From: Acidobacteriaceae bacterium
GTDB lineage: Bacteria; Acidobacteriota; Terriglobia; Terriglobales; Acidobacteriaceae
Length of the DNA stretch: 46,038 nucleotides
Assembly: GCA_030041515.1 (NCBI GenBank)
Contig: JASHNS010000090.1
Location: 1-46,038, forward strand
Direction of reading: 5' to 3'
Shown here: positions 1 to 46,038 of the stretch, one piece after another
How positions within the stretch are numbered: the first letter of the stretch is position 1
Layout: each line of letters opens with the position of its first letter
Notes under the pieces: model-generated
What the model was told of the DNA's origin: nothing
The model's input: the letters and a program-made list of their open reading frames with translations, nothing else
Databases searched by the model: none
Position numbers and translations under genes: made by a program

Positions 1-395
1 TAGCCGTTGGGATTGACGATGACGCCGGAACCGAGATCCTGCTCACGCTCGGATTGCGGCTGCTGCGGCTGCATTTGCTGGCCGAAGAACTGCTGAAAAA
101 AAGGATCGTTGAAGAAGCCCGGCATATTGCCCTGCTGCTTGATGACCTTTGTGGATTCGATATTCACGACCGCAGGCAGGACCGGATCGATGACGGAAGC
201 ATAGCCGTTCTGAAAATTACTCAGGCTGACGGGAGCCGGATTGCGGTCGAATTTCAGCGGGACAGTGTGGCCTGTATCCTGGCCCCCGGGCAGGGGAAGG
301 ATGCCCGCGCGCAGGACGCCGCCGAGGGTAAGCAGAGCAATGGCGACCGCTGCAAAAATGCCCCAGCGTGTTTTCTGAACCGATTGACTTGTCAT
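1..395 (-). CDS. HtrA/DegQ-family serine protease, N-terminal part (cut by window edge)
   Basis: Reading the minus strand from an ATG at 395 gives at least 131 codons with no stop before the window edge. An AGGAGAGAG ribosome-binding site stands just upstream. The product begins with a basic N-terminus (MTSQSVQKTRW), then a hydrophobic segment at about residues 12-30 that is a signal peptide or signal anchor. Next come a stretch matching the start of HtrA proteases (SVIDPVLPAVVNIEST), a Gln/Phe/Pro-rich loop (PFFQQFFGQQ) typical of the LA loop of Deg proteases, and the conserved start of the protease core (GSGVIVNPNG). The catalytic His-Asp-Ser and PDZ domains lie outside the window. Known role of the family: periplasmic ATP-independent quality-control protease and chaperone. 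It lies 79 bp downstream of the M50 protease gene on the same strand and is probably co-transcribed with it. Confidence 0.9.
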   Translation of the reverse strand, partial: MTSQSVQKTRWGIFAAVAIALLTLGGVLRAGILPLPGGQDTGHTVPLKFDRNPAPVSLSNFQNGYASVIDPVLPAVVNIESTKVIKQQGNMPGFFNDPFFQQFFGQQMQPQQPQSEREQDLGSGVIVNPNG

Positions 396-474
396 TCTCT
401 CTCCTCTTATGTCGCCGGCAGCCAATGCGGCCCGGCAAGTCGTTCTTCCGGGAAGCCCCGGGGATATCGCCCAG

Positions 475-1671
475 TCAGGGCAAATGGGTGCGGCCTTTGC
501 TCACGGGGAAACCCGGGCGCGCGCCACGTTGCGATTCCGGCACGTTTCCGTGGCCGGCAGCGAAAGCTTCGAGAACCCGCAGGTACTGAAGGATGTCTTC
601 GCGAGAAAGGATTCCGATGATCTGCGAATCCTCGACCACGGGGAGTTGGTTGACGCCGTCGCGGCCCATCTTGTCGAGCGCGGCCCAGAGGCCCGTGTCA
701 GGTGTCGTTGTATCCAGTTTGGCTGCGGGAATCATCACCTGAGCCGCCGCGGTGACCGGCCAGGCTTCGCGCGGCACGGTGCGGATGGTGGACAGGGTGA
801 TGAGGCCCTCGCCGGCAATTCCTCCACTAACGACAAAATAGCGGTTGCTCTCGGACAGCACAAATTGATCGACGAGCGCCTGGAGGGTGATGTCACCCGG
901 AATACGCGGAAAATTCCTGCGCATGGCGTCGGAAACCCGGTGCTGGCCGACCAGGGCGCGGGCGGATTCCATCTGCAGCTGACTGCCGGCGGCGCTCTCC
1001 AGATACCAGCCGATGAAGGCGATCCACAGGCCGTTGATGATCGAGCCGCGGAAGATCTCCCAGATGCCAAAGGCGATCAGCAGGAACCCGATAATTCGCC
1101 CGGTGATGGCGGCGGCGATGGTGGCGCGCTGGTAAGCACCGGTGGCGCGCCAGAGGGCGGCCCGCAGGACGCGGCCCCCATCCAGGGGAAAGCCCGGGAT
1201 GAGATTGAAAAGGGCGAGGACCAGGTTCATCAGGGCCAGGCAGGCGGCGGCTGCGTTCCAGGGGGAAACGAACGCGAGGAGTGGCTCGATCTCCCAGAAA
1301 AATGCGGCGAGGGCGAAGCTGACGATGGGGCCGATCGCGGCGATCCAGAATTCCTGGCCGGGGCTACCGGGCTCGGCGGCAATTTGGGAGACGCCGCCGA
1401 ACAGGAACAGGGTGATGCGGGGAACGCGCAGGCCATAGAGCTGGGCGACGATGGAGTGACCCAGCTCATGGATGAGGACGCAGACAAAGAGGAGGAGGGC
1501 TGCGACAAAACCGAGGGCCCAGTCCTGTCCGCGACCGGCAGCCGGAAATTCGGCTGGGAAGTAGCTGACGGCCAGCATCCAGGTGAACAGGGCGACGATG
1601 AAAAACCAGGAATAATCCAGATCGATGGTTATACCGAAGATCCGCCCAATCGGAATGGCGTGACGGAACAC
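475..1671 (-). CDS. Site-2 protease (peptidase M50) with C-terminal CBS pair
   Basis: 398-residue intramembrane zinc metalloprotease. HELGH (residues 68-72) is the zinc-binding helix. NLIPGFPLDGG (about 156-166) supplies the third ligand Asp and is diagnostic of the S2P/SpoIVFB group. Four to six hydrophobic segments cover residues 20-225. From about 235 to 375 there is a CBS-domain pair, ending in the typical form QLPVVEDSQIIGILSREDI. The CBS-bearing subgroup is generally thought to be tuned by nucleotide binding, which is family knowledge. The start is a GTG with AGGGAG at good spacing; an ATG a little upstream is out of frame. The gene precedes an HtrA-type protease by 79 bp on the same strand. 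The last 20 residues are Arg/Gly/Pro-rich and outside the CBS fold. The substrate cannot be deduced. Confidence 0.93.
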   Translation of the reverse strand: MFRHAIPIGRIFGITIDLDYSWFFIVALFTWMLAVSYFPAEFPAAGRGQDWALGFVAALLLFVCVLIHELGHSIVAQLYGLRVPRITLFLFGGVSQIAAEPGSPGQEFWIAAIGPIVSFALAAFFWEIEPLLAFVSPWNAAAACLALMNLVLALFNLIPGFPLDGGRVLRAALWRATGAYQRATIAAAITGRIIGFLLIAFGIWEIFRGSIINGLWIAFIGWYLESAAGSQLQMESARALVGQHRVSDAMRRNFPRIPGDITLQALVDQFVLSESNRYFVVSGGIAGEGLITLSTIRTVPREAWPVTAAAQVMIPAAKLDTTTPDTGLWAALDKMGRDGVNQLPVVEDSQIIGILSREDILQYLRVLEAFAAGHGNVPESQRGARPGFPVSKGRTHLP

Positions 1672-1914
1672 GAAGACTCCCTGACATTTAGACGTATCTT
1701 TGAGCGGGTGTCACAGGGGGCCGGAAAAAGCGTGACAAGAGGTAGGATGCGGAGCGGCCAATCATCCGTTATCAGATCGTATGGAGCGCCTTTTTGCGCC
1801 ACCGTGCTGTATCCGATCAGTTACTCGGGCGCAGGGACGGCTGGATTCGCTGCTGCCTTCCACATCGGTACGTCGTATCCTGCGAGTGGAGCCAGGTAGA
1901 AGGATGGCGGGCAA

Positions 1915-2844
1915 ATGATGCGAATGACGGTGCTGGCCAGCGGCTCAAAGGGAAACAGCACAGTCATCTCCAGTTCCACCACACGCATTCTGGTTGATGC
2001 CGGGCTCTCCTGCCGGGAACTGATGAAGCGGATGAAGGCTGCGGGGGAGGATTCTGCGGCGCTGGACGCAATTCTGATCACTCACGAGCATCAGGATCAC
2101 GTCCAGGGGTTGGCAGTCACAGCCCGGAAGCTGGGCATCCCTGTTTATTTGACGGAGCCGACGCATCGGGCGTGGGTTCGGTGGCTAACACCAAGAAAAA
2201 GAATCACCTATGCGGAATGGCTTGAGCAACGGAGAGCACAGGCCGCAGCCGCGGTGATGGAGCCGGACCAGCAGGAGAAAGAGGCAGCGGAAGAGGCTCT
2301 GAATGAGCCGGGAGGGACGGTGGAACGCGATCCGGCCTGGATTCCGGCGCTCGAGTACTTCCATGCGGGGAACGGATTTCGCATCGGGGATATCGCGGTG
2401 ACGCCGTTTACGATTCCCCACGACGCCGTTGATCCTGTTGGGTTTCTTTTTGAGGCAGAGGGTGCGCGGGTGGGAATGGCCACTGACCTGGGGTATCTGC
2501 CATCTAACCTGTGTATGCACCTGAGGGGATGCGACATTCTGATGCTGGAGTCGAACCATGATCTGGGCATGCTGCGTGACGGTCCCTACCCCTGGGCAGT
2601 CAAACAAAGAGTCATGTCCAGGGTGGGACATCTGTCGAACGACGCGGCGGCTGAGTTTCTGGCTCGGAATTACGACGGGCATGCGACTTTTGTCGTCCTG
2701 GCGCATCTTTCAGAAAGCAATAACCTTCCCGAACTTGCGCGGATGGCTGCCGAGAGCGCGCTGCGGGACCGTATGAGCCTGTTGGCAAACAAGGTGTTAC
2801 TCGCGGAGCAGAATTCTCCAATGGAAACACTTGTACTGGAATGA
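1915..2844 (+). CDS. MBL-fold metallo-hydrolase (YycJ/WalJ-like)
   Basis: 309-residue metallo-beta-lactamase-fold protein. The metal-binding signature THEHQDH is at residues 56-62. Further candidate ligands are His169-Asp170 (IPHD), Asp191 (ATDLG) and a late His in LAHLSESNN. The N-terminal VLASGSKGNST and the overall order match the YycJ/WalJ branch, a group of predicted phosphodiesterases or exonucleases. About residues 91-140, between the first strand pair and the IPHD motif, form an Ala/Glu/Gln-rich insert that looks like a lineage-specific helical insertion. The exact substrate is unknown; nuclease or phosphodiesterase activity is inferred from the fold only. The start is the first of two tandem ATG-containing positions (ATGATGCGAATG), so the start could shift by one or three codons. 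Confidence 0.85.
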   Translation: MMRMTVLASGSKGNSTVISSSTTRILVDAGLSCRELMKRMKAAGEDSAALDAILITHEHQDHVQGLAVTARKLGIPVYLTEPTHRAWVRWLTPRKRITYAEWLEQRRAQAAAAVMEPDQQEKEAAEEALNEPGGTVERDPAWIPALEYFHAGNGFRIGDIAVTPFTIPHDAVDPVGFLFEAEGARVGMATDLGYLPSNLCMHLRGCDILMLESNHDLGMLRDGPYPWAVKQRVMSRVGHLSNDAAAEFLARNYDGHATFVVLAHLSESNNLPELARMAAESALRDRMSLLANKVLLAEQNSPMETLVLE

Positions 2845-2952
2845 AACATGCCGTACATGCCATAATGGCTATGTCATCCCTGCGTGGATTTCTCGCCTTT
2901 GGGTTCTGCGATGGTGGCGTTCGATGAGGGCGGGGGGAAAGTGGGGACCTGA

Positions 2953-3411
2953 ATGATGAGCCGTTGCACTGACTCCGTCGTCGGGGACATTCTATCCAGC
3001 TGGCGCTATGACATCTCCGGGATATCGCCTGAGATGCGCGTCGACTACGAAGAGCACTTATCGACCTGCAGTTATTGCCGCTCGAGGCAGCGACTGCATC
3101 GCGCGATTGATGTAACGCTGATCGGGTTGAGCACGCTTTCGATTGCGGTATTCCTGCTGGCGCTGGCTGTCATCCATCACATTGAACCGCTGCGCTCGTT
3201 TGCCGTGGTGGTTCTCCACCTGGAGCACACCCAACTGGTGCTGACGCTCCAGGCGGCGGCGGTGCTGGGTCTGCTCGCGTCGCTGGTTGCCTGGGTTCTG
3301 GTGGCGGTGGCAACACCGGCGCCGATCTACCTGACCGGTGTAGCCATCGAGCAGGCACGGGTACTGCAGGATCGCATTCCCGAGGAATTGCGCAGCCGGC
3401 TGAGAGCCTGA
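2953..3411 (+). CDS. Small membrane protein with anti-sigma-like HxxxCxxC zinc motif
   Basis: 152 residues. The N-terminal 50 residues contain EEHLSTCSYC, i.e. H-x3-C-x2-C, the hallmark of the zf-HC2 / zinc-binding anti-sigma fold. Two hydrophobic segments follow, at about residues 53-75 and 94-120, and then a short charged cytoplasmic tail (VLQDRIPEELRSRLRA). This architecture fits either a membrane-bound anti-sigma factor or one of the many Acidobacteria proteins that carry the zinc motif without a known partner. No sigma-factor gene is adjacent; the nearest ECF gene is 38 kb away at 41648. Two tandem ATGs open the frame and the ribosome-binding site is weak. The coding assignment is firm, the function is not. 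Confidence 0.75.
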   Translation: MMSRCTDSVVGDILSSWRYDISGISPEMRVDYEEHLSTCSYCRSRQRLHRAIDVTLIGLSTLSIAVFLLALAVIHHIEPLRSFAVVVLHLEHTQLVLTLQAAAVLGLLASLVAWVLVAVATPAPIYLTGVAIEQARVLQDRIPEELRSRLRA

Positions 3412-3582
3412 CGATTCTTCTGTGAGAGTCCCGGGGCCCCTGTGCGGGCCTTTGGCGTGATCTGGCGCAACCTGCGCTCTGTGGCGCAGGAAACCCCCGT
3501 GATATCTGTCACATCTCCCGCGGAGAGTCGTCTGCGACGATTCCTCCTGTCCCAATGCGAAGGGCAGAGTGGAGGAACAAAT

Positions 3583-3798
3583 ATGGTGACACCCGTCGAC
3601 GCGGTTCGGAGTGGGATGGGATTTGATGCAGCGGGGCACTGGCATCGGGCCAGGCAGCGCCTGGTTGTCGTCACCCGAAAATACGGCGATGGGGATCCTT
3701 TGGCGCCTGTTCGGGGAGCGATGAATGGGTTCGTCGCCGGCGCGATTTTCTGGATTGCACTGATTTGTATCGCGAAGGCGCTTCTGCATCTGTTCTGA
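3583..3798 (+). CDS. Small membrane protein, unknown function
   Basis: 71 residues. I place the start at the ATG at 3583 because GGAGG sits 7 bp upstream; the longer open frame beginning at 3442 has no such site. The protein has an amphipathic, Arg-rich N-terminal half and one hydrophobic segment near the C-terminus (FVAGAIFWIALICIAKALLHLF, interrupted only by one Lys). I recognise no family. It follows the zinc-motif membrane protein by 171 bp on the same strand and converges on the porin gene. Confidence 0.6.
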   Translation: MVTPVDAVRSGMGFDAAGHWHRARQRLVVVTRKYGDGDPLAPVRGAMNGFVAGAIFWIALICIAKALLHLF

Positions 3799-3834
3799 AT
3801 TCAATGCACTGCGGAAGGGACCGGACGCAGGCGA

Positions 3835-5307
3835 TCAGAAATCCACATGCAGACGACCCGCGGAGATGGTCACAGGTCCGCGTGCCTTGTTGTAACCGGG
3901 ATCGTTGACGTGCTGGACATCGTAGGCCAGGAAGATGCCGCGCCACAAATGGGCGGTGTAGAAGCTCTCGACAATTTTTTCGTGGCCGTATGTGAGCGCC
4001 CCGTCGCCGAGGATGAACCCGAAACCTCCGAGGGCGAGATATCTCTGATGGGCGTCGACGATGCCGTTCATGACGAAAGCGGCGCCGGCGCGATCATTGG
4101 AGCGATGCCATGAAGCCCCTGGAGCAAAGACGCCGAGTTCCAGGGCGCGGTCGTCTTCCGTATAGCAGAAGGACTCATTCCGGCCGTCGCTCCATCCCAG
4201 CCGGCCAAAGGCTCCGAATTTTTGCGTGATGGCCTGCTCGAAATTGAGGCCGAACCCGTATTTATGCCGGCCCTGGCGGCGGGTGGCGATGATGTTCGGC
4301 AGGGGTGTTTTGCCTGCGAGGTAAGCGCCGATGGCATCCTCATAATTGCCCATATCAGCGTGGTTGAGGTAACTCAGCAGGCGGATTGCGCCGGGCTGGC
4401 GAGCGATGAGATTGCCGTGGAAATCGAACTCCAGGTTCTCCGCACGGGCGCGCGCCAGATCGGCGTCGAGGAATTGCCCGTTCGCGGCTTTCGGCATCAT
4501 GGCTTCGGCAAACCGCACGGTCCAGGCGCGATCATAGAAGGCGAGGATCGCACCATCGGTGTAGCCGCGCGTGTCCGCGGCGTAGTCCCAGGCGCCATTG
4601 TTGTCCACCGTCCAGTTCGTGAACTGGAGATGGCTGTCGGAGCCCCAGGTGTTCTGGTCGAAGAAGTCGGGAAGCGAGAACTTGCCCACGCGGAATTCGA
4701 GGCGGCGCGCCGGGAGCGAAGTCGCGAGATGGAGCTGGTCGCGGTCGGCGTTGACGCGGTTGTGGGTGAGAGGGACGATCTGGCGCAGCATGAAACGTGC
4801 GACGTAAGGAGCTTTGGAGAGTGCGACGCCCTGGGCGAGCCGCACGGCGTCGAGATTGGAATAACCGGCAAGACCGTTGGCATTGCCAATGCCATTGCCG
4901 GTGGCATCCTCGAGATCGAGGAAGACTTCCGTTGTGGGCGTGAGTTCGTAGCCGGTATAGAGCGTGAAAATGTGCGTTGTGGCGCTCTGGGCCCAGTTCG
5001 TCAGGCTGTAAGGGCCGCTGTACTTTGCCGGAAAGGCGAGATGGCCCTGCAGAATGATGTTGGCCTGGCCGGAGATCCAGTAACGGGCGGTCATGCTGTG
5101 GGGGAACATCGTCAGGAGGGGCTCAGAGGCCGGTGTGGTCGCAGGCCGCGAAAACGCCTGCTGCGGAGTCGGAGTGGACTGCGCGGCGGAGACCGCTGAA
5201 ACTGAAGGCGCTTCCTCCGGGGTGGGCGCGCTGGGGAAAGATTGGGCCATGGCAGACAGGCAGGCGGCTGCGAGTGCGATTGCCGGGAGTAAGCAAGGGT
5301 GACGCAA
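3835..5307 (-). CDS. Outer-membrane porin (OprB-like carbohydrate porin family)
   Basis: 490 residues beginning with a signal peptide (MRHPCLLPAIALAAACLSAMA) followed by a Pro/Ser/Thr/Ala-rich linker up to about residue 60. The rest has the alternating pattern of a beta barrel, with many short aromatic-bounded strands (HIFTLYTGYEL, EVFLDLEDATG, LEFRVGKFSL, AFGRLGWSDGR), and ends in a terminal aromatic (RLHVDF) as outer-membrane barrels do. The F-G-K-F-S-L-P-D-F-F-D element is typical of carbohydrate-selective porins. The start is a TTG preceded by GGAGG; no in-frame ATG gives a complete signal peptide. A perfect inverted repeat (5357-5372) lies about 50 bp upstream and could be an operator. 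Substrate unknown. Confidence 0.82.
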   Translation of the reverse strand: MRHPCLLPAIALAAACLSAMAQSFPSAPTPEEAPSVSAVSAAQSTPTPQQAFSRPATTPASEPLLTMFPHSMTARYWISGQANIILQGHLAFPAKYSGPYSLTNWAQSATTHIFTLYTGYELTPTTEVFLDLEDATGNGIGNANGLAGYSNLDAVRLAQGVALSKAPYVARFMLRQIVPLTHNRVNADRDQLHLATSLPARRLEFRVGKFSLPDFFDQNTWGSDSHLQFTNWTVDNNGAWDYAADTRGYTDGAILAFYDRAWTVRFAEAMMPKAANGQFLDADLARARAENLEFDFHGNLIARQPGAIRLLSYLNHADMGNYEDAIGAYLAGKTPLPNIIATRRQGRHKYGFGLNFEQAITQKFGAFGRLGWSDGRNESFCYTEDDRALELGVFAPGASWHRSNDRAGAAFVMNGIVDAHQRYLALGGFGFILGDGALTYGHEKIVESFYTAHLWRGIFLAYDVQHVNDPGYNKARGPVTISAGRLHVDF

Positions 5308-5356
5308 TAAGCCTCCGAAAAACCTGCGGGGATGTGATCGCCGGTGCGGACATCAA

Positions 5357-5372
5357 GTTAATGCTGATTAAC
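5357..5372 (-). promoter_or_regulatory. Inverted repeat upstream of the porin gene, candidate operator
   Basis: GTTAAT-GCTG-ATTAAC is a perfect 6-bp inverted repeat with a 4-bp spacer. It lies 50 bp upstream of the porin TTG start within an AT-rich island, unusual in this GC-rich window, which is also the likely promoter region. The regulator that would bind it is not known. Confidence 0.45.
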
Positions 5373-5558
5373 GTAAATATGAAAAGCGTAGTTTACTTGC
5401 AGCGACAGGACAAGCTGAGGAATTCGAGAACAATTTTGGGGCATGGCCGTGAAAACCGTGCAAACGGAAGGGCGCACGGGCATCGGCTCCGCAACCTGCC
5501 CCGGTTCGGGTTTTCCATGCTCGACTCATTCGTGCCTGCCATTCCTGATGCCGAGAGA

Positions 5559-5750
5559 TCAGGCGCACATCAGAGCCAGCCGGGGCCGCGGTTCGGGTTC
5601 GATCTTGCGGTTATCCGCAGGGGTCGTGCGGGTTTCGGCAGTCCACGCGCGGGTGAGGGGCTGGCGAGGGTTGCCGGTCGCAGTCCACACGCAGATGAGC
5701 GCGGGGCGCCGCTGCGTGGCGCGAGGGACGAGAAAAAGAGTCCGAGTCAT
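5559..5750 (-). CDS. Small Trp/Pro-rich protein, 63 residues, unknown function
   Basis: The ATG at 5750 is preceded by AAGGAGG with 5-7 bp spacing, one of the strongest ribosome-binding sites in the window, so I favour this start over the longer open frame that begins at 5903. The product is basic, with no signal peptide or membrane segment. Its core reads LICVWTATGNPRQPL-TRAW, in which a CVW and an RAW element flank a T-G-N-P-R motif. The C-terminus ends in LALMCA. I have the impression that similar short proteins occur in other Acidobacteria genomes, but I cannot verify this. Function unknown. It lies between the porin gene (same strand) and the divergent FrmR-type regulator. Confidence 0.6.
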   Translation of the reverse strand: MTRTLFLVPRATQRRPALICVWTATGNPRQPLTRAWTAETRTTPADNRKIEPEPRPRLALMCA

Positions 5751-5770
5751 GACAGCCTCCTTCCAGCGTG

Positions 5771-5786
5771 TGTGCATACTGGCACA
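5771..5786 (-). promoter_or_regulatory. Short inverted repeat upstream of the 63-residue protein
   Basis: TGTGC-N6-GCACA lies 21 bp upstream of the ATG at 5750. On the minus strand the centre reads CAGTAT, which could serve as a -10 element. This is a plausible promoter/operator overlap, but no clear -35 box is visible. Confidence 0.3.
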
Positions 5787-6095
5787 GACGAGCGCGTTTG
5801 TGAGGAGCGAAGAGAACAAGCGAACCCGCGGCCACGCGCACCACGCCGGAGAGAATTCAGGTTTCAGGAGGGGTGGGTAGAACCACAAATGGGGCTCGCT
5901 CACTCACCCAACGTTCTGGTCGTGCGCGGTGAGGAGCAAGGCGATCAGCGGAGGCTAGTCGGCCCGGACTGTCTCACAGCGCAGGGAAGCCTGCGTGCAT
6001 CGCGGAGGCTCGAAGGCGGCGTTTGCATCTTCCAATGTCATAGAGGTGCAGCAGGGAATTCTGAAGGCTGAATTCGCCGCTTGCAGAGATATACC

Positions 6096-6112
6096 ATATC
6101 CCGGTGGGATAT
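6096..6112 (+). promoter_or_regulatory. Palindromic operator of the FrmR/CsoR-family regulator
   Basis: ATATCCC-GGT-GGGATAT is a perfect 7-bp inverted repeat with a 3-bp centre, 51 bp upstream of the regulator start. CsoR/FrmR-family repressors bind G/C-tract palindromes with AT-rich flanks of this kind (family knowledge). The right arm runs into TATAGT, a good -10 sequence, so binding here would block the promoter. Autoregulation is therefore inferred. Confidence 0.7.
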
Positions 6113-6163
6113 AGTCAAGAGGAAAGTTCGGCTGACGCGATAACTTTGGTATGAGGACCAACG

Positions 6164-6439
6164 ATGCCCGCCGATTCGAGAGAACAACAGAAGCTGATCG
6201 CCAGGGTGAGGAGGATTCGCGGGCAGGTGGACGCGATCGAGCGGTCCCTGACCGACAAGGAGCACTGCGCCGATGTACTGATGCTGCTGGCGAACGTGCG
6301 CGGAGGCATCAACAGCCTGATGGCAGAAGTGCTGGAGGATCACATCCGCCTGCATATGCTCTCGCCGGAGAAGCGCGGAGGCGATGCGACGGAGCTGGCG
6401 GAAGACCTGATCGATCTGGTACGCGCGTATCTGAAGTGA
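6164..6439 (+). CDS. FrmR/RcnR/CsoR-family metal- or formaldehyde-sensing repressor
   Basis: 91 residues, the usual length for this all-helical family. It contains the family opening (LIARVRRIRGQVDAIER) and the DHIRLH segment of helix 2. Candidate sensing residues are Pro2, Cys35, His60 and His64. Cys35 with Pro2 is the formaldehyde-reactive pair in FrmR. Cys/His/His at 35/60/64 resembles the RcnR nickel-cobalt set, but residue 3 is Ala, so the RcnR His3 ligand is missing. The ligand cannot be settled from sequence. A perfect palindrome stands upstream. The next gene downstream, 46 bp after the stop, encodes a CoA-binding protein; no metal transporter or formaldehyde dehydrogenase gene is adjacent, which is unusual for this family. 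Confidence 0.9.
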   Translation: MPADSREQQKLIARVRRIRGQVDAIERSLTDKEHCADVLMLLANVRGGINSLMAEVLEDHIRLHMLSPEKRGGDATELAEDLIDLVRAYLK

Positions 6440-6485
6440 CGGCAAGCGCAACCGCCGGAAAACCAGCGCATCCAAAGTGAGTTCT

Positions 6486-6914
6486 ATGAATGAACCTGCT
6501 GTGATTCAGGAAATCCTCGACCGCACACGCACTATTGCCGTGGTGGGGATGAGCGATCGTGAAGGACGTGCCAGCTTCGGCGTGTCGCGTTTTATGCAGA
6601 GCCAGGGATACCGCATCGTTCCCGTGAATCCGCGGATCGAGAGCGCGCTGGGTGAACAGGCCTATGCGGACCTGGACGCGGCGTATGCCGGTTTGGAAGG
6701 AAGGATTGAGTTGGTGGACGTGTTTCGTGCGCCGGAATTTGTGCCGGGGGTGGTGAAGGACGCGATCCGCCTGAAGATTCCGTACTTGTGGCTGCAGGAA
6801 GGCGTGGTGCACGAAGAGGCCGCGTCGTGGGCGGAGCGAGCGGGAATTAAAGTCGTGATGGACCGGTGCATCCTGAAGGAGCGTATGGCGGCGGGATGGG
6901 GGAAGCGCGGATAG
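6486..6914 (+). CDS. CoA-binding (YccU-like) protein
   Basis: About 142 residues with the CoA-binding Rossmann-like fold. The N-terminal TIAVVGMSDREGRASFGVSR matches the nucleotide-binding loop of the YccU family. PVNPRIESALGEQAY, VDVFRAPEFVP and LWLQEGVV are the further conserved blocks, and a C-terminal VVMDRCILKE carries the usual late Cys. Start: the ATG at 6486 with AAGTGAG upstream; a GTG three codons earlier is possible. The family's cellular role is poorly defined. It follows the FrmR-like regulator on the same strand at short distance and may be co-transcribed with it. Confidence 0.85.
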   Translation: MNEPAVIQEILDRTRTIAVVGMSDREGRASFGVSRFMQSQGYRIVPVNPRIESALGEQAYADLDAAYAGLEGRIELVDVFRAPEFVPGVVKDAIRLKIPYLWLQEGVVHEEAASWAERAGIKVVMDRCILKERMAAGWGKRG

Positions 6915-6973
6915 GCGGAGCGCGGATGCGGGCTCGGTCCGGACGGGCAGACGATTCGAGGTTAAGTAAATTG

Positions 6974-8326
6974 TCAGCGGGTGAGCCAACCGCGGGCGCG
7001 GACGGTGAGCAGCGCCCAGGGGAAGATCCAGAACATGAAGAAAAATGAGAAGTACTCAAAGACAATTCCGTAGACGAAGTTCAGGGAACGCTCGCTGCGC
7101 AGGTAGTAGAGGGAATAGAGCAGGGAAATGGCGGCAATTGCCACCAGCAGGCGTGGAAACAGCAGCGGGTGGTAGAGGAATTCGGCCCCCATCAGGAACA
7201 GCGTGAGGAACATGATGGGAAAGCGCAGGTTAGTAATGAGCGAATCGCAGTAGCCGATGACGCGGGCGATGAGAGGCCGGTGCGGCAGAACCAGGGCCAG
7301 GCGCGCTTCCTCCCGGATGTAACTGCGGTTCCAGCGCAGAAACATGCGGCAGAGTTGGCGATAACCGGTTGGCACCACGGTCAGGACCATAGCATCGCGC
7401 TGGTAGACGCTGTCGTAGCCCTGGCGCATGACGTCGTTGGTAAGGGCGCGGTCCTCGCCAATGGTGGCCTGCGAGCCGAGAAAGCGCTGGTTGACCCAAC
7501 GGTCGAGCACGGCGAGGACGGCGCTGGCACGATAAGCGGAGAGGGCGCCCGGGCTGCAGTAGACGGTGCCGTAGGTGGACTGGTAGGCGCGGATGAAGTC
7601 GAAGGCGAGTGTAAAGCGCACGTGGAGCATGCGCGGGATGAGTCCGGCAGAGCGGTTGTAGACCAGCACCTTACCGGCGACCACGCCGATGCGTTGTGAG
7701 GCAAAGGGACCGGCGAGCGCCAGCAGGGCATTCGGCGAGACGACGCTGTCAGAGTCGACGGTGACGAAGATCTCTCCGCTGGCGCGGCGAAAGCCGGTGG
7801 CGAGAGCAACGCGCTTACCGCTGTTCCGGGCGAGGCGCACTGTCTGTACGCGGCCGGGATGGCGGGCGGCGGCTTTCTGAATATGCTTCCAGGTATCGTC
7901 GCGGCTGCCATCATCGACGACGATAATCTCAAGGCGATCGGGAGGGTAATTGGCGGCGGCCACCGAGTCGATGGCTTTAGCCACCATCGGGCCTTCATTG
8001 TAGGCAGGAATCACCACCGTCATGTGGGGAGCGTCTTCGCGCGCAGCAAGAGGGTGAGGCCGGTAGGTAAACCAGAGCAGCGTGCGAAAGAGGAGCAGCA
8101 TCGAGCCCATGGTGAACCAGAGGATGCTGGGACGGAAGAAGTCGGCGCGAATACCATGGGCCTCGGCCGTAGTCAGGAGAGGCTGAAATGCCTGGGCGTG
8201 CAGGCTGATGCCAATGAGAATACAGAGGCCTGTAACGATCGTCAGTTTGAGCGGAAGGTCCCAGACATCGGGCGCAGCAACGGGCGGGAAGGGGGGAACC
8301 GGCGTTTGCTGCTCGAGGGCCGACAT
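6974..8326 (-). CDS. Membrane glycosyltransferase family 2 (NodC/hyaluronan-synthase-like)
   Basis: 450 residues from the ATG at 8326, which has GGAG upstream; the longer open frame to 8653 runs through the neighbouring gene and is not coding there. Two membrane segments (about 26-45 and 67-87) precede the GT-A catalytic domain. Motifs in order: IPAYNEG (106-112), VVDDGS (136-141), DSD (191-193, the metal-binding DxD), GED (290-292, the acceptor/base motif) and FLRWNRS (about 329-335, the QxxRW-like element of processive synthases). Three or four membrane segments follow from about 355 to 440. This layout is that of processive polysaccharide synthases such as chitin or hyaluronan synthases. 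The product sugar is unknown. A TACAAT -10-like box lies about 25 bp upstream. Confidence 0.88.
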   Translation of the reverse strand: MSALEQQTPVPPFPPVAAPDVWDLPLKLTIVTGLCILIGISLHAQAFQPLLTTAEAHGIRADFFRPSILWFTMGSMLLLFRTLLWFTYRPHPLAAREDAPHMTVVIPAYNEGPMVAKAIDSVAAANYPPDRLEIIVVDDGSRDDTWKHIQKAAARHPGRVQTVRLARNSGKRVALATGFRRASGEIFVTVDSDSVVSPNALLALAGPFASQRIGVVAGKVLVYNRSAGLIPRMLHVRFTLAFDFIRAYQSTYGTVYCSPGALSAYRASAVLAVLDRWVNQRFLGSQATIGEDRALTNDVMRQGYDSVYQRDAMVLTVVPTGYRQLCRMFLRWNRSYIREEARLALVLPHRPLIARVIGYCDSLITNLRFPIMFLTLFLMGAEFLYHPLLFPRLLVAIAAISLLYSLYYLRSERSLNFVYGIVFEYFSFFFMFWIFPWALLTVRARGWLTR

Positions 8327-8412
8327 AAACTCCAGAACGCGCGTGCGGTGTGAAACATTGTACCCGGCAGCACGGCAGTGCAGGGAAGGAATCAGGCGGG
8401 GCCGGCAGCCGT

Positions 8413-8832
8413 TTAGACAGCGGTGCTTTTCGATTGGACGTGTTCGCGGATGAATTGGACGACAGCGTCGAGCGAGGTGCCGGGGCCGAAAATGGCGGCA
8501 ACACCATGATCCTTCAGGAATTGCGCGTCCTGTTGGGGGATGGTGCCGCCGAGGACGACGAGGATGTCGGTAGCGTTGCGCTCGCGCAGCAGGGCTGTTA
8601 CGCGGGGAATGATAGCGTTGTGAGCGCCGGAGAGGATGCTGAGTCCGATGCAATCCACATCTTCCTGAAGAGCGGCGCTGACAATCATTTCCGGGGTCTG
8701 GCGGAGGCCGGTGTAGATCACTTCCATGCCAGCGTCGCGCAGGGCGCGGGCGATGACCTTGGCGCCGCGGTCATGGCCGTCGAGGCCGGGCTTGGCGACG
8801 AGGACGCGAATGGGGGTGGTTCGCTGAAGCAT
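8413..8832 (-). CDS. Stand-alone cobalamin (B12)-binding domain protein (methylmalonyl-CoA mutase small-chain type)
   Basis: 139 residues from the ATG at 8832. It holds the B12 lower-ligand signature D-G-H-D-R-G (the DxHxxG motif, with the cobalt-coordinating His), followed by GLSILSGAH (SxL motif) and VVLGGTIP (GG motif). These three are the standard cobalamin-contact blocks of the mutase C-terminal domain. Such separate subunits pair with a methylmalonyl-CoA mutase-type catalytic chain (family knowledge), but no catalytic subunit is present in the window. It sits between the GT2 gene and the antiporter on the same strand. No clear ribosome-binding site is visible before the chosen start. 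Confidence 0.88.
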
Positions 8833-8863
8833 ACGAACGCTGAAGGATAGCACAGCGGGCTGG

Positions 8864-10126
8864 TCAGACGCGGGTTTCGGCGCGCATGCGGGAGGCGAGA
8901 CCGAGCCGGCGCAGCAGGCCGCCCATGGTGAGCCCCTGCACGACAATCGCGAAGATCACCACGATGTAGGTAATGGCGAGGATGCGGTCGTGGGGGCGCC
9001 CTGGTGTGATGGAGAGAGCCAGAGCCACGGCCAGACCCCCGCGCAGGCCGCCCCAGGTGAGCGCCGCGATGGAACCGCGCATCGGCTTGTGCCAGGGCCG
9101 AACCACCAGCAGCGATGCGCGAACGCTCAGCCAGCGGGCGGCCAGGGCGACGGGGATGGCCAGCAATCCGGCATAGATGTAACGCGGATTCCAGGGCATA
9201 ACCAGAATCTCAAGCCCGATCAGCAGGAAAAGAATCACATTCATGAGGTCGTCAATGAGGTCCCAGAACTGATCGACGCGGGTGCGGGTTTCTTCGGACA
9301 TGGCATAAGGGCGCGCCCGCGCGCTGGCCATCAGGCCTGCGGCGACGACCTCCAGCGGCGCGGAGAGATGAAGGGCGTCAGCCAGCGCGTAGCCACCCAT
9401 GGCGAGGGCGAGGGTGAGCAACTCCTCCACACGAAAGCTGTCCACGGTGCGCAGCAGGCGATAAGCGATGTACCCCACGGCCAGCCCAAGAGCGATCCCG
9501 CCGCCGGATTGGACGAGGAGGTGCCAGGTAAAGCTGCGGATGCTGGGTGAGTGACCGGTTGAGAACGAGTTCAGCAACGTGACGAAGAGCACTGCGCCGA
9601 CACCGTCGTTGAAGAGGGATTCGCCGCTGAGCAGAGCTTCCAGAGTCGACGGTGCGCCGACGCGACGCAGCATCTCGAGTACAGCGATGGGGTCAGTGGG
9701 AGAAATGAGTGCGCCGAAGAGGAGGCACAGGACCCATCCCGCGTGCAGGCCGGTGACATCAAGGACGCCTTTGAGGAGCCCGGCGACAATCAGGGTGGAG
9801 AGGGCTGTCCCCAGGAGGGCGAGCGAGAGCACAGGCACTTTCTGACGTCGAAGCGCATTGACGTCGAGTTGCATGGCTCCGGCAAAAAGCAGGAAGGCGA
9901 GCATGCCGTGCAGGACCACGGTGGAGAAATCGATGTGGCTGACGAGCGCTGCTGCGCGTGCATGCAGGCCGGGGAGGAACCGGCCGACGACCGCCACCAG
10001 CAGCGAGCAGCCGAGCGACAATAACATGACGCCCACGGTGCGGGGAAGGCGCAGCAAGCGATGGCTGAGCAGGCTGAAAGCCGCAGCCAGGCAGACAAGC
10101 GCGCTGAGGAGTCCAAAAACAGGCAT
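8864..10126 (-). CDS. Na+/H+ antiporter, CPA1 family
   Basis: 420 residues, almost entirely hydrophobic, with about 12 predicted membrane segments. The ISPTDPIAV motif and the [14 protein letters not shown] motif, with its paired acidic/Asn residues in the middle of the protein, are diagnostic of CPA1 (NhaP/NHE-like) cation-proton antiporters. [14 protein letters not shown] near the C-terminus is the conserved late motif. The C-terminus stops soon after the last helix, so the long regulatory tail of some homologues is absent. Predicted role: inner-membrane exchange of Na+ (or K+) for H+ in pH and salt homeostasis. No accessory gene is nearby. Confidence 0.93.
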
Positions 10127-10227
10127 AGGCCGGTACGCCGAGCGGAGGAGGTCTGCCGCGGGAGTTCTGTGTCCCGGCGGCTTTGGGTCATCCTAACAAA
10201 CGGGCAGAAACACAGAGCGGCCCTTGC

Positions 10228-10779
10228 TCATTCGTCAGGAGCGCGCTGGTCGGCGTCCATGGACTCGATCGAGGCGAGTGCCGCTTGATCGAAATTCCAT
10301 CGCTTCAGGATGTCGAAGATTGTGCCGGGGGAAAATCCGGCGCGGACCAGGAGACGCACCACGCGGGCGGCTTCCTTTTCGTTGGTGGGTTTGGCAATGC
10401 GCTTGCGCTCCAGGTGGCGGCGGGCCAAAGCCTCTTCAGATACGTCCGCATACGCAGCACCGAGCGTTTTCTCAATCACGTCAGCGTGGACACCCTTGCG
10501 CCTCAAGTCCTGGCGGACGCGCCGCTGGCCGAAACTGGAGTTATCCTGGCGGAGCTTCGCATAATCACGGGCGTAGCCTGCGTCGTCGAGAAATTTGTAC
10601 TCCTGGAGGCGGGTGACGACGCTGGTGAGGGCTGCTTCTCCAGCCTCCCCGGGCTGGACGCGACGGCGGAGCAGGCGCTTTAGCTCGGCGACGGTGCGCA
10701 TCTGCTGTCCCAGGAGCCTCACGGCGTACTGGTAGAGCGCGGATTCGTCGAGAGGCGGGGCCGGCTTGCGGGTGCGCAT
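10228..10779 (-). CDS. recX: RecX family regulatory protein
   Basis: About 183 residues from the ATG at 10779; a TTG six codons upstream is an alternative. RecX proteins are built of three-helix repeats. The visible family blocks are the early YQYAVRLLGQQMRTVAELKR, the central LDDAGYARDYAKLR (the conserved LDDxxYA) and RRVRQDLRRKGV, and the late AARVVRLLVRAGFSPGTIF. RecX binds RecA filaments and modulates recombinase activity (family knowledge). No recA gene lies next to it here, unlike in many bacteria. It is followed on the same strand by the antiporter gene and preceded by an unknown protein gene. Confidence 0.9.
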   Translation of the reverse strand: MRTRKPAPPLDESALYQYAVRLLGQQMRTVAELKRLLRRRVQPGEAGEAALTSVVTRLQEYKFLDDAGYARDYAKLRQDNSSFGQRRVRQDLRRKGVHADVIEKTLGAAYADVSEEALARRHLERKRIAKPTNEKEAARVVRLLVRAGFSPGTIFDILKRWNFDQAALASIESMDADQRAPDE

Positions 10780-10820
10780 AGGGCCAGCGTAGTACAAACC
10801 CTGAGGGGCGAATCGTATCT

Positions 10821-11567
10821 TTAGCCGCGGCGACGGTACCGAATGTCGAACTCGTAGCCGGAATTGGGCGGAAAGAGCTCAGCGATGTGGCGCAGCCGCT
10901 CGGCGAGGGGCGCCGGAGCCAGGAGCGGATATTCGCGCTCACGCAGGTCCGCGTAGTCGAAATCGAGGGTGAGGGACAGCATGTAGATGGCGAGCGCGTC
11001 GGCGAAGGCCGTCTCGAAATAGGCGGTGCGGGCTTTTTCGTCGCCACCGTGGCCGCGCGTGCGGTCCTGCGCACGCCGGCGGTTCTCCCAGGCGTCGTGG
11101 CTGGTTTCGCCGCGCACCTCGGCGGTCGCCTGCGACCAGGCGAGATCGGCAAAGCTTTGCGGGACGCCGATGGCGTCGACGAACTGGTGGCCAACGTTGA
11201 TGAGGAATTCGAAGGCGAGTGCGAAGCGGTCCTGCATGAGGCGTGTGGAAATGAAGATGCACTCCGAGCTGCCGAAACGGACGTTGCGATGGCAGGTGGC
11301 GCGATCGCTGAGATCCACGGAGTAGTCGGGAGCGACGCTGGTGCTGTCGTCTTCGCCAATGGCGAGAGGGACGAAGTACCATGCGCGCTGGCGGAGGGCC
11401 ACGGCGACGACGGAGGGGACAGCCTGGACAATGCGCTCCAGATCAGGCTGTTCCACATTCGTCTGGCCAAAAGTGGCATAGCAGAGGCCGTTTTCGGCCT
11501 GTCGGACGGCAGCCTCCTGGGCCACTTTGGACGCGGGAAACAGCGGAATCTGGGCGGTGCCAGCCAT
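10821..11567 (-). CDS. Conserved-looking hypothetical protein
   Basis: 248 residues with normal codon use and no signal peptide or membrane segment. I recognise no family. Features seen: a Cys in LCYATFG, a VALRQRAWYFVPLAIGED block, a basic stretch about residues 158-176 (ENRRRAQDRTRGHGGDEKAR) and a C-terminal ELFPPNSGYEFDIRYRRRG. TATAAA and AAGGA stand directly against the ATG with no leader spacing, so either translation is leaderless or the true start is a little downstream. It is transcribed divergently from the small membrane protein / Kdo hydroxylase pair. Confidence 0.7.
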   Translation of the reverse strand: MAGTAQIPLFPASKVAQEAAVRQAENGLCYATFGQTNVEQPDLERIVQAVPSVVAVALRQRAWYFVPLAIGEDDSTSVAPDYSVDLSDRATCHRNVRFGSSECIFISTRLMQDRFALAFEFLINVGHQFVDAIGVPQSFADLAWSQATAEVRGETSHDAWENRRRAQDRTRGHGGDEKARTAYFETAFADALAIYMLSLTLDFDYADLREREYPLLAPAPLAERLRHIAELFPPNSGYEFDIRYRRRG

Positions 11568-11716
11568 TCCTTTATATTCTAGAGCATCCTGCCCGCGTCT
11601 TCGTTGTGCGCGATACGTGTTGTGCAGCCGTTCTTCGATGGAACGGCCGCGCCAGGTTTCGCATTTCCCGGAGCACCATCAGGCGAGATACTCTACTGGA
11701 CGAAGGAGTTTTCCCG

Positions 11717-12004
11717 ATGGGCGCCAATGCGCAGCCGGCTCGAGTGCTCGGCATTCCTCTGGGCGATCTGGGCCTTTTTCCAAGCCTTTTCCTGGCGCTG
11801 GCTTCCGGTTTCATGGCCTTCTTTGCCAGCTGTTTCCTGGCAATCATGTCGTTGCTGATCTGGAATACTGCGACTCATGGACATGTCAGCTATGTAGATA
11901 CCTACCGCTATGTAGCGCTGCCTACGGGACTGGCCGTCATGGCGATGGGGATGGCGCTGGTGACGGGAAGCTGGCTGAGGCGGAAATTCGCCGGAGGAAG
12001 CTGA
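11717..12004 (+). CDS. Small two-helix membrane protein coupled to the Kdo hydroxylase gene
   Basis: 95 residues. The ATG at 11717 has AAGGAG at 8-bp spacing. Two long hydrophobic segments (about residues 21-46 and 63-82) are separated by a short polar loop (THGHVSYVDTYR). The protein starts with a short Pro-containing segment, so it is probably inserted without a cleaved signal. Its stop overlaps the start of the next gene (TGATG), which implies translational coupling with the Kdo hydroxylase. I do not recognise the family; a role near lipopolysaccharide core modification is only inferred from the coupling. Confidence 0.7.
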   Translation: MGANAQPARVLGIPLGDLGLFPSLFLALASGFMAFFASCFLAIMSLLIWNTATHGHVSYVDTYRYVALPTGLAVMAMGMALVTGSWLRRKFAGGS

Positions 12005-12912
12005 TGGCGGTGCTCACAATTCCGGCTGAAGCGAAGGCCACGCCGGAGCAGACCCGCGCATGGTGCGCCCAGCTGGAAGCGGGAGACATCCTTTACTTTC
12101 CGCAAAGCCCGGTGCCGCTCAGCGCGGACGACGCAAGCTTTTTGCTGGGCCAGCAGCAGACGGATAGCTCGCTGCACAAGAACATTGCGTACAAGCCGAA
12201 TGTGAACCGGCTGAGCGGATTCGACGCGAGGACAGCGAATCCAGCCGCGGTAGAGCGGCTGCACCAGGTGATGCGGCGCTATTCGCAGTCGGTAGTGGCG
12301 TTTTTGACAGGGTTTCTGGCGCCGTACCAGGCGAGATGGCAACTGGATTACGCGAGCTTCCGCCCGCAGGAAGAGCAGGGCCGCGATCTTCCGCTGCGCC
12401 GGCGCAACGATTTGCTGCACACGGACGCGTTTCCGACGCGGCCTACGCACGGCGCGCGGATTCTGCGCTTCTTCAACAATATTCACCCGGCGCGCACACG
12501 CGACTGGGTGGTAAGCGATCCCTTTGCGGAGATGGTGCGGCAGTTTGCACCGCGGCAAATTGCGCCGCAGGCGGGAAACGCGTTGTCGCGCGCCGGGAAG
12601 GCAGCGGCATGTGCCGTGGGGCTTGGCGCCGCAATTCCTTCACTGAAACGTTCGCCCTATGACGACTTCATGATGCGGTTTCACAATTTTCTGAAAGAAA
12701 ATCCGCAGTGGCAGGCGGAATGTCCGAAATACGCCTTCCAGTTTCCGCCGGGATCGAGCTGGATGGTTTATACCGACACTGTGCCCCATGCGGTCCTGGC
12801 CGGGCAATACGCACTGGAGCAGACGTTTCTGGTAAGGCCGGAGGCAATGGTGCGCCCTGAGGTTTCGCCGCTGCGCGTGCTGGAAGAGATTGCACAGACG
12901 CAGCTGGCGTAG
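12004..12912 (+). CDS. kdoO: Kdo hydroxylase (KdoO-type, Fe(II)/2-oxoglutarate dioxygenase)
   Basis: 302 residues. The family converts Kdo of the lipopolysaccharide core to Ko by 3-hydroxylation (established for Burkholderia and Yersinia KdoO). The sequence resembles this family through LLHTDAFPTRPTHG, whose His139 and Asp141 would be two iron ligands, and VPHAVLAGQ with His262 as the likely third. Arg/Lys-rich segments between them and FLVRPEAM at the end fit the fold. The start overlaps the stop of the upstream small membrane protein by TGATG. Presence of this enzyme implies a Kdo-containing outer membrane. The iron-ligand assignment is from motif spacing, not from alignment. Confidence 0.83.
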   Translation: MAVLTIPAEAKATPEQTRAWCAQLEAGDILYFPQSPVPLSADDASFLLGQQQTDSSLHKNIAYKPNVNRLSGFDARTANPAAVERLHQVMRRYSQSVVAFLTGFLAPYQARWQLDYASFRPQEEQGRDLPLRRRNDLLHTDAFPTRPTHGARILRFFNNIHPARTRDWVVSDPFAEMVRQFAPRQIAPQAGNALSRAGKAAACAVGLGAAIPSLKRSPYDDFMMRFHNFLKENPQWQAECPKYAFQFPPGSSWMVYTDTVPHAVLAGQYALEQTFLVRPEAMVRPEVSPLRVLEEIAQTQLA

Positions 12913-12989
12913 TACTGGTTCCAGACCGCCGGGTGCGACGTTGACGGGGTTCGTGGCATCCTGAAGACGCCGGCAGCCCGAGGGATGGC

Positions 12990-13535
12990 ATGCGCGGTGG
13001 TTCCCCAGCTATGATCCGCAAATTAAGGACTCGAAAACCTGGTTCGCTGATTCTGTGCCTGAGCGCTTTCGCAGCGGCGACGCTGCTGACAGCCTGCAAT
13101 TCGTCGGAGGTCCCGGAGACTTCCGCGCCGGAGGCGTTCCGGGTGCACCAGATCTACAACCCGAATGCCGATGCAACCGCCGAAATTCATCAGGCGCTGG
13201 TTGAGGCAGCCCAACAGCATAAGCGCGTGTTGCTGGATTTTGGCGGCAACTGGTGCGGAGACTGTCAGATTCTGGACTACTACTTTCATCAGCAGCCGAA
13301 CCAGGCGCTGATCGCGCAGGATTACGTTCTGGTGGACGTCGACGTAGGGCAGATGGATCGCAACATGAATATCGCCGCGCAATACGGTCTGCCGCTGAAG
13401 CACGGCGTCCCGGCGCTGGCGGTGCTCGATGCGAAGGGCGAAGTGATTTTCGGCCAAACGGACGGGCAGTTTTCGGCGATGGGACGCGTGGACCCGGCGC
13501 TGGTGACGCAGTTCCTGGAGCGCTGGAAGGGTTAG
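12990..13535 (+). CDS. Thioredoxin-fold lipoprotein
   Basis: 181 residues (or 174 if the ATG at 13011 is used; GAGGG stands before the first one). The N-terminus is a lipoprotein signal with basic residues, a hydrophobic core and lipobox LLTAC. The mature part carries a thioredoxin-like domain with active site NWCGDC (C-x2-C) preceded by VLLDFGG, and a cis-Pro loop at HGVPALAVLD. The related DUF899/TlpA-like family of periplasmic thioredoxins is known for reducing or exchanging disulfides. The Gly-Asp between the cysteines differs from classical thioredoxin (GP) and suggests a reducing or specialised role. No dedicated partner gene is adjacent. Confidence 0.85.
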   Translation: MRGGSPAMIRKLRTRKPGSLILCLSAFAAATLLTACNSSEVPETSAPEAFRVHQIYNPNADATAEIHQALVEAAQQHKRVLLDFGGNWCGDCQILDYYFHQQPNQALIAQDYVLVDVDVGQMDRNMNIAAQYGLPLKHGVPALAVLDAKGEVIFGQTDGQFSAMGRVDPALVTQFLERWKG

Positions 13536-13655
13536 TGCAGCTTTGTAACTCGTGGTGTTCCTGCGGCGTTGGTTGCGCTCCCGATCAACGTGGATCGAGG
13601 CGTTTGGCCCTCGGCGCGCAAGCACGGCGGGGACCCCGGTAAACTGTGAACGCTT

Positions 13656-14588
13656 ATGGCACGCGTCTTCGGCAGCCTGCGCAGGGCGGTTTGGTCGGCT
13701 TTTGGCCACGGGGCCTTCTCGATGGCGAAGGCTGCGGCCTATTCGGCGATTCTGAGCATTTTCCCGGCGGTGTTGGTAGCGACAACCTTATTTGCCGTGA
13801 TGCCGGCGGGCAGCGTCATGCGCGGGGATCTGAGGACGGCGTTCCAGCAGGTTTTGCCCCCGGAAACCATGCATCTGGTGCAAGGCTATTTTCTCTATAA
13901 CCACGCGCGTTCCGTGCGGATCATTGGCGGCTCGATCTTCGTGACGATCTATGCGGCCATGGGGATGCTGCTTTCGCTGATGGAGGGATTCCGGCGCGCC
14001 TATCGCGTGCCGCATGGCCAGTGGGGATTCTGGAAAGAGCGCGTAGTGGCGCTGGCGCTGGTGCCTGGAGCCATGATTCCGATGGCCGCCGCCACGATTT
14101 TCCTGGCCTTCGGGCACACCATTGAACAATGGATGATCGAGAACACAGACCTGGCACTGCATTTGTATCTGGTGCTGGTTTGGCGGCTGATTCGGTGGAT
14201 GATCGCTCTGCTGGCCAGCATCCTGTCGCTTGAGCTGGTGTATCACTATGCGGTTCCGCGGCAGAAGCTGCAGGCGCGCGCGGGGAGATTCCACCTGTCG
14301 CGCGGACGGTGGAGGGAAACATTGCCTGGAGCCGCGATTGCCACAGCGACGTGGTTCATCACGACCCTCGTCTACGGCTGGTATCTGACTCACTTCTCTG
14401 ATTACTCAGTGGTGTACGGATCGCTGGGAGCGGGCATCGCTACGCTGGTGTGGCTTTATATGGTGTCGTTGATCATACTCATCGGCGCGGAATTCAACGC
14501 GCATATGTTTCCGCTGCCTCCGGCGGGCGAGCTGGCGCCAGCGAGAAGCGGCGAGGAGAATGTGGCGGTTCGCTCTGCGGCGGTGTGA
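13656..14588 (+). CDS. YihY/BrkB-family inner-membrane protein
   Basis: 310 residues with about six membrane segments. Family blocks: MAKAAAYSAILSIFPAVLV at the start (the conserved AAxxxLxxFP), the SLMEGFRRAYRVP motif in the first third, WRETLPGAAIATATWFITT in the middle and VVYGSLGAGIATLVWLYM near the end, with IILIGAEFNA as the terminal signature. The YihY group was once annotated as ribonuclease BN, later shown to be wrong; the true function is unsettled, with transporter roles proposed. A TAAACT element occurs 10 bp before the ATG. Confidence 0.92.
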   Translation: MARVFGSLRRAVWSAFGHGAFSMAKAAAYSAILSIFPAVLVATTLFAVMPAGSVMRGDLRTAFQQVLPPETMHLVQGYFLYNHARSVRIIGGSIFVTIYAAMGMLLSLMEGFRRAYRVPHGQWGFWKERVVALALVPGAMIPMAAATIFLAFGHTIEQWMIENTDLALHLYLVLVWRLIRWMIALLASILSLELVYHYAVPRQKLQARAGRFHLSRGRWRETLPGAAIATATWFITTLVYGWYLTHFSDYSVVYGSLGAGIATLVWLYMVSLIILIGAEFNAHMFPLPPAGELAPARSGEENVAVRSAAV

Positions 14589-14695
14589 GAACGATTGAGC
14601 GCACGATAAAATAAAACGAACCGCGCCGACCCAACGCGCAAGAATACCGGACACAAACACAATATCGAGAAGAACAGGAAAAGACTGGGGGTTGG

Positions 14696-16267
14696 ATGAA
14701 TTTCTCTTTGCCAGGGCCCGGCTTTACGGGGGAGTACCCGCGCCGTGCCAAGATTGTCGCCACGCTGGGACCCGCTTCTGCACAGGAAGGAACGTTTCGC
14801 GAGCTGCTGCGCGCCGGGCTGGACGTGGCCCGGCTGAACTTCTCGCATGGAACGCATCCGGAGAAGCAGAAGCTGATCGAGATGGTGCGTAAAGTTTCGC
14901 GCGAGGAGGGAAAGAGCGTCTGCATCCTGGGCGACCTGCAGGGGCCGAAGATCCGTACCGGGCGGCTGAAGAACCGAATTCCCGTGCAACTGAAAGCGGG
15001 ACAGCGGTTGACCATCACACCGCGCGATATTCCGGGTACCCCGGCAGTCATCGCTACAACATTTCCCACGCTGGCGGAAAACCTGGAAGCGGGAGCGCGG
15101 ATTCTGCTTTCGGACGGCTTGATTGAATTGCGCGTCATCGACGTGCCGGGCGAGGACGTGGAATGTGAGGTCATCAACGGGGGCATGCTGGGCGAGCACA
15201 AGGGCATTAACCTGCCTGGCATTCCGGTGCGGGTGCCGTCGCTGACAGAGAAGGACGAAGAAGACCTGGAATTTGGCATGAAGCATGAGGTGGACGCCAT
15301 CGCGGTGTCGTTTGTGCGCACAGCAGAAGACGTTCGTCACGTGAAATTCAGGGTAGCGGCTCTGGGCCTGGAAACCTGGGTGATCGCCAAGCTGGAAAAG
15401 CCTCAGGCGATTGAGAATCTGGAGGCAATTCTGGAGAATGCCGATGGGATCATGGTGGCGCGCGGCGATCTGGGCGTGGAGATGCCGCCGGAAAAGGTGC
15501 CGGCCATCCAAAAGCACGTCATCCGCTGCGCGGCGGAGTATCGCAAGCCCGTGATCACGGCGACGCAGATGCTGGAGTCGATGATCGAGAATCCGCGGCC
15601 GACGCGCGCAGAAGCTTCTGACGTGGCCAACGCCATCTACGACGGAACCGATGCGGTGATGCTGTCGGCGGAAACAGCGGCAGGGAAATACCCCGTGGAG
15701 GCAGTCAAGATGATGGCGAAGATCGTGAGCGAGACGGAGTCGCATCTGCGCGAAACCAGCTCGTGGGATTCGCGGTCGAACCGTGTTCGGCTCTCGATTG
15801 CGGAAACCATCTGCGAATCGGCAGCCCATGCCGCCGAAGACCTCGATGTGAGCGCAATTGCCGTTTTCACGGAAAGCGGAACCACGGCGCGCCAGCTCTC
15901 GAAGTACCGTCCGAAACCACCCATTTTTGCCCTCTCCAGCGTTGACGCGGTGATCCACCGGATGGTGTTGCTTTGGGGGGTGCACCCGATCAAATGTCCC
16001 AAGCTGCAAACGGCAGAGCAGATGGTGGATCACGCGGAGACCGTGCTGGAACAGAGCGGATTCGTCAAGCCGAAGGAGATAGTCGGAATCGTTGCCGGGA
16101 CTCGAACCCGGTCGGGGTCAACGAATTTTTTGCGACTGCACGTGCTGGGGGACAGAATGACCGAGACCCCGCGGAAAGCGAAGGAGAAAACGGGCCAGGC
16201 ACCGCGGGGAAGCACCTCGCGAAAGACTCCTCCGGGTCGAAAGTCCAGCGGCAAAGTGAAGGACTGA
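14696..16267 (+). CDS. pyk: Pyruvate kinase
   Basis: 523 residues. Converts phosphoenolpyruvate and ADP to pyruvate and ATP in glycolysis. Family motifs: KIVATLGPAS (N-terminus), LDVARLNFSHG, GDLQGPKIR (substrate and metal site), VMVARGDLGVEMP, and the signature ITATQMLESM followed by PTRAEASDVANA and DGTDAVMLSAETA. The C-terminal domain ends in the VAGTRTRSGSTNF region. The last 40-odd residues are Lys/Arg/Ser/Pro-rich and extend beyond the usual end; they are probably disordered. GGGGG precedes the ATG. The gene stands alone, after a YihY-family gene. Confidence 0.97.
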   Translation: MNFSLPGPGFTGEYPRRAKIVATLGPASAQEGTFRELLRAGLDVARLNFSHGTHPEKQKLIEMVRKVSREEGKSVCILGDLQGPKIRTGRLKNRIPVQLKAGQRLTITPRDIPGTPAVIATTFPTLAENLEAGARILLSDGLIELRVIDVPGEDVECEVINGGMLGEHKGINLPGIPVRVPSLTEKDEEDLEFGMKHEVDAIAVSFVRTAEDVRHVKFRVAALGLETWVIAKLEKPQAIENLEAILENADGIMVARGDLGVEMPPEKVPAIQKHVIRCAAEYRKPVITATQMLESMIENPRPTRAEASDVANAIYDGTDAVMLSAETAAGKYPVEAVKMMAKIVSETESHLRETSSWDSRSNRVRLSIAETICESAAHAAEDLDVSAIAVFTESGTTARQLSKYRPKPPIFALSSVDAVIHRMVLLWGVHPIKCPKLQTAEQMVDHAETVLEQSGFVKPKEIVGIVAGTRTRSGSTNFLRLHVLGDRMTETPRKAKEKTGQAPRGSTSRKTPPGRKSSGKVKD

Positions 16268-16527
16268 GCCGGAGGGTCATCCTTCCCGGCCCCGTTGGGG
16301 GCGGATGGGGCGGATTGGCTGGCGCAACCTGCCACGACTATCGTCCGCTGCTACGGCAACGGTTTTGGCCCGGGTCCGCTCCAAGCAACATAAGCCGGGA
16401 AGCGACTTTCCCGGCGAGGAGCCGGCTGCCGGGTTTCCCAGTTCCCCGCTGAAAAGTGGTTCTTGAAATTTTCGAGGAACAGGCCCATGCTGTTGGAATC
16501 CTGGCTGCACGCGCTGAAGGGGGCCTT

Positions 16528-17859
16528 ATGCAGGGGTCCAAGTCCGCCGGCCGCATGTTTCCTCCGATCGTATGCTGCGCCTCTCTGGCGCTGTTGATGC
16601 CCCTGGGCGGGCGGGCCCAGGTTTTCATCGTTCAGGCGCAGCATATTAGCCCGCATTACGCTCATTTTCAGCCGACGAACGTAAAGCTGCCAGCCGAGCC
16701 TATGACGACGATCGGTCGCGAGCAGCTAATCCGGTTTCTGCAATCGGAAGAAGGCTTTGCCATGCGGCCACTGCCTGTGGCGGTGATGACGTTGCGCGCT
16801 AACGGCGGAATGGAGCCGACCGGAGACAAGTACATTGACCAGCTGCAAAACAAGGGAGTGGCTGCGACGCCGGGACAGCGAGTACAGATCACCGACGTCA
16901 GGATTCATGGCGACCGGATCACCCTTGACCTGAATAACGGGCCGTACCACAAGCATCGGTTTCTGCGGCATGTTTCCATTGGGATGGATCCGTACGACGA
17001 CGAAAATCCGATGATGCTGGACGCCGCGCCCACAGGGTCAAGGCTCGTGTTGGTATTCCCATCGCGCGTTCCGGATCTGAGCGGGGAGCAGGTGGAACAA
17101 CTGCTGAAACCGATGATTGACTTTGGAGTGCGGTCGCCAGCCGAGGCGTACGCCGAGACGCTGCCCGACTTTTTGCGCAAGGCGATCCTGGAGCATCGGG
17201 TGCTTGTTGGGATGGACCGGCAGATGGTGCTGTATGCCAAAGGCGAACCGGATCATAAGGATCGGGAGCAGGTGGGCGGAAAGCCGGTCGTGATCTGGAT
17301 TTATGGGCAGGCGCCGGATCCGGTGGAGTTCGTGCGGTTCGAGGGTGACTTTGTCGTGCGGGTTGAAATCGGCAAAGTAGGCGAGGCCCTGGAAGTGAGC
17401 AGCGAAAACCAGATGGGCGACTTTTGGGGCAAACAGCCGCCTGCCACGATGCAGAACGTTCATACGGTGCAGCTGGGTGACCGGACCGCGCAGGATGCTG
17501 CTGAGGAGAATGCTCCTGTCGCTCCGCCGACGTTGCGGAAGCCCGGGGAGCAATTGCCGAATAACAGCGGCACTCAGGTGATGCGGCCGGTACAGTTTCC
17601 GCCAGGGATGCAGGAGCCTGGCGATCCTGGGTACACACCAACCAAGTCCGGATCGTCGACGACCGGGCAGCCGGGGACGTCGACAAACGGCCAGCCGTCG
17701 GGAACCGCAGCGAAGTCCGGCCAGACCGGAGTAACCCAAAACAGCGGTGCCGCGAACCCGTCGACGGCCAACAAGCAGCCGCCGGCGACGAATCCGTCAA
17801 CGAACCCGCCGCAGCAATTTGTTTCCTCGCCGGCTTCGGCAGCGGAGCCGCCGCGCTGA
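16528..17859 (+). CDS. Secreted protein with low-complexity Ser/Thr/Gly/Asn/Pro tail
   Basis: 443 residues from the ATG at 16528, which has AAGGGGG upstream; an ATG 9 codons later is also possible. A hydrophobic N-terminus (PIVCCASLALLMPLGG) with a likely cleavage site after GRAQ indicates export. About residues 50-310 form a folded region with no family I recognise; ITDVRIHGDRITLDLNNG and RLVLVFPSRVPDLSGEQ are among its clearest strands. The last ~110 residues are biased to Pro, Thr, Ser, Gly, Asn and Gln (TTGQPGTSTNGQPSG), like linkers or surface-exposed tails. Function unknown. Confidence 0.8.
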   Translation: MQGSKSAGRMFPPIVCCASLALLMPLGGRAQVFIVQAQHISPHYAHFQPTNVKLPAEPMTTIGREQLIRFLQSEEGFAMRPLPVAVMTLRANGGMEPTGDKYIDQLQNKGVAATPGQRVQITDVRIHGDRITLDLNNGPYHKHRFLRHVSIGMDPYDDENPMMLDAAPTGSRLVLVFPSRVPDLSGEQVEQLLKPMIDFGVRSPAEAYAETLPDFLRKAILEHRVLVGMDRQMVLYAKGEPDHKDREQVGGKPVVIWIYGQAPDPVEFVRFEGDFVVRVEIGKVGEALEVSSENQMGDFWGKQPPATMQNVHTVQLGDRTAQDAAEENAPVAPPTLRKPGEQLPNNSGTQVMRPVQFPPGMQEPGDPGYTPTKSGSSTTGQPGTSTNGQPSGTAAKSGQTGVTQNSGAANPSTANKQPPATNPSTNPPQQFVSSPASAAEPPR

Positions 17860-18101
17860 CGGCTGGGCGCTGGGTTGCGCGCCGGGTACCGTTGAAGTAG
17901 TCCCGGCGGATGGACGGGGGTAAAAAACTCTTCATTTTCGTCCGAGTCATCCCGGAGGTTGCTGATTCCATGGGATCGGCATCCCAATTTCGAAGGTCGC
18001 CGGTCGATCGGTCGGCAAGCCGAAAATAAAAGAGCCAGCACATGCACGCTGTGCTCCCTGGAAGTCTGCAATTGACGGGCCAGTGCGTCGCCCGAGCAGT
18101 T
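17860..18101. other. Gene-poor stretch with structured elements
   Basis: No supported coding sequence. Just after the preceding gene there is a 7-bp inverted repeat (CGCCGGG at 17880-17886, CCCGGCG at 17902-17908) without a following T-run. A second inverted repeat at 18037-18055 is described separately. The remainder shows no recognisable promoter, riboswitch or RNA gene. Confidence 0.5.
18023..18055 (-). terminator. Possible minus-strand terminator
   Basis: Read on the minus strand: AGCACA-N7-TGTGCT (stem of 6) followed after 3 bases by CTCTTTTATTTTC. The U-rich tail is broken, so the call is moderate. It would end a minus-strand transcript coming from the short reading frame at 18102-18185 or from the membrane protein at 18383. 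Confidence 0.35.
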
Positions 18102-18185
18102 TCAATCCTTGAAGACAGCTTTGAGGCCTTCAGGGGTCACGGCTTCCACGCCCATCAGTGCGCCTTTGATGGCGGCGCGGTGCAT
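18102..18185 (-). pseudogene. Short orphan coding stretch, possible gene remnant or small peptide
   Basis: A 27-codon minus-strand frame from ATG 18185 to TGA 18102 gives MHRAAIKGALMGVEAVTPEG followed by LKAVFKD. The composition looks like a real globular C-terminus (amphipathic, Ala/Val-rich, Lys-terminated). The frame stays open for seven codons upstream of the ATG before a TGA. There is no clear ribosome-binding site. It could be the decayed 3' end of a lost gene or a peptide gene; I recognise no family. Confidence 0.25.
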
Positions 18186-18382
18186 GGCGTCGAGGTCAGG
18201 TATTACGAGTCAAGTGCGATCCCCTGATCACTCAGGCCGGGTTCTTCGTGCCTGGCGCTGCTCAGGGGGCCTCTGGTTGACCGGGCCGCGCGACAACCCT
18301 CCCGGATCTGCCAAAACAGGGCAAAGCCATTCGAGTTCGCCGCTTCGCGACTCCGCCCAGGCCGCGTTCTGGTGCACCAGGG

Positions 18383-18733
18383 TCAGAGGAGATGTGGCTC
18401 GCCGGCCGCGGAATCGAACCATCGGCGGGCTGCGGGTGCGAAGAGAATCCAGATAAACAGGATGAAAAATATGCTGTGGACGAGCAGCTTTCCAGGTTCG
18501 TGCAGGCTGATGGCGACGTGGAATGCTATCCAGACGACGGCGAGCCAGCGCGCCCAGTCGTGCCCGCGGAGGAGGAAGATGCCGATGACCACAGCCAGGA
18601 ATTCCGTAAGCTCGACCCAAACGGCGTCGGGTTGACGCATAAGCAGGCCGTGGAAATGCGCGGCGAAACCGAGAAGGCCAACCACGAGATAAAGGCAGGC
18701 GAGCAGAGTGACGGTGATGGGCCGGTGGCGCAT
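18383..18733 (-). CDS. Small four-helix membrane protein
   Basis: 116 residues with four hydrophobic segments (about 8-27, 40-57, 61-78 and 83-99). MRHRPITVTLLACLYLVVG at the start and HDWARWLAVVWIAFHVAIS in the third helix are typical of a set of small membrane proteins common in Acidobacteria. Function unknown. It is divergent from pstB, with 194 bp between them. Confidence 0.75.
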   Translation of the reverse strand: MRHRPITVTLLACLYLVVGLLGFAAHFHGLLMRQPDAVWVELTEFLAVVIGIFLLRGHDWARWLAVVWIAFHVAISLHEPGKLLVHSIFFILFIWILFAPAARRWFDSAAGEPHLL

Positions 18734-18781
18734 GTGCGGAAGGGTTCAGGGCGCCAAAAGGGGCCCTGCATATTTCCTTGG

Positions 18782-18814
18782 TTTTCATGGAGATTAACAT
18801 GGTGTTTAAACTGG
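18782..18814. promoter_or_regulatory. Three phased direct repeats between the membrane protein and pstB
   Basis: TTTTCATGG (18782), ATTAACATGG (18793) and TTTAAACTGG (18805) are related units whose TGG ends recur every 12 bp. Tandem repeats on one face of the helix are how PhoB-type activators bind, but PhoB boxes have an 11-bp period and a CTGTCAT core, so this is a candidate site, not an identified Pho box. Confidence 0.35.
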
Positions 18815-18927
18815 CGGGGTAGGTTAGAACGAGTCCTCGCGCTGGCAATTCGAGAAAATAAGAGTTTGGCGCAGTCGTGATGGCGTGCGATGCGGGTGTG
18901 GGGCGCAGCCAGGGAGCAGGTTAGGGG

Positions 18928-19686
18928 ATGGGCGTCGGGATTGAGGTCAACAATCTGAACGCGTGGTACGGGTCAAACCACACGCTCGAAGACATCACGC
19001 TGCACATCCAGGCGAACGAAGCAACGGCGCTGATTGGGCCCTCCGGGTGCGGGAAGTCGACGTTCGTACGCTGCCTGAACCGGATGCATGAAACCAACCC
19101 GATCGCGCGGGTGACTGGCGAGGTCAAGGTCGGCGGCGAGGACATTTACGGCGCCAAATCGGCGGTGGAGATACGGCGGCAGATTGGGATGGTATTCCAG
19201 CGGCCGAATCCGTTTCCGACGATGACGATTTATGACAATGTCGCGTCGGGATTGAAGCTGAACGGGTTCCGGAACAAGCGGGCGCTGGACGAAATCGTGG
19301 AGCGGTCGCTGAAATATGCGGCGCTGTGGGACGAAGTAAAGGACGACCTGAAGAAGAAGTCGGGTGCGAGCCTCTCGGGCGGACAGCAGCAGCGATTGTG
19401 TATTGCGCGGGCGCTGGCGGTGGATCCAGAGGTGCTGCTGATGGACGAGCCGGCGTCGGCGCTGGATCCCGTGTCGACGTCGAAGATCGAGGACCTGATC
19501 TTCGAACTGAAGTCGCAATACACGATCGTGATCGTGACGCATAACATGCAGCAGGCGGCGCGCGTGGCGGAGCGCACCGGCTTTTTCCTGAACGGGAAGC
19601 TTATCGAATTCGATTCGACGCACAAAATATTTACGAATCCAAGCGACAAGCGGACGGAAGATTACATTACGGGCAGGTTTGGATGA
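18928..19686 (+). CDS. pstB: Phosphate ABC transporter ATP-binding protein PstB
   Basis: 252 residues, the normal length of PstB. Walker A is GPSGCGKST, the Q-loop lies in [12 protein letters not shown] (the PNPFP element is PstB-specific), the ABC signature is LSGGQQQR, Walker B is [12 protein letters not shown], and the H-loop is VTHNMQQA. It would energise phosphate uptake through PstA/PstC with PstS as the binding protein, none of which is in the window upstream. GGTTAGGGG precedes the ATG. The stop codon overlaps the phoU start by four bases (ATGA), so the two are translationally coupled. Confidence 0.97.
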
Positions 19687-20390
19687 CGAGAATCCGCTTT
19701 CAGCAAAATCTGGACGATCTGAAAGAGAAGCTGCTGGTGATGGCGGGCATGGCGGAGCAGTCGATCCAGCGCGCTGTGGAAGCTTATCGGGTGCGGGATA
19801 TTTCGATTTGCGATCTCGTGGATCGTGGTGAGATGGCGATCAACCGGCTGGAGCGGGAAATCGATCAGATGGCGCTGGATCTGCTGGCGATGGAGCAACC
19901 GATGGCCATCGATCTGCGGTTCATCTTGTCGGTGATCAAGATCAATGCGGACCTGGAGCGGGTTGGGGATTCGGCGCGGGTCATCAGCGACCGGGTGCGC
20001 GACCTGCAGGCATTTCCGGTGGCAGAGCTGCCAATTGATATTCCCCGGACCGCGAATCTTGCGGGCGGTATGGTGCGCAAGGCGCTGCAGGCGTTCATCG
20101 AAGGCAACCCGGAAATGGCGGAGAGTGTGCTGAAGATGGACGACAGCGTGGACAAGCTGAACGGATCAGCGCACGGGACGCTGCTGAACCTGATGAAGAA
20201 AGAGCCGACGGTAGCTCCGCAGGCGCTGAACGCGCTGATGATATCGCGGGCGCTGGAGCGGGTGGCGGATCACGCGACGAACATCGCGGAGGACGTGATC
20301 TTCTGGGTGCGGGGCGCGGACGTGCGGCACCACATGGGTTCGGTGGCCCAGGGGAAGCAGACGGATCAGCCGGTGCCGGGATCCCAGTAA
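19683..20390 (+). CDS. phoU: Phosphate signalling protein PhoU
   Basis: 235 residues in two copies of the three-helix PhoU unit. Conserved acidic/metal-binding motifs are visible: [14 protein letters not shown] in the first repeat and [20 protein letters not shown] in the second (the E/D-x3-D patterns that bind Fe/Mg clusters in PhoU). PhoU links the Pst transporter to the PhoR/PhoB two-component system and represses the Pho regulon under phosphate sufficiency. Start overlaps the pstB stop. The 3' end overlaps the end of the convergent AddA-like gene by 25 bp. Confidence 0.96.
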
Positions 20391-23300
20391 TCCAAAGCCG
20401 CAATTGCCGGATAGTAGAGGCCCAGCCGGAGCGGGACCTCTGCGCCATGCAGAGCGCGGATTGCCTGCGCATAGGCGAGAAGCTGGGGCGCGTAAAGCGA
20501 ACGCTCTGAACGGAGGAAGGCGTCACGATCTCCGCTGGGCGGCGGCCCGGTCTTGTAGTCGACGACCCACCAGCAAGCGGAACCCTCGGCGAGAGGCGCA
20601 GATCCTGCCTGAAAAACGCGATCAGCGCGAAGGGTGCGCAGACGCGCGCCAGGCGAGTCGATTGAGCCGGTCCAGGAAGCTTCGGCCTGAGCGCCGGGAT
20701 GCGGGGCGAGAATCCACTGGCAGGTGGGATCGGAGGCGCACGCGAGCAGCAGATTCGTGACGGCGGCGGTTGCGGATCTGAGCGCTTCGCCGCCGAGAGC
20801 GAAGGCACGCAGAAGGCAACCAGCGCTTCGGCGAAGCTCGGGCGGGCTCAGGTTGACGAGTTGCGGCCCGAGACGCTGCAGCAGCTCGTGGACGACGGAG
20901 CCGACGGCGCGTGCCTGGCGCGTGCCCTCAGGGCGGCGAAACCCGAGCGCGGCCGATGGGCCGGAGCCGGCAGGAGCCGCGGTGAGGACATCCGCCGAAA
21001 ACGTCGGCTCAAATCCAGCGGGAAGGCGGCGCGGAGCGTTCGACGGATCTGGTTCGCTGACAGCGGCGAGCTCCGGCAACATGGAGGGTGCGGGGAAACG
21101 CAGCACGCGTGAAGGGGCGAGATGCTCCGGAGAAGATGGGCGAAGGGCCGCTTCGAATTGGCTGCGCAGGGCGGGCCACGCGGCGGCGAGCAGGCTGCCG
21201 GAGTGGGCAGGTTTGACCCCGGAGGCTGAAGCGATGGCAGTACCGAGCAGGTACAGTTCAGAGCAAGCGCGGGTACAGGCAACGTAAAAAACGCGTTTGA
21301 GCTCCTCGTCGAAGCGGATCCGGCGCTGCTGGCGGACCCATTTGTAGAGAGGATCGTTATCCTGACCGCTTAAACCGATGGGCGCGAGGAGGAATTCAGT
21401 TTCGCCCGGGTTCGAGGGACTGACGCGCTCGAGCGAGCAGACCAGCGGTTTCGGGTCGCCGGATGGCTTGCGGTCAAGTCCGGGAACAACGACGACGTCG
21501 AAGCCCAGACCTTTGGCCTTGTGAATGGTCATGAGCTGGATGCCGCAGTTCTCGCTGACGGTGGGATCGGGCTGGGCAAAGAGGCGCTGCAGATCCGCAT
21601 CGAAGGCAGCGGTCAGCGGAGCGAAACCGTCGGGCGTGACCGCATCGAGCAGGGAGAAGAAGACCGTGGCATTTTCGTAGCCGGTGGAATCGACACAGGC
21701 AGGACCGCCGAGAGTGCGCCAAGTCCGTTCGATCCAGGAGGCAAAGGAGGGCGACTCGGACGCACTCCACCGGAGGCCGAGGGCGCGGTGGAGGATCTCC
21801 GCGGTGCGGGCAAGCCGGTGCTGGCCGTCGGGAGAGAGTCGAGAGGCGTTGCACTCGATGAGTTCGAGGATGGGGACGCCGCGGCAGGCGGGGTCGTCGG
21901 AGCCAGTGAGGTGGTGCAGGTCAGCGAGCGTCAGGCCGCACCAGGGAGCGCGGAGGACGGCAAGCCAGGCGATGCGGTCCATGGGATGCAGCAGAGCGCG
22001 GGTGAGCGAGAGGAGGTCGAGGATTTCCTGACGCTCGGAGAGCGGGTCGATTTCAACGGCCCGGAAAGGAATGCCGGCTTGCCGCAGAAGGGGGATGAGC
22101 TCCGCGAGATGGGGGCGGGCGCGAACGAGGACAGCCACGCGATAGTCCGCGCCGCCACGGAGGGCGCGCTCGATCGCGGGCAGATGCTGTTGGAGAATCG
22201 AGAGTACCTGACGAGCTTCGCGCTCCCTGGCTTCACGGGTTTCCGACGGCGCGGGGCGCTGGCCGGCGCTGCCGACGACTTGAGGATAGAGCTGCACAGA
22301 TCTTTCAGCGATCGGGGGCGATGCAGCCGTCGCGGGAGAAAAATTCACCGCGGCGGAGCCTGGCGGCGGTGCGTCGGCGCCCATGGTTGTGAACATTTGA
22401 TTGAGAGGTCCGGTAAGTCCGGCGTGGGAGCGGAAGTTGACACTCAGCTGGACCGGGCGACAGGCCATGCGATTCTCTTTCGAACCGATGCCGTGGTTCC
22501 ATACGTGGGTGAAGAGCTCGACCTCGGCCTGGCGAAACATGTAGATGGACTGCATGGGATCACCGACGAGAAAGAGGGTGCGATGCTCGCCGGATTCCCA
22601 GGCGGCGATCAGAGCAGTGAGCAGCTCATGCTGGCGGCGGGAGGTGTCCTGAAACTCGTCGACGAGGAGATGGCGCACGCCGCCGGCGAGGTCGAGGATA
22701 CGCTCAGGATGCCTGCGGAGAAGGTCGAGGGCAACCAGAGAAATTTCGGTGAAGTCGACGGTGCTCTGCTCCGCGAAGACGACACGAAGCTCAGCGATTG
22801 CATGACGAAGCACGGTGAAAAAGTGGCGCAGGGAGGCCCATTGTGGCTCGGAGTAAACGGCAGGAGGCAGATGGCGGACGGCGCAAAGGGCACCGAGCAG
22901 TTGGGACATCTGGCGAAGACGGCCGAGGATGAACAGCATGTCGTCCTTGCGCTTTTTGGTGTGGGGCCGCGTGCGATCCACCGGGAAACCGTTGCGTACA
23001 GTCACCGTTTTGCGCCACTCATCTTCCTGGGTCAGGAGGAAGTCGCAGAGGCAGCGCCAGTGCTCAACGGGCATGTTTTGCGAGAGCGCCTGCACACCAG
23101 CAAGAAGCGTTACTTCGTTGTTACCCTCGGAGCAGGCGTGATGGGCGAGCGTGGGGATTTGGTCGCGCACGAGCGGCTCGGCGTTCAGGAGTCGCCAGGC
23201 TTCGGCGAGAACGCGGTTGGTCTCCTGTCGGAAAGGCTCCTGGAGATGTGCGCGGGCGACCTCCCAGTCCTCTTCGGACATTTCGCCGGACAACGGGAAG

Positions 23301-23914
23301 GCATGCTGCCACTGATCGCGCACTTTAAGCATTGCCGCGAGGAGCGCCTCGCAATCGGCGAGCCGGTTATCGCGAAGGTCGAGGAAGTGGGCGAGGGCGT
23401 CATCGAGGTTGCGGTCGGGTCCGCCGAGACGAGCGAGCGTGCGGCGAGCGGCGAGGGCATAGAGGGGATCGGCGTGTTCGGTGGGCTGCAAATGGCCGCC
23501 GAGGCCGGCCAGCAGCGGCCGATTGTGAGCGATGCGGAGGCAGAGAGAATCGATCGTTTCTATTGAGAGGCGCTGGGGCTGCTCGAGAATGCGCCAGCCG
23601 CGGCGCTCGGCGTGGGTAAGCGCTTCGCGGGCGAGAGCGATGCGGGACAGCTCCTCGGGATGAAAGCTGCGGTGTCCGGCTGCTGCCTCCAGATCGCTGA
23701 GGATGCGAGCGCGCATCTCCGCGGTGGCGGCGCGCGTGAAGGTGATGGCGAGGATCTCCTCGGGCTCGTCGACGGCGGCGAGCAGGCTGAGGAAGCGTCG
23801 CGTGAGGAGATCCGTCTTGCCGGCCCCGGCAGGCGCTCTGACGATGACGGATTCGCGAATGTCGAGAGCGGCCCGGCGCGCTTCCGCGTCAGCGGGCACG
23901 AGGAGATCAGGCAT
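20366..23914 (-). CDS. addA: UvrD-type helicase-nuclease, AddA-like
   Basis: 1182 residues from the ATG at 23914 (GAGGAG upstream). It has superfamily-1 helicase motifs in order: APAGAGKT (residues 27-34, Walker A), ITFTRAATAEM (motif Ia), LLVDEFQDTS (motif II), LVGDPMQSIYMFR (motif III), VNFRS (motif IV), MTIHKAKGLGFDVVVV (motif V) and VACTRA (motif VI). A PD-(D/E)XK nuclease domain closes the protein: VGSVVHELL holds the leading His, and VVDYKTG (Asp1119 to Gly1123) holds the catalytic D-x2-K core. This is the AddA/RecB architecture for processing double-strand breaks. The start overlaps the upstream gene's stop by 8 bp, so it is coupled to its AddB-like partner. Confidence 0.92.
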   Translation of the reverse strand: MPDLLVPADAEARRAALDIRESVIVRAPAGAGKTDLLTRRFLSLLAAVDEPEEILAITFTRAATAEMRARILSDLEAAAGHRSFHPEELSRIALAREALTHAERRGWRILEQPQRLSIETIDSLCLRIAHNRPLLAGLGGHLQPTEHADPLYALAARRTLARLGGPDRNLDDALAHFLDLRDNRLADCEALLAAMLKVRDQWQHAFPLSGEMSEEDWEVARAHLQEPFRQETNRVLAEAWRLLNAEPLVRDQIPTLAHHACSEGNNEVTLLAGVQALSQNMPVEHWRCLCDFLLTQEDEWRKTVTVRNGFPVDRTRPHTKKRKDDMLFILGRLRQMSQLLGALCAVRHLPPAVYSEPQWASLRHFFTVLRHAIAELRVVFAEQSTVDFTEISLVALDLLRRHPERILDLAGGVRHLLVDEFQDTSRRQHELLTALIAAWESGEHRTLFLVGDPMQSIYMFRQAEVELFTHVWNHGIGSKENRMACRPVQLSVNFRSHAGLTGPLNQMFTTMGADAPPPGSAAVNFSPATAASPPIAERSVQLYPQVVGSAGQRPAPSETREAREREARQVLSILQQHLPAIERALRGGADYRVAVLVRARPHLAELIPLLRQAGIPFRAVEIDPLSERQEILDLLSLTRALLHPMDRIAWLAVLRAPWCGLTLADLHHLTGSDDPACRGVPILELIECNASRLSPDGQHRLARTAEILHRALGLRWSASESPSFASWIERTWRTLGGPACVDSTGYENATVFFSLLDAVTPDGFAPLTAAFDADLQRLFAQPDPTVSENCGIQLMTIHKAKGLGFDVVVVPGLDRKPSGDPKPLVCSLERVSPSNPGETEFLLAPIGLSGQDNDPLYKWVRQQRRIRFDEELKRVFYVACTRACSELYLLGTAIASASGVKPAHSGSLLAAAWPALRSQFEAALRPSSPEHLAPSRVLRFPAPSMLPELAAVSEPDPSNAPRRLPAGFEPTFSADVLTAAPAGSGPSAALGFRRPEGTRQARAVGSVVHELLQRLGPQLVNLSPPELRRSAGCLLRAFALGGEALRSATAAVTNLLLACASDPTCQWILAPHPGAQAEASWTGSIDSPGARLRTLRADRVFQAGSAPLAEGSACWWVVDYKTGPPPSGDRDAFLRSERSLYAPQLLAYAQAIRALHGAEVPLRLGLYYPAIAALDYWDPGTG

Positions 23915-26624
23915 CGGGCTCCTCCTCATTCTCCTGGTCCGCGGGGGACAGATTCCGTTCCGCTTTCCGGCACAGAGCGGGAAGTGGGCAGTTTCGGCAG
24001 ACTTCGAGCTCGCGGGGAGAGACTGAGGATTCGCCGTCAAGAAACTCCTGAGCGAGGGCGAGCAAAGCCCGGGTCCACTGATCGCGCATGGAGTCGGTGA
24101 ACGGATCGCTGACCAACTTCTTCTTTTGGCTCAAATCGCCGGAGAGTTGCGCGCGAGCATCGCGCACGCGGCCATCGAAGCCCGTCTCTCCGGCGCGGAT
24201 TTTTGCCAGGAGGATGCCACTGAGATTTTCCACATTGCCGCAGACGGCGTACAGCGGAAGCTGGGGCTCGTCGGGCCGGTCGCCGCTCCAGGCCGCAGGC
24301 GAGATGCGTCCGGTTTTGTAATCGATGAGCAGGCGCGAGCCGTCAGAGAGCAAATCAATGCGATCGGCGCGGAGATTGAGGAGAAGATCGCCCACGCGCA
24401 CGCCCGAGAGTTTGCGCTCGGTCGCCTCCACGGTGAAAGGCAAACGCCTGACCTCGCAGGCGAGCCATTCATCGATCCGGAAGCGAAGGCGGCGCTTCTC
24501 AGCGGCGATGTACGCGCGCTGCCAGGGGTCAGATGAGGAATAGGGAACAAGAACGGAGTCGATGCAGCGGTCAAGAAGGGCATCGAGCTGATGCGTCGCT
24601 TTTGCAGTGACTAATTCTCCGTGTGACCGGATGTGCGTAAAGAATTGCTGCAGCACCTCATGGAGGAGCTTGCCCTTGTCGCTTGGTTCGAGGCCCCAGT
24701 CCCTTGTATCCAGCGGTTCAGCGCGGAGGCGATTCGCGGCGAAAGACTGGAAGGGGCAGGCGGCCTGACGTTTGAGCACGTCCGCGCCGCCGGCTGAGCG
24801 CCCGGTTGGCCAGGGTAATGAAACGGCGGCATCGGGGATGATTTCGAGCCGCGCATCGCAGAGCGGTTCAGATACGGGAAAGGATTCAACGGCAGATTGA
24901 AGCTGCGCATCTCGCAGAAACAGAGCAGAAAGGAGCGGCGATGGACGGAATTCGGCATCATCGTCGTGCTGCGCGTAGCTGAAGATGGCCTCGGGCGCGC
25001 TGCGGAGCAGGCGGGTGGTCACGAGAAGGGCGAGATTCCACGGGTCGACGGAGGTGGCATGCGGCATGCCGAACTGGCGCTGCACGGCCAGTGGCAGCAA
25101 CGGATGCGGGCCGCCTGGGGGGGGCCAGTGGGCGTCGTCGGCAGAAAGGAACCAGATGGCGTCGAACTCCTGGCCGGCGGATTCCAGCGGACCGAGAATC
25201 TGGACGGGAGCGTCGGCGGATTCCAGCGCAAAGATAGTTTCACGCGCGTGGAGTTCGAGCAGATCAAGAAACTCCGCGAATGCCAGCACAGAACCGTCGA
25301 AATCCAGCAGAGCCACATCATCCAGTAACCGCTGCCAGCACTGGAGAGCCTGAAACTGCACAGAGTCGGAGGGGCGCTCGCCAGGCCATCGAATTTGATC
25401 GAGGAGAAGCTGGACCAGCTCAGTCCAGGAGGAAGGTGGTCGAGGCTGGTCGGGGATGCGGTTGGCTTCAACTGTCTGAAGAAGCGCACCGAGCCGATCG
25501 GCCAGAGGGCGCAGCGCGAAAACGCCGTTCAGCGCGGTGCGGAAACTCGAGAGGGAACACTTCGGGACGAGCGCGCTCGTATTGCACCGGTCCACGTCGC
25601 GGCGGGCCAGAAGAAGATGATGAGTCGCGGTATCGGCGAGAAAGCCGGAGAGGAGGAGCCATGAGATTTCCTCCTCGCGGAGGGGAACGGCGGTCCAGCG
25701 GAGCAGCAGGAGCGCGGCACGCACGGCTGGAACATCGGAGAGTGGCTGACCAAGGGAGAACTCAAACGGCGAAACGCTGGAGGGGCGGCGAATGTCATCC
25801 GCGGAAGGCAACAACGCGCGGCGGAAGGCGCGCTCGATCTCACCCCGCGAGGAGCGAACCGCAGGGGCGATAATCCCGATGCGGGAGTCGGGCCGATCCA
25901 TAAGAAACTGACGCGCCCAGGCGGCGCAAGCAGTGAATTCCTCCCGGGGGCTTCCGGCAACGATCCAGCGACGAAGGGACTGGCGCGGGCCGGGAACGAG
26001 CTCGGCGATGACGACGCCGCGAGCGCGCAGGGAAGCGAGGAATTCGGTTTGCGCGGGCGTGAAACGATCGAAGCCGATGAGACAGAGCTCGAGCGGAAGA
26101 GCAAGAGCGGCGGGGGGCGCGCCGGCGAGGCGCGCTTCGAGCTGACTTAGGCTGATCCAGCCTTGCGCGGCACATTCGCGTTCGAAAGTTTGAGCCCAGA
26201 GGCGAAATTGCTCGGCGTCGGCGGGTTCCCAGGAACGGCTGCGCGCGGGGTGGGCGGAGAAGGCGGAGAGGAGCGACCAGGCTTCCATGGCGAGAGCAGC
26301 GGCAGAGTCGGGCGAAAGAAGAGAATTCGCGTCAGTACGCTGGATGCGCCCCCAGAGTGCGCGCTCCTGCAGAGGCGAGAGCAGCAGTGGGGCATCGAGA
26401 GTGGCGAACGCGTAGGATTGCCAGAGGTCACGAAGCCAGGAGGTCCAATCGTAGATGGGGGGGGAAGGCCAGAATCTGTGACCGGCGACTCTCTGGCTGC
26501 GGGCGTGATGCAGGCGCAGGGCGCGGGCAGCGCGCTGGCTGGCCGTGACGACCGCGGCACCGCGGGTGAGCGCATGGAGTGCCCCGTCCAGCCAGTTGGC
26601 AGGGGATTCCGATTCATGCGCCAT
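23907..26624 (-). CDS. addB: AddB-like PD-(D/E)XK nuclease with iron-sulfur cluster motif
   Basis: 905 residues from the ATG at 26624; upstream ATGs in frame (26639, 26642) cannot be excluded because no ribosome-binding site is clear. The N-terminal two thirds are a degenerate helicase-like region without a proper Walker A, as in AddB. The C-terminal nuclease domain has GKLLHEVLQQFF (leading His), LRADRIDLL and LLIDYKTGR (catalytic Asp-x2-Lys). Four cysteines that would hold a 4Fe-4S cluster are present: one in QAACPFQSF before the nuclease core, and C876-x2-C879-x5-C885 near the C-terminus (CRNCPLPALC). This is the AddB signature. Start and neighbours fit an AddA/AddB operon in which addB comes first. 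Confidence 0.88.
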   Translation of the reverse strand: MAHESESPANWLDGALHALTRGAAVVTASQRAARALRLHHARSQRVAGHRFWPSPPIYDWTSWLRDLWQSYAFATLDAPLLLSPLQERALWGRIQRTDANSLLSPDSAAALAMEAWSLLSAFSAHPARSRSWEPADAEQFRLWAQTFERECAAQGWISLSQLEARLAGAPPAALALPLELCLIGFDRFTPAQTEFLASLRARGVVIAELVPGPRQSLRRWIVAGSPREEFTACAAWARQFLMDRPDSRIGIIAPAVRSSRGEIERAFRRALLPSADDIRRPSSVSPFEFSLGQPLSDVPAVRAALLLLRWTAVPLREEEISWLLLSGFLADTATHHLLLARRDVDRCNTSALVPKCSLSSFRTALNGVFALRPLADRLGALLQTVEANRIPDQPRPPSSWTELVQLLLDQIRWPGERPSDSVQFQALQCWQRLLDDVALLDFDGSVLAFAEFLDLLELHARETIFALESADAPVQILGPLESAGQEFDAIWFLSADDAHWPPPGGPHPLLPLAVQRQFGMPHATSVDPWNLALLVTTRLLRSAPEAIFSYAQHDDDAEFRPSPLLSALFLRDAQLQSAVESFPVSEPLCDARLEIIPDAAVSLPWPTGRSAGGADVLKRQAACPFQSFAANRLRAEPLDTRDWGLEPSDKGKLLHEVLQQFFTHIRSHGELVTAKATHQLDALLDRCIDSVLVPYSSSDPWQRAYIAAEKRRLRFRIDEWLACEVRRLPFTVEATERKLSGVRVGDLLLNLRADRIDLLSDGSRLLIDYKTGRISPAAWSGDRPDEPQLPLYAVCGNVENLSGILLAKIRAGETGFDGRVRDARAQLSGDLSQKKKLVSDPFTDSMRDQWTRALLALAQEFLDGESSVSPRELEVCRNCPLPALCRKAERNLSPADQENEEEPDA

Positions 26625-26784
26625 AGGACCCACGGGCATCATAGGAAAAGAACAGAAGCAAGTCGCCCTCAATGGGAAAGCGCCAGTCCTCCAGGCTGCG
26701 CATGGCTGCCATGAAGGCGAGATAAGATTCCATGCTGCCGGTGAAATGGAGCGTTTTGAGGCTGGGTCAAGTGTAAACTGGCGG

Positions 26785-27705
26785 GTGGTTTCCCCAGGCA
26801 TTCGAATTTCCACCGCCGCGATGATTGCGGCGGTTTTGTGTGTGGGCGGCTGCCGGTCGCGGCAGACGGCGGCGAACTCGGCGGGAACCGGTGCGGGCAC
26901 GGAGACGGACGCGAAGACCTATCACGTCCGGGGCGTGGTCGTTTCCGCCAACGCCACGACCGGGGAGGTCATCCTGAATGCGGACGCGATTCCGGGCTAT
27001 ATGCCGGCGATGACCATGCCTTACACGCTGAAGCAGCCCGGCGTAGCGACGGCGCTCCATCCGGGCGACACGATCACGGCGGTGATGGAGCCGACGGCGC
27101 AGGCAGATCTGCTGGATCAGATCGATATAGTCGACCAGGCGAAACTCGATTATGTACCCAAGGTCACGTACAACACGCTGGAGCCGGGCGAAGTCGTTCC
27201 GGATTTTCGTTTTCTGAACCAGAGTGGGCAGATGATCAGCCTCCGGCAGTTTCGGGGCAAGGTGGTGTTGTTGACGTTCATTTATACGCGCTGCCCGCTG
27301 CCGAACTATTGCGTGCGGATGAGCCGAAACTTTGCAACGATCGACAAGGCGCTCCGGAAGCAGCCGAAACTATACGCGAAGACACATTTGCTGAGCATCA
27401 GTTTCGATCCAACTTATGACACGCCTCAGGTTCTGCGCAGCTATGGCGGGGCGTATACGGGGCGTTACACCAGGGAAACCTTCACGCACTGGGATTTTGC
27501 GGCGCCGCCGGAGAGCGAGCTGAAAAGGGTGCTGCTCTTTTTCGATATCGGAATTACTCCGGTGGGGAGCCAGACGATCACCCATTCGCTGTCGACGGTG
27601 GTGATCGCGCCCGACGGAAAGCTGTACAAGTGGTACCCGGGAAACGAGTGGATGCCGCAGCAGGTGCTTGCCGACGTCGTTCACCTGCAAGAGGGCCAAT
27701 CCTGA
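26785..27705 (+). CDS. SCO-family thioredoxin-fold lipoprotein with N-terminal CusF-like copper domain
   Basis: About 306 residues. I choose the GTG at 26785 because it gives a full lipoprotein signal (basic Arg, hydrophobic core, lipobox VGGC); an ATG at 26821 leaves almost no n-region. After the lipid-attached Cys, residues about 45-105 match CusF-like copper-binding domains, with the PAMTMPY methionine motif. Residues about 130-300 are the SCO fold: FIYTRCPLPNYCVRM holds the copper Cys pair, here spaced C-x5-C instead of the usual C-x3-C, and THSLSTVVIAPDG supplies the His ligand. SCO proteins deliver copper to cytochrome oxidase CuA sites. No oxidase genes are near. Confidence 0.9.
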   Translation: MVSPGIRISTAAMIAAVLCVGGCRSRQTAANSAGTGAGTETDAKTYHVRGVVVSANATTGEVILNADAIPGYMPAMTMPYTLKQPGVATALHPGDTITAVMEPTAQADLLDQIDIVDQAKLDYVPKVTYNTLEPGEVVPDFRFLNQSGQMISLRQFRGKVVLLTFIYTRCPLPNYCVRMSRNFATIDKALRKQPKLYAKTHLLSISFDPTYDTPQVLRSYGGAYTGRYTRETFTHWDFAAPPESELKRVLLFFDIGITPVGSQTITHSLSTVVIAPDGKLYKWYPGNEWMPQQVLADVVHLQEGQS

Positions 27706-27743
27706 TGCGATATGCTGAGAGAGTGGTCTGACCACATCGCATC
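27704..27743 (+). promoter_or_regulatory. GntR/FadR-type operator upstream of the sugar kinase
   Basis: GTGGTCTGACCAC at 27723-27735 is a perfect 5-bp inverted repeat around CTG, matching the TGGTC-N-GACCA consensus bound by FadR-subfamily GntR regulators (known for sugar-acid and lactate regulators such as LldR). It lies within an outer 8-bp inverted repeat, GATGCGAT (27704-27711) and ATCGCATC (27736-27743). A possible -10 (GATATG at 27709) lies just before it, so binding would repress. No GntR gene is in the window. Confidence 0.6.
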
Positions 27744-27789
27744 GATTCGCGGCAGTATCCAACAGAGAAGAAAGAGGAGGGACCGCGCT

Positions 27790-28872
27790 ATGGGCGGAGG
27801 CCTGCAGATTCGTCGGGATGGAGAGATGGACCTTTTGTCGGTTGGGGCCCTGGTGCACCGGCTGGATCCGGGAATCGTGCCCTTCCGAAAGGCGACGCAG
27901 TGCGCGATCCATGTCAGCGGGGGCGAATTCAACGTGGCCGCGAATCTGGCGGACTGTTTTCGGATGAAGACTGGAATAGCGGCCGCAATGGCCGATTATC
28001 CGATCGGGGACCTGATTGCCGAGCGAGTCCGTGCAATGGGCGTGCGGCCGTTCTACAAGCATTTCGAACATGATGGCGTGACCGGGCCGAACATGGCGAC
28101 GGTGTACAGCGATCGCGGCTACGGCGTGCGGCCGCCAGTGGTTTTCTATAACCGAGCAAACGAAGCGGCGGCAAGGCTCAAGCCAGGAGATTTCGACTGG
28201 AAGAAGATTATGGCGGGCGGGGTGCGGTGGGTGCACAGCGGCGGCATTTTCGCGGCGCTGTCGGCGACGACGGCGGAGGTGGCTGTGGAGGCGATGAAGG
28301 CGGCGAAAGCAGCCGGCGCGGTGACGTCGTTCGATCTGAACTTCCGCGCCAAGTTGTGGAACGTGTGGGGCGGCGAGCAGAAGGCGGCAGAAACCATTGC
28401 CCGGATCGTGGAGCAGGTGGATGTGCTGGTGGGCAATGAGGAAGATTTGCAGAAGGGACTGGGAATCCAGGGGCCGGAGGTCGCCGCGAAATCAAAGCTG
28501 GACCCGGGTGTCTTCCTGGGGATGATCGACAGCGTAGTGAAGAAGTTTCCTCAGGTGAAGGTGGTGGCGACGACGCTGCGTGAGGTGCATTCAACGAATC
28601 GGCATAGCTGGAGCGCGGTAGCGTGGATTGACGGGAAGACGTACACGGCGCCGACCGCGGAACTGGACGTGTACGATCGCGTAGGCGGAGGCGACGGATT
28701 TGCGGCGGGTTTTTTCTACGGGCTGATGAAAGGGGAAGCCCCGGAACAGGCCGTGAAGCTGGGGTGGGCGCACGGCGCGCTGGTGACTACGTTCCCGGGC
28801 GACACGACCATGGCTACCCTGGAACAGGTGCGGGCGATGGCGCAGGGTGGATCAGCCCGCATCCAAAGGTAA
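27790..28872 (+). CDS. PfkB-family sugar kinase, probably 2-keto-3-deoxygluconate kinase
   Basis: 360 residues from the ATG at 27790, with GAGGAGG at ideal distance; the open frame extends upstream but lacks a site. Ribokinase/PfkB fold: the glycine pair is in HVSGGEFNVAANLAD, and the catalytic C-terminal signature is YDRVGGGDGFAAGFFYG, with the general-base Asp in GGDG. Binding of an acidic sugar is suggested by similarity to KdgK, which phosphorylates 2-keto-3-deoxygluconate in uronic-acid and Entner-Doudoroff-type degradation. A GntR-type operator upstream fits sugar-acid control. Fructokinase or another PfkB specificity remains possible. Confidence 0.85.
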   Translation: MGGGLQIRRDGEMDLLSVGALVHRLDPGIVPFRKATQCAIHVSGGEFNVAANLADCFRMKTGIAAAMADYPIGDLIAERVRAMGVRPFYKHFEHDGVTGPNMATVYSDRGYGVRPPVVFYNRANEAAARLKPGDFDWKKIMAGGVRWVHSGGIFAALSATTAEVAVEAMKAAKAAGAVTSFDLNFRAKLWNVWGGEQKAAETIARIVEQVDVLVGNEEDLQKGLGIQGPEVAAKSKLDPGVFLGMIDSVVKKFPQVKVVATTLREVHSTNRHSWSAVAWIDGKTYTAPTAELDVYDRVGGGDGFAAGFFYGLMKGEAPEQAVKLGWAHGALVTTFPGDTTMATLEQVRAMAQGGSARIQR

Positions 28873-28906
28873 ACCAAAGTCGAGCCAGCGGATTGCGCAG
28901 GGGAAC

Positions 28907-28944
28907 GGGGATCCCTCCATTCTCTTCCAGGGATTCCCCTTTTG
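28907..28944 (+). terminator. Rho-independent terminator after the sugar kinase
   Basis: GGGGATCCCT (28907-28916) pairs with AGGGATTCCCC (28929-28939) with one bulged T and a 12-base loop, followed directly by TTTT. Lies 35 bp after the kinase stop codon. Confidence 0.6.
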
Positions 28945-29003
28945 AGGGAGATTTGAAAATATGGCAGCTCCATTAGACTGAGGGGAGGGGGGAAGAGAAA
29001 GGT

Positions 29004-29411
29004 ATGGCAAGGTGGTCGCTTCTGTTCGGCTTCATCCTGCTGCTGATGGGGCTGTTTGCTTATATGGGAGGAAACCACACGTCGGCGGCGCTGATGCCGG
29101 CCTACTTCGGCATTCTGCTGGGCGTGATGGGGGCCACGGCGCGCAGTGAAAAAGAAAAGACGCGGATGGTGGCGATGCACATCGCGGCCGCAGTGGGCCT
29201 GATCGGTTTTCTGATCACGGTCAGCAGCCTGGTGGAATATATGCAGGCGCAGCGCGGGCTGGTGACCCCGGAACATCCGAAGGTTCTGCAGGAACACGCG
29301 TTGACATCGGCGATCCTCCTCTTTTATGTGCTACTTTCCGTGCTCTCGTTCATCAAAGCGAGGAGGACGCGGAAGGCGGAGCCCGCTGCGAAGACCGTCG
29401 GTACTCGCTGA
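29004..29411 (+). CDS. Small four-helix membrane protein
   Basis: 135 residues. GGGAGGGGGGAAGAGAAAGG stands upstream of the ATG. Four hydrophobic segments (about 5-20, 28-44, 58-75 and 97-115) are separated by short charged loops; the second loop is SEKEKTR and the last is a basic tail (KARRTRKAEP). Function unknown; no family recognised. It directly precedes the ABC exporter gene by 21 bp and is probably in the same transcript. Confidence 0.78.
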   Translation: MARWSLLFGFILLLMGLFAYMGGNHTSAALMPAYFGILLGVMGATARSEKEKTRMVAMHIAAAVGLIGFLITVSSLVEYMQAQRGLVTPEHPKVLQEHALTSAILLFYVLLSVLSFIKARRTRKAEPAAKTVGTR

Positions 29412-29432
29412 GCGCCGCAGGAGTGCTTTTCT

Positions 29433-31340
29433 ATGCCGCCACTCGGGGGTTTCGGCTCGATGCCGGTGAGTGCCGAGCGCGGCGGGGGGCGCCGCATGCG
29501 CGCCGGGGCGGGGCCTGAGGTTCCGAAAAAGAAGCCGGAACTCCGCAAGGTGATGCCGGAGATCTGGCGTTTGGTGCGGCCGCGGAAGTGGCTGCTGCTG
29601 CTGGGTCTGCTGCTGGTGGCGATCAACCGCGTAGCGGGGCTGGTGCTGCCTCTGCTCTCGAAGCCGTTCGTCGACCGGGTGCTGACGAAGCACGAAATGA
29701 ACCGGCTGCTGCCGCTGGTGATCGCGGTGTTTTCGGCGACGCTGGTTCAGGCGATCACATCCTTTGCCAACACGCAGTTGCTGTCCAAGGCGGCGCAGCG
29801 AATGATTGCGGAGCTGCGCCAGCAGGTGCAGCAGCACGTTGGGCGGCTGTCGGTCAGCTTCTACGACGCGAACCGCACGGGGCTGCTGGTATCGCGGATC
29901 ATGAGCGACGTGGAAGGCGTGCGGAACCTGGTGGGCACCGGGCTGGTGGAGTTCGTCGGCGGGCTGCTGACGGCGGGGATGGCATTTTTCTTCCTGCTGC
30001 ACAAAGACGCGAAGATGACGCTGATTGTCTTCGCGGTGGTGCTGGCGTTCGTTCTGATTCTGCAGAAGGCGTTCAAGACGATACGGCCGATCTTCCGGGA
30101 GCGGGCAAAGATTACCGGCGAGGTGACGGGGCGGCTGACGGAGTCGCTGGGCGGCGTGCGCGTGGTGAAGGGCTATCACGCGGAGGAGCGCGAAGCGAAG
30201 GTGTTTTCACTGGGCGTGCTGCGCCTGCTGGATAACGTGATGCACTCGCTGACCGCGACCAGCCTGCTGTCGATGGCGGCCACCACGGTGCTGGGCATCG
30301 TGGGCGGCCTGGTGATGCTGCTGGGCGGGCACCTGGCGATGCACGGGAAGATGGGGCCGGGCGATTACATCCAGTACACGATGCTTCTGGCGTTCATGAT
30401 CGCGCCGGTGATCCAGGTGGTGAACATCGGGACGCAACTGACGGAAGCCGCCGCGGGGCTGGACCGCACGATGGAGATCCTCAGCGAGAAGGACGAATTT
30501 GGTGATCCGGCGCGGGTGAACATCCTGCAGGAGATCGTGGGTGAAGTGATTTTCGAAGACGCACGCTTTGCCTATGAGAAGGACAAGCCGGTGCTGCACG
30601 GGATCAGCTTCGAGTCGCAGCCAGGGACAGTGACGGCGCTGGTGGGATCGTCGGGGTCGGGCAAATCGACGATCATCAGCCTGGTCTGCGCTTTTCACAA
30701 GCCGGACGAGGGACGCGTGCTGGTGGACGGGATCGATCTTTCTACCGTGCAACTGGACAGCTATCGCAGCCAGCTGGGGGTGGTGCTGCAGGAGTCGTTC
30801 CTGTTCGACGGGACAATTCGCGAGAACGTGATGTTCTCGCATCCGGAAGCCACGGAGGAGGAATTCCTCTCGGCTTGCCGCATTGCGCGGGTGGATGAGT
30901 TCGCGGAGCGCTTTCCGGAGACGTACGACACCATCGTGGGCGAGCGTGGGGTGAAACTGTCAGGCGGACAGAGACAGCGGCTCTCGATTGCACGCGCGAT
31001 CCTGGCGAGCCCGCGGATTCTGATTCTGGACGAGGCGACGTCGTCGCTGGACTCCGAATCGGAGGCGATGATCCAGCACGGGCTGAGCTATCTGATGCAG
31101 GGACGGACGACGTTTGTGATCGCGCACCGGCTTTCGACGATTCGACGAGCGGACCAGATCCTGGTGGTCGAGGGCGGGTTGATCGTGGAGCGAGGAACCC
31201 ATGCGAGCCTGTATGCTCTGGGCGGACGATACTACGATCTGTACACGCGCCAGCACGGGCTGGAGGAGAATCTGTTTCTGGCGCCGGGCGAGGGCGACGT
31301 GGTGGAGGACTCCGCGTCCAGCGGCGGGGGTCGCCTCTAG
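29433..31340 (+). CDS. ABC exporter half-transporter (MsbA-like)
   Basis: 635 residues. A polar N-terminus (about 1-45) precedes six membrane segments up to residue about 330 in the type IV exporter fold; RTGLLVSRIMSDVE in the first cytoplasmic loop is characteristic. The nucleotide-binding domain has Walker A GSSGSGKST (~residue 405), Q-loop VVLQESFLF, signature LSGGQRQR (~509), Walker B ILILDEATSSLD (~529-540) and H-loop IAHRLST (~565). A single-gene homodimer resembling MsbA lipid A flippase or a multidrug exporter is the best call. The C-terminal tail (GEGDVVEDSASSGGG) is flexible. It follows a small membrane protein by 21 bp and precedes a DoxX gene. Confidence 0.9.
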   Translation: MPPLGGFGSMPVSAERGGGRRMRAGAGPEVPKKKPELRKVMPEIWRLVRPRKWLLLLGLLLVAINRVAGLVLPLLSKPFVDRVLTKHEMNRLLPLVIAVFSATLVQAITSFANTQLLSKAAQRMIAELRQQVQQHVGRLSVSFYDANRTGLLVSRIMSDVEGVRNLVGTGLVEFVGGLLTAGMAFFFLLHKDAKMTLIVFAVVLAFVLILQKAFKTIRPIFRERAKITGEVTGRLTESLGGVRVVKGYHAEEREAKVFSLGVLRLLDNVMHSLTATSLLSMAATTVLGIVGGLVMLLGGHLAMHGKMGPGDYIQYTMLLAFMIAPVIQVVNIGTQLTEAAAGLDRTMEILSEKDEFGDPARVNILQEIVGEVIFEDARFAYEKDKPVLHGISFESQPGTVTALVGSSGSGKSTIISLVCAFHKPDEGRVLVDGIDLSTVQLDSYRSQLGVVLQESFLFDGTIRENVMFSHPEATEEEFLSACRIARVDEFAERFPETYDTIVGERGVKLSGGQRQRLSIARAILASPRILILDEATSSLDSESEAMIQHGLSYLMQGRTTFVIAHRLSTIRRADQILVVEGGLIVERGTHASLYALGGRYYDLYTRQHGLEENLFLAPGEGDVVEDSASSGGGRL

Positions 31341-31409
31341 AGGGTCAGCCAGGAAAACGCCGGCGTGGCTCCCGGTGTGGATTCCTCATCGAACAAGGAG
31401 GGGTGAAGC

Positions 31410-32012
31410 ATGCGGGCCGTGATTCTGATTCGGATACTGGTCGGCTGGGTCTTCATCTCGGAGGGGATCCAGAAATTTCTCTTTCCTCAGGCGCTGGGCG
31501 CGGGGCGATTCGCAAAAATCGGGATTCCGCTGCCGCAGTTTGCCGCGCCGGCGGTGGGGTTCGTGGAGATTTTCTGCGGGGCGCTGCTGATCCTGGGGTT
31601 GTTCACGCGCTGGGTGGCGATTCCGCTGCTGGTGGTGATTGGGGTGGCGATCGCGAAGACGAAGGTTCCTGAGCTATTCACGCCAGGACAGGGCATCTGG
31701 TACATGCTGCACGATGCGCGGGCGGATTTCAGCATGGCGCTGGGGCTGATCTTCCTGCTGATCGTGGGGGCGGGTGGAATTTCGGTGGACGCTGCGCGGA
31801 GGGGATTCCGTGAATATCGAGCGGGGCGAACGCCGGGCGATGGCGGGGAGCCGCGTCGCCGGGGTTTAGGGTCGCACCCGGAGCGGGAGGAAGAAGCTTC
31901 GGGTGAGGGCGGCGGGCGGAGGTCGCGCGGGCTCGGATCGGATCCGCAGGAACCACCCCACACCATTGCGGGCCAGCCGAAGTCCGGCGGTCCCGGCGGG
32001 ATCGCGACCTGA
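31410..32012 (+). CDS. DoxX family protein with unusual low-complexity tail
   Basis: 200 residues; AAGGAGGGG precedes the ATG at ideal spacing. Residues 1-130 are a standard DoxX domain: four membrane segments with SEGIQKFLFPQALG near the start, LLILGLFTRWVAIPLLVV in the middle and the D-A-R-x-D-x-S motif in the last third. The final ~65 residues are not part of the fold: a Gly/Arg/Glu/Ser/Pro region with two copies of a similar unit (RRRGLGSHPE and RRSRGLGSDPQ), likely disordered. DoxX proteins have been linked to oxidative and sulfur stress, but their enzymatic role is unsettled. Confidence 0.85.
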   Translation: MRAVILIRILVGWVFISEGIQKFLFPQALGAGRFAKIGIPLPQFAAPAVGFVEIFCGALLILGLFTRWVAIPLLVVIGVAIAKTKVPELFTPGQGIWYMLHDARADFSMALGLIFLLIVGAGGISVDAARRGFREYRAGRTPGDGGEPRRRGLGSHPEREEEASGEGGGRRSRGLGSDPQEPPHTIAGQPKSGGPGGIAT

Positions 32013-32032
32013 TCCCCGGCTAAACTGCCAAC

Positions 32033-32344
32033 ATGATCCTTGAAGTGGCAATGCTGACGGTGCACGCGGGGCAGGAGCGAGCGTTTGAAGAGGCGATGGC
32101 GCAGGCTGCGCCGGTGATTGCGAGTGCGCGCGGGTATCTGCGCCACGAGCTGCGGCGCTGCGTGGAGACGCCGGGGCGATATTTGCTGCTGGTTCAGTGG
32201 GAGACGCTGGAGGCGCACACGGTGGGATTTCGCGGCTCGCCGGCGTTTGCGAAGTGGCGCGAGCTCATCGGCGGATTCTTCGCCGTGGCTCCGGCGGTGG
32301 AGCACTATGAACACGTGCTGACATGGCCGGAAAAGAAGAGCTAA
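32033..32344 (+). CDS. Antibiotic biosynthesis monooxygenase (ABM) domain protein
   Basis: 103 residues. It shows the short ferredoxin-like fold of the ABM family: ILEVAMLTVHAGQERAFEEA at the N-terminus, YLRHELRRCVETPGRYLLLV in the middle, and the VEHYEHVL terminal strand. ABM enzymes act on quinones or aromatic acceptors without cofactors, but most genomic members have no proven substrate. TAAACT stands 6 bp upstream of the ATG with no Shine-Dalgarno site, so the transcript may be leaderless. It follows the DoxX gene by 21 bp. Confidence 0.88.
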   Translation: MILEVAMLTVHAGQERAFEEAMAQAAPVIASARGYLRHELRRCVETPGRYLLLVQWETLEAHTVGFRGSPAFAKWRELIGGFFAVAPAVEHYEHVLTWPEKKS

Positions 32345-32396
32345 AGAGCCGCTCACAAGGCACTCGTCAGCATAAGTCCGTCCAGCGGACCGGCGA

Positions 32397-32963
32397 TTAG
32401 CGGAGAGTGTTGCCTTCTTCCATCACCACGCTGCGGGCGACGAAGGCGAAGCCCAGGAACAATGCGACCGAGACCCAGGCGCCGAGGCTGAAGATCGGCA
32501 TCCAGAAGGCGATGACGAGGCCTGCCGCGATGAGCAGCGCGCCGAGGATTTCGAATTGCGCCATGCCGTAGAGATAGGCGAACGGCAGGTAATGAGCGCC
32601 GACCACAATCATGAACGCGGGGTAAAACCAGTCGCGCCGGTACAGCGTGGCCGCGGCAACCAGCGGCAGGCACAGCGGAACGATGAACGCGATCTGCCGG
32701 GCCAGAGCGTTCATGGGGTGGCCTTTGGGCAGCGATGCGGGACGGCCCATCAACCGCAGGGCAAGCTGCGTGAGCGGAAAGATGAAGGCTCCGCCGAGCG
32801 CGAGGGTAAGGATGGCCGCGCGATGCGAGCCCCAGATGGCCAGAATGGCGGAGGTGAGCCAGATGAGCGCTACGACGAGCTGGCCGGCAAAGCCTCCGAG
32901 GAAGGTGGTGCGGACGTCGCGCTGAGCTTCCGCGATGGTGAGGGTTATAGCGGTTGCTCGCAT
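32397..32963 (-). CDS. Integral membrane protein (DUF7010-like)
   Basis: 188 residues with about six hydrophobic segments from residue 25 to 180. The N-terminus (ITLTIAEAQRDVRTTFLGG) is a polar amphipathic segment followed by AGQLVVALIWL, a pattern I associate with the DUF7010 membrane family; this link is from memory and not checked. GAGG precedes the ATG. Function unknown. It converges on the ABM gene and is transcribed away from the M28 peptidase gene, whose stop is 43 bp upstream of its start. Confidence 0.75.
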   Translation of the reverse strand: MRATAITLTIAEAQRDVRTTFLGGFAGQLVVALIWLTSAILAIWGSHRAAILTLALGGAFIFPLTQLALRLMGRPASLPKGHPMNALARQIAFIVPLCLPLVAAATLYRRDWFYPAFMIVVGAHYLPFAYLYGMAQFEILGALLIAAGLVIAFWMPIFSLGAWVSVALFLGFAFVARSVVMEEGNTLR

Positions 32964-33006
32964 GTCACTTCCTCTTTATGCAGTCAGGCTGACGGCAGTT
33001 CAACGC

Positions 33007-35169
33007 CTATTGTGCAGCCGCTTGCAAAGTGGATGCCGCCCGCTGAATGGCCTCGGTCAGCACGGTCATCTGCTGCTGGGCGCGGGTGAGATTCTTCGCA
33101 TCGATGGCCTCGTTCACGCCGGGAATCACGACGGCCGCGTAGCCGGTGTATTCGCCTGGCGCGTAAATGACGTGTTTGAACCAGGGGCGGCCGGGCAGTC
33201 CCTCCGGAGAGATGAAATCGCCCTCGACAGCGCGCAACTGATTGTTGAGCGCGGCCAGCTGGGCGGCGGAGTCCGCGCCGGGGTTCTGCTGTTTCGCCAT
33301 GACCTGGGCGGCGAACTCGGTGAACTGCTGCGCGGCGGATTCAGCGGGAGAGAAATCGAGATCGCTCATGCCGGCGGCTGCAGCTTTTTTCTGCGCGGCC
33401 CGGAGGTACGTGGTCAGTTCCTTGCCGTAAGTGACGTAGTCGTAGGGGAGCACATCGGCGTCGGCCATGTGCAGCACCTCGAGGCCGAAGACGCGCGCCA
33501 TTTCCTGCTCATAGAGGAAGTGCGGGTCGGCGTTCATCACGAACCAGGTGTAGTCGTCGAAGGTGGAGTGGTAGACGCCATAGGGGCCATCGGAACCAAT
33601 GTCGGTGGAGGGCACGCCGATGTGCTGGAGGAACGCAGTGTAGTCGGAACCCGAGCCGAGGTCGCCGATGCGGACGCCGGTGTCGAGATCGGCGGCATCC
33701 GCGCTTTCGTGTTCGTCCTGCGGGCGCGGATGTCCCGCCTGATAGAGCTGCCAGACGTCATAGACGCTGCCGCCTTTCGGGCTGGGGACTTCCCGCGTGA
33801 CCTGACGGATGAACTGCTTCAGGGATGGCACGGCGGAAGCGTTGAAATTGGGGCCGGAGACGCCAACGTCGGTGTTGAAATAGGCTACGGCGTGCGTGAG
33901 CTGCTCAGGATGATCTTCGACCCACTCTGTGGAACCGATCAGGCCCTCTTCTTCGCCGTCCCAACTGCAGAAAACAATGGTGCGCTTCGGGCGCCAGCCG
34001 GTTTTCATCAGAGCGCCCATGCCGTGGACGGCTTCCAGCATCGCGGCGGTGCCGCTGTTGGGATCGACAGCGCCGAAGACCCAGGCATCGCGATGATTGC
34101 CGGCGACGACCCAGTCATTGGGATATTCGGAGCCGGGAATGCGGCCGATCACGTCCCACAGGCGCTGGTACTGGTAGTCCATTTTGAGCAGCAGGTGGAC
34201 TTTGACGCCGGGGCCGATGTGGTAGGTGAACGGGAGCGCGCCCTGCCAGGAACTGGGCGCGTCCGGCCCGCCGAGGTGGGCGAGGATGGGCGCGGCGTCG
34301 TGCCAGGAGAGCGGTTCCGACGGAATTTTGGGCATGTTGCCGGCCTGGTCCGGTTTGAGGCGCTGGGAAGCAGGAAGATCGGGGCGGGAGGCGATGCCGG
34401 GCGTGAGGGCGTCGCCGGGATATTTGAAAAGATACTGGACGGAGCCACGCTGGACGCCAGTTTCCGGACGCCATGGACCGTTGGGGTAGGGATCGCCGCG
34501 GCGATAGCCGTCGTCGGCGGGATCGGAGTAGATGAGGACGCCGGCGGCGCCGCGCTGCTGCGCAATGTAGACCTTGACGCCGCGGAAATTTCCTCCGTAG
34601 CGGCAGATGACGATTTTGCCCTTGACGTCCACGCCGAGGCTCGCGAGCTGGTTGTAATCTTCGGGGCGGCAGTAATTGCCGTAGACCACCTGGGCCGTGA
34701 CGTCGCCGGAGGGCGAGGAGCCGTGGAAGATGGGCGTGACGTCGGGCTGGTTCTCATAGGGGTCGCCCTTGACGTGCTCGGGGGTGGGACCGGTCATGAG
34801 CAGCTGGCCGTCGGGCCCCCGGGCTTCGACGAGCGTCTTCGTCGGCGTGTTGAGCCAGGCCATGTAGGGGACAATCTGTGTATCGAGGCCCGCGGCGCGG
34901 AATTTTTCCGCGACGTACTCGGCGTTCTGGTGGTCGTAGGGCGAGCCGGCGACGTGCGGCCGCGCGGTGAGGATTTTCAGCTCCTCGCGCGCCAGTTGCG
35001 GGCTGGGCACGGCGAGGAACTTCTGATCGAGATGGGCCTGCTCGGCAGAGTAATTCCGATAGCCGAAGACTGTCTGCGGCGCAGACTCGGATGCGGATTG
35101 CGCGAAGACGACGGCCAGGGCCGGCAAAAGAATGCCGGACAGGAAAATGGGCAGGCGCGAACGGATCAA
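33007..35169 (-). CDS. Secreted M28 zinc peptidase (glutamate carboxypeptidase II-like)
   Basis: 720 residues. I choose the TTG at 35169 because AAGGAG lies 6 bp before it and it opens a clean signal peptide (MIRSRLPIFLSGILLPALAV...FA). An ATG six codons upstream has no ribosome-binding site. The protein has a PA-like inserted domain (KIVICRYGGNFRGVKV), the M28 core with zinc ligands in GNHRDAWVFGAVDPNSG (His, Asp), GEEEGLIGS (catalytic and ligand Glu) and NTDVGVSG (Asp), a late His in GVYHSTFDD, and a C-terminal helical domain like the transferrin-receptor dimerisation domain. Likely periplasmic or outer-membrane carboxypeptidase/aminopeptidase. MscL lies just upstream. Confidence 0.93.
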   Translation of the reverse strand: MIRSRLPIFLSGILLPALAVVFAQSASESAPQTVFGYRNYSAEQAHLDQKFLAVPSPQLAREELKILTARPHVAGSPYDHQNAEYVAEKFRAAGLDTQIVPYMAWLNTPTKTLVEARGPDGQLLMTGPTPEHVKGDPYENQPDVTPIFHGSSPSGDVTAQVVYGNYCRPEDYNQLASLGVDVKGKIVICRYGGNFRGVKVYIAQQRGAAGVLIYSDPADDGYRRGDPYPNGPWRPETGVQRGSVQYLFKYPGDALTPGIASRPDLPASQRLKPDQAGNMPKIPSEPLSWHDAAPILAHLGGPDAPSSWQGALPFTYHIGPGVKVHLLLKMDYQYQRLWDVIGRIPGSEYPNDWVVAGNHRDAWVFGAVDPNSGTAAMLEAVHGMGALMKTGWRPKRTIVFCSWDGEEEGLIGSTEWVEDHPEQLTHAVAYFNTDVGVSGPNFNASAVPSLKQFIRQVTREVPSPKGGSVYDVWQLYQAGHPRPQDEHESADAADLDTGVRIGDLGSGSDYTAFLQHIGVPSTDIGSDGPYGVYHSTFDDYTWFVMNADPHFLYEQEMARVFGLEVLHMADADVLPYDYVTYGKELTTYLRAAQKKAAAAGMSDLDFSPAESAAQQFTEFAAQVMAKQQNPGADSAAQLAALNNQLRAVEGDFISPEGLPGRPWFKHVIYAPGEYTGYAAVVIPGVNEAIDAKNLTRAQQQMTVLTEAIQRAASTLQAAAQ

Positions 35170-35237
35170 CGGCAGCTCCTTGCACATCGGGATCAGCCAA
35201 CGGAAGGAACCAGCATACACCGATGCGCCCGCCGCGA

Positions 35238-35657
35238 TCAGGCTGCCGGCGCGACCGGCTCGACGGGCTGCGTGCAGTGCTGGCAGCGCTTTGCGGCCAG
35301 CGGGATATCCGCGAGACATTCCGGGCAGGGGCGCGTGGTGGGTGGCGCCGCCTTCGAAGGGCTGAACTTTTTCATGAGCGACTGGATGGGCAGGACGATG
35401 CCGAAGTAGACGGCGGTGGCGATGATCAGGAAGGCGATCAGAGCGTTGAGAAAGTCTCCATAGAGGACTTTGCCGCCGTGAATGGTGATCACGAAGGCCG
35501 AGAAGTCCGGCTTGCGAACCGTGGCGGCGATGAGCGGATTGATGATGTCCTTGACCAGAGAATTGACGATGTTGGTGAATGCTGCGCCGATGACGACAGC
35601 CACGGCCAGGTCGACGACGTTGCCGCGGAGAAGGAAATTGCGAAACCCCTTGAACAT
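35238..35657 (-). CDS. mscL: Large-conductance mechanosensitive channel MscL with zinc-ribbon tail
   Basis: 139 residues. The MscL start FKGFRNFLLRGNVVDLAVAVVIGAAF and the second membrane helix (FLNALIAFLIIATAVYF) are present. It forms a homopentameric channel that vents the cell on osmotic downshock. The normal C-terminal helical bundle is replaced after the second helix by a Lys-Lys/Pro/Thr linker and CPECLADIPLAAKRCQHC, a C-x2-C...C-x2-C zinc ribbon of the short bacterial type. Such tails occur in some MscL homologues (known), but the function is unknown. GAGG stands before the ATG. The M28 peptidase gene follows 68 bp downstream. Confidence 0.92.
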   Translation of the reverse strand: MFKGFRNFLLRGNVVDLAVAVVIGAAFTNIVNSLVKDIINPLIAATVRKPDFSAFVITIHGGKVLYGDFLNALIAFLIIATAVYFGIVLPIQSLMKKFSPSKAAPPTTRPCPECLADIPLAAKRCQHCTQPVEPVAPAA

Positions 35658-35733
35658 AGATTGGCCTCATTTCATGTCGAAGTTGCGAACCGTGGCGGAG
35701 CGAGCGGCCTGGTCTCTGCCGACAGCGATCATC

Positions 35734-36666
35734 TTACAGTTTGGTCCCGGTGCGGGGACCGTCGGTGGTGTGAACGCCCCAGGCCATGCGTGGGGTGTTG
35801 TGCGCCAGGCCATACCGGCCGTCGGGCGCGAGCAAAATAATACCGCCGTGGCCGCCGAGGCGGCGAAAGAGGTACGCGATCGCGTCGGGGGCGACCTGCT
35901 CGGGGGAACTGCCGCCGAGAACGCGATCCGTGGCCCACTTGCCGAGAACCAGCTTCATGATGGGCTCGCCCCAGCCGGTGAGGGAAACGGCGGCGCTGGC
36001 GTTGTCGGCGTAGCAGCCGCAACCGATCAGCGAAGAGTCGCCGACGCGTCCGGGATCCTTGTTGAGAGTGCCGCCTGTGGAGGTGGCGGCGGCGAGACCG
36101 CCGTGCAGATCGATGGCGACTGCACCCACGGTGTCGTGGCCGCCCGGCGGCTCGTGTTCAGAATGCCCGGAGAAGGTACGATCCGGCGCACCTGAGGTTT
36201 CGCGGGCCTGGGCCTCGGCGAGGCGGCGACGCTCGCGGTCGAGGACGAGCTCAGCGTTGTCGATCAGGGGCACCCCATGTGTCTGCGCGAACTCCTCGGC
36301 GCCCTCGCCGACGAAGTAGACATGCGGACTCTCATCGAGGACAAGGCGGGCGGCCTGAATAGGGTTGCGGAGGCGCTCGACGCAGGCGACGCCGCCGGCG
36401 CGAAGCGTGGCGCCATCCATGATGAGCGCATCAAGCTGCACACGGCCGTCGCGGGTGAGAAAGCTGCCACGTCCGGCGTCGAAGGCGGGATGGTCTTCCA
36501 GCACGGTGACGGCGGCCTGCACGGCATCGAGCGAGGAGCCGCCCTTTTCCAGAATGTTCCAGCCTGCCTGGAGGGAATTGAAGACGCCCTGCTCGTGGGC
36601 GTCGAGCAGGTCGGCGGGGATGTCCCATGCGCCGCCGTGAACGAGGAGAACCGGGAATCGAGTCAT
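35734..36666 (-). CDS. Isoaspartyl peptidase / L-asparaginase type 2 (Ntn-hydrolase)
   Basis: 310 residues from the ATG at 36666; the longer frame to 36744 is not needed. Family blocks: LLVHGGAWD at the start, DAVQAAVTVLED, FDAGRGSFLTRDG, and the autocleavage site GGHDTVGAVA with Thr179 as the predicted nucleophile and new N-terminus after processing, followed by ATSTGGT and PGRVGDSSLIGCGCYAD. The enzyme would hydrolyse isoaspartyl dipeptides and asparagine in the cytoplasm. A TACAAT element lies 19 bp upstream (minus strand, 36690-36685), giving a leader of about 12 bases. Stands alone between PilZ (divergent) and mscL. Confidence 0.94.
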   Translation of the reverse strand: MTRFPVLLVHGGAWDIPADLLDAHEQGVFNSLQAGWNILEKGGSSLDAVQAAVTVLEDHPAFDAGRGSFLTRDGRVQLDALIMDGATLRAGGVACVERLRNPIQAARLVLDESPHVYFVGEGAEEFAQTHGVPLIDNAELVLDRERRRLAEAQARETSGAPDRTFSGHSEHEPPGGHDTVGAVAIDLHGGLAAATSTGGTLNKDPGRVGDSSLIGCGCYADNASAAVSLTGWGEPIMKLVLGKWATDRVLGGSSPEQVAPDAIAYLFRRLGGHGGIILLAPDGRYGLAHNTPRMAWGVHTTDGPRTGTKL

Positions 36667-36787
36667 AGGGGTAACGACGAGGGGATTGTATCCTTTTGCG
36701 GCCCTGGGATTCCGCGCCGGGTGCGATGCGGTCCGGCCGGGCATGGGCGTTCATCGAAGGCCGAAGCGCGCCGATAAGGGAAGCAGG

Positions 36788-37246
36788 ATGACCGGGGCGG
36801 ACAACCTACCGCGACAGGAGCGGAGAGCCGCGCCGCGCTATTGCTGCGCGGGAGAGGCAGAGCTGTTGATACCCAGTTGCGGTTTGCATTATCGCGGACG
36901 TATCGCCGATCTGAGTACTGCAGGCTGTTTCATCGAGACGGATTGCCGTCTGGAGCGCGGAACATCGGTGGAAATCCGGATGAGCGTTCAAGGTGTGCCA
37001 CTGCGCCTGGCCGCGCATTTGTTGATGCGTCGTCCGAAAGGGTTGGGTTTCCGGTTCTGCCAGCTGACCCGGCGCAAGTTAGACCAGATCGAGTGCCTGA
37101 TCTCGGAGCTGCGGCAGCCAGGCGATGGAGAAACCAGCTGCGTGAGGGGCAATTTCAGCGGAAATCTTCAGAAACCAGGATCTCCCACTTTCCCGACTGG
37201 AGGTAGCGGATCGCGAGAGAACGTTCCAGGTCGGCATCTTCGATAG
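36788..37246 (+). CDS. PilZ-domain protein (c-di-GMP receptor)
   Basis: 152 residues from the ATG at 36788 (AAGGGAAGC before it). Both c-di-GMP contact motifs are present: R13-A-A-P-R17 (RxxxR) and D41-L-S-T-A-G46 (D/NxSxxG). The beta-barrel strands run to about residue 110 (RRPKGLGFRFCQL). The C-terminal 45 residues (LRQPGDGETSC...) are low-complexity and overlap the end of the convergent gene by 92 bp, so the true C-terminus is normal but the shared DNA is unusual. Likely effector of a c-di-GMP pathway; target unknown. Confidence 0.88.
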   Translation: MTGADNLPRQERRAAPRYCCAGEAELLIPSCGLHYRGRIADLSTAGCFIETDCRLERGTSVEIRMSVQGVPLRLAAHLLMRRPKGLGFRFCQLTRRKLDQIECLISELRQPGDGETSCVRGNFSGNLQKPGSPTFPTGGSGSRENVPGRHLR

Positions 37247-37772
37247 CGTCGTGGTCGATGTTGAACCGGGAGGGGATCTGCGTGGAGTCGTGGAGGTCCT
37301 CAACGGTGCGGGTGGAGATGCCCCAGGCTGAGCCATAAACGGAGCTGCCGGGCTCATGGCCCATCCAGAGGGCGTCCGGCTGCGAACGGAGAAACAAGGG
37401 TGCGGTGTATCGGCCAGCCAGGAAAACGTAGAGCGTTGTCTCGCCCTTCACGGAGCAGAGAGCCGCCCAGTCGTCGCTGCCGGGTGCGCGAAAGGCGCCG
37501 TGGATCACGTTTTCCGGCTCCTGGGCCTCGAAAGTTTGCGGGATCATGCAGCCGCGTTGGAGCAGCCATTCAGATACGGGCTGCGGCAGAGCGGGGAAGG
37601 ACGCAACAGGCAACAGGCGGATACGATAACTTACGTGCGTGCCGTCCGAGGCGCGAGACTGTCCGCTCTCGACGCGTTCGGTGGCACCCGAGCTGGGGGA
37701 TGTGGTTTGTGCAGCAGCGAGAGTCCCGGCGAGCAGGCCGGCGAAAAGCCCGGCGGCCGTGAAACGGTTCAT
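37155..37772 (-). CDS. Exported hypothetical protein, coupled to the upstream unknown gene
   Basis: 205 residues with a signal peptide (MNRFTAAGLFAGLLAGTLAAAQ). The mature part has no motif I recognise. Seen: two lone Cys (LQRGCMIPQTF and AALCSVKGETT), an aromatic segment LYVFLAGRYTAPLFL, and a Trp-Gly pair in SAWGIST. Its ATG overlaps the stop of the upstream gene by four bases (ATGA), so translation is coupled. The pair is probably one functional unit. No function can be assigned. Confidence 0.7.
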   Translation of the reverse strand: MNRFTAAGLFAGLLAGTLAAAQTTSPSSGATERVESGQSRASDGTHVSYRIRLLPVASFPALPQPVSEWLLQRGCMIPQTFEAQEPENVIHGAFRAPGSDDWAALCSVKGETTLYVFLAGRYTAPLFLRSQPDALWMGHEPGSSVYGSAWGISTRTVEDLHDSTQIPSRFNIDHDAIEDADLERSLAIRYLQSGKWEILVSEDFR

Positions 37773-38491
37773 TTTGATCCGAGAATATTGGGATAGGAAT
37801 TGACGTCAAGCCAGGCGGACGCGGAGAGAAGCAGGTCGTGGAAGTAATTCACTCCAACGCTCGACAGGCGGACGGAAAACCCGGTATCGCGAAAGTCATG
37901 GATTTCCGGAATAGCGGCGGCGGAATCCAGCGAAGCGTCCACGGTGTGCGCGGGCTCCCCAGGCCCCCCCTGAATGGCAATCGTAAGGCCTTCGCGAAAG
38001 ACATAGCTCATTCCCACGATGCGCTGATCGAGCCGCTGGAAAGCCGGCTGATAGCGGGCGAGGCGAATCCATGCGTCGAAGAGGGCAAGGGCGCCGGCGA
38101 TCTCATCGGAGTCCACGTGGATACAAACCGCGCGTGCGCCGTCGGCGATCCAGATCTCGAGGCCCTTCGCGAAGCTGCCCTCCTGAGATTCCGGGAGGGG
38201 CGCAGCGGCTTCGGGGGACTCGGACGCGCCGGGATCGTCCGGTGGTTCGGCGGGAAGCTCGGCTTCAACGGCGGGTGGCTCGGGCTCGCGGGGAGGATCG
38301 GTAAGATCGACGGCAAGTACAGCGGTGAGCCGGAGACGGCTGCGCAGGGCGATGGCATCTTCGTGGCCGGGTGCTTCCGCGATATTGTTGCGGCGGAGGA
38401 CTGCAGCGCCCGGTTTTTCCAGCAGCGCACGGAGGCGCGTCGCCGGTTGGGCCGGACGCTGGAGGGCCACTTTCATTTCCAGACAGGGCAT
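37769..38491 (-). CDS. Hypothetical protein, first gene of a coupled pair
   Basis: 240 residues; GAGGATT stands 7 bp before the ATG. There is no signal peptide. A basic N-terminus precedes a Pro/Glu/Ala-rich stretch (about residues 65-105; DPPREPEPPAVEAELP) that is probably a flexible linker. From about 108 onward a folded domain contains LEIWIADGARAVCIHVDSDE and RLSSVGVNYFHDLLLSAS. I recognise no family. The stop overlaps the start of the next, exported protein by ATGA. Divergent from the membrane-protein gene at 38626. Confidence 0.65.
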   Translation of the reverse strand: MPCLEMKVALQRPAQPATRLRALLEKPGAAVLRRNNIAEAPGHEDAIALRSRLRLTAVLAVDLTDPPREPEPPAVEAELPAEPPDDPGASESPEAAAPLPESQEGSFAKGLEIWIADGARAVCIHVDSDEIAGALALFDAWIRLARYQPAFQRLDQRIVGMSYVFREGLTIAIQGGPGEPAHTVDASLDSAAAIPEIHDFRDTGFSVRLSSVGVNYFHDLLLSASAWLDVNSYPNILGSK

Positions 38492-38625
38492 CGGGAATCC
38501 TCAGCGGGTATGACAGCAGAGTATACGAACGAGGGAGGGGACAGCACTCGCTTTTGGGGCAGGAATCGCTTTGTCCAGGAGTTATCCTGTAGTTCACTTC
38601 CTGCAGAAGCTACGAGAGGATATCC

Positions 38626-39609
38626 ATGCGCAGGCCTGTGGGCGTCATTCTTGCCGCTGTTCTTCTGGGCATCGTCGCGTTATTCGGCATTCTGGGCGCG
38701 GCGCTTGCATTGGGAGTCTCGATTTTCTCGCATAATCCGGTGATTCCGAAACTGCCGGAGGTGCGCGCCGTCATGATCGGCACAACTACGATCGAACTGG
38801 GTTTCTTCCTGTTTTGCGGCTGGACGGTAACAGGGCTGTTTCGGCTGCGGCGCTGGGCGAGAACAGCAGCAATCGTGATTGCAGGCATAGTTGCTTTCTT
38901 CTCGGCGATGACAGGAATCGGGGTCCTGATGGCGGGCAAATATGCCGCGATGTTGCCACCAGGGCCGGCCGCCGGAAATGTGCAGACGGTTCTGGTGGGA
39001 TTTGCGGTGTTCAGTTTTGTCGTGGCAGCCATCAGCCTATGGTGGCTGACCTATTTCAATCTCGCCGGCGTCAGGGCAGCTTTTGCAGGACTGCAGGAGC
39101 TTGCGGCAGGAGCGGGTGCGACGGAGACGACTGCGGCGCTCCCGGAACCCGGGACGCCGGGATGGCGGATCGTCATCATGATTTGGGCGTGGCTGATTCT
39201 GATTTCCATCCTGTATCTTCCCTTCCTGCTGTGGCGGGGAATGCCGATGTTTTTCTTTGGCGCGATTCTGCGCGGATGGGCCGGTACCACAGCGCTTCTG
39301 ATCACGTGGGCGATCGAGATATACATGGCAATCGGCCTGCTGCGGAAGTGGAAGCCGGCGTGGTATGTGGCACTCATCTTTCAGATTTACGCAATTGGGT
39401 ATTCAGCGACCTTCATGCTGCCGGGAGTGCGGGCGCGCTTTTTCGAGTACATGCAGGAAGTAATGACGCGCTCGTCGGAGGGTCTGGCCTCGCCGGCTGC
39501 GTTCCTGAGTACCAATTTTTTTGGCTTCTGTCTGGGCATGGGACTGATTCTGGTTTTGATATTGATATGGGCACTGATTCAGCGAAGGGAAGACTATCTC
39601 GGAGCATAA
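38626..39609 (+). CDS. Multi-helix membrane protein, unknown function
   Basis: 327 residues with about seven hydrophobic segments, and a polar region at about residues 153-178 containing TTAALPEPGTPGW. GAGAGG precedes the ATG. It opens with MRRPVGVILAAVLLGIVALFG. Such proteins occur repeatedly in Acidobacteria genomes as uncharacterised membrane proteins. No catalytic motif is visible. Followed 87 bp later by another small membrane protein on the same strand. Confidence 0.8.
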   Translation: MRRPVGVILAAVLLGIVALFGILGAALALGVSIFSHNPVIPKLPEVRAVMIGTTTIELGFFLFCGWTVTGLFRLRRWARTAAIVIAGIVAFFSAMTGIGVLMAGKYAAMLPPGPAAGNVQTVLVGFAVFSFVVAAISLWWLTYFNLAGVRAAFAGLQELAAGAGATETTAALPEPGTPGWRIVIMIWAWLILISILYLPFLLWRGMPMFFFGAILRGWAGTTALLITWAIEIYMAIGLLRKWKPAWYVALIFQIYAIGYSATFMLPGVRARFFEYMQEVMTRSSEGLASPAAFLSTNFFGFCLGMGLILVLILIWALIQRREDYLGA

Positions 39610-39696
39610 TCGGGGTGGTTTGACACTCAGAACGGCCAACGGTAGCGTCGAGAAGGCCGCCGGTCTGTAACCGATTCGACGCGGCAGGAGTGGAAG

Positions 39697-40167
39697 TTGC
39701 GCACAGCGACACGTGACCGCCGGGTCATCAGCGAGGAAGAAAAAGAGGATCTGCGGCGGTTTTGGGGCCGTGTGGTCTTCGCGGTGGGAATGCTGGCGGG
39801 CATGTTTCCCATGGCCGTGCCGCCGCTGGCTGTTTCGAACCTTGGCGAACATACCGCGAGGCTGGAAGTGCTGGCACTGGTTGCGTTCTTGGTGTCGGTA
39901 CTGCCGGCGAGCATTCTCGCGTTCTGGCACAGGCGGGAGGCAACGGCGTGGCTGCTGCTGGCGGGTGTAGCGGCGATGGCGCTGGTGCTGACCGAGCAGC
40001 ATGTGCTCGCTGGGCGGGGCACAGCGCCGGATTATGGCAGCGATTATCTGTTCCTGATACCTCTGGCGCTGGGGATTTTTGGGATTGTGACGGAGTGGAT
40101 GGGCTGGCCGCCGCCGCTTCTCAGGCCACGTGACAGGAGGCGGGCTCAGCAGGACCTCGAAAGTTGA
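39697..40167 (+). CDS. Membrane protein, unknown function
   Basis: 156 residues starting at a TTG that has AGGAG 6 bp upstream. A charged N-terminus (RTATRDRRVISEEEKEDLRR) is followed by about four hydrophobic segments (29-48, 57-77, 84-98 and 115-130). The terminal part (RPRDRRRAQQDLE) is basic. No recognised family. Lies between a membrane-protein gene and glmU, 51 bp before the latter. Confidence 0.7.
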   Translation: MRTATRDRRVISEEEKEDLRRFWGRVVFAVGMLAGMFPMAVPPLAVSNLGEHTARLEVLALVAFLVSVLPASILAFWHRREATAWLLLAGVAAMALVLTEQHVLAGRGTAPDYGSDYLFLIPLALGIFGIVTEWMGWPPPLLRPRDRRRAQQDLES

Positions 40168-40218
40168 GCGCCGAGCACAGGACATTCGCGCAGCGATAGG
40201 AAAGGATTCTGAAGCGGG

Positions 40219-41628
40219 ATGCGACTGGGGATTCTCATCATGGCCGCGGGAAAAGGGACGCGGTTGAAATCGAAGCGGGCGAAAGTGCTGCACGAGATCG
40301 GGGGCAGACCGCTGCTGAGGCACGTGATCGGCGCCGCTGCGCAGTTGGTGCCGGCCCGCGACATTCTGGTGATCGTCGGACACCAGGCCGAGGCGGTTGA
40401 GTCCGCCGTGCGGGATACGGGCGTGCGTTTCGTGGTGCAGGAAAAACAGCGCGGGACGGGCCACGCGATTCAGTGCGCGGAGCGGGAAACGCGTGGCTAT
40501 GACATGCTGATCGTGCTTTCCGGCGACGTCCCGCTGCTGCGGGCCGAGACGATTGCGGCGCTCCGCGATTTTCATCTGAGCCAGCGCGCGGCAATGAGCA
40601 TCCTGACCGCCGAGGCAGCCAATCCCTTCGGTTACGGACGCGTGATCCGGCGTGAGGCCGGCGCGCCGGAAGTGGCTGCCATTGTTGAGCAGAAGGCGCT
40701 GAAGCCTGGGATGGAAGAAGTGCGCGAGATCAATTCGGGCATCTACGCATTTCGGCGAAAGGCGCTCTACGAGAACATCGGGCGGCTACGCGCCGAGAAT
40801 CCGCAGAAGGAGCTGTACCTGACGGATATGGCTCGCCTGCTGGCGGGTGGTGGGAAGCGCGTGGTGGCGATCGAAGCGGCGCAGCCCACGGAGGTGCTGG
40901 GTGCGAATACCATCGCCGAGATGATGGAACTGGATCGCGAGATGCGGCTGGCAGAAGCGAGGAGGCTCATGGCTGCAGGCGTGATTATCTTCCGGCCCGA
41001 GACGGTCACCATCGACGTTGGGGTGGAGGTGGGAGCGGACACGGTCATCGAGCCGTTTGTCCAGTTGCTGGGACAGACGAAGATCGGCGGGGACTGCCTG
41101 ATTCGGTCGTACTCCGTGGTCGAGAACGCGACGCTCGCCGATCGGGTGGTGGTGCGCCAGGGGTGTGTGGTGGCGGAGTCACAGATTGAAAAGGGCGCGC
41201 TGATCGGTCCTTTCGCGCACGTGCGCCCGGGATGTCACATTGGAGAGGACGCGCATATCGGAAACTTTGTCGAAACCAAGAAGACGCGGGTGGGCAAGGG
41301 CTCGAAGGCGAACCATCTGACGTATCTGGGCGACGCAGTGGTCGGAGCCGGAACCAACATTGGCGCGGGGACCATCACGTGCAACTACGATGGTGTGAAT
41401 AAGCACACGACGGTGATCGGAGATCGGGTATTCATCGGCAGCGACTCGGCGCTGGTAGCGCCGGTGATGGTCGGTGACGGCGCGTATGTCGGGGCGGGTT
41501 CGGTGATCACCGATGATGTGCCTGCCGACGCGCTCGCCGTGGGGCGCGGTCGGCAGGTGAATAAGCCGCAGTGGGCGAAAAACCGCCGTGCGCGAAAAGA
41601 GGCGCGAAAGCCCGGAAGCACAAACTAG
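40219..41628 (+). CDS. glmU: Bifunctional GlmU (GlcNAc-1-P uridyltransferase / GlcN-1-P acetyltransferase)
   Basis: 469 residues. The enzyme makes UDP-GlcNAc for peptidoglycan and lipopolysaccharide. The N-terminal uridyltransferase domain (about 1-230) has LIMAAGKGTRLKSKRAKVLH, the nucleotide-binding loop with the catalytic Arg and Lys (the usual PKVLH here reads AKVLH), and VLSGDVPLL with the metal Asp. The C-terminal acetyltransferase domain (about 250-455) is a left-handed beta-helix with hexapeptide repeats, ending in IGAGTITCNYDG and VFIGSDSALVAPV; His and Lys ligands for acetyl-CoA are in the usual places. The tail (KNRRARKEARK) is basic. Confidence 0.96.
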   Translation: MRLGILIMAAGKGTRLKSKRAKVLHEIGGRPLLRHVIGAAAQLVPARDILVIVGHQAEAVESAVRDTGVRFVVQEKQRGTGHAIQCAERETRGYDMLIVLSGDVPLLRAETIAALRDFHLSQRAAMSILTAEAANPFGYGRVIRREAGAPEVAAIVEQKALKPGMEEVREINSGIYAFRRKALYENIGRLRAENPQKELYLTDMARLLAGGGKRVVAIEAAQPTEVLGANTIAEMMELDREMRLAEARRLMAAGVIIFRPETVTIDVGVEVGADTVIEPFVQLLGQTKIGGDCLIRSYSVVENATLADRVVVRQGCVVAESQIEKGALIGPFAHVRPGCHIGEDAHIGNFVETKKTRVGKGSKANHLTYLGDAVVGAGTNIGAGTITCNYDGVNKHTTVIGDRVFIGSDSALVAPVMVGDGAYVGAGSVITDDVPADALAVGRGRQVNKPQWAKNRRARKEARKPGSTN

Positions 41629-41647
41629 AGAAGGAAAAAGCGAAGGC

Positions 41648-42181
41648 TCAGGCGGCCTGTTCGCCATCGTTGCGCAGAGCGGAGATCTCGGCACGGAGGC
41701 GCATGCGCGCCGTGAAGGAGGTGCGCAATACATCAGCCTTCGATTTCCCGAGCAGGTCGGCGACACGAGCTGCCGGATAGCCTTCGACATCCATGAGCAG
41801 GAAGACCAGGCGCTCGACCGGGGGAAGGCAGCGGATCGCCTCCTCGAGGTCGGTGCGCAGAATGTTGTGTCCCTGGGAAAGGCAATTGGCAGGGGGGACA
41901 GGTATGTGTTCGTCTTCCAGGGTAACGTGTTCCTGGAGCTGGTCGATCAGAGAGGCGTCGACGAGCGAACTGTCCGGTTCGTCGGCACGGCGGAAGGCGC
42001 GGATGAATGTGCCGCGGAGGATTTCCTCGGCGAGCATCTCGTTGCCGGTCATGTAAAAGGAGACTGAAAAGACTCGATGGCGATGGCTGTCGTAGACGTC
42101 GCGCTGCCTTTGCTCCAGCGGGCGAGGAGCCTCATGCCGCGCGGAGACCCGCGCACGAAGCTTGTCGAAGTCGAAAAGCAT
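41648..42181 (-). CDS. ECF-type RNA polymerase sigma factor
   Basis: 177 residues. Region 2 is recognisable in HRHRVFSVSFYMTGNEMLAEEILRGTFIRAFRR (the LAEEIL...FxRAF pattern), and region 4 in CLPPVERLVFLLMDVEGYPAARVADLLGKSKADVLRTSFTARMRLR, the helix-turn-helix that reads the -35 element. The linker between (residues about 66-105) is polar. No anti-sigma gene is next to it; glmU converges on it from the other side. Its regulon cannot be told from here. The start ATG lacks a well-placed Shine-Dalgarno site, so an alternative start is possible. Confidence 0.87.
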   Translation of the reverse strand: MLFDFDKLRARVSARHEAPRPLEQRQRDVYDSHRHRVFSVSFYMTGNEMLAEEILRGTFIRAFRRADEPDSSLVDASLIDQLQEHVTLEDEHIPVPPANCLSQGHNILRTDLEEAIRCLPPVERLVFLLMDVEGYPAARVADLLGKSKADVLRTSFTARMRLRAEISALRNDGEQAA

Positions 42182-42526
42182 GGCCGTAAGCCAGGACTCC
42201 CTGGGGAGAGAATACCCAGCAGGGGAAGAATAACACGCCGGGCTGGGAGAATGGATGCAAGGCAGCGCAAAGGGTTGGCGGCCGAGTTGGCGCGATTGGG
42301 ACCCGGAGTCGCCCTGTTAATTCAGAATGGACCACAGCCCCCAGGAAAACTCAGGAATTGTTGCTGCCGCGATCACAGCGCCAGGATACGATAGATCGGT
42401 ATTTGTACTTTTCGGTGAAACCGACGCGCCTGTACCCAGCGGGTTTGGTCGGCGGATTTGCGCCTAATGGTTCGGGACCCGAAGGAATGGGGGCCGAGCA
42501 CGCTGGTGGCGTGGTCAGGAGGACAG
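42182..42526. other. 345 bp divergent intergenic region between the sigma factor and the response regulator
   Basis: No supported gene. On the minus strand, TATTCT boxes upstream of the sigma factor could be -10 elements. On the plus strand, GGATACGATAGATCGGTATTTG at about 42387 could contribute a promoter for the response regulator, but no -35 box is convincing. Open frames here end early and lack coding character. Confidence 0.4.
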
Positions 42527-43633
42527 TTGGCGGCGGAGCGGATTCTGATCGTGGATGACGAGCCCTACGTTCGGACCCTCATGGCGGCCATGCTGGAGAA
42601 GTCGAATTACGCTCCCGTGCTGGCATCGAACGGCCTGGAAGCCATCGAGCATGTGGAGCACGATCCGCCGTACGACCTGATCCTCTCGGACATCGTGATG
42701 AACGGGCTGGATGGGATTGGGCTTCTGGAGCGGATCCGGGAACTGCAGCCCGACACGCCCATGGTGATGGTGACGGCGATCCATGACGTGGCTGTGGCCC
42801 TGTCGGCGATGCGAAAGGGCGCATACGACTACCTTTTGAAACCTTTTGAGAAGGAGCAGTTGCTGGTGACGGTGCGGCGCGCTCTGGATTACCGACGGCT
42901 CGTGCAGCAGAACTCGGTTTACCGGCACAATTTGGAACAGCTGGTTTCAGCGCGGACGGAGATGCTTCGGCAGGCGATGGCGGACCTGGAGCGCTCCTAC
43001 GACATCACGCTGGAGGCGCTGGGCGACGCGTTGGATCTGAAGGACGCGGAAACAGAAGGCCATTCGCGGCGAGTGACCGCCTATACCATCGCGCTGGCTC
43101 GGCACTGCGGGGTGGAACTGGCGCAGACGCGGGTGATTGCCCGGGGCGCATTCCTCCACGATATCGGAAAGATGGCGATTCCGGATGCGATCCTGCTGAA
43201 GCCGGGAGCGCTGACGCCGGAAGAGACGTCGATTATGCGCGAGCATTGTGCGCGGGGCTATCAGATCCTGCGCAAGATTCCCTTCCTCGAGGAAGCGGCC
43301 GAAATTGTTTACAGCCATCAGGAATTTTTCAATGGCAATGGCTATCCGCGGGGGTTGAGGGGCGAGGAGATTCCGCTGGGGGCAAGGATTTTCTCCGTGG
43401 CCGATGCCCTGGATGCGATCACATCGGATCGACCTTATCGTAAAGCGCGATCGTACTTGCTGGCGCGGAAGGAGATCGAGCGCTGTGCCGGTACTCAGTT
43501 CGATCCCTCGGTCGTCGAAGTCTTTCAGGAGCTGCCGGACAGTCTTTGGGAGGATCTGCGGGCGGAAATGACGCGGCATCCACGCTTTTCGCCGCTGTCG
43601 TTCGCCGGCGCTATCGAAGACCTCAAGGTTTAG
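42527..43633 (+). CDS. Response regulator with HD-GYP phosphodiesterase domain (RpfG-like)
   Basis: 368 residues from a TTG at 42527 with GGAGG 4 bp upstream; a GTG seven codons earlier is an alternative. The receiver domain (about 1-120) has phospho-acceptor Asp55 in DLILSDIVMNG and Lys105 in YLLKPFEKE. The HD-GYP domain begins at about 165; H211-D212 in FLHDIGKMAIPD is the HD pair. The GYP motif reads H264-Q-E-F-F-N-G-N-G-Y-P, where many homologues have HHExxDGxGYP, so the second His is Gln and the Asp is Asn. It would hydrolyse c-di-GMP on phosphorylation. No sensor kinase is adjacent. Confidence 0.92.
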   Translation: MAAERILIVDDEPYVRTLMAAMLEKSNYAPVLASNGLEAIEHVEHDPPYDLILSDIVMNGLDGIGLLERIRELQPDTPMVMVTAIHDVAVALSAMRKGAYDYLLKPFEKEQLLVTVRRALDYRRLVQQNSVYRHNLEQLVSARTEMLRQAMADLERSYDITLEALGDALDLKDAETEGHSRRVTAYTIALARHCGVELAQTRVIARGAFLHDIGKMAIPDAILLKPGALTPEETSIMREHCARGYQILRKIPFLEEAAEIVYSHQEFFNGNGYPRGLRGEEIPLGARIFSVADALDAITSDRPYRKARSYLLARKEIERCAGTQFDPSVVEVFQELPDSLWEDLRAEMTRHPRFSPLSFAGAIEDLKV

Positions 43634-43675
43634 CGTGCTATTTGCCCCGGAAACTTCAACAGAGGAGGGTTCGCG

Positions 43676-43954
43676 ATGCCCCTGCTGGATGATCGAACGG
43701 TTGCGTCGAAGTTGAAGGCGTTGCCTCAATGGAAGCTGGAGGGAGGTGAACTCGTGCGCCGATCCGAGTTTCCGAGCTTCGTGGAGGCGATGCAGTTCGT
43801 GAACCATGTGGCGGAGCTGGCCGAGGGCGCCGGACACCACCCGGACATCGACATCCGCTACAACAAAGTGCGCCTGGGTCTGGTAAGCCACGACGCCGGA
43901 GGCCTGACGGACCGAGACTTCGATCTGGCGGCAGGGATTGATGGACTCGAGTGA
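43676..43954 (+). CDS. phhB: Pterin-4a-carbinolamine dehydratase
   Basis: 92 residues, the usual size. GAGGAGG precedes the ATG. The signature is present: EGAGHHPDIDIRYNKV (the HHP pair and aromatic) and the later HDAGGLTDRDFDLA (His and Asp). It dehydrates 4a-hydroxytetrahydropterin for recycling after aromatic amino-acid hydroxylases. No phenylalanine hydroxylase is adjacent. Confidence 0.95.
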   Translation: MPLLDDRTVASKLKALPQWKLEGGELVRRSEFPSFVEAMQFVNHVAELAEGAGHHPDIDIRYNKVRLGLVSHDAGGLTDRDFDLAAGIDGLE

Positions 43955-44011
43955 AGCGTCACGCTGTGGAATCGCACAGGAGCGGACGGACGCGTGCGGC
44001 CCATACGCAAC

Positions 44012-44236
44012 TTAATCGTCCGTGTTTTCGTCCATGTTCTCGTCTTCCGGAGGTAAGGAGGCCTGAGAAGGTCTGGACCCGGTCTGGCGCAGTTTCGCCA
44101 GGGATTTGCGATCCCATAAGGCCACCGCTACGCCACCAAACAGGGCTGATCCTGCAACCAGGAGGCCTGCGCCCAGGTAGCGCAGACCTCGCGGGGGAAA
44201 AGGCGATTTCCGGGAGGAACGGGCAGAGTCAGACAT
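44012..44236 (-). CDS. Small single-helix membrane protein
   Basis: 74 residues from the ATG at 44236. A basic N-terminus (SSRKSPFPPRGLRYL) precedes one hydrophobic segment (AGLLVAGSALFGGVAVALW, about 21-40). A polar tail ends in acidic residues (PPEDENMDENTDD). The C-terminal acid stretch and single helix suggest an inner-membrane anchor. No ribosome-binding site is clear, so confidence is moderate. Function unknown. Confidence 0.5.
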   Translation of the reverse strand: MSDSARSSRKSPFPPRGLRYLGAGLLVAGSALFGGVAVALWDRKSLAKLRQTGSRPSQASLPPEDENMDENTDD

Positions 44237-44397
44237 GCTTGCAATAATTTCAGCCGTGCAAGCTACGAGTGTACATCCAGGGGCTTGTGCGAAATGCAAA
44301 TCCGATATACGCTATTTTGTAGAGACGGGAAGAGAGATATTCTGAAAATTAAATCGCACCGCCCAGCCGGAGCGAGCATCACAAAGAGTGATGAGGT
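44237..44397. other. Intergenic stretch upstream of the candidate small-RNA promoter
   Basis: No coding sequence supported. A perfect hairpin CATCAC-AAAGA-GTGATG occupies 44377-44393. A weak alternative plus-strand promoter is TTGTGC (44285) with TACGCT (44308), which would give a longer transcript of about 190 nt running to the same terminator. Confidence 0.35.
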
Positions 44398-44427
44398 TTG
44401 ACAAGAGCCGGACAGAAATGAGATAAA
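44398..44427 (+). promoter_or_regulatory. Promoter with consensus -35 box
   Basis: A perfect TTGACA at 44398-44403 is followed after 18 bp by GATAAA at 44422-44427. Transcription would begin near 44434, pointing into a region with no reading frame but a strong terminator. Confidence 0.5.
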
Positions 44428-44433
44428 CAGCCG

Positions 44434-44507
44434 GTTCGGAAGAGTTTATAAGTTGCGTCACTGGCCTCCCGGCACGAACATAAAACCGTTCGTGCCGTCT
44501 TTTTTTG
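44434..44507 (+). ncRNA. Candidate small RNA, about 74 nt
   Basis: The segment between a TTGACA promoter and a strong intrinsic terminator has no open reading frame with a ribosome-binding site. The transcript would have an unpaired AU-containing 5' half (CCGGTTCGGAAGAGTTTATA at its start) and a 9-bp terminator stem, the usual layout of bacterial trans-acting small RNAs. It might instead be a terminated leader of the following gene. No known RNA family is recognised. Confidence 0.4.
44471..44507 (+). terminator. Strong rho-independent terminator
   Basis: GGCACGAAC (44471-44479) pairs perfectly with GTTCGTGCC (44488-44496), 9 bp with an 8-base loop, followed by GTC and a run of seven T, then GC and six more T. 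It is active only on the plus strand, since the other side has no T-run. It is the clearest terminator in the window. Confidence 0.9.
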
Positions 44508-44593
44508 CTTTTTTCAGGCCAGGGGCCCCCTGGACGGCCCCCAACGTCACTCTGCCTCCAGGATTGCTACCATAAGAGCGCGGAGGATCCCCA

Positions 44594-45079
44594 GTGAAGC
44601 GAGCTGCTTCCAGTTTGGCTCTGGCGCTACTCATCGTGGCTGCCTATGCGGTGCCGGTGAGCACGTCGAAATTGCCTGCGGTTCACGCGCAGTGGTCGAA
44701 TCCGAACAGTGACGTGCCGCCGTACCATAGCGGTCCGCCGGCCCCTGGGCAGGCGCTGCCGCCCATCCTGCATGGCAGCCAGCTCACCGGCCCGTTTTTC
44801 CAGAAGGGCTGGCAGGTCGCGGTCTATAGGGAAGCGGCACAAATTCCCGGAGTGCTCTATCAGCTTCCATGTCTTTGCGGGTGCGAGCGGGGGCTGGGGC
44901 ACACCAGCCTGCACAGCTGTTTTGAAGGGACTCACGGGGCGATCTGCGACACCTGCGCAGCGGAGGAAGCCTACGCTTACCGGATGACGAAGCGCGGATG
45001 GAGCGTGCAGCAGATCCGCAGTGGGATTGAACACCACGCGTACGCATCCATCGACCTGAACAAGCTGGGGCAGAACTGA
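44594..45079 (+). CDS. CYCXC-family exported protein
   Basis: 161 residues. The start is a GTG with GGAGG 7 bp upstream. A signal peptide (MKRAASSLALALLIVAAYAV) precedes a Pro-rich linker, and the family core follows: LPCLCGCERG (C93, C95, C97, the C-x-C-x-C motif), then HTSLHSCF and CDTC (C109, C118, C121). The NCBI family name I recall is CYCXC (seleno)protein because some members have selenocysteine; here all positions are Cys. The cysteine set suggests binding of a metal such as copper or a redox role in the periplasm, neither proven. Follows the candidate small RNA by 86 bp. Confidence 0.82.
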   Translation: MKRAASSLALALLIVAAYAVPVSTSKLPAVHAQWSNPNSDVPPYHSGPPAPGQALPPILHGSQLTGPFFQKGWQVAVYREAAQIPGVLYQLPCLCGCERGLGHTSLHSCFEGTHGAICDTCAAEEAYAYRMTKRGWSVQQIRSGIEHHAYASIDLNKLGQN

Positions 45080-45108
45080 GGCGGGCCGCTTCGGGACCGG
45101 GAAGGCAC

Positions 45109-45717
45109 GTGCGGGGACTCCTGCTGGGCCTGGCGGTGCTGGTCTGCGCGGGACCTGGTGCCGCGGTCGCGGCTACCGGCGTCCCGTCCCGGCCAGCCGG
45201 ACCGTACGTGATGCCCTGCGCGGGGGTGACGCTGACCGCGAGCTATCTGGGCGATGTTTCCGGGCGCGGGCCGGGGTTCCTGTTCAGCATTGAAAATCGC
45301 ACCCCGCGCGCCATCCACCTTGAGGATCCCGTGCCCTCCAGCACCCACTGGTATGCGCAGGTGGGGAATCGCTGGATGTGGCGGGCCTCGGCCGGGTGGG
45401 GCGGCGCTCTGGTGAATGCTGAAGATCCGCACGGCAGGATGTTCGCCTACCGGCCTTCGAAGCCGCGACCTCACCCGCGCTACAAGTCGGTTCCCGCCCA
45501 CGGCTCGCTGCAGTGGACCGAAGCGATGCGGGACGATCCCTCCATCGCCTATCAACCGAGCTGTCCCATGTGCCGCTATCAGGGCGAAACGGTGTACCAG
45601 GCAGTCTTCGCGTATGCGTACCTGCCCGCTCCGGGCGAAAAGGCGCCGAATCTGCTGCATTGCGGGTTGCGTTCGGCCCCTGTGCCGATGCCGCCTCACG
45701 CTGCGGCTGCGCCCTGA
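45109..45717 (+). CDS. Exported protein with CxxC motif, unknown
   Basis: 202 residues. The start is a GTG; GGGAAGG stands close before it. A signal peptide (RGLLLGLAVLVCAGPGAAVA) leads to a mature domain with PSCPMCRYQGE (C-x2-C), two further Cys (VMPCAGV and LLHCGLR) and several Trp/Tyr segments. I recognise no family. It lies 29 bp after the CYCXC gene on the same strand, so co-transcription is likely and a shared periplasmic metal or redox role is an inference. Confidence 0.7.
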   Translation: MRGLLLGLAVLVCAGPGAAVAATGVPSRPAGPYVMPCAGVTLTASYLGDVSGRGPGFLFSIENRTPRAIHLEDPVPSSTHWYAQVGNRWMWRASAGWGGALVNAEDPHGRMFAYRPSKPRPHPRYKSVPAHGSLQWTEAMRDDPSIAYQPSCPMCRYQGETVYQAVFAYAYLPAPGEKAPNLLHCGLRSAPVPMPPHAAAAP

Positions 45718-45832
45718 GCGGGATTTTTCCCTCGCATGTGCATCCTGGCCGTCCCAGGAACCGTCTCTCGCTCAAACCTCCGGGAGCCGGTCGGAATTCC
45801 GGCCGACTTCCGGGGGATGACGGAGAACTCGA

Positions 45833-46038
45833 ATGCGGAAAATCACGACGATGCTCGCGCTGGCCGGTTTGCTGGCGTTGTGCGCGGGCCCGGCAGCACA
45901 GGCGCAGTATGGCAGCAGCGGCGGCGGCGGACATCGGCAGCACAGGATGGATCCCGATGCGCAATTGCAGCGAATGACGACGCAACTGGGATTGAGCGCC
46001 GACCAGCAGAGCCAGATCCGGCCGATTCTGGTGGACCG
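45833..46038 (+). CDS. Spy/LTxxQ-like periplasmic protein, N-terminal part (cut by window end)
   Basis: At least 68 codons from the ATG at 45833, with GGAGAA upstream. A signal peptide (MRKITTMLALAGLLALCAGP) ends near AQAQ. A Gly/Ser/His-rich segment (YGSSGGGGHRQHR) follows, then LQRMTTQLGLSADQQSQIRPIL, in which the LTxxQ-like motif is LGLSADQQ, typical of Spy/CpxP-like helical chaperones. The rest lies outside the window. Spy-like proteins protect folding in the periplasm under stress. It stands 115 bp after the CxxC protein gene. Confidence 0.7.
   Translation, partial: MRKITTMLALAGLLALCAGPAAQAQYGSSGGGGHRQHRMDPDAQLQRMTTQLGLSADQQSQIRPILVD

Follow-up and report, generated by a model that had tools for sequence, protein, structure and literature searches.

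Using a stretch of 46,038 nucleotides from an Acidobacteriaceae bacterium (the window), we found that the interval 44320-44506 on the plus strand belongs to a conserved small-RNA gene family of the Acidobacteriaceae, which has no Rfam family at threshold and whose expression is predicted from the sequence. The family is directly supported by its conservation, by covariation in its terminator, by promoter-like motifs and by gene neighbours that change from genome to genome. Our preferred reading, to which we give a probability of about 0.55, is a stand-alone gene for a trans-acting RNA whose CCUCC seed masks Shine-Dalgarno (SD) sites.

The family was delimited by DNA, covariance-model and pattern searches. 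We searched 61 genomes with the DNA of 44340-44600 and obtained one match each in 18, namely in all 12 members of the genus (the window's own genome included) and in 6 of 25 genomes from other genera of the family, with none in 14 genomes of another family of the order or in 10 from elsewhere in the class. The first covariance model, which covers the 3' 60 positions and was built on these 18 genomes, had a match at E <= 0.01 in 64 of the 150 genomes searched from the family. Of these matches, 50 were strong, with E <= 1.2e-9, and the other 14 weak, none of them with an E better than 3e-4. With a second model, built from 57 members, 59 of 299 class genomes were matched at E <= 1e-5, and 58 of these belong to the Acidobacteriaceae; the one match outside the family is partial and lies at a contig end, in a genome that is 80% complete with 6% contamination. 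The same model matched 21 of 247 genomes from the phylum, all 21 within the family. Moreover, a pattern scan of named genomes returned at least 118 stretches, 80 of them among the matches listed. Carriers among the matches listed are Terriglobus roseus, Edaphobacter, Granulicella, Terracidiphilus and Silvibacterium as well as many Acidobacteria MAGs. Two contigs assigned to Rhodanobacteraceae and Verrucomicrobia were taken as misbinned, because they show the same gene neighbourhood as the other loci. On viral contigs a single exact 17-mer turned up, which has no T-run and was taken as chance despite a model score of 23.1 bits. For comparison we used 120 loci (40 plus 80 from named genomes), or 109 once identical cores had been removed; these 109 loci are related to one another and counts over them are not independent.

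The 3' end of the RNA would be formed by an intrinsic terminator, a stem-loop of 10 pairs with an 8-nt loop (44470-44497, plus strand) followed by a T-rich run (44498-44506). The initial annotation had ranked it among the clearest in the window, and it does have the most pairs of the six candidates in 40000-46038, with a stem that covaries across 57 genomes. Six candidates are little above the number expected by chance (4.0, sd 1.6, in shuffles), and we therefore judge the terminator to be real on account of its conserved and covarying stem. Across the sequences from 57 genomes 99.6% of the stem's cells are paired and two-sided changes occur at 8 of the 10 pairs, compared with 1.4 in shuffles, in an alignment that was fitted to structure and hence leans towards the terminator stem. 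An intrinsic terminator of its own that is under selection is expected of a stand-alone small-RNA gene, and such a terminator was found here. The initial annotation had also suggested a covariance search against Rfam and a comparison of related Acidobacteria; the second brought out the conserved stem with its compensated pairs, while the first gave no match at threshold. No family of Rfam 15 was matched at threshold in the whole window, two eukaryotic families far below threshold were all that a loose search of 44200-44700 returned, and among the loci of 15 relatives tmRNA alone reaches threshold. Shortly past the T-run and before the next gene lies a second G+C-rich inverted repeat, GGCCAGGGGCCCCCTGGACGGCC, at 44517-44539.

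Directly adjoining the terminator stem is a stretch of 17 nt, TTGCGTCACTGGCCTCC (44453-44469, plus strand), which contains an anti-Shine-Dalgarno-like CCTCC and which we propose as the seed. It is identical in 108 of 109 loci, the sole deviating locus having CATCC, a single change, and it is unchanged in 60 of 61 representatives. Since the scan that supplied 80 of the 120 initial loci (before deduplication) used a pattern that contains TTGCGTCACTGGCCTCC, an unbiased figure comes from the aligned genomes that DNA or model searches had recovered; there the stretch is unchanged in 56 of 57. The seed is frozen while the adjoining stem covaries, which suggests selection on the letters of the seed and mainly on the shape of the stem. 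A stretch frozen over 17 nt across many genera also implies that the RNA does something constrained. The seed has a mean unpaired probability of 0.52, compared with 0.40 when the 5' parts are shuffled (70 loci; kinship ignored), and is predicted to be largely paired in the fold of the window's own full-length RNA. In one locus (L148), AGTTTATAAGTTGCGTCACTGG is tandemly repeated immediately before an intact seed.

A probable promoter precedes the RNA. It consists of a -35-like box TTGTGC (44285-44290, plus strand) and, 17 nt past it, a -10-like box TACGCT (44308-44313, plus strand). Of the 12 genus members, all have TACRST and 11 have TTGYRY; in the remaining one (L006), which lacks TTGYRY, the corresponding stretch contains a gap and two masked bases. 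More widely, 20 of 108 loci have TTGnnn-N17-TA[CT]nnT at 95-175 nt before the seed (1.0 expected) and 46 of 108 have an extended -10 element (TGnTATnnT) at 40-110 nt before it (4.9 in shuffles); among the 61 representatives the counts are 14 against 0.6 and 21 against 2.6, respectively, for motifs that were picked after the sequences had been seen. With a general promoter weight matrix the loci could not be told apart from shuffles (7 of 108 exceeding the 95% level of the null), and the support for a promoter hence comes from the aligned specific motifs. A promoter of its own, likewise expected of a small-RNA gene, is thus indicated by conserved motifs in excess of shuffles. Transcription most likely starts near 44320, about 7 nt past the -10 box, from a sigma-70-like promoter; together with the terminator this gives the predicted RNA of about 187 nt (44320-44506). 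Among 70 loci with a guessable start the predicted length is 85-214 nt with a median of 120, while 39 gave none.

The fold z-score of 44322-44508 is -3.5, and the consensus fold of the 12 genus rows has two pairs within the seed and a short stem upstream, besides the terminator. Between promoter and seed, a GCATC element is kept in all 12 genus members, and we take it to resemble an ECF -10 box. An ECF-sigma promoter starting from GCATC was considered by reading the alignment and set aside, as the TTGTGC/TACRST pair is better kept. There is no sign of a conserved reading frame: the distances from seed to T-run fall in all three phases (55, 39 and 15 loci), and when the seed is taken with 60 nt upstream, the three frames are open in 44, 56 and 27 of 108 loci, respectively, none of them in all loci.

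Taken together, we infer that RNA polymerase would start near 44320 and stop at the terminator, at 44506, yielding an RNA with a fast-changing 5' part, the invariant 5'-UUGCGUCACUGGCCUCC-3' and a terminator kept in shape more than in sequence. The invariant, putatively single-stranded stretch of 17 nt makes pairing with the ribosome-binding sites of other genes' messages probable, and it may thus serve a trans-acting regulator as seed. With its CCUCC end, the stretch would pair with the Shine-Dalgarno GGAGG of several mRNAs and a few flanking bases, and this pairing would block ribosome entry and lead to repression. Hfq possibly assists the pairing. The window's genome has two matches to Hfq, and the protein is encoded in 148 of 150 family genomes, equally in carriers and in non-carriers of the RNA.

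With the patterns tried, the searches brought out no target. Within its own genome, long complements of the seed were limited to the seed itself and three sites with three mismatches, compared with one for the reversed control. Complements of 16 nt with up to two mismatches were not enriched: 100 family genomes had 322 of them and 297 matches to the reversed control. For 32 carriers the figures are 137 and 96, the former falling to about 105 when one self-match per carrier is subtracted. GGAGGCCAG before an ATG was found 117 times in 12 carriers and its reverse 42 times, the control being unmatched for SD and start context. Among the 110 SD-context loci examined, from which six rows of one genome (G161) were left out, no orthologous start recurred across genomes. 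Two pairs among them encode homologues at the site; in one pair these are paralogues from a single genome, and in the other the sites fall within long frames. An open frame of at least 60 aa follows in 40 of 113 site-to-ATG combinations, 18 of these 40 being near a frame start. Three frames have GTAGGAGGCCAGCATG at their start in common, nine letters of which, GGAGGCCAG, are complementary to the seed; two of these frames are paralogues in G161 (L252 and L350), and the third, from the window's genome (L327), is unrelated to them. The gene downstream of the RNA was also tried as a target and rejected: its start region in the window, GGAGG-4 nt-CCAGTGA, complements the seed in two pieces, but this is shared by the nearest relatives only. 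Short SD pairing would not require an invariant stretch of as many as 17 nt, which counts against our preferred reading.

An alternative is that the RNA is regulatory and that its invariant stretch binds a protein or rRNA, for example 16S around GGGAGGCAGCAGU, instead of mRNAs. Such a partner would account for the invariance of 17 nt in the face of no detectable long mRNA complements. Moreover, the seed pairs with two 16S segments at -28.2 kcal/mol, and few shuffles are as good (for the two 16S genes used, 8 and 6 of 300 dinucleotide shuffles and 11 and 4 of 300 when mononucleotides were shuffled). However, the 16S signal is weak and comes from one among several partners tried, and tmRNA gave no signal, a mean of 0.63 of 60 shuffles being as good for 30 of 46 tmRNAs. 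To our knowledge, the 16S segment around GGGAGGCAGCAGU is near-universal in bacteria, whether they carry the RNA or not, which also speaks against rRNA. A search for the 16S gene had no match in the window's own assembly nor in that of another genome (G028). Overall, we regard a protein or rRNA partner as rather unlikely. It appears improbable that the seed acts on the translation machinery itself, through 16S rRNA pairing or genome-wide SD recognition, and not on a few mRNAs.

The gene downstream of the RNA (44594-45079, plus strand) encodes a PCYCGC-domain or CYCXC family protein (PF13798, 2.1e-07; NF041379, 6.8e-27), which by eye is exported. NF041379 is described as a CYCXC family (seleno)protein, and the motif of the window's protein is all cysteine (LPCLCGC). 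Of 109 loci, 79 have a homologue downstream, always on the strand of the RNA (79 of 79), and in 70 of them it lies within 650 nt. This arrangement would suit a leader or attenuator of the CYCXC gene, in which the terminator halts transcription unless a signal prevents it. Against this stand 28 loci with at least 700 nt of downstream sequence and no CYCXC homologue (two further loci are truncated) and nine in which the gene is 1.3-1.8 kb away, so that the RNA does not need the CYCXC gene. The gene has a probable promoter of its own, with a -10-like box TACCAT placed by eye at 44568-44573 (plus strand), and TAnnAT occurs between terminator and CYCXC gene in 41 of 68 adjacent loci, compared with 8.2 expected. 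Finally, the 12-row genus consensus fold contains no antiterminator. We therefore consider an attenuator to have little probability. The initial annotation had left open whether the locus is a small RNA or an attenuator: the small RNA has gained from its conservation and covariation, from matching strongly once per genome and from the variation of its neighbours, while the attenuator is weakened by the loci that lack the CYCXC gene. The sequence comparison disfavours an attenuator and portrays the RNA as a stand-alone gene in a partly kept neighbourhood, with no obligatory role as CYCXC leader.

On the other side, 68 of 109 loci have a gene for pterin dehydratase, typically upstream and in 67 of them on the same strand as the RNA. 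The RNA might hence be a 3' processing or read-through product of an upstream mRNA, that is a 3' UTR-derived small RNA. In the window, however, an opposite-strand gene intervenes, and the conserved promoter-like pair precedes the RNA, so that we hold such an origin to be very unlikely. The intervening gene (44012-44236, minus strand) was correctly described before as a neighbour on the opposite strand; its product, 74 residues long, is a small protein in which a hydrophobic stretch can be made out by eye and which has no Pfam or NCBIfam match. Homologues of this neighbour, present in 39 of 109 loci, are divergent to the RNA in 39 of 39.

Another neighbour is the tmRNA gene, which lies downstream of the RNA in 46 of 109 loci (L050-L171), on the same strand in 46 of 46 and sometimes directly adjoining; the window's genome has it on a different contig. 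We examined what surrounds the tmRNA gene in 18 genomes that lack a strong model match (tmRNA over the cut-off in 17) and in two genus members. Within about 1.5 kb per side (less in some), no homologue of the CYCXC, pterin dehydratase or HD-GYP genes was found there, and seed-like stretches with up to four mismatches occurred in 3 of 19 of these tmRNA loci, none with a T-run within 45 nt. In 8 of the 109 RNA loci the nearest downstream frame belongs to one group (c18) on the opposite strand, by a rough choice of ORFs that includes shadow frames.

The initial annotation had proposed an RNA of about 74 nt, starting from TTGACA (44398-44403) and GATAAA (44422-44427). The boxes with their 18-nt spacer, the terminator and the gene-free interval are all present as it described them. 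An RNA of about 74 nt is nevertheless highly improbable, since the boxes (44398-44427, plus strand), which are shared by the window and its two nearest relatives, a subclade of three species, are missing in 9 of 12 genus members, whose stretch reads differently in the alignment, and in 105 of 108 loci. On this pattern of conservation the pair is rejected as the main start, a consensus promoter scan does not list it among its candidates, and the better conserved promoter-like pair, which begins 113 nt upstream of the TTGACA box, makes the larger RNA the probable product. At best, TTGACA-N18-GATAAA may be a secondary promoter giving a subclade-specific second start. The proposed -10 box is carried by a possible inverted repeat, GAGCCGG...CCGGTTC (44405-44437, plus strand), of which four inner positions are paired in the 12-member genus consensus fold and broken in at most 2 of 12 rows; it shows no two-sided change among the 12 members and is absent from single-sequence folds of the window's RNA.

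Acidobacteria are abundant in soil, and few sRNAs have been annotated in them. A table in a review from 2022 gives four distinct annotated sRNAs for the whole phylum (PMC9029176, table as seen in part). In the accessible parts of a Granulicella transcriptome paper (PMC7074687), we found no mention of sRNA, small RNA, non-coding or ncRNA, and in those of a Solibacter paper (PMC3174227) sRNAs are mentioned in one figure legend. In the portion of the open-licence literature covered, no study of a small RNA in Acidobacteriaceae was found. The family is defined well enough for tests in cultured carriers such as Terriglobus roseus and Edaphobacter, with an exact seed to mutate. Finding the partners of the RNA would open up post-transcriptional control in Acidobacteriaceae.

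In the trans-acting RNAs Qrr and RsaE, a conserved single-stranded seed serves several mRNAs and the RNA ends in an intrinsic terminator. The RNA described here shares a conserved, putatively single-stranded seed and an intrinsic terminator with small RNAs of this kind, and differs in having no Rfam family at threshold. Acido-1 (RF01686) and Acido-Lenti-1 (RF01687) are likewise non-coding RNA candidates from Acidobacteria, according to the part of the report consulted (PMC2864571). The thresholds of both models were reached neither by the window nor by the loci of 15 relatives, and both are absent from the loose search of 44200-44700.

As far as the source was available to us (PMC10746234), the closest parallel is NfeR1, of the alpha-r14 family of rhizobia, in which ultraconserved CCUCCUCCC motifs block a ribosome-binding site. 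NfeR1 has three hairpins, each with CCUCCUCCC, whereas the Acidobacteriaceae RNA has one invariant 17-nt stretch beside its terminator; CCUCCUCCC is absent from the predicted RNA. A second CTCC is found in the 5' part of the Acidobacteriaceae RNA in 32 of 70 loci, compared with 17.0 expected, and its carriers belong to another phylum than those of NfeR1. Common to both is an ultraconserved anti-SD motif of the CCUCC type, unpaired in NfeR1, next to stems that vary (PMC10746234, in part). NfeR1 acts in trans, and the same mode of action is proposed here for the Acidobacteriaceae RNA.
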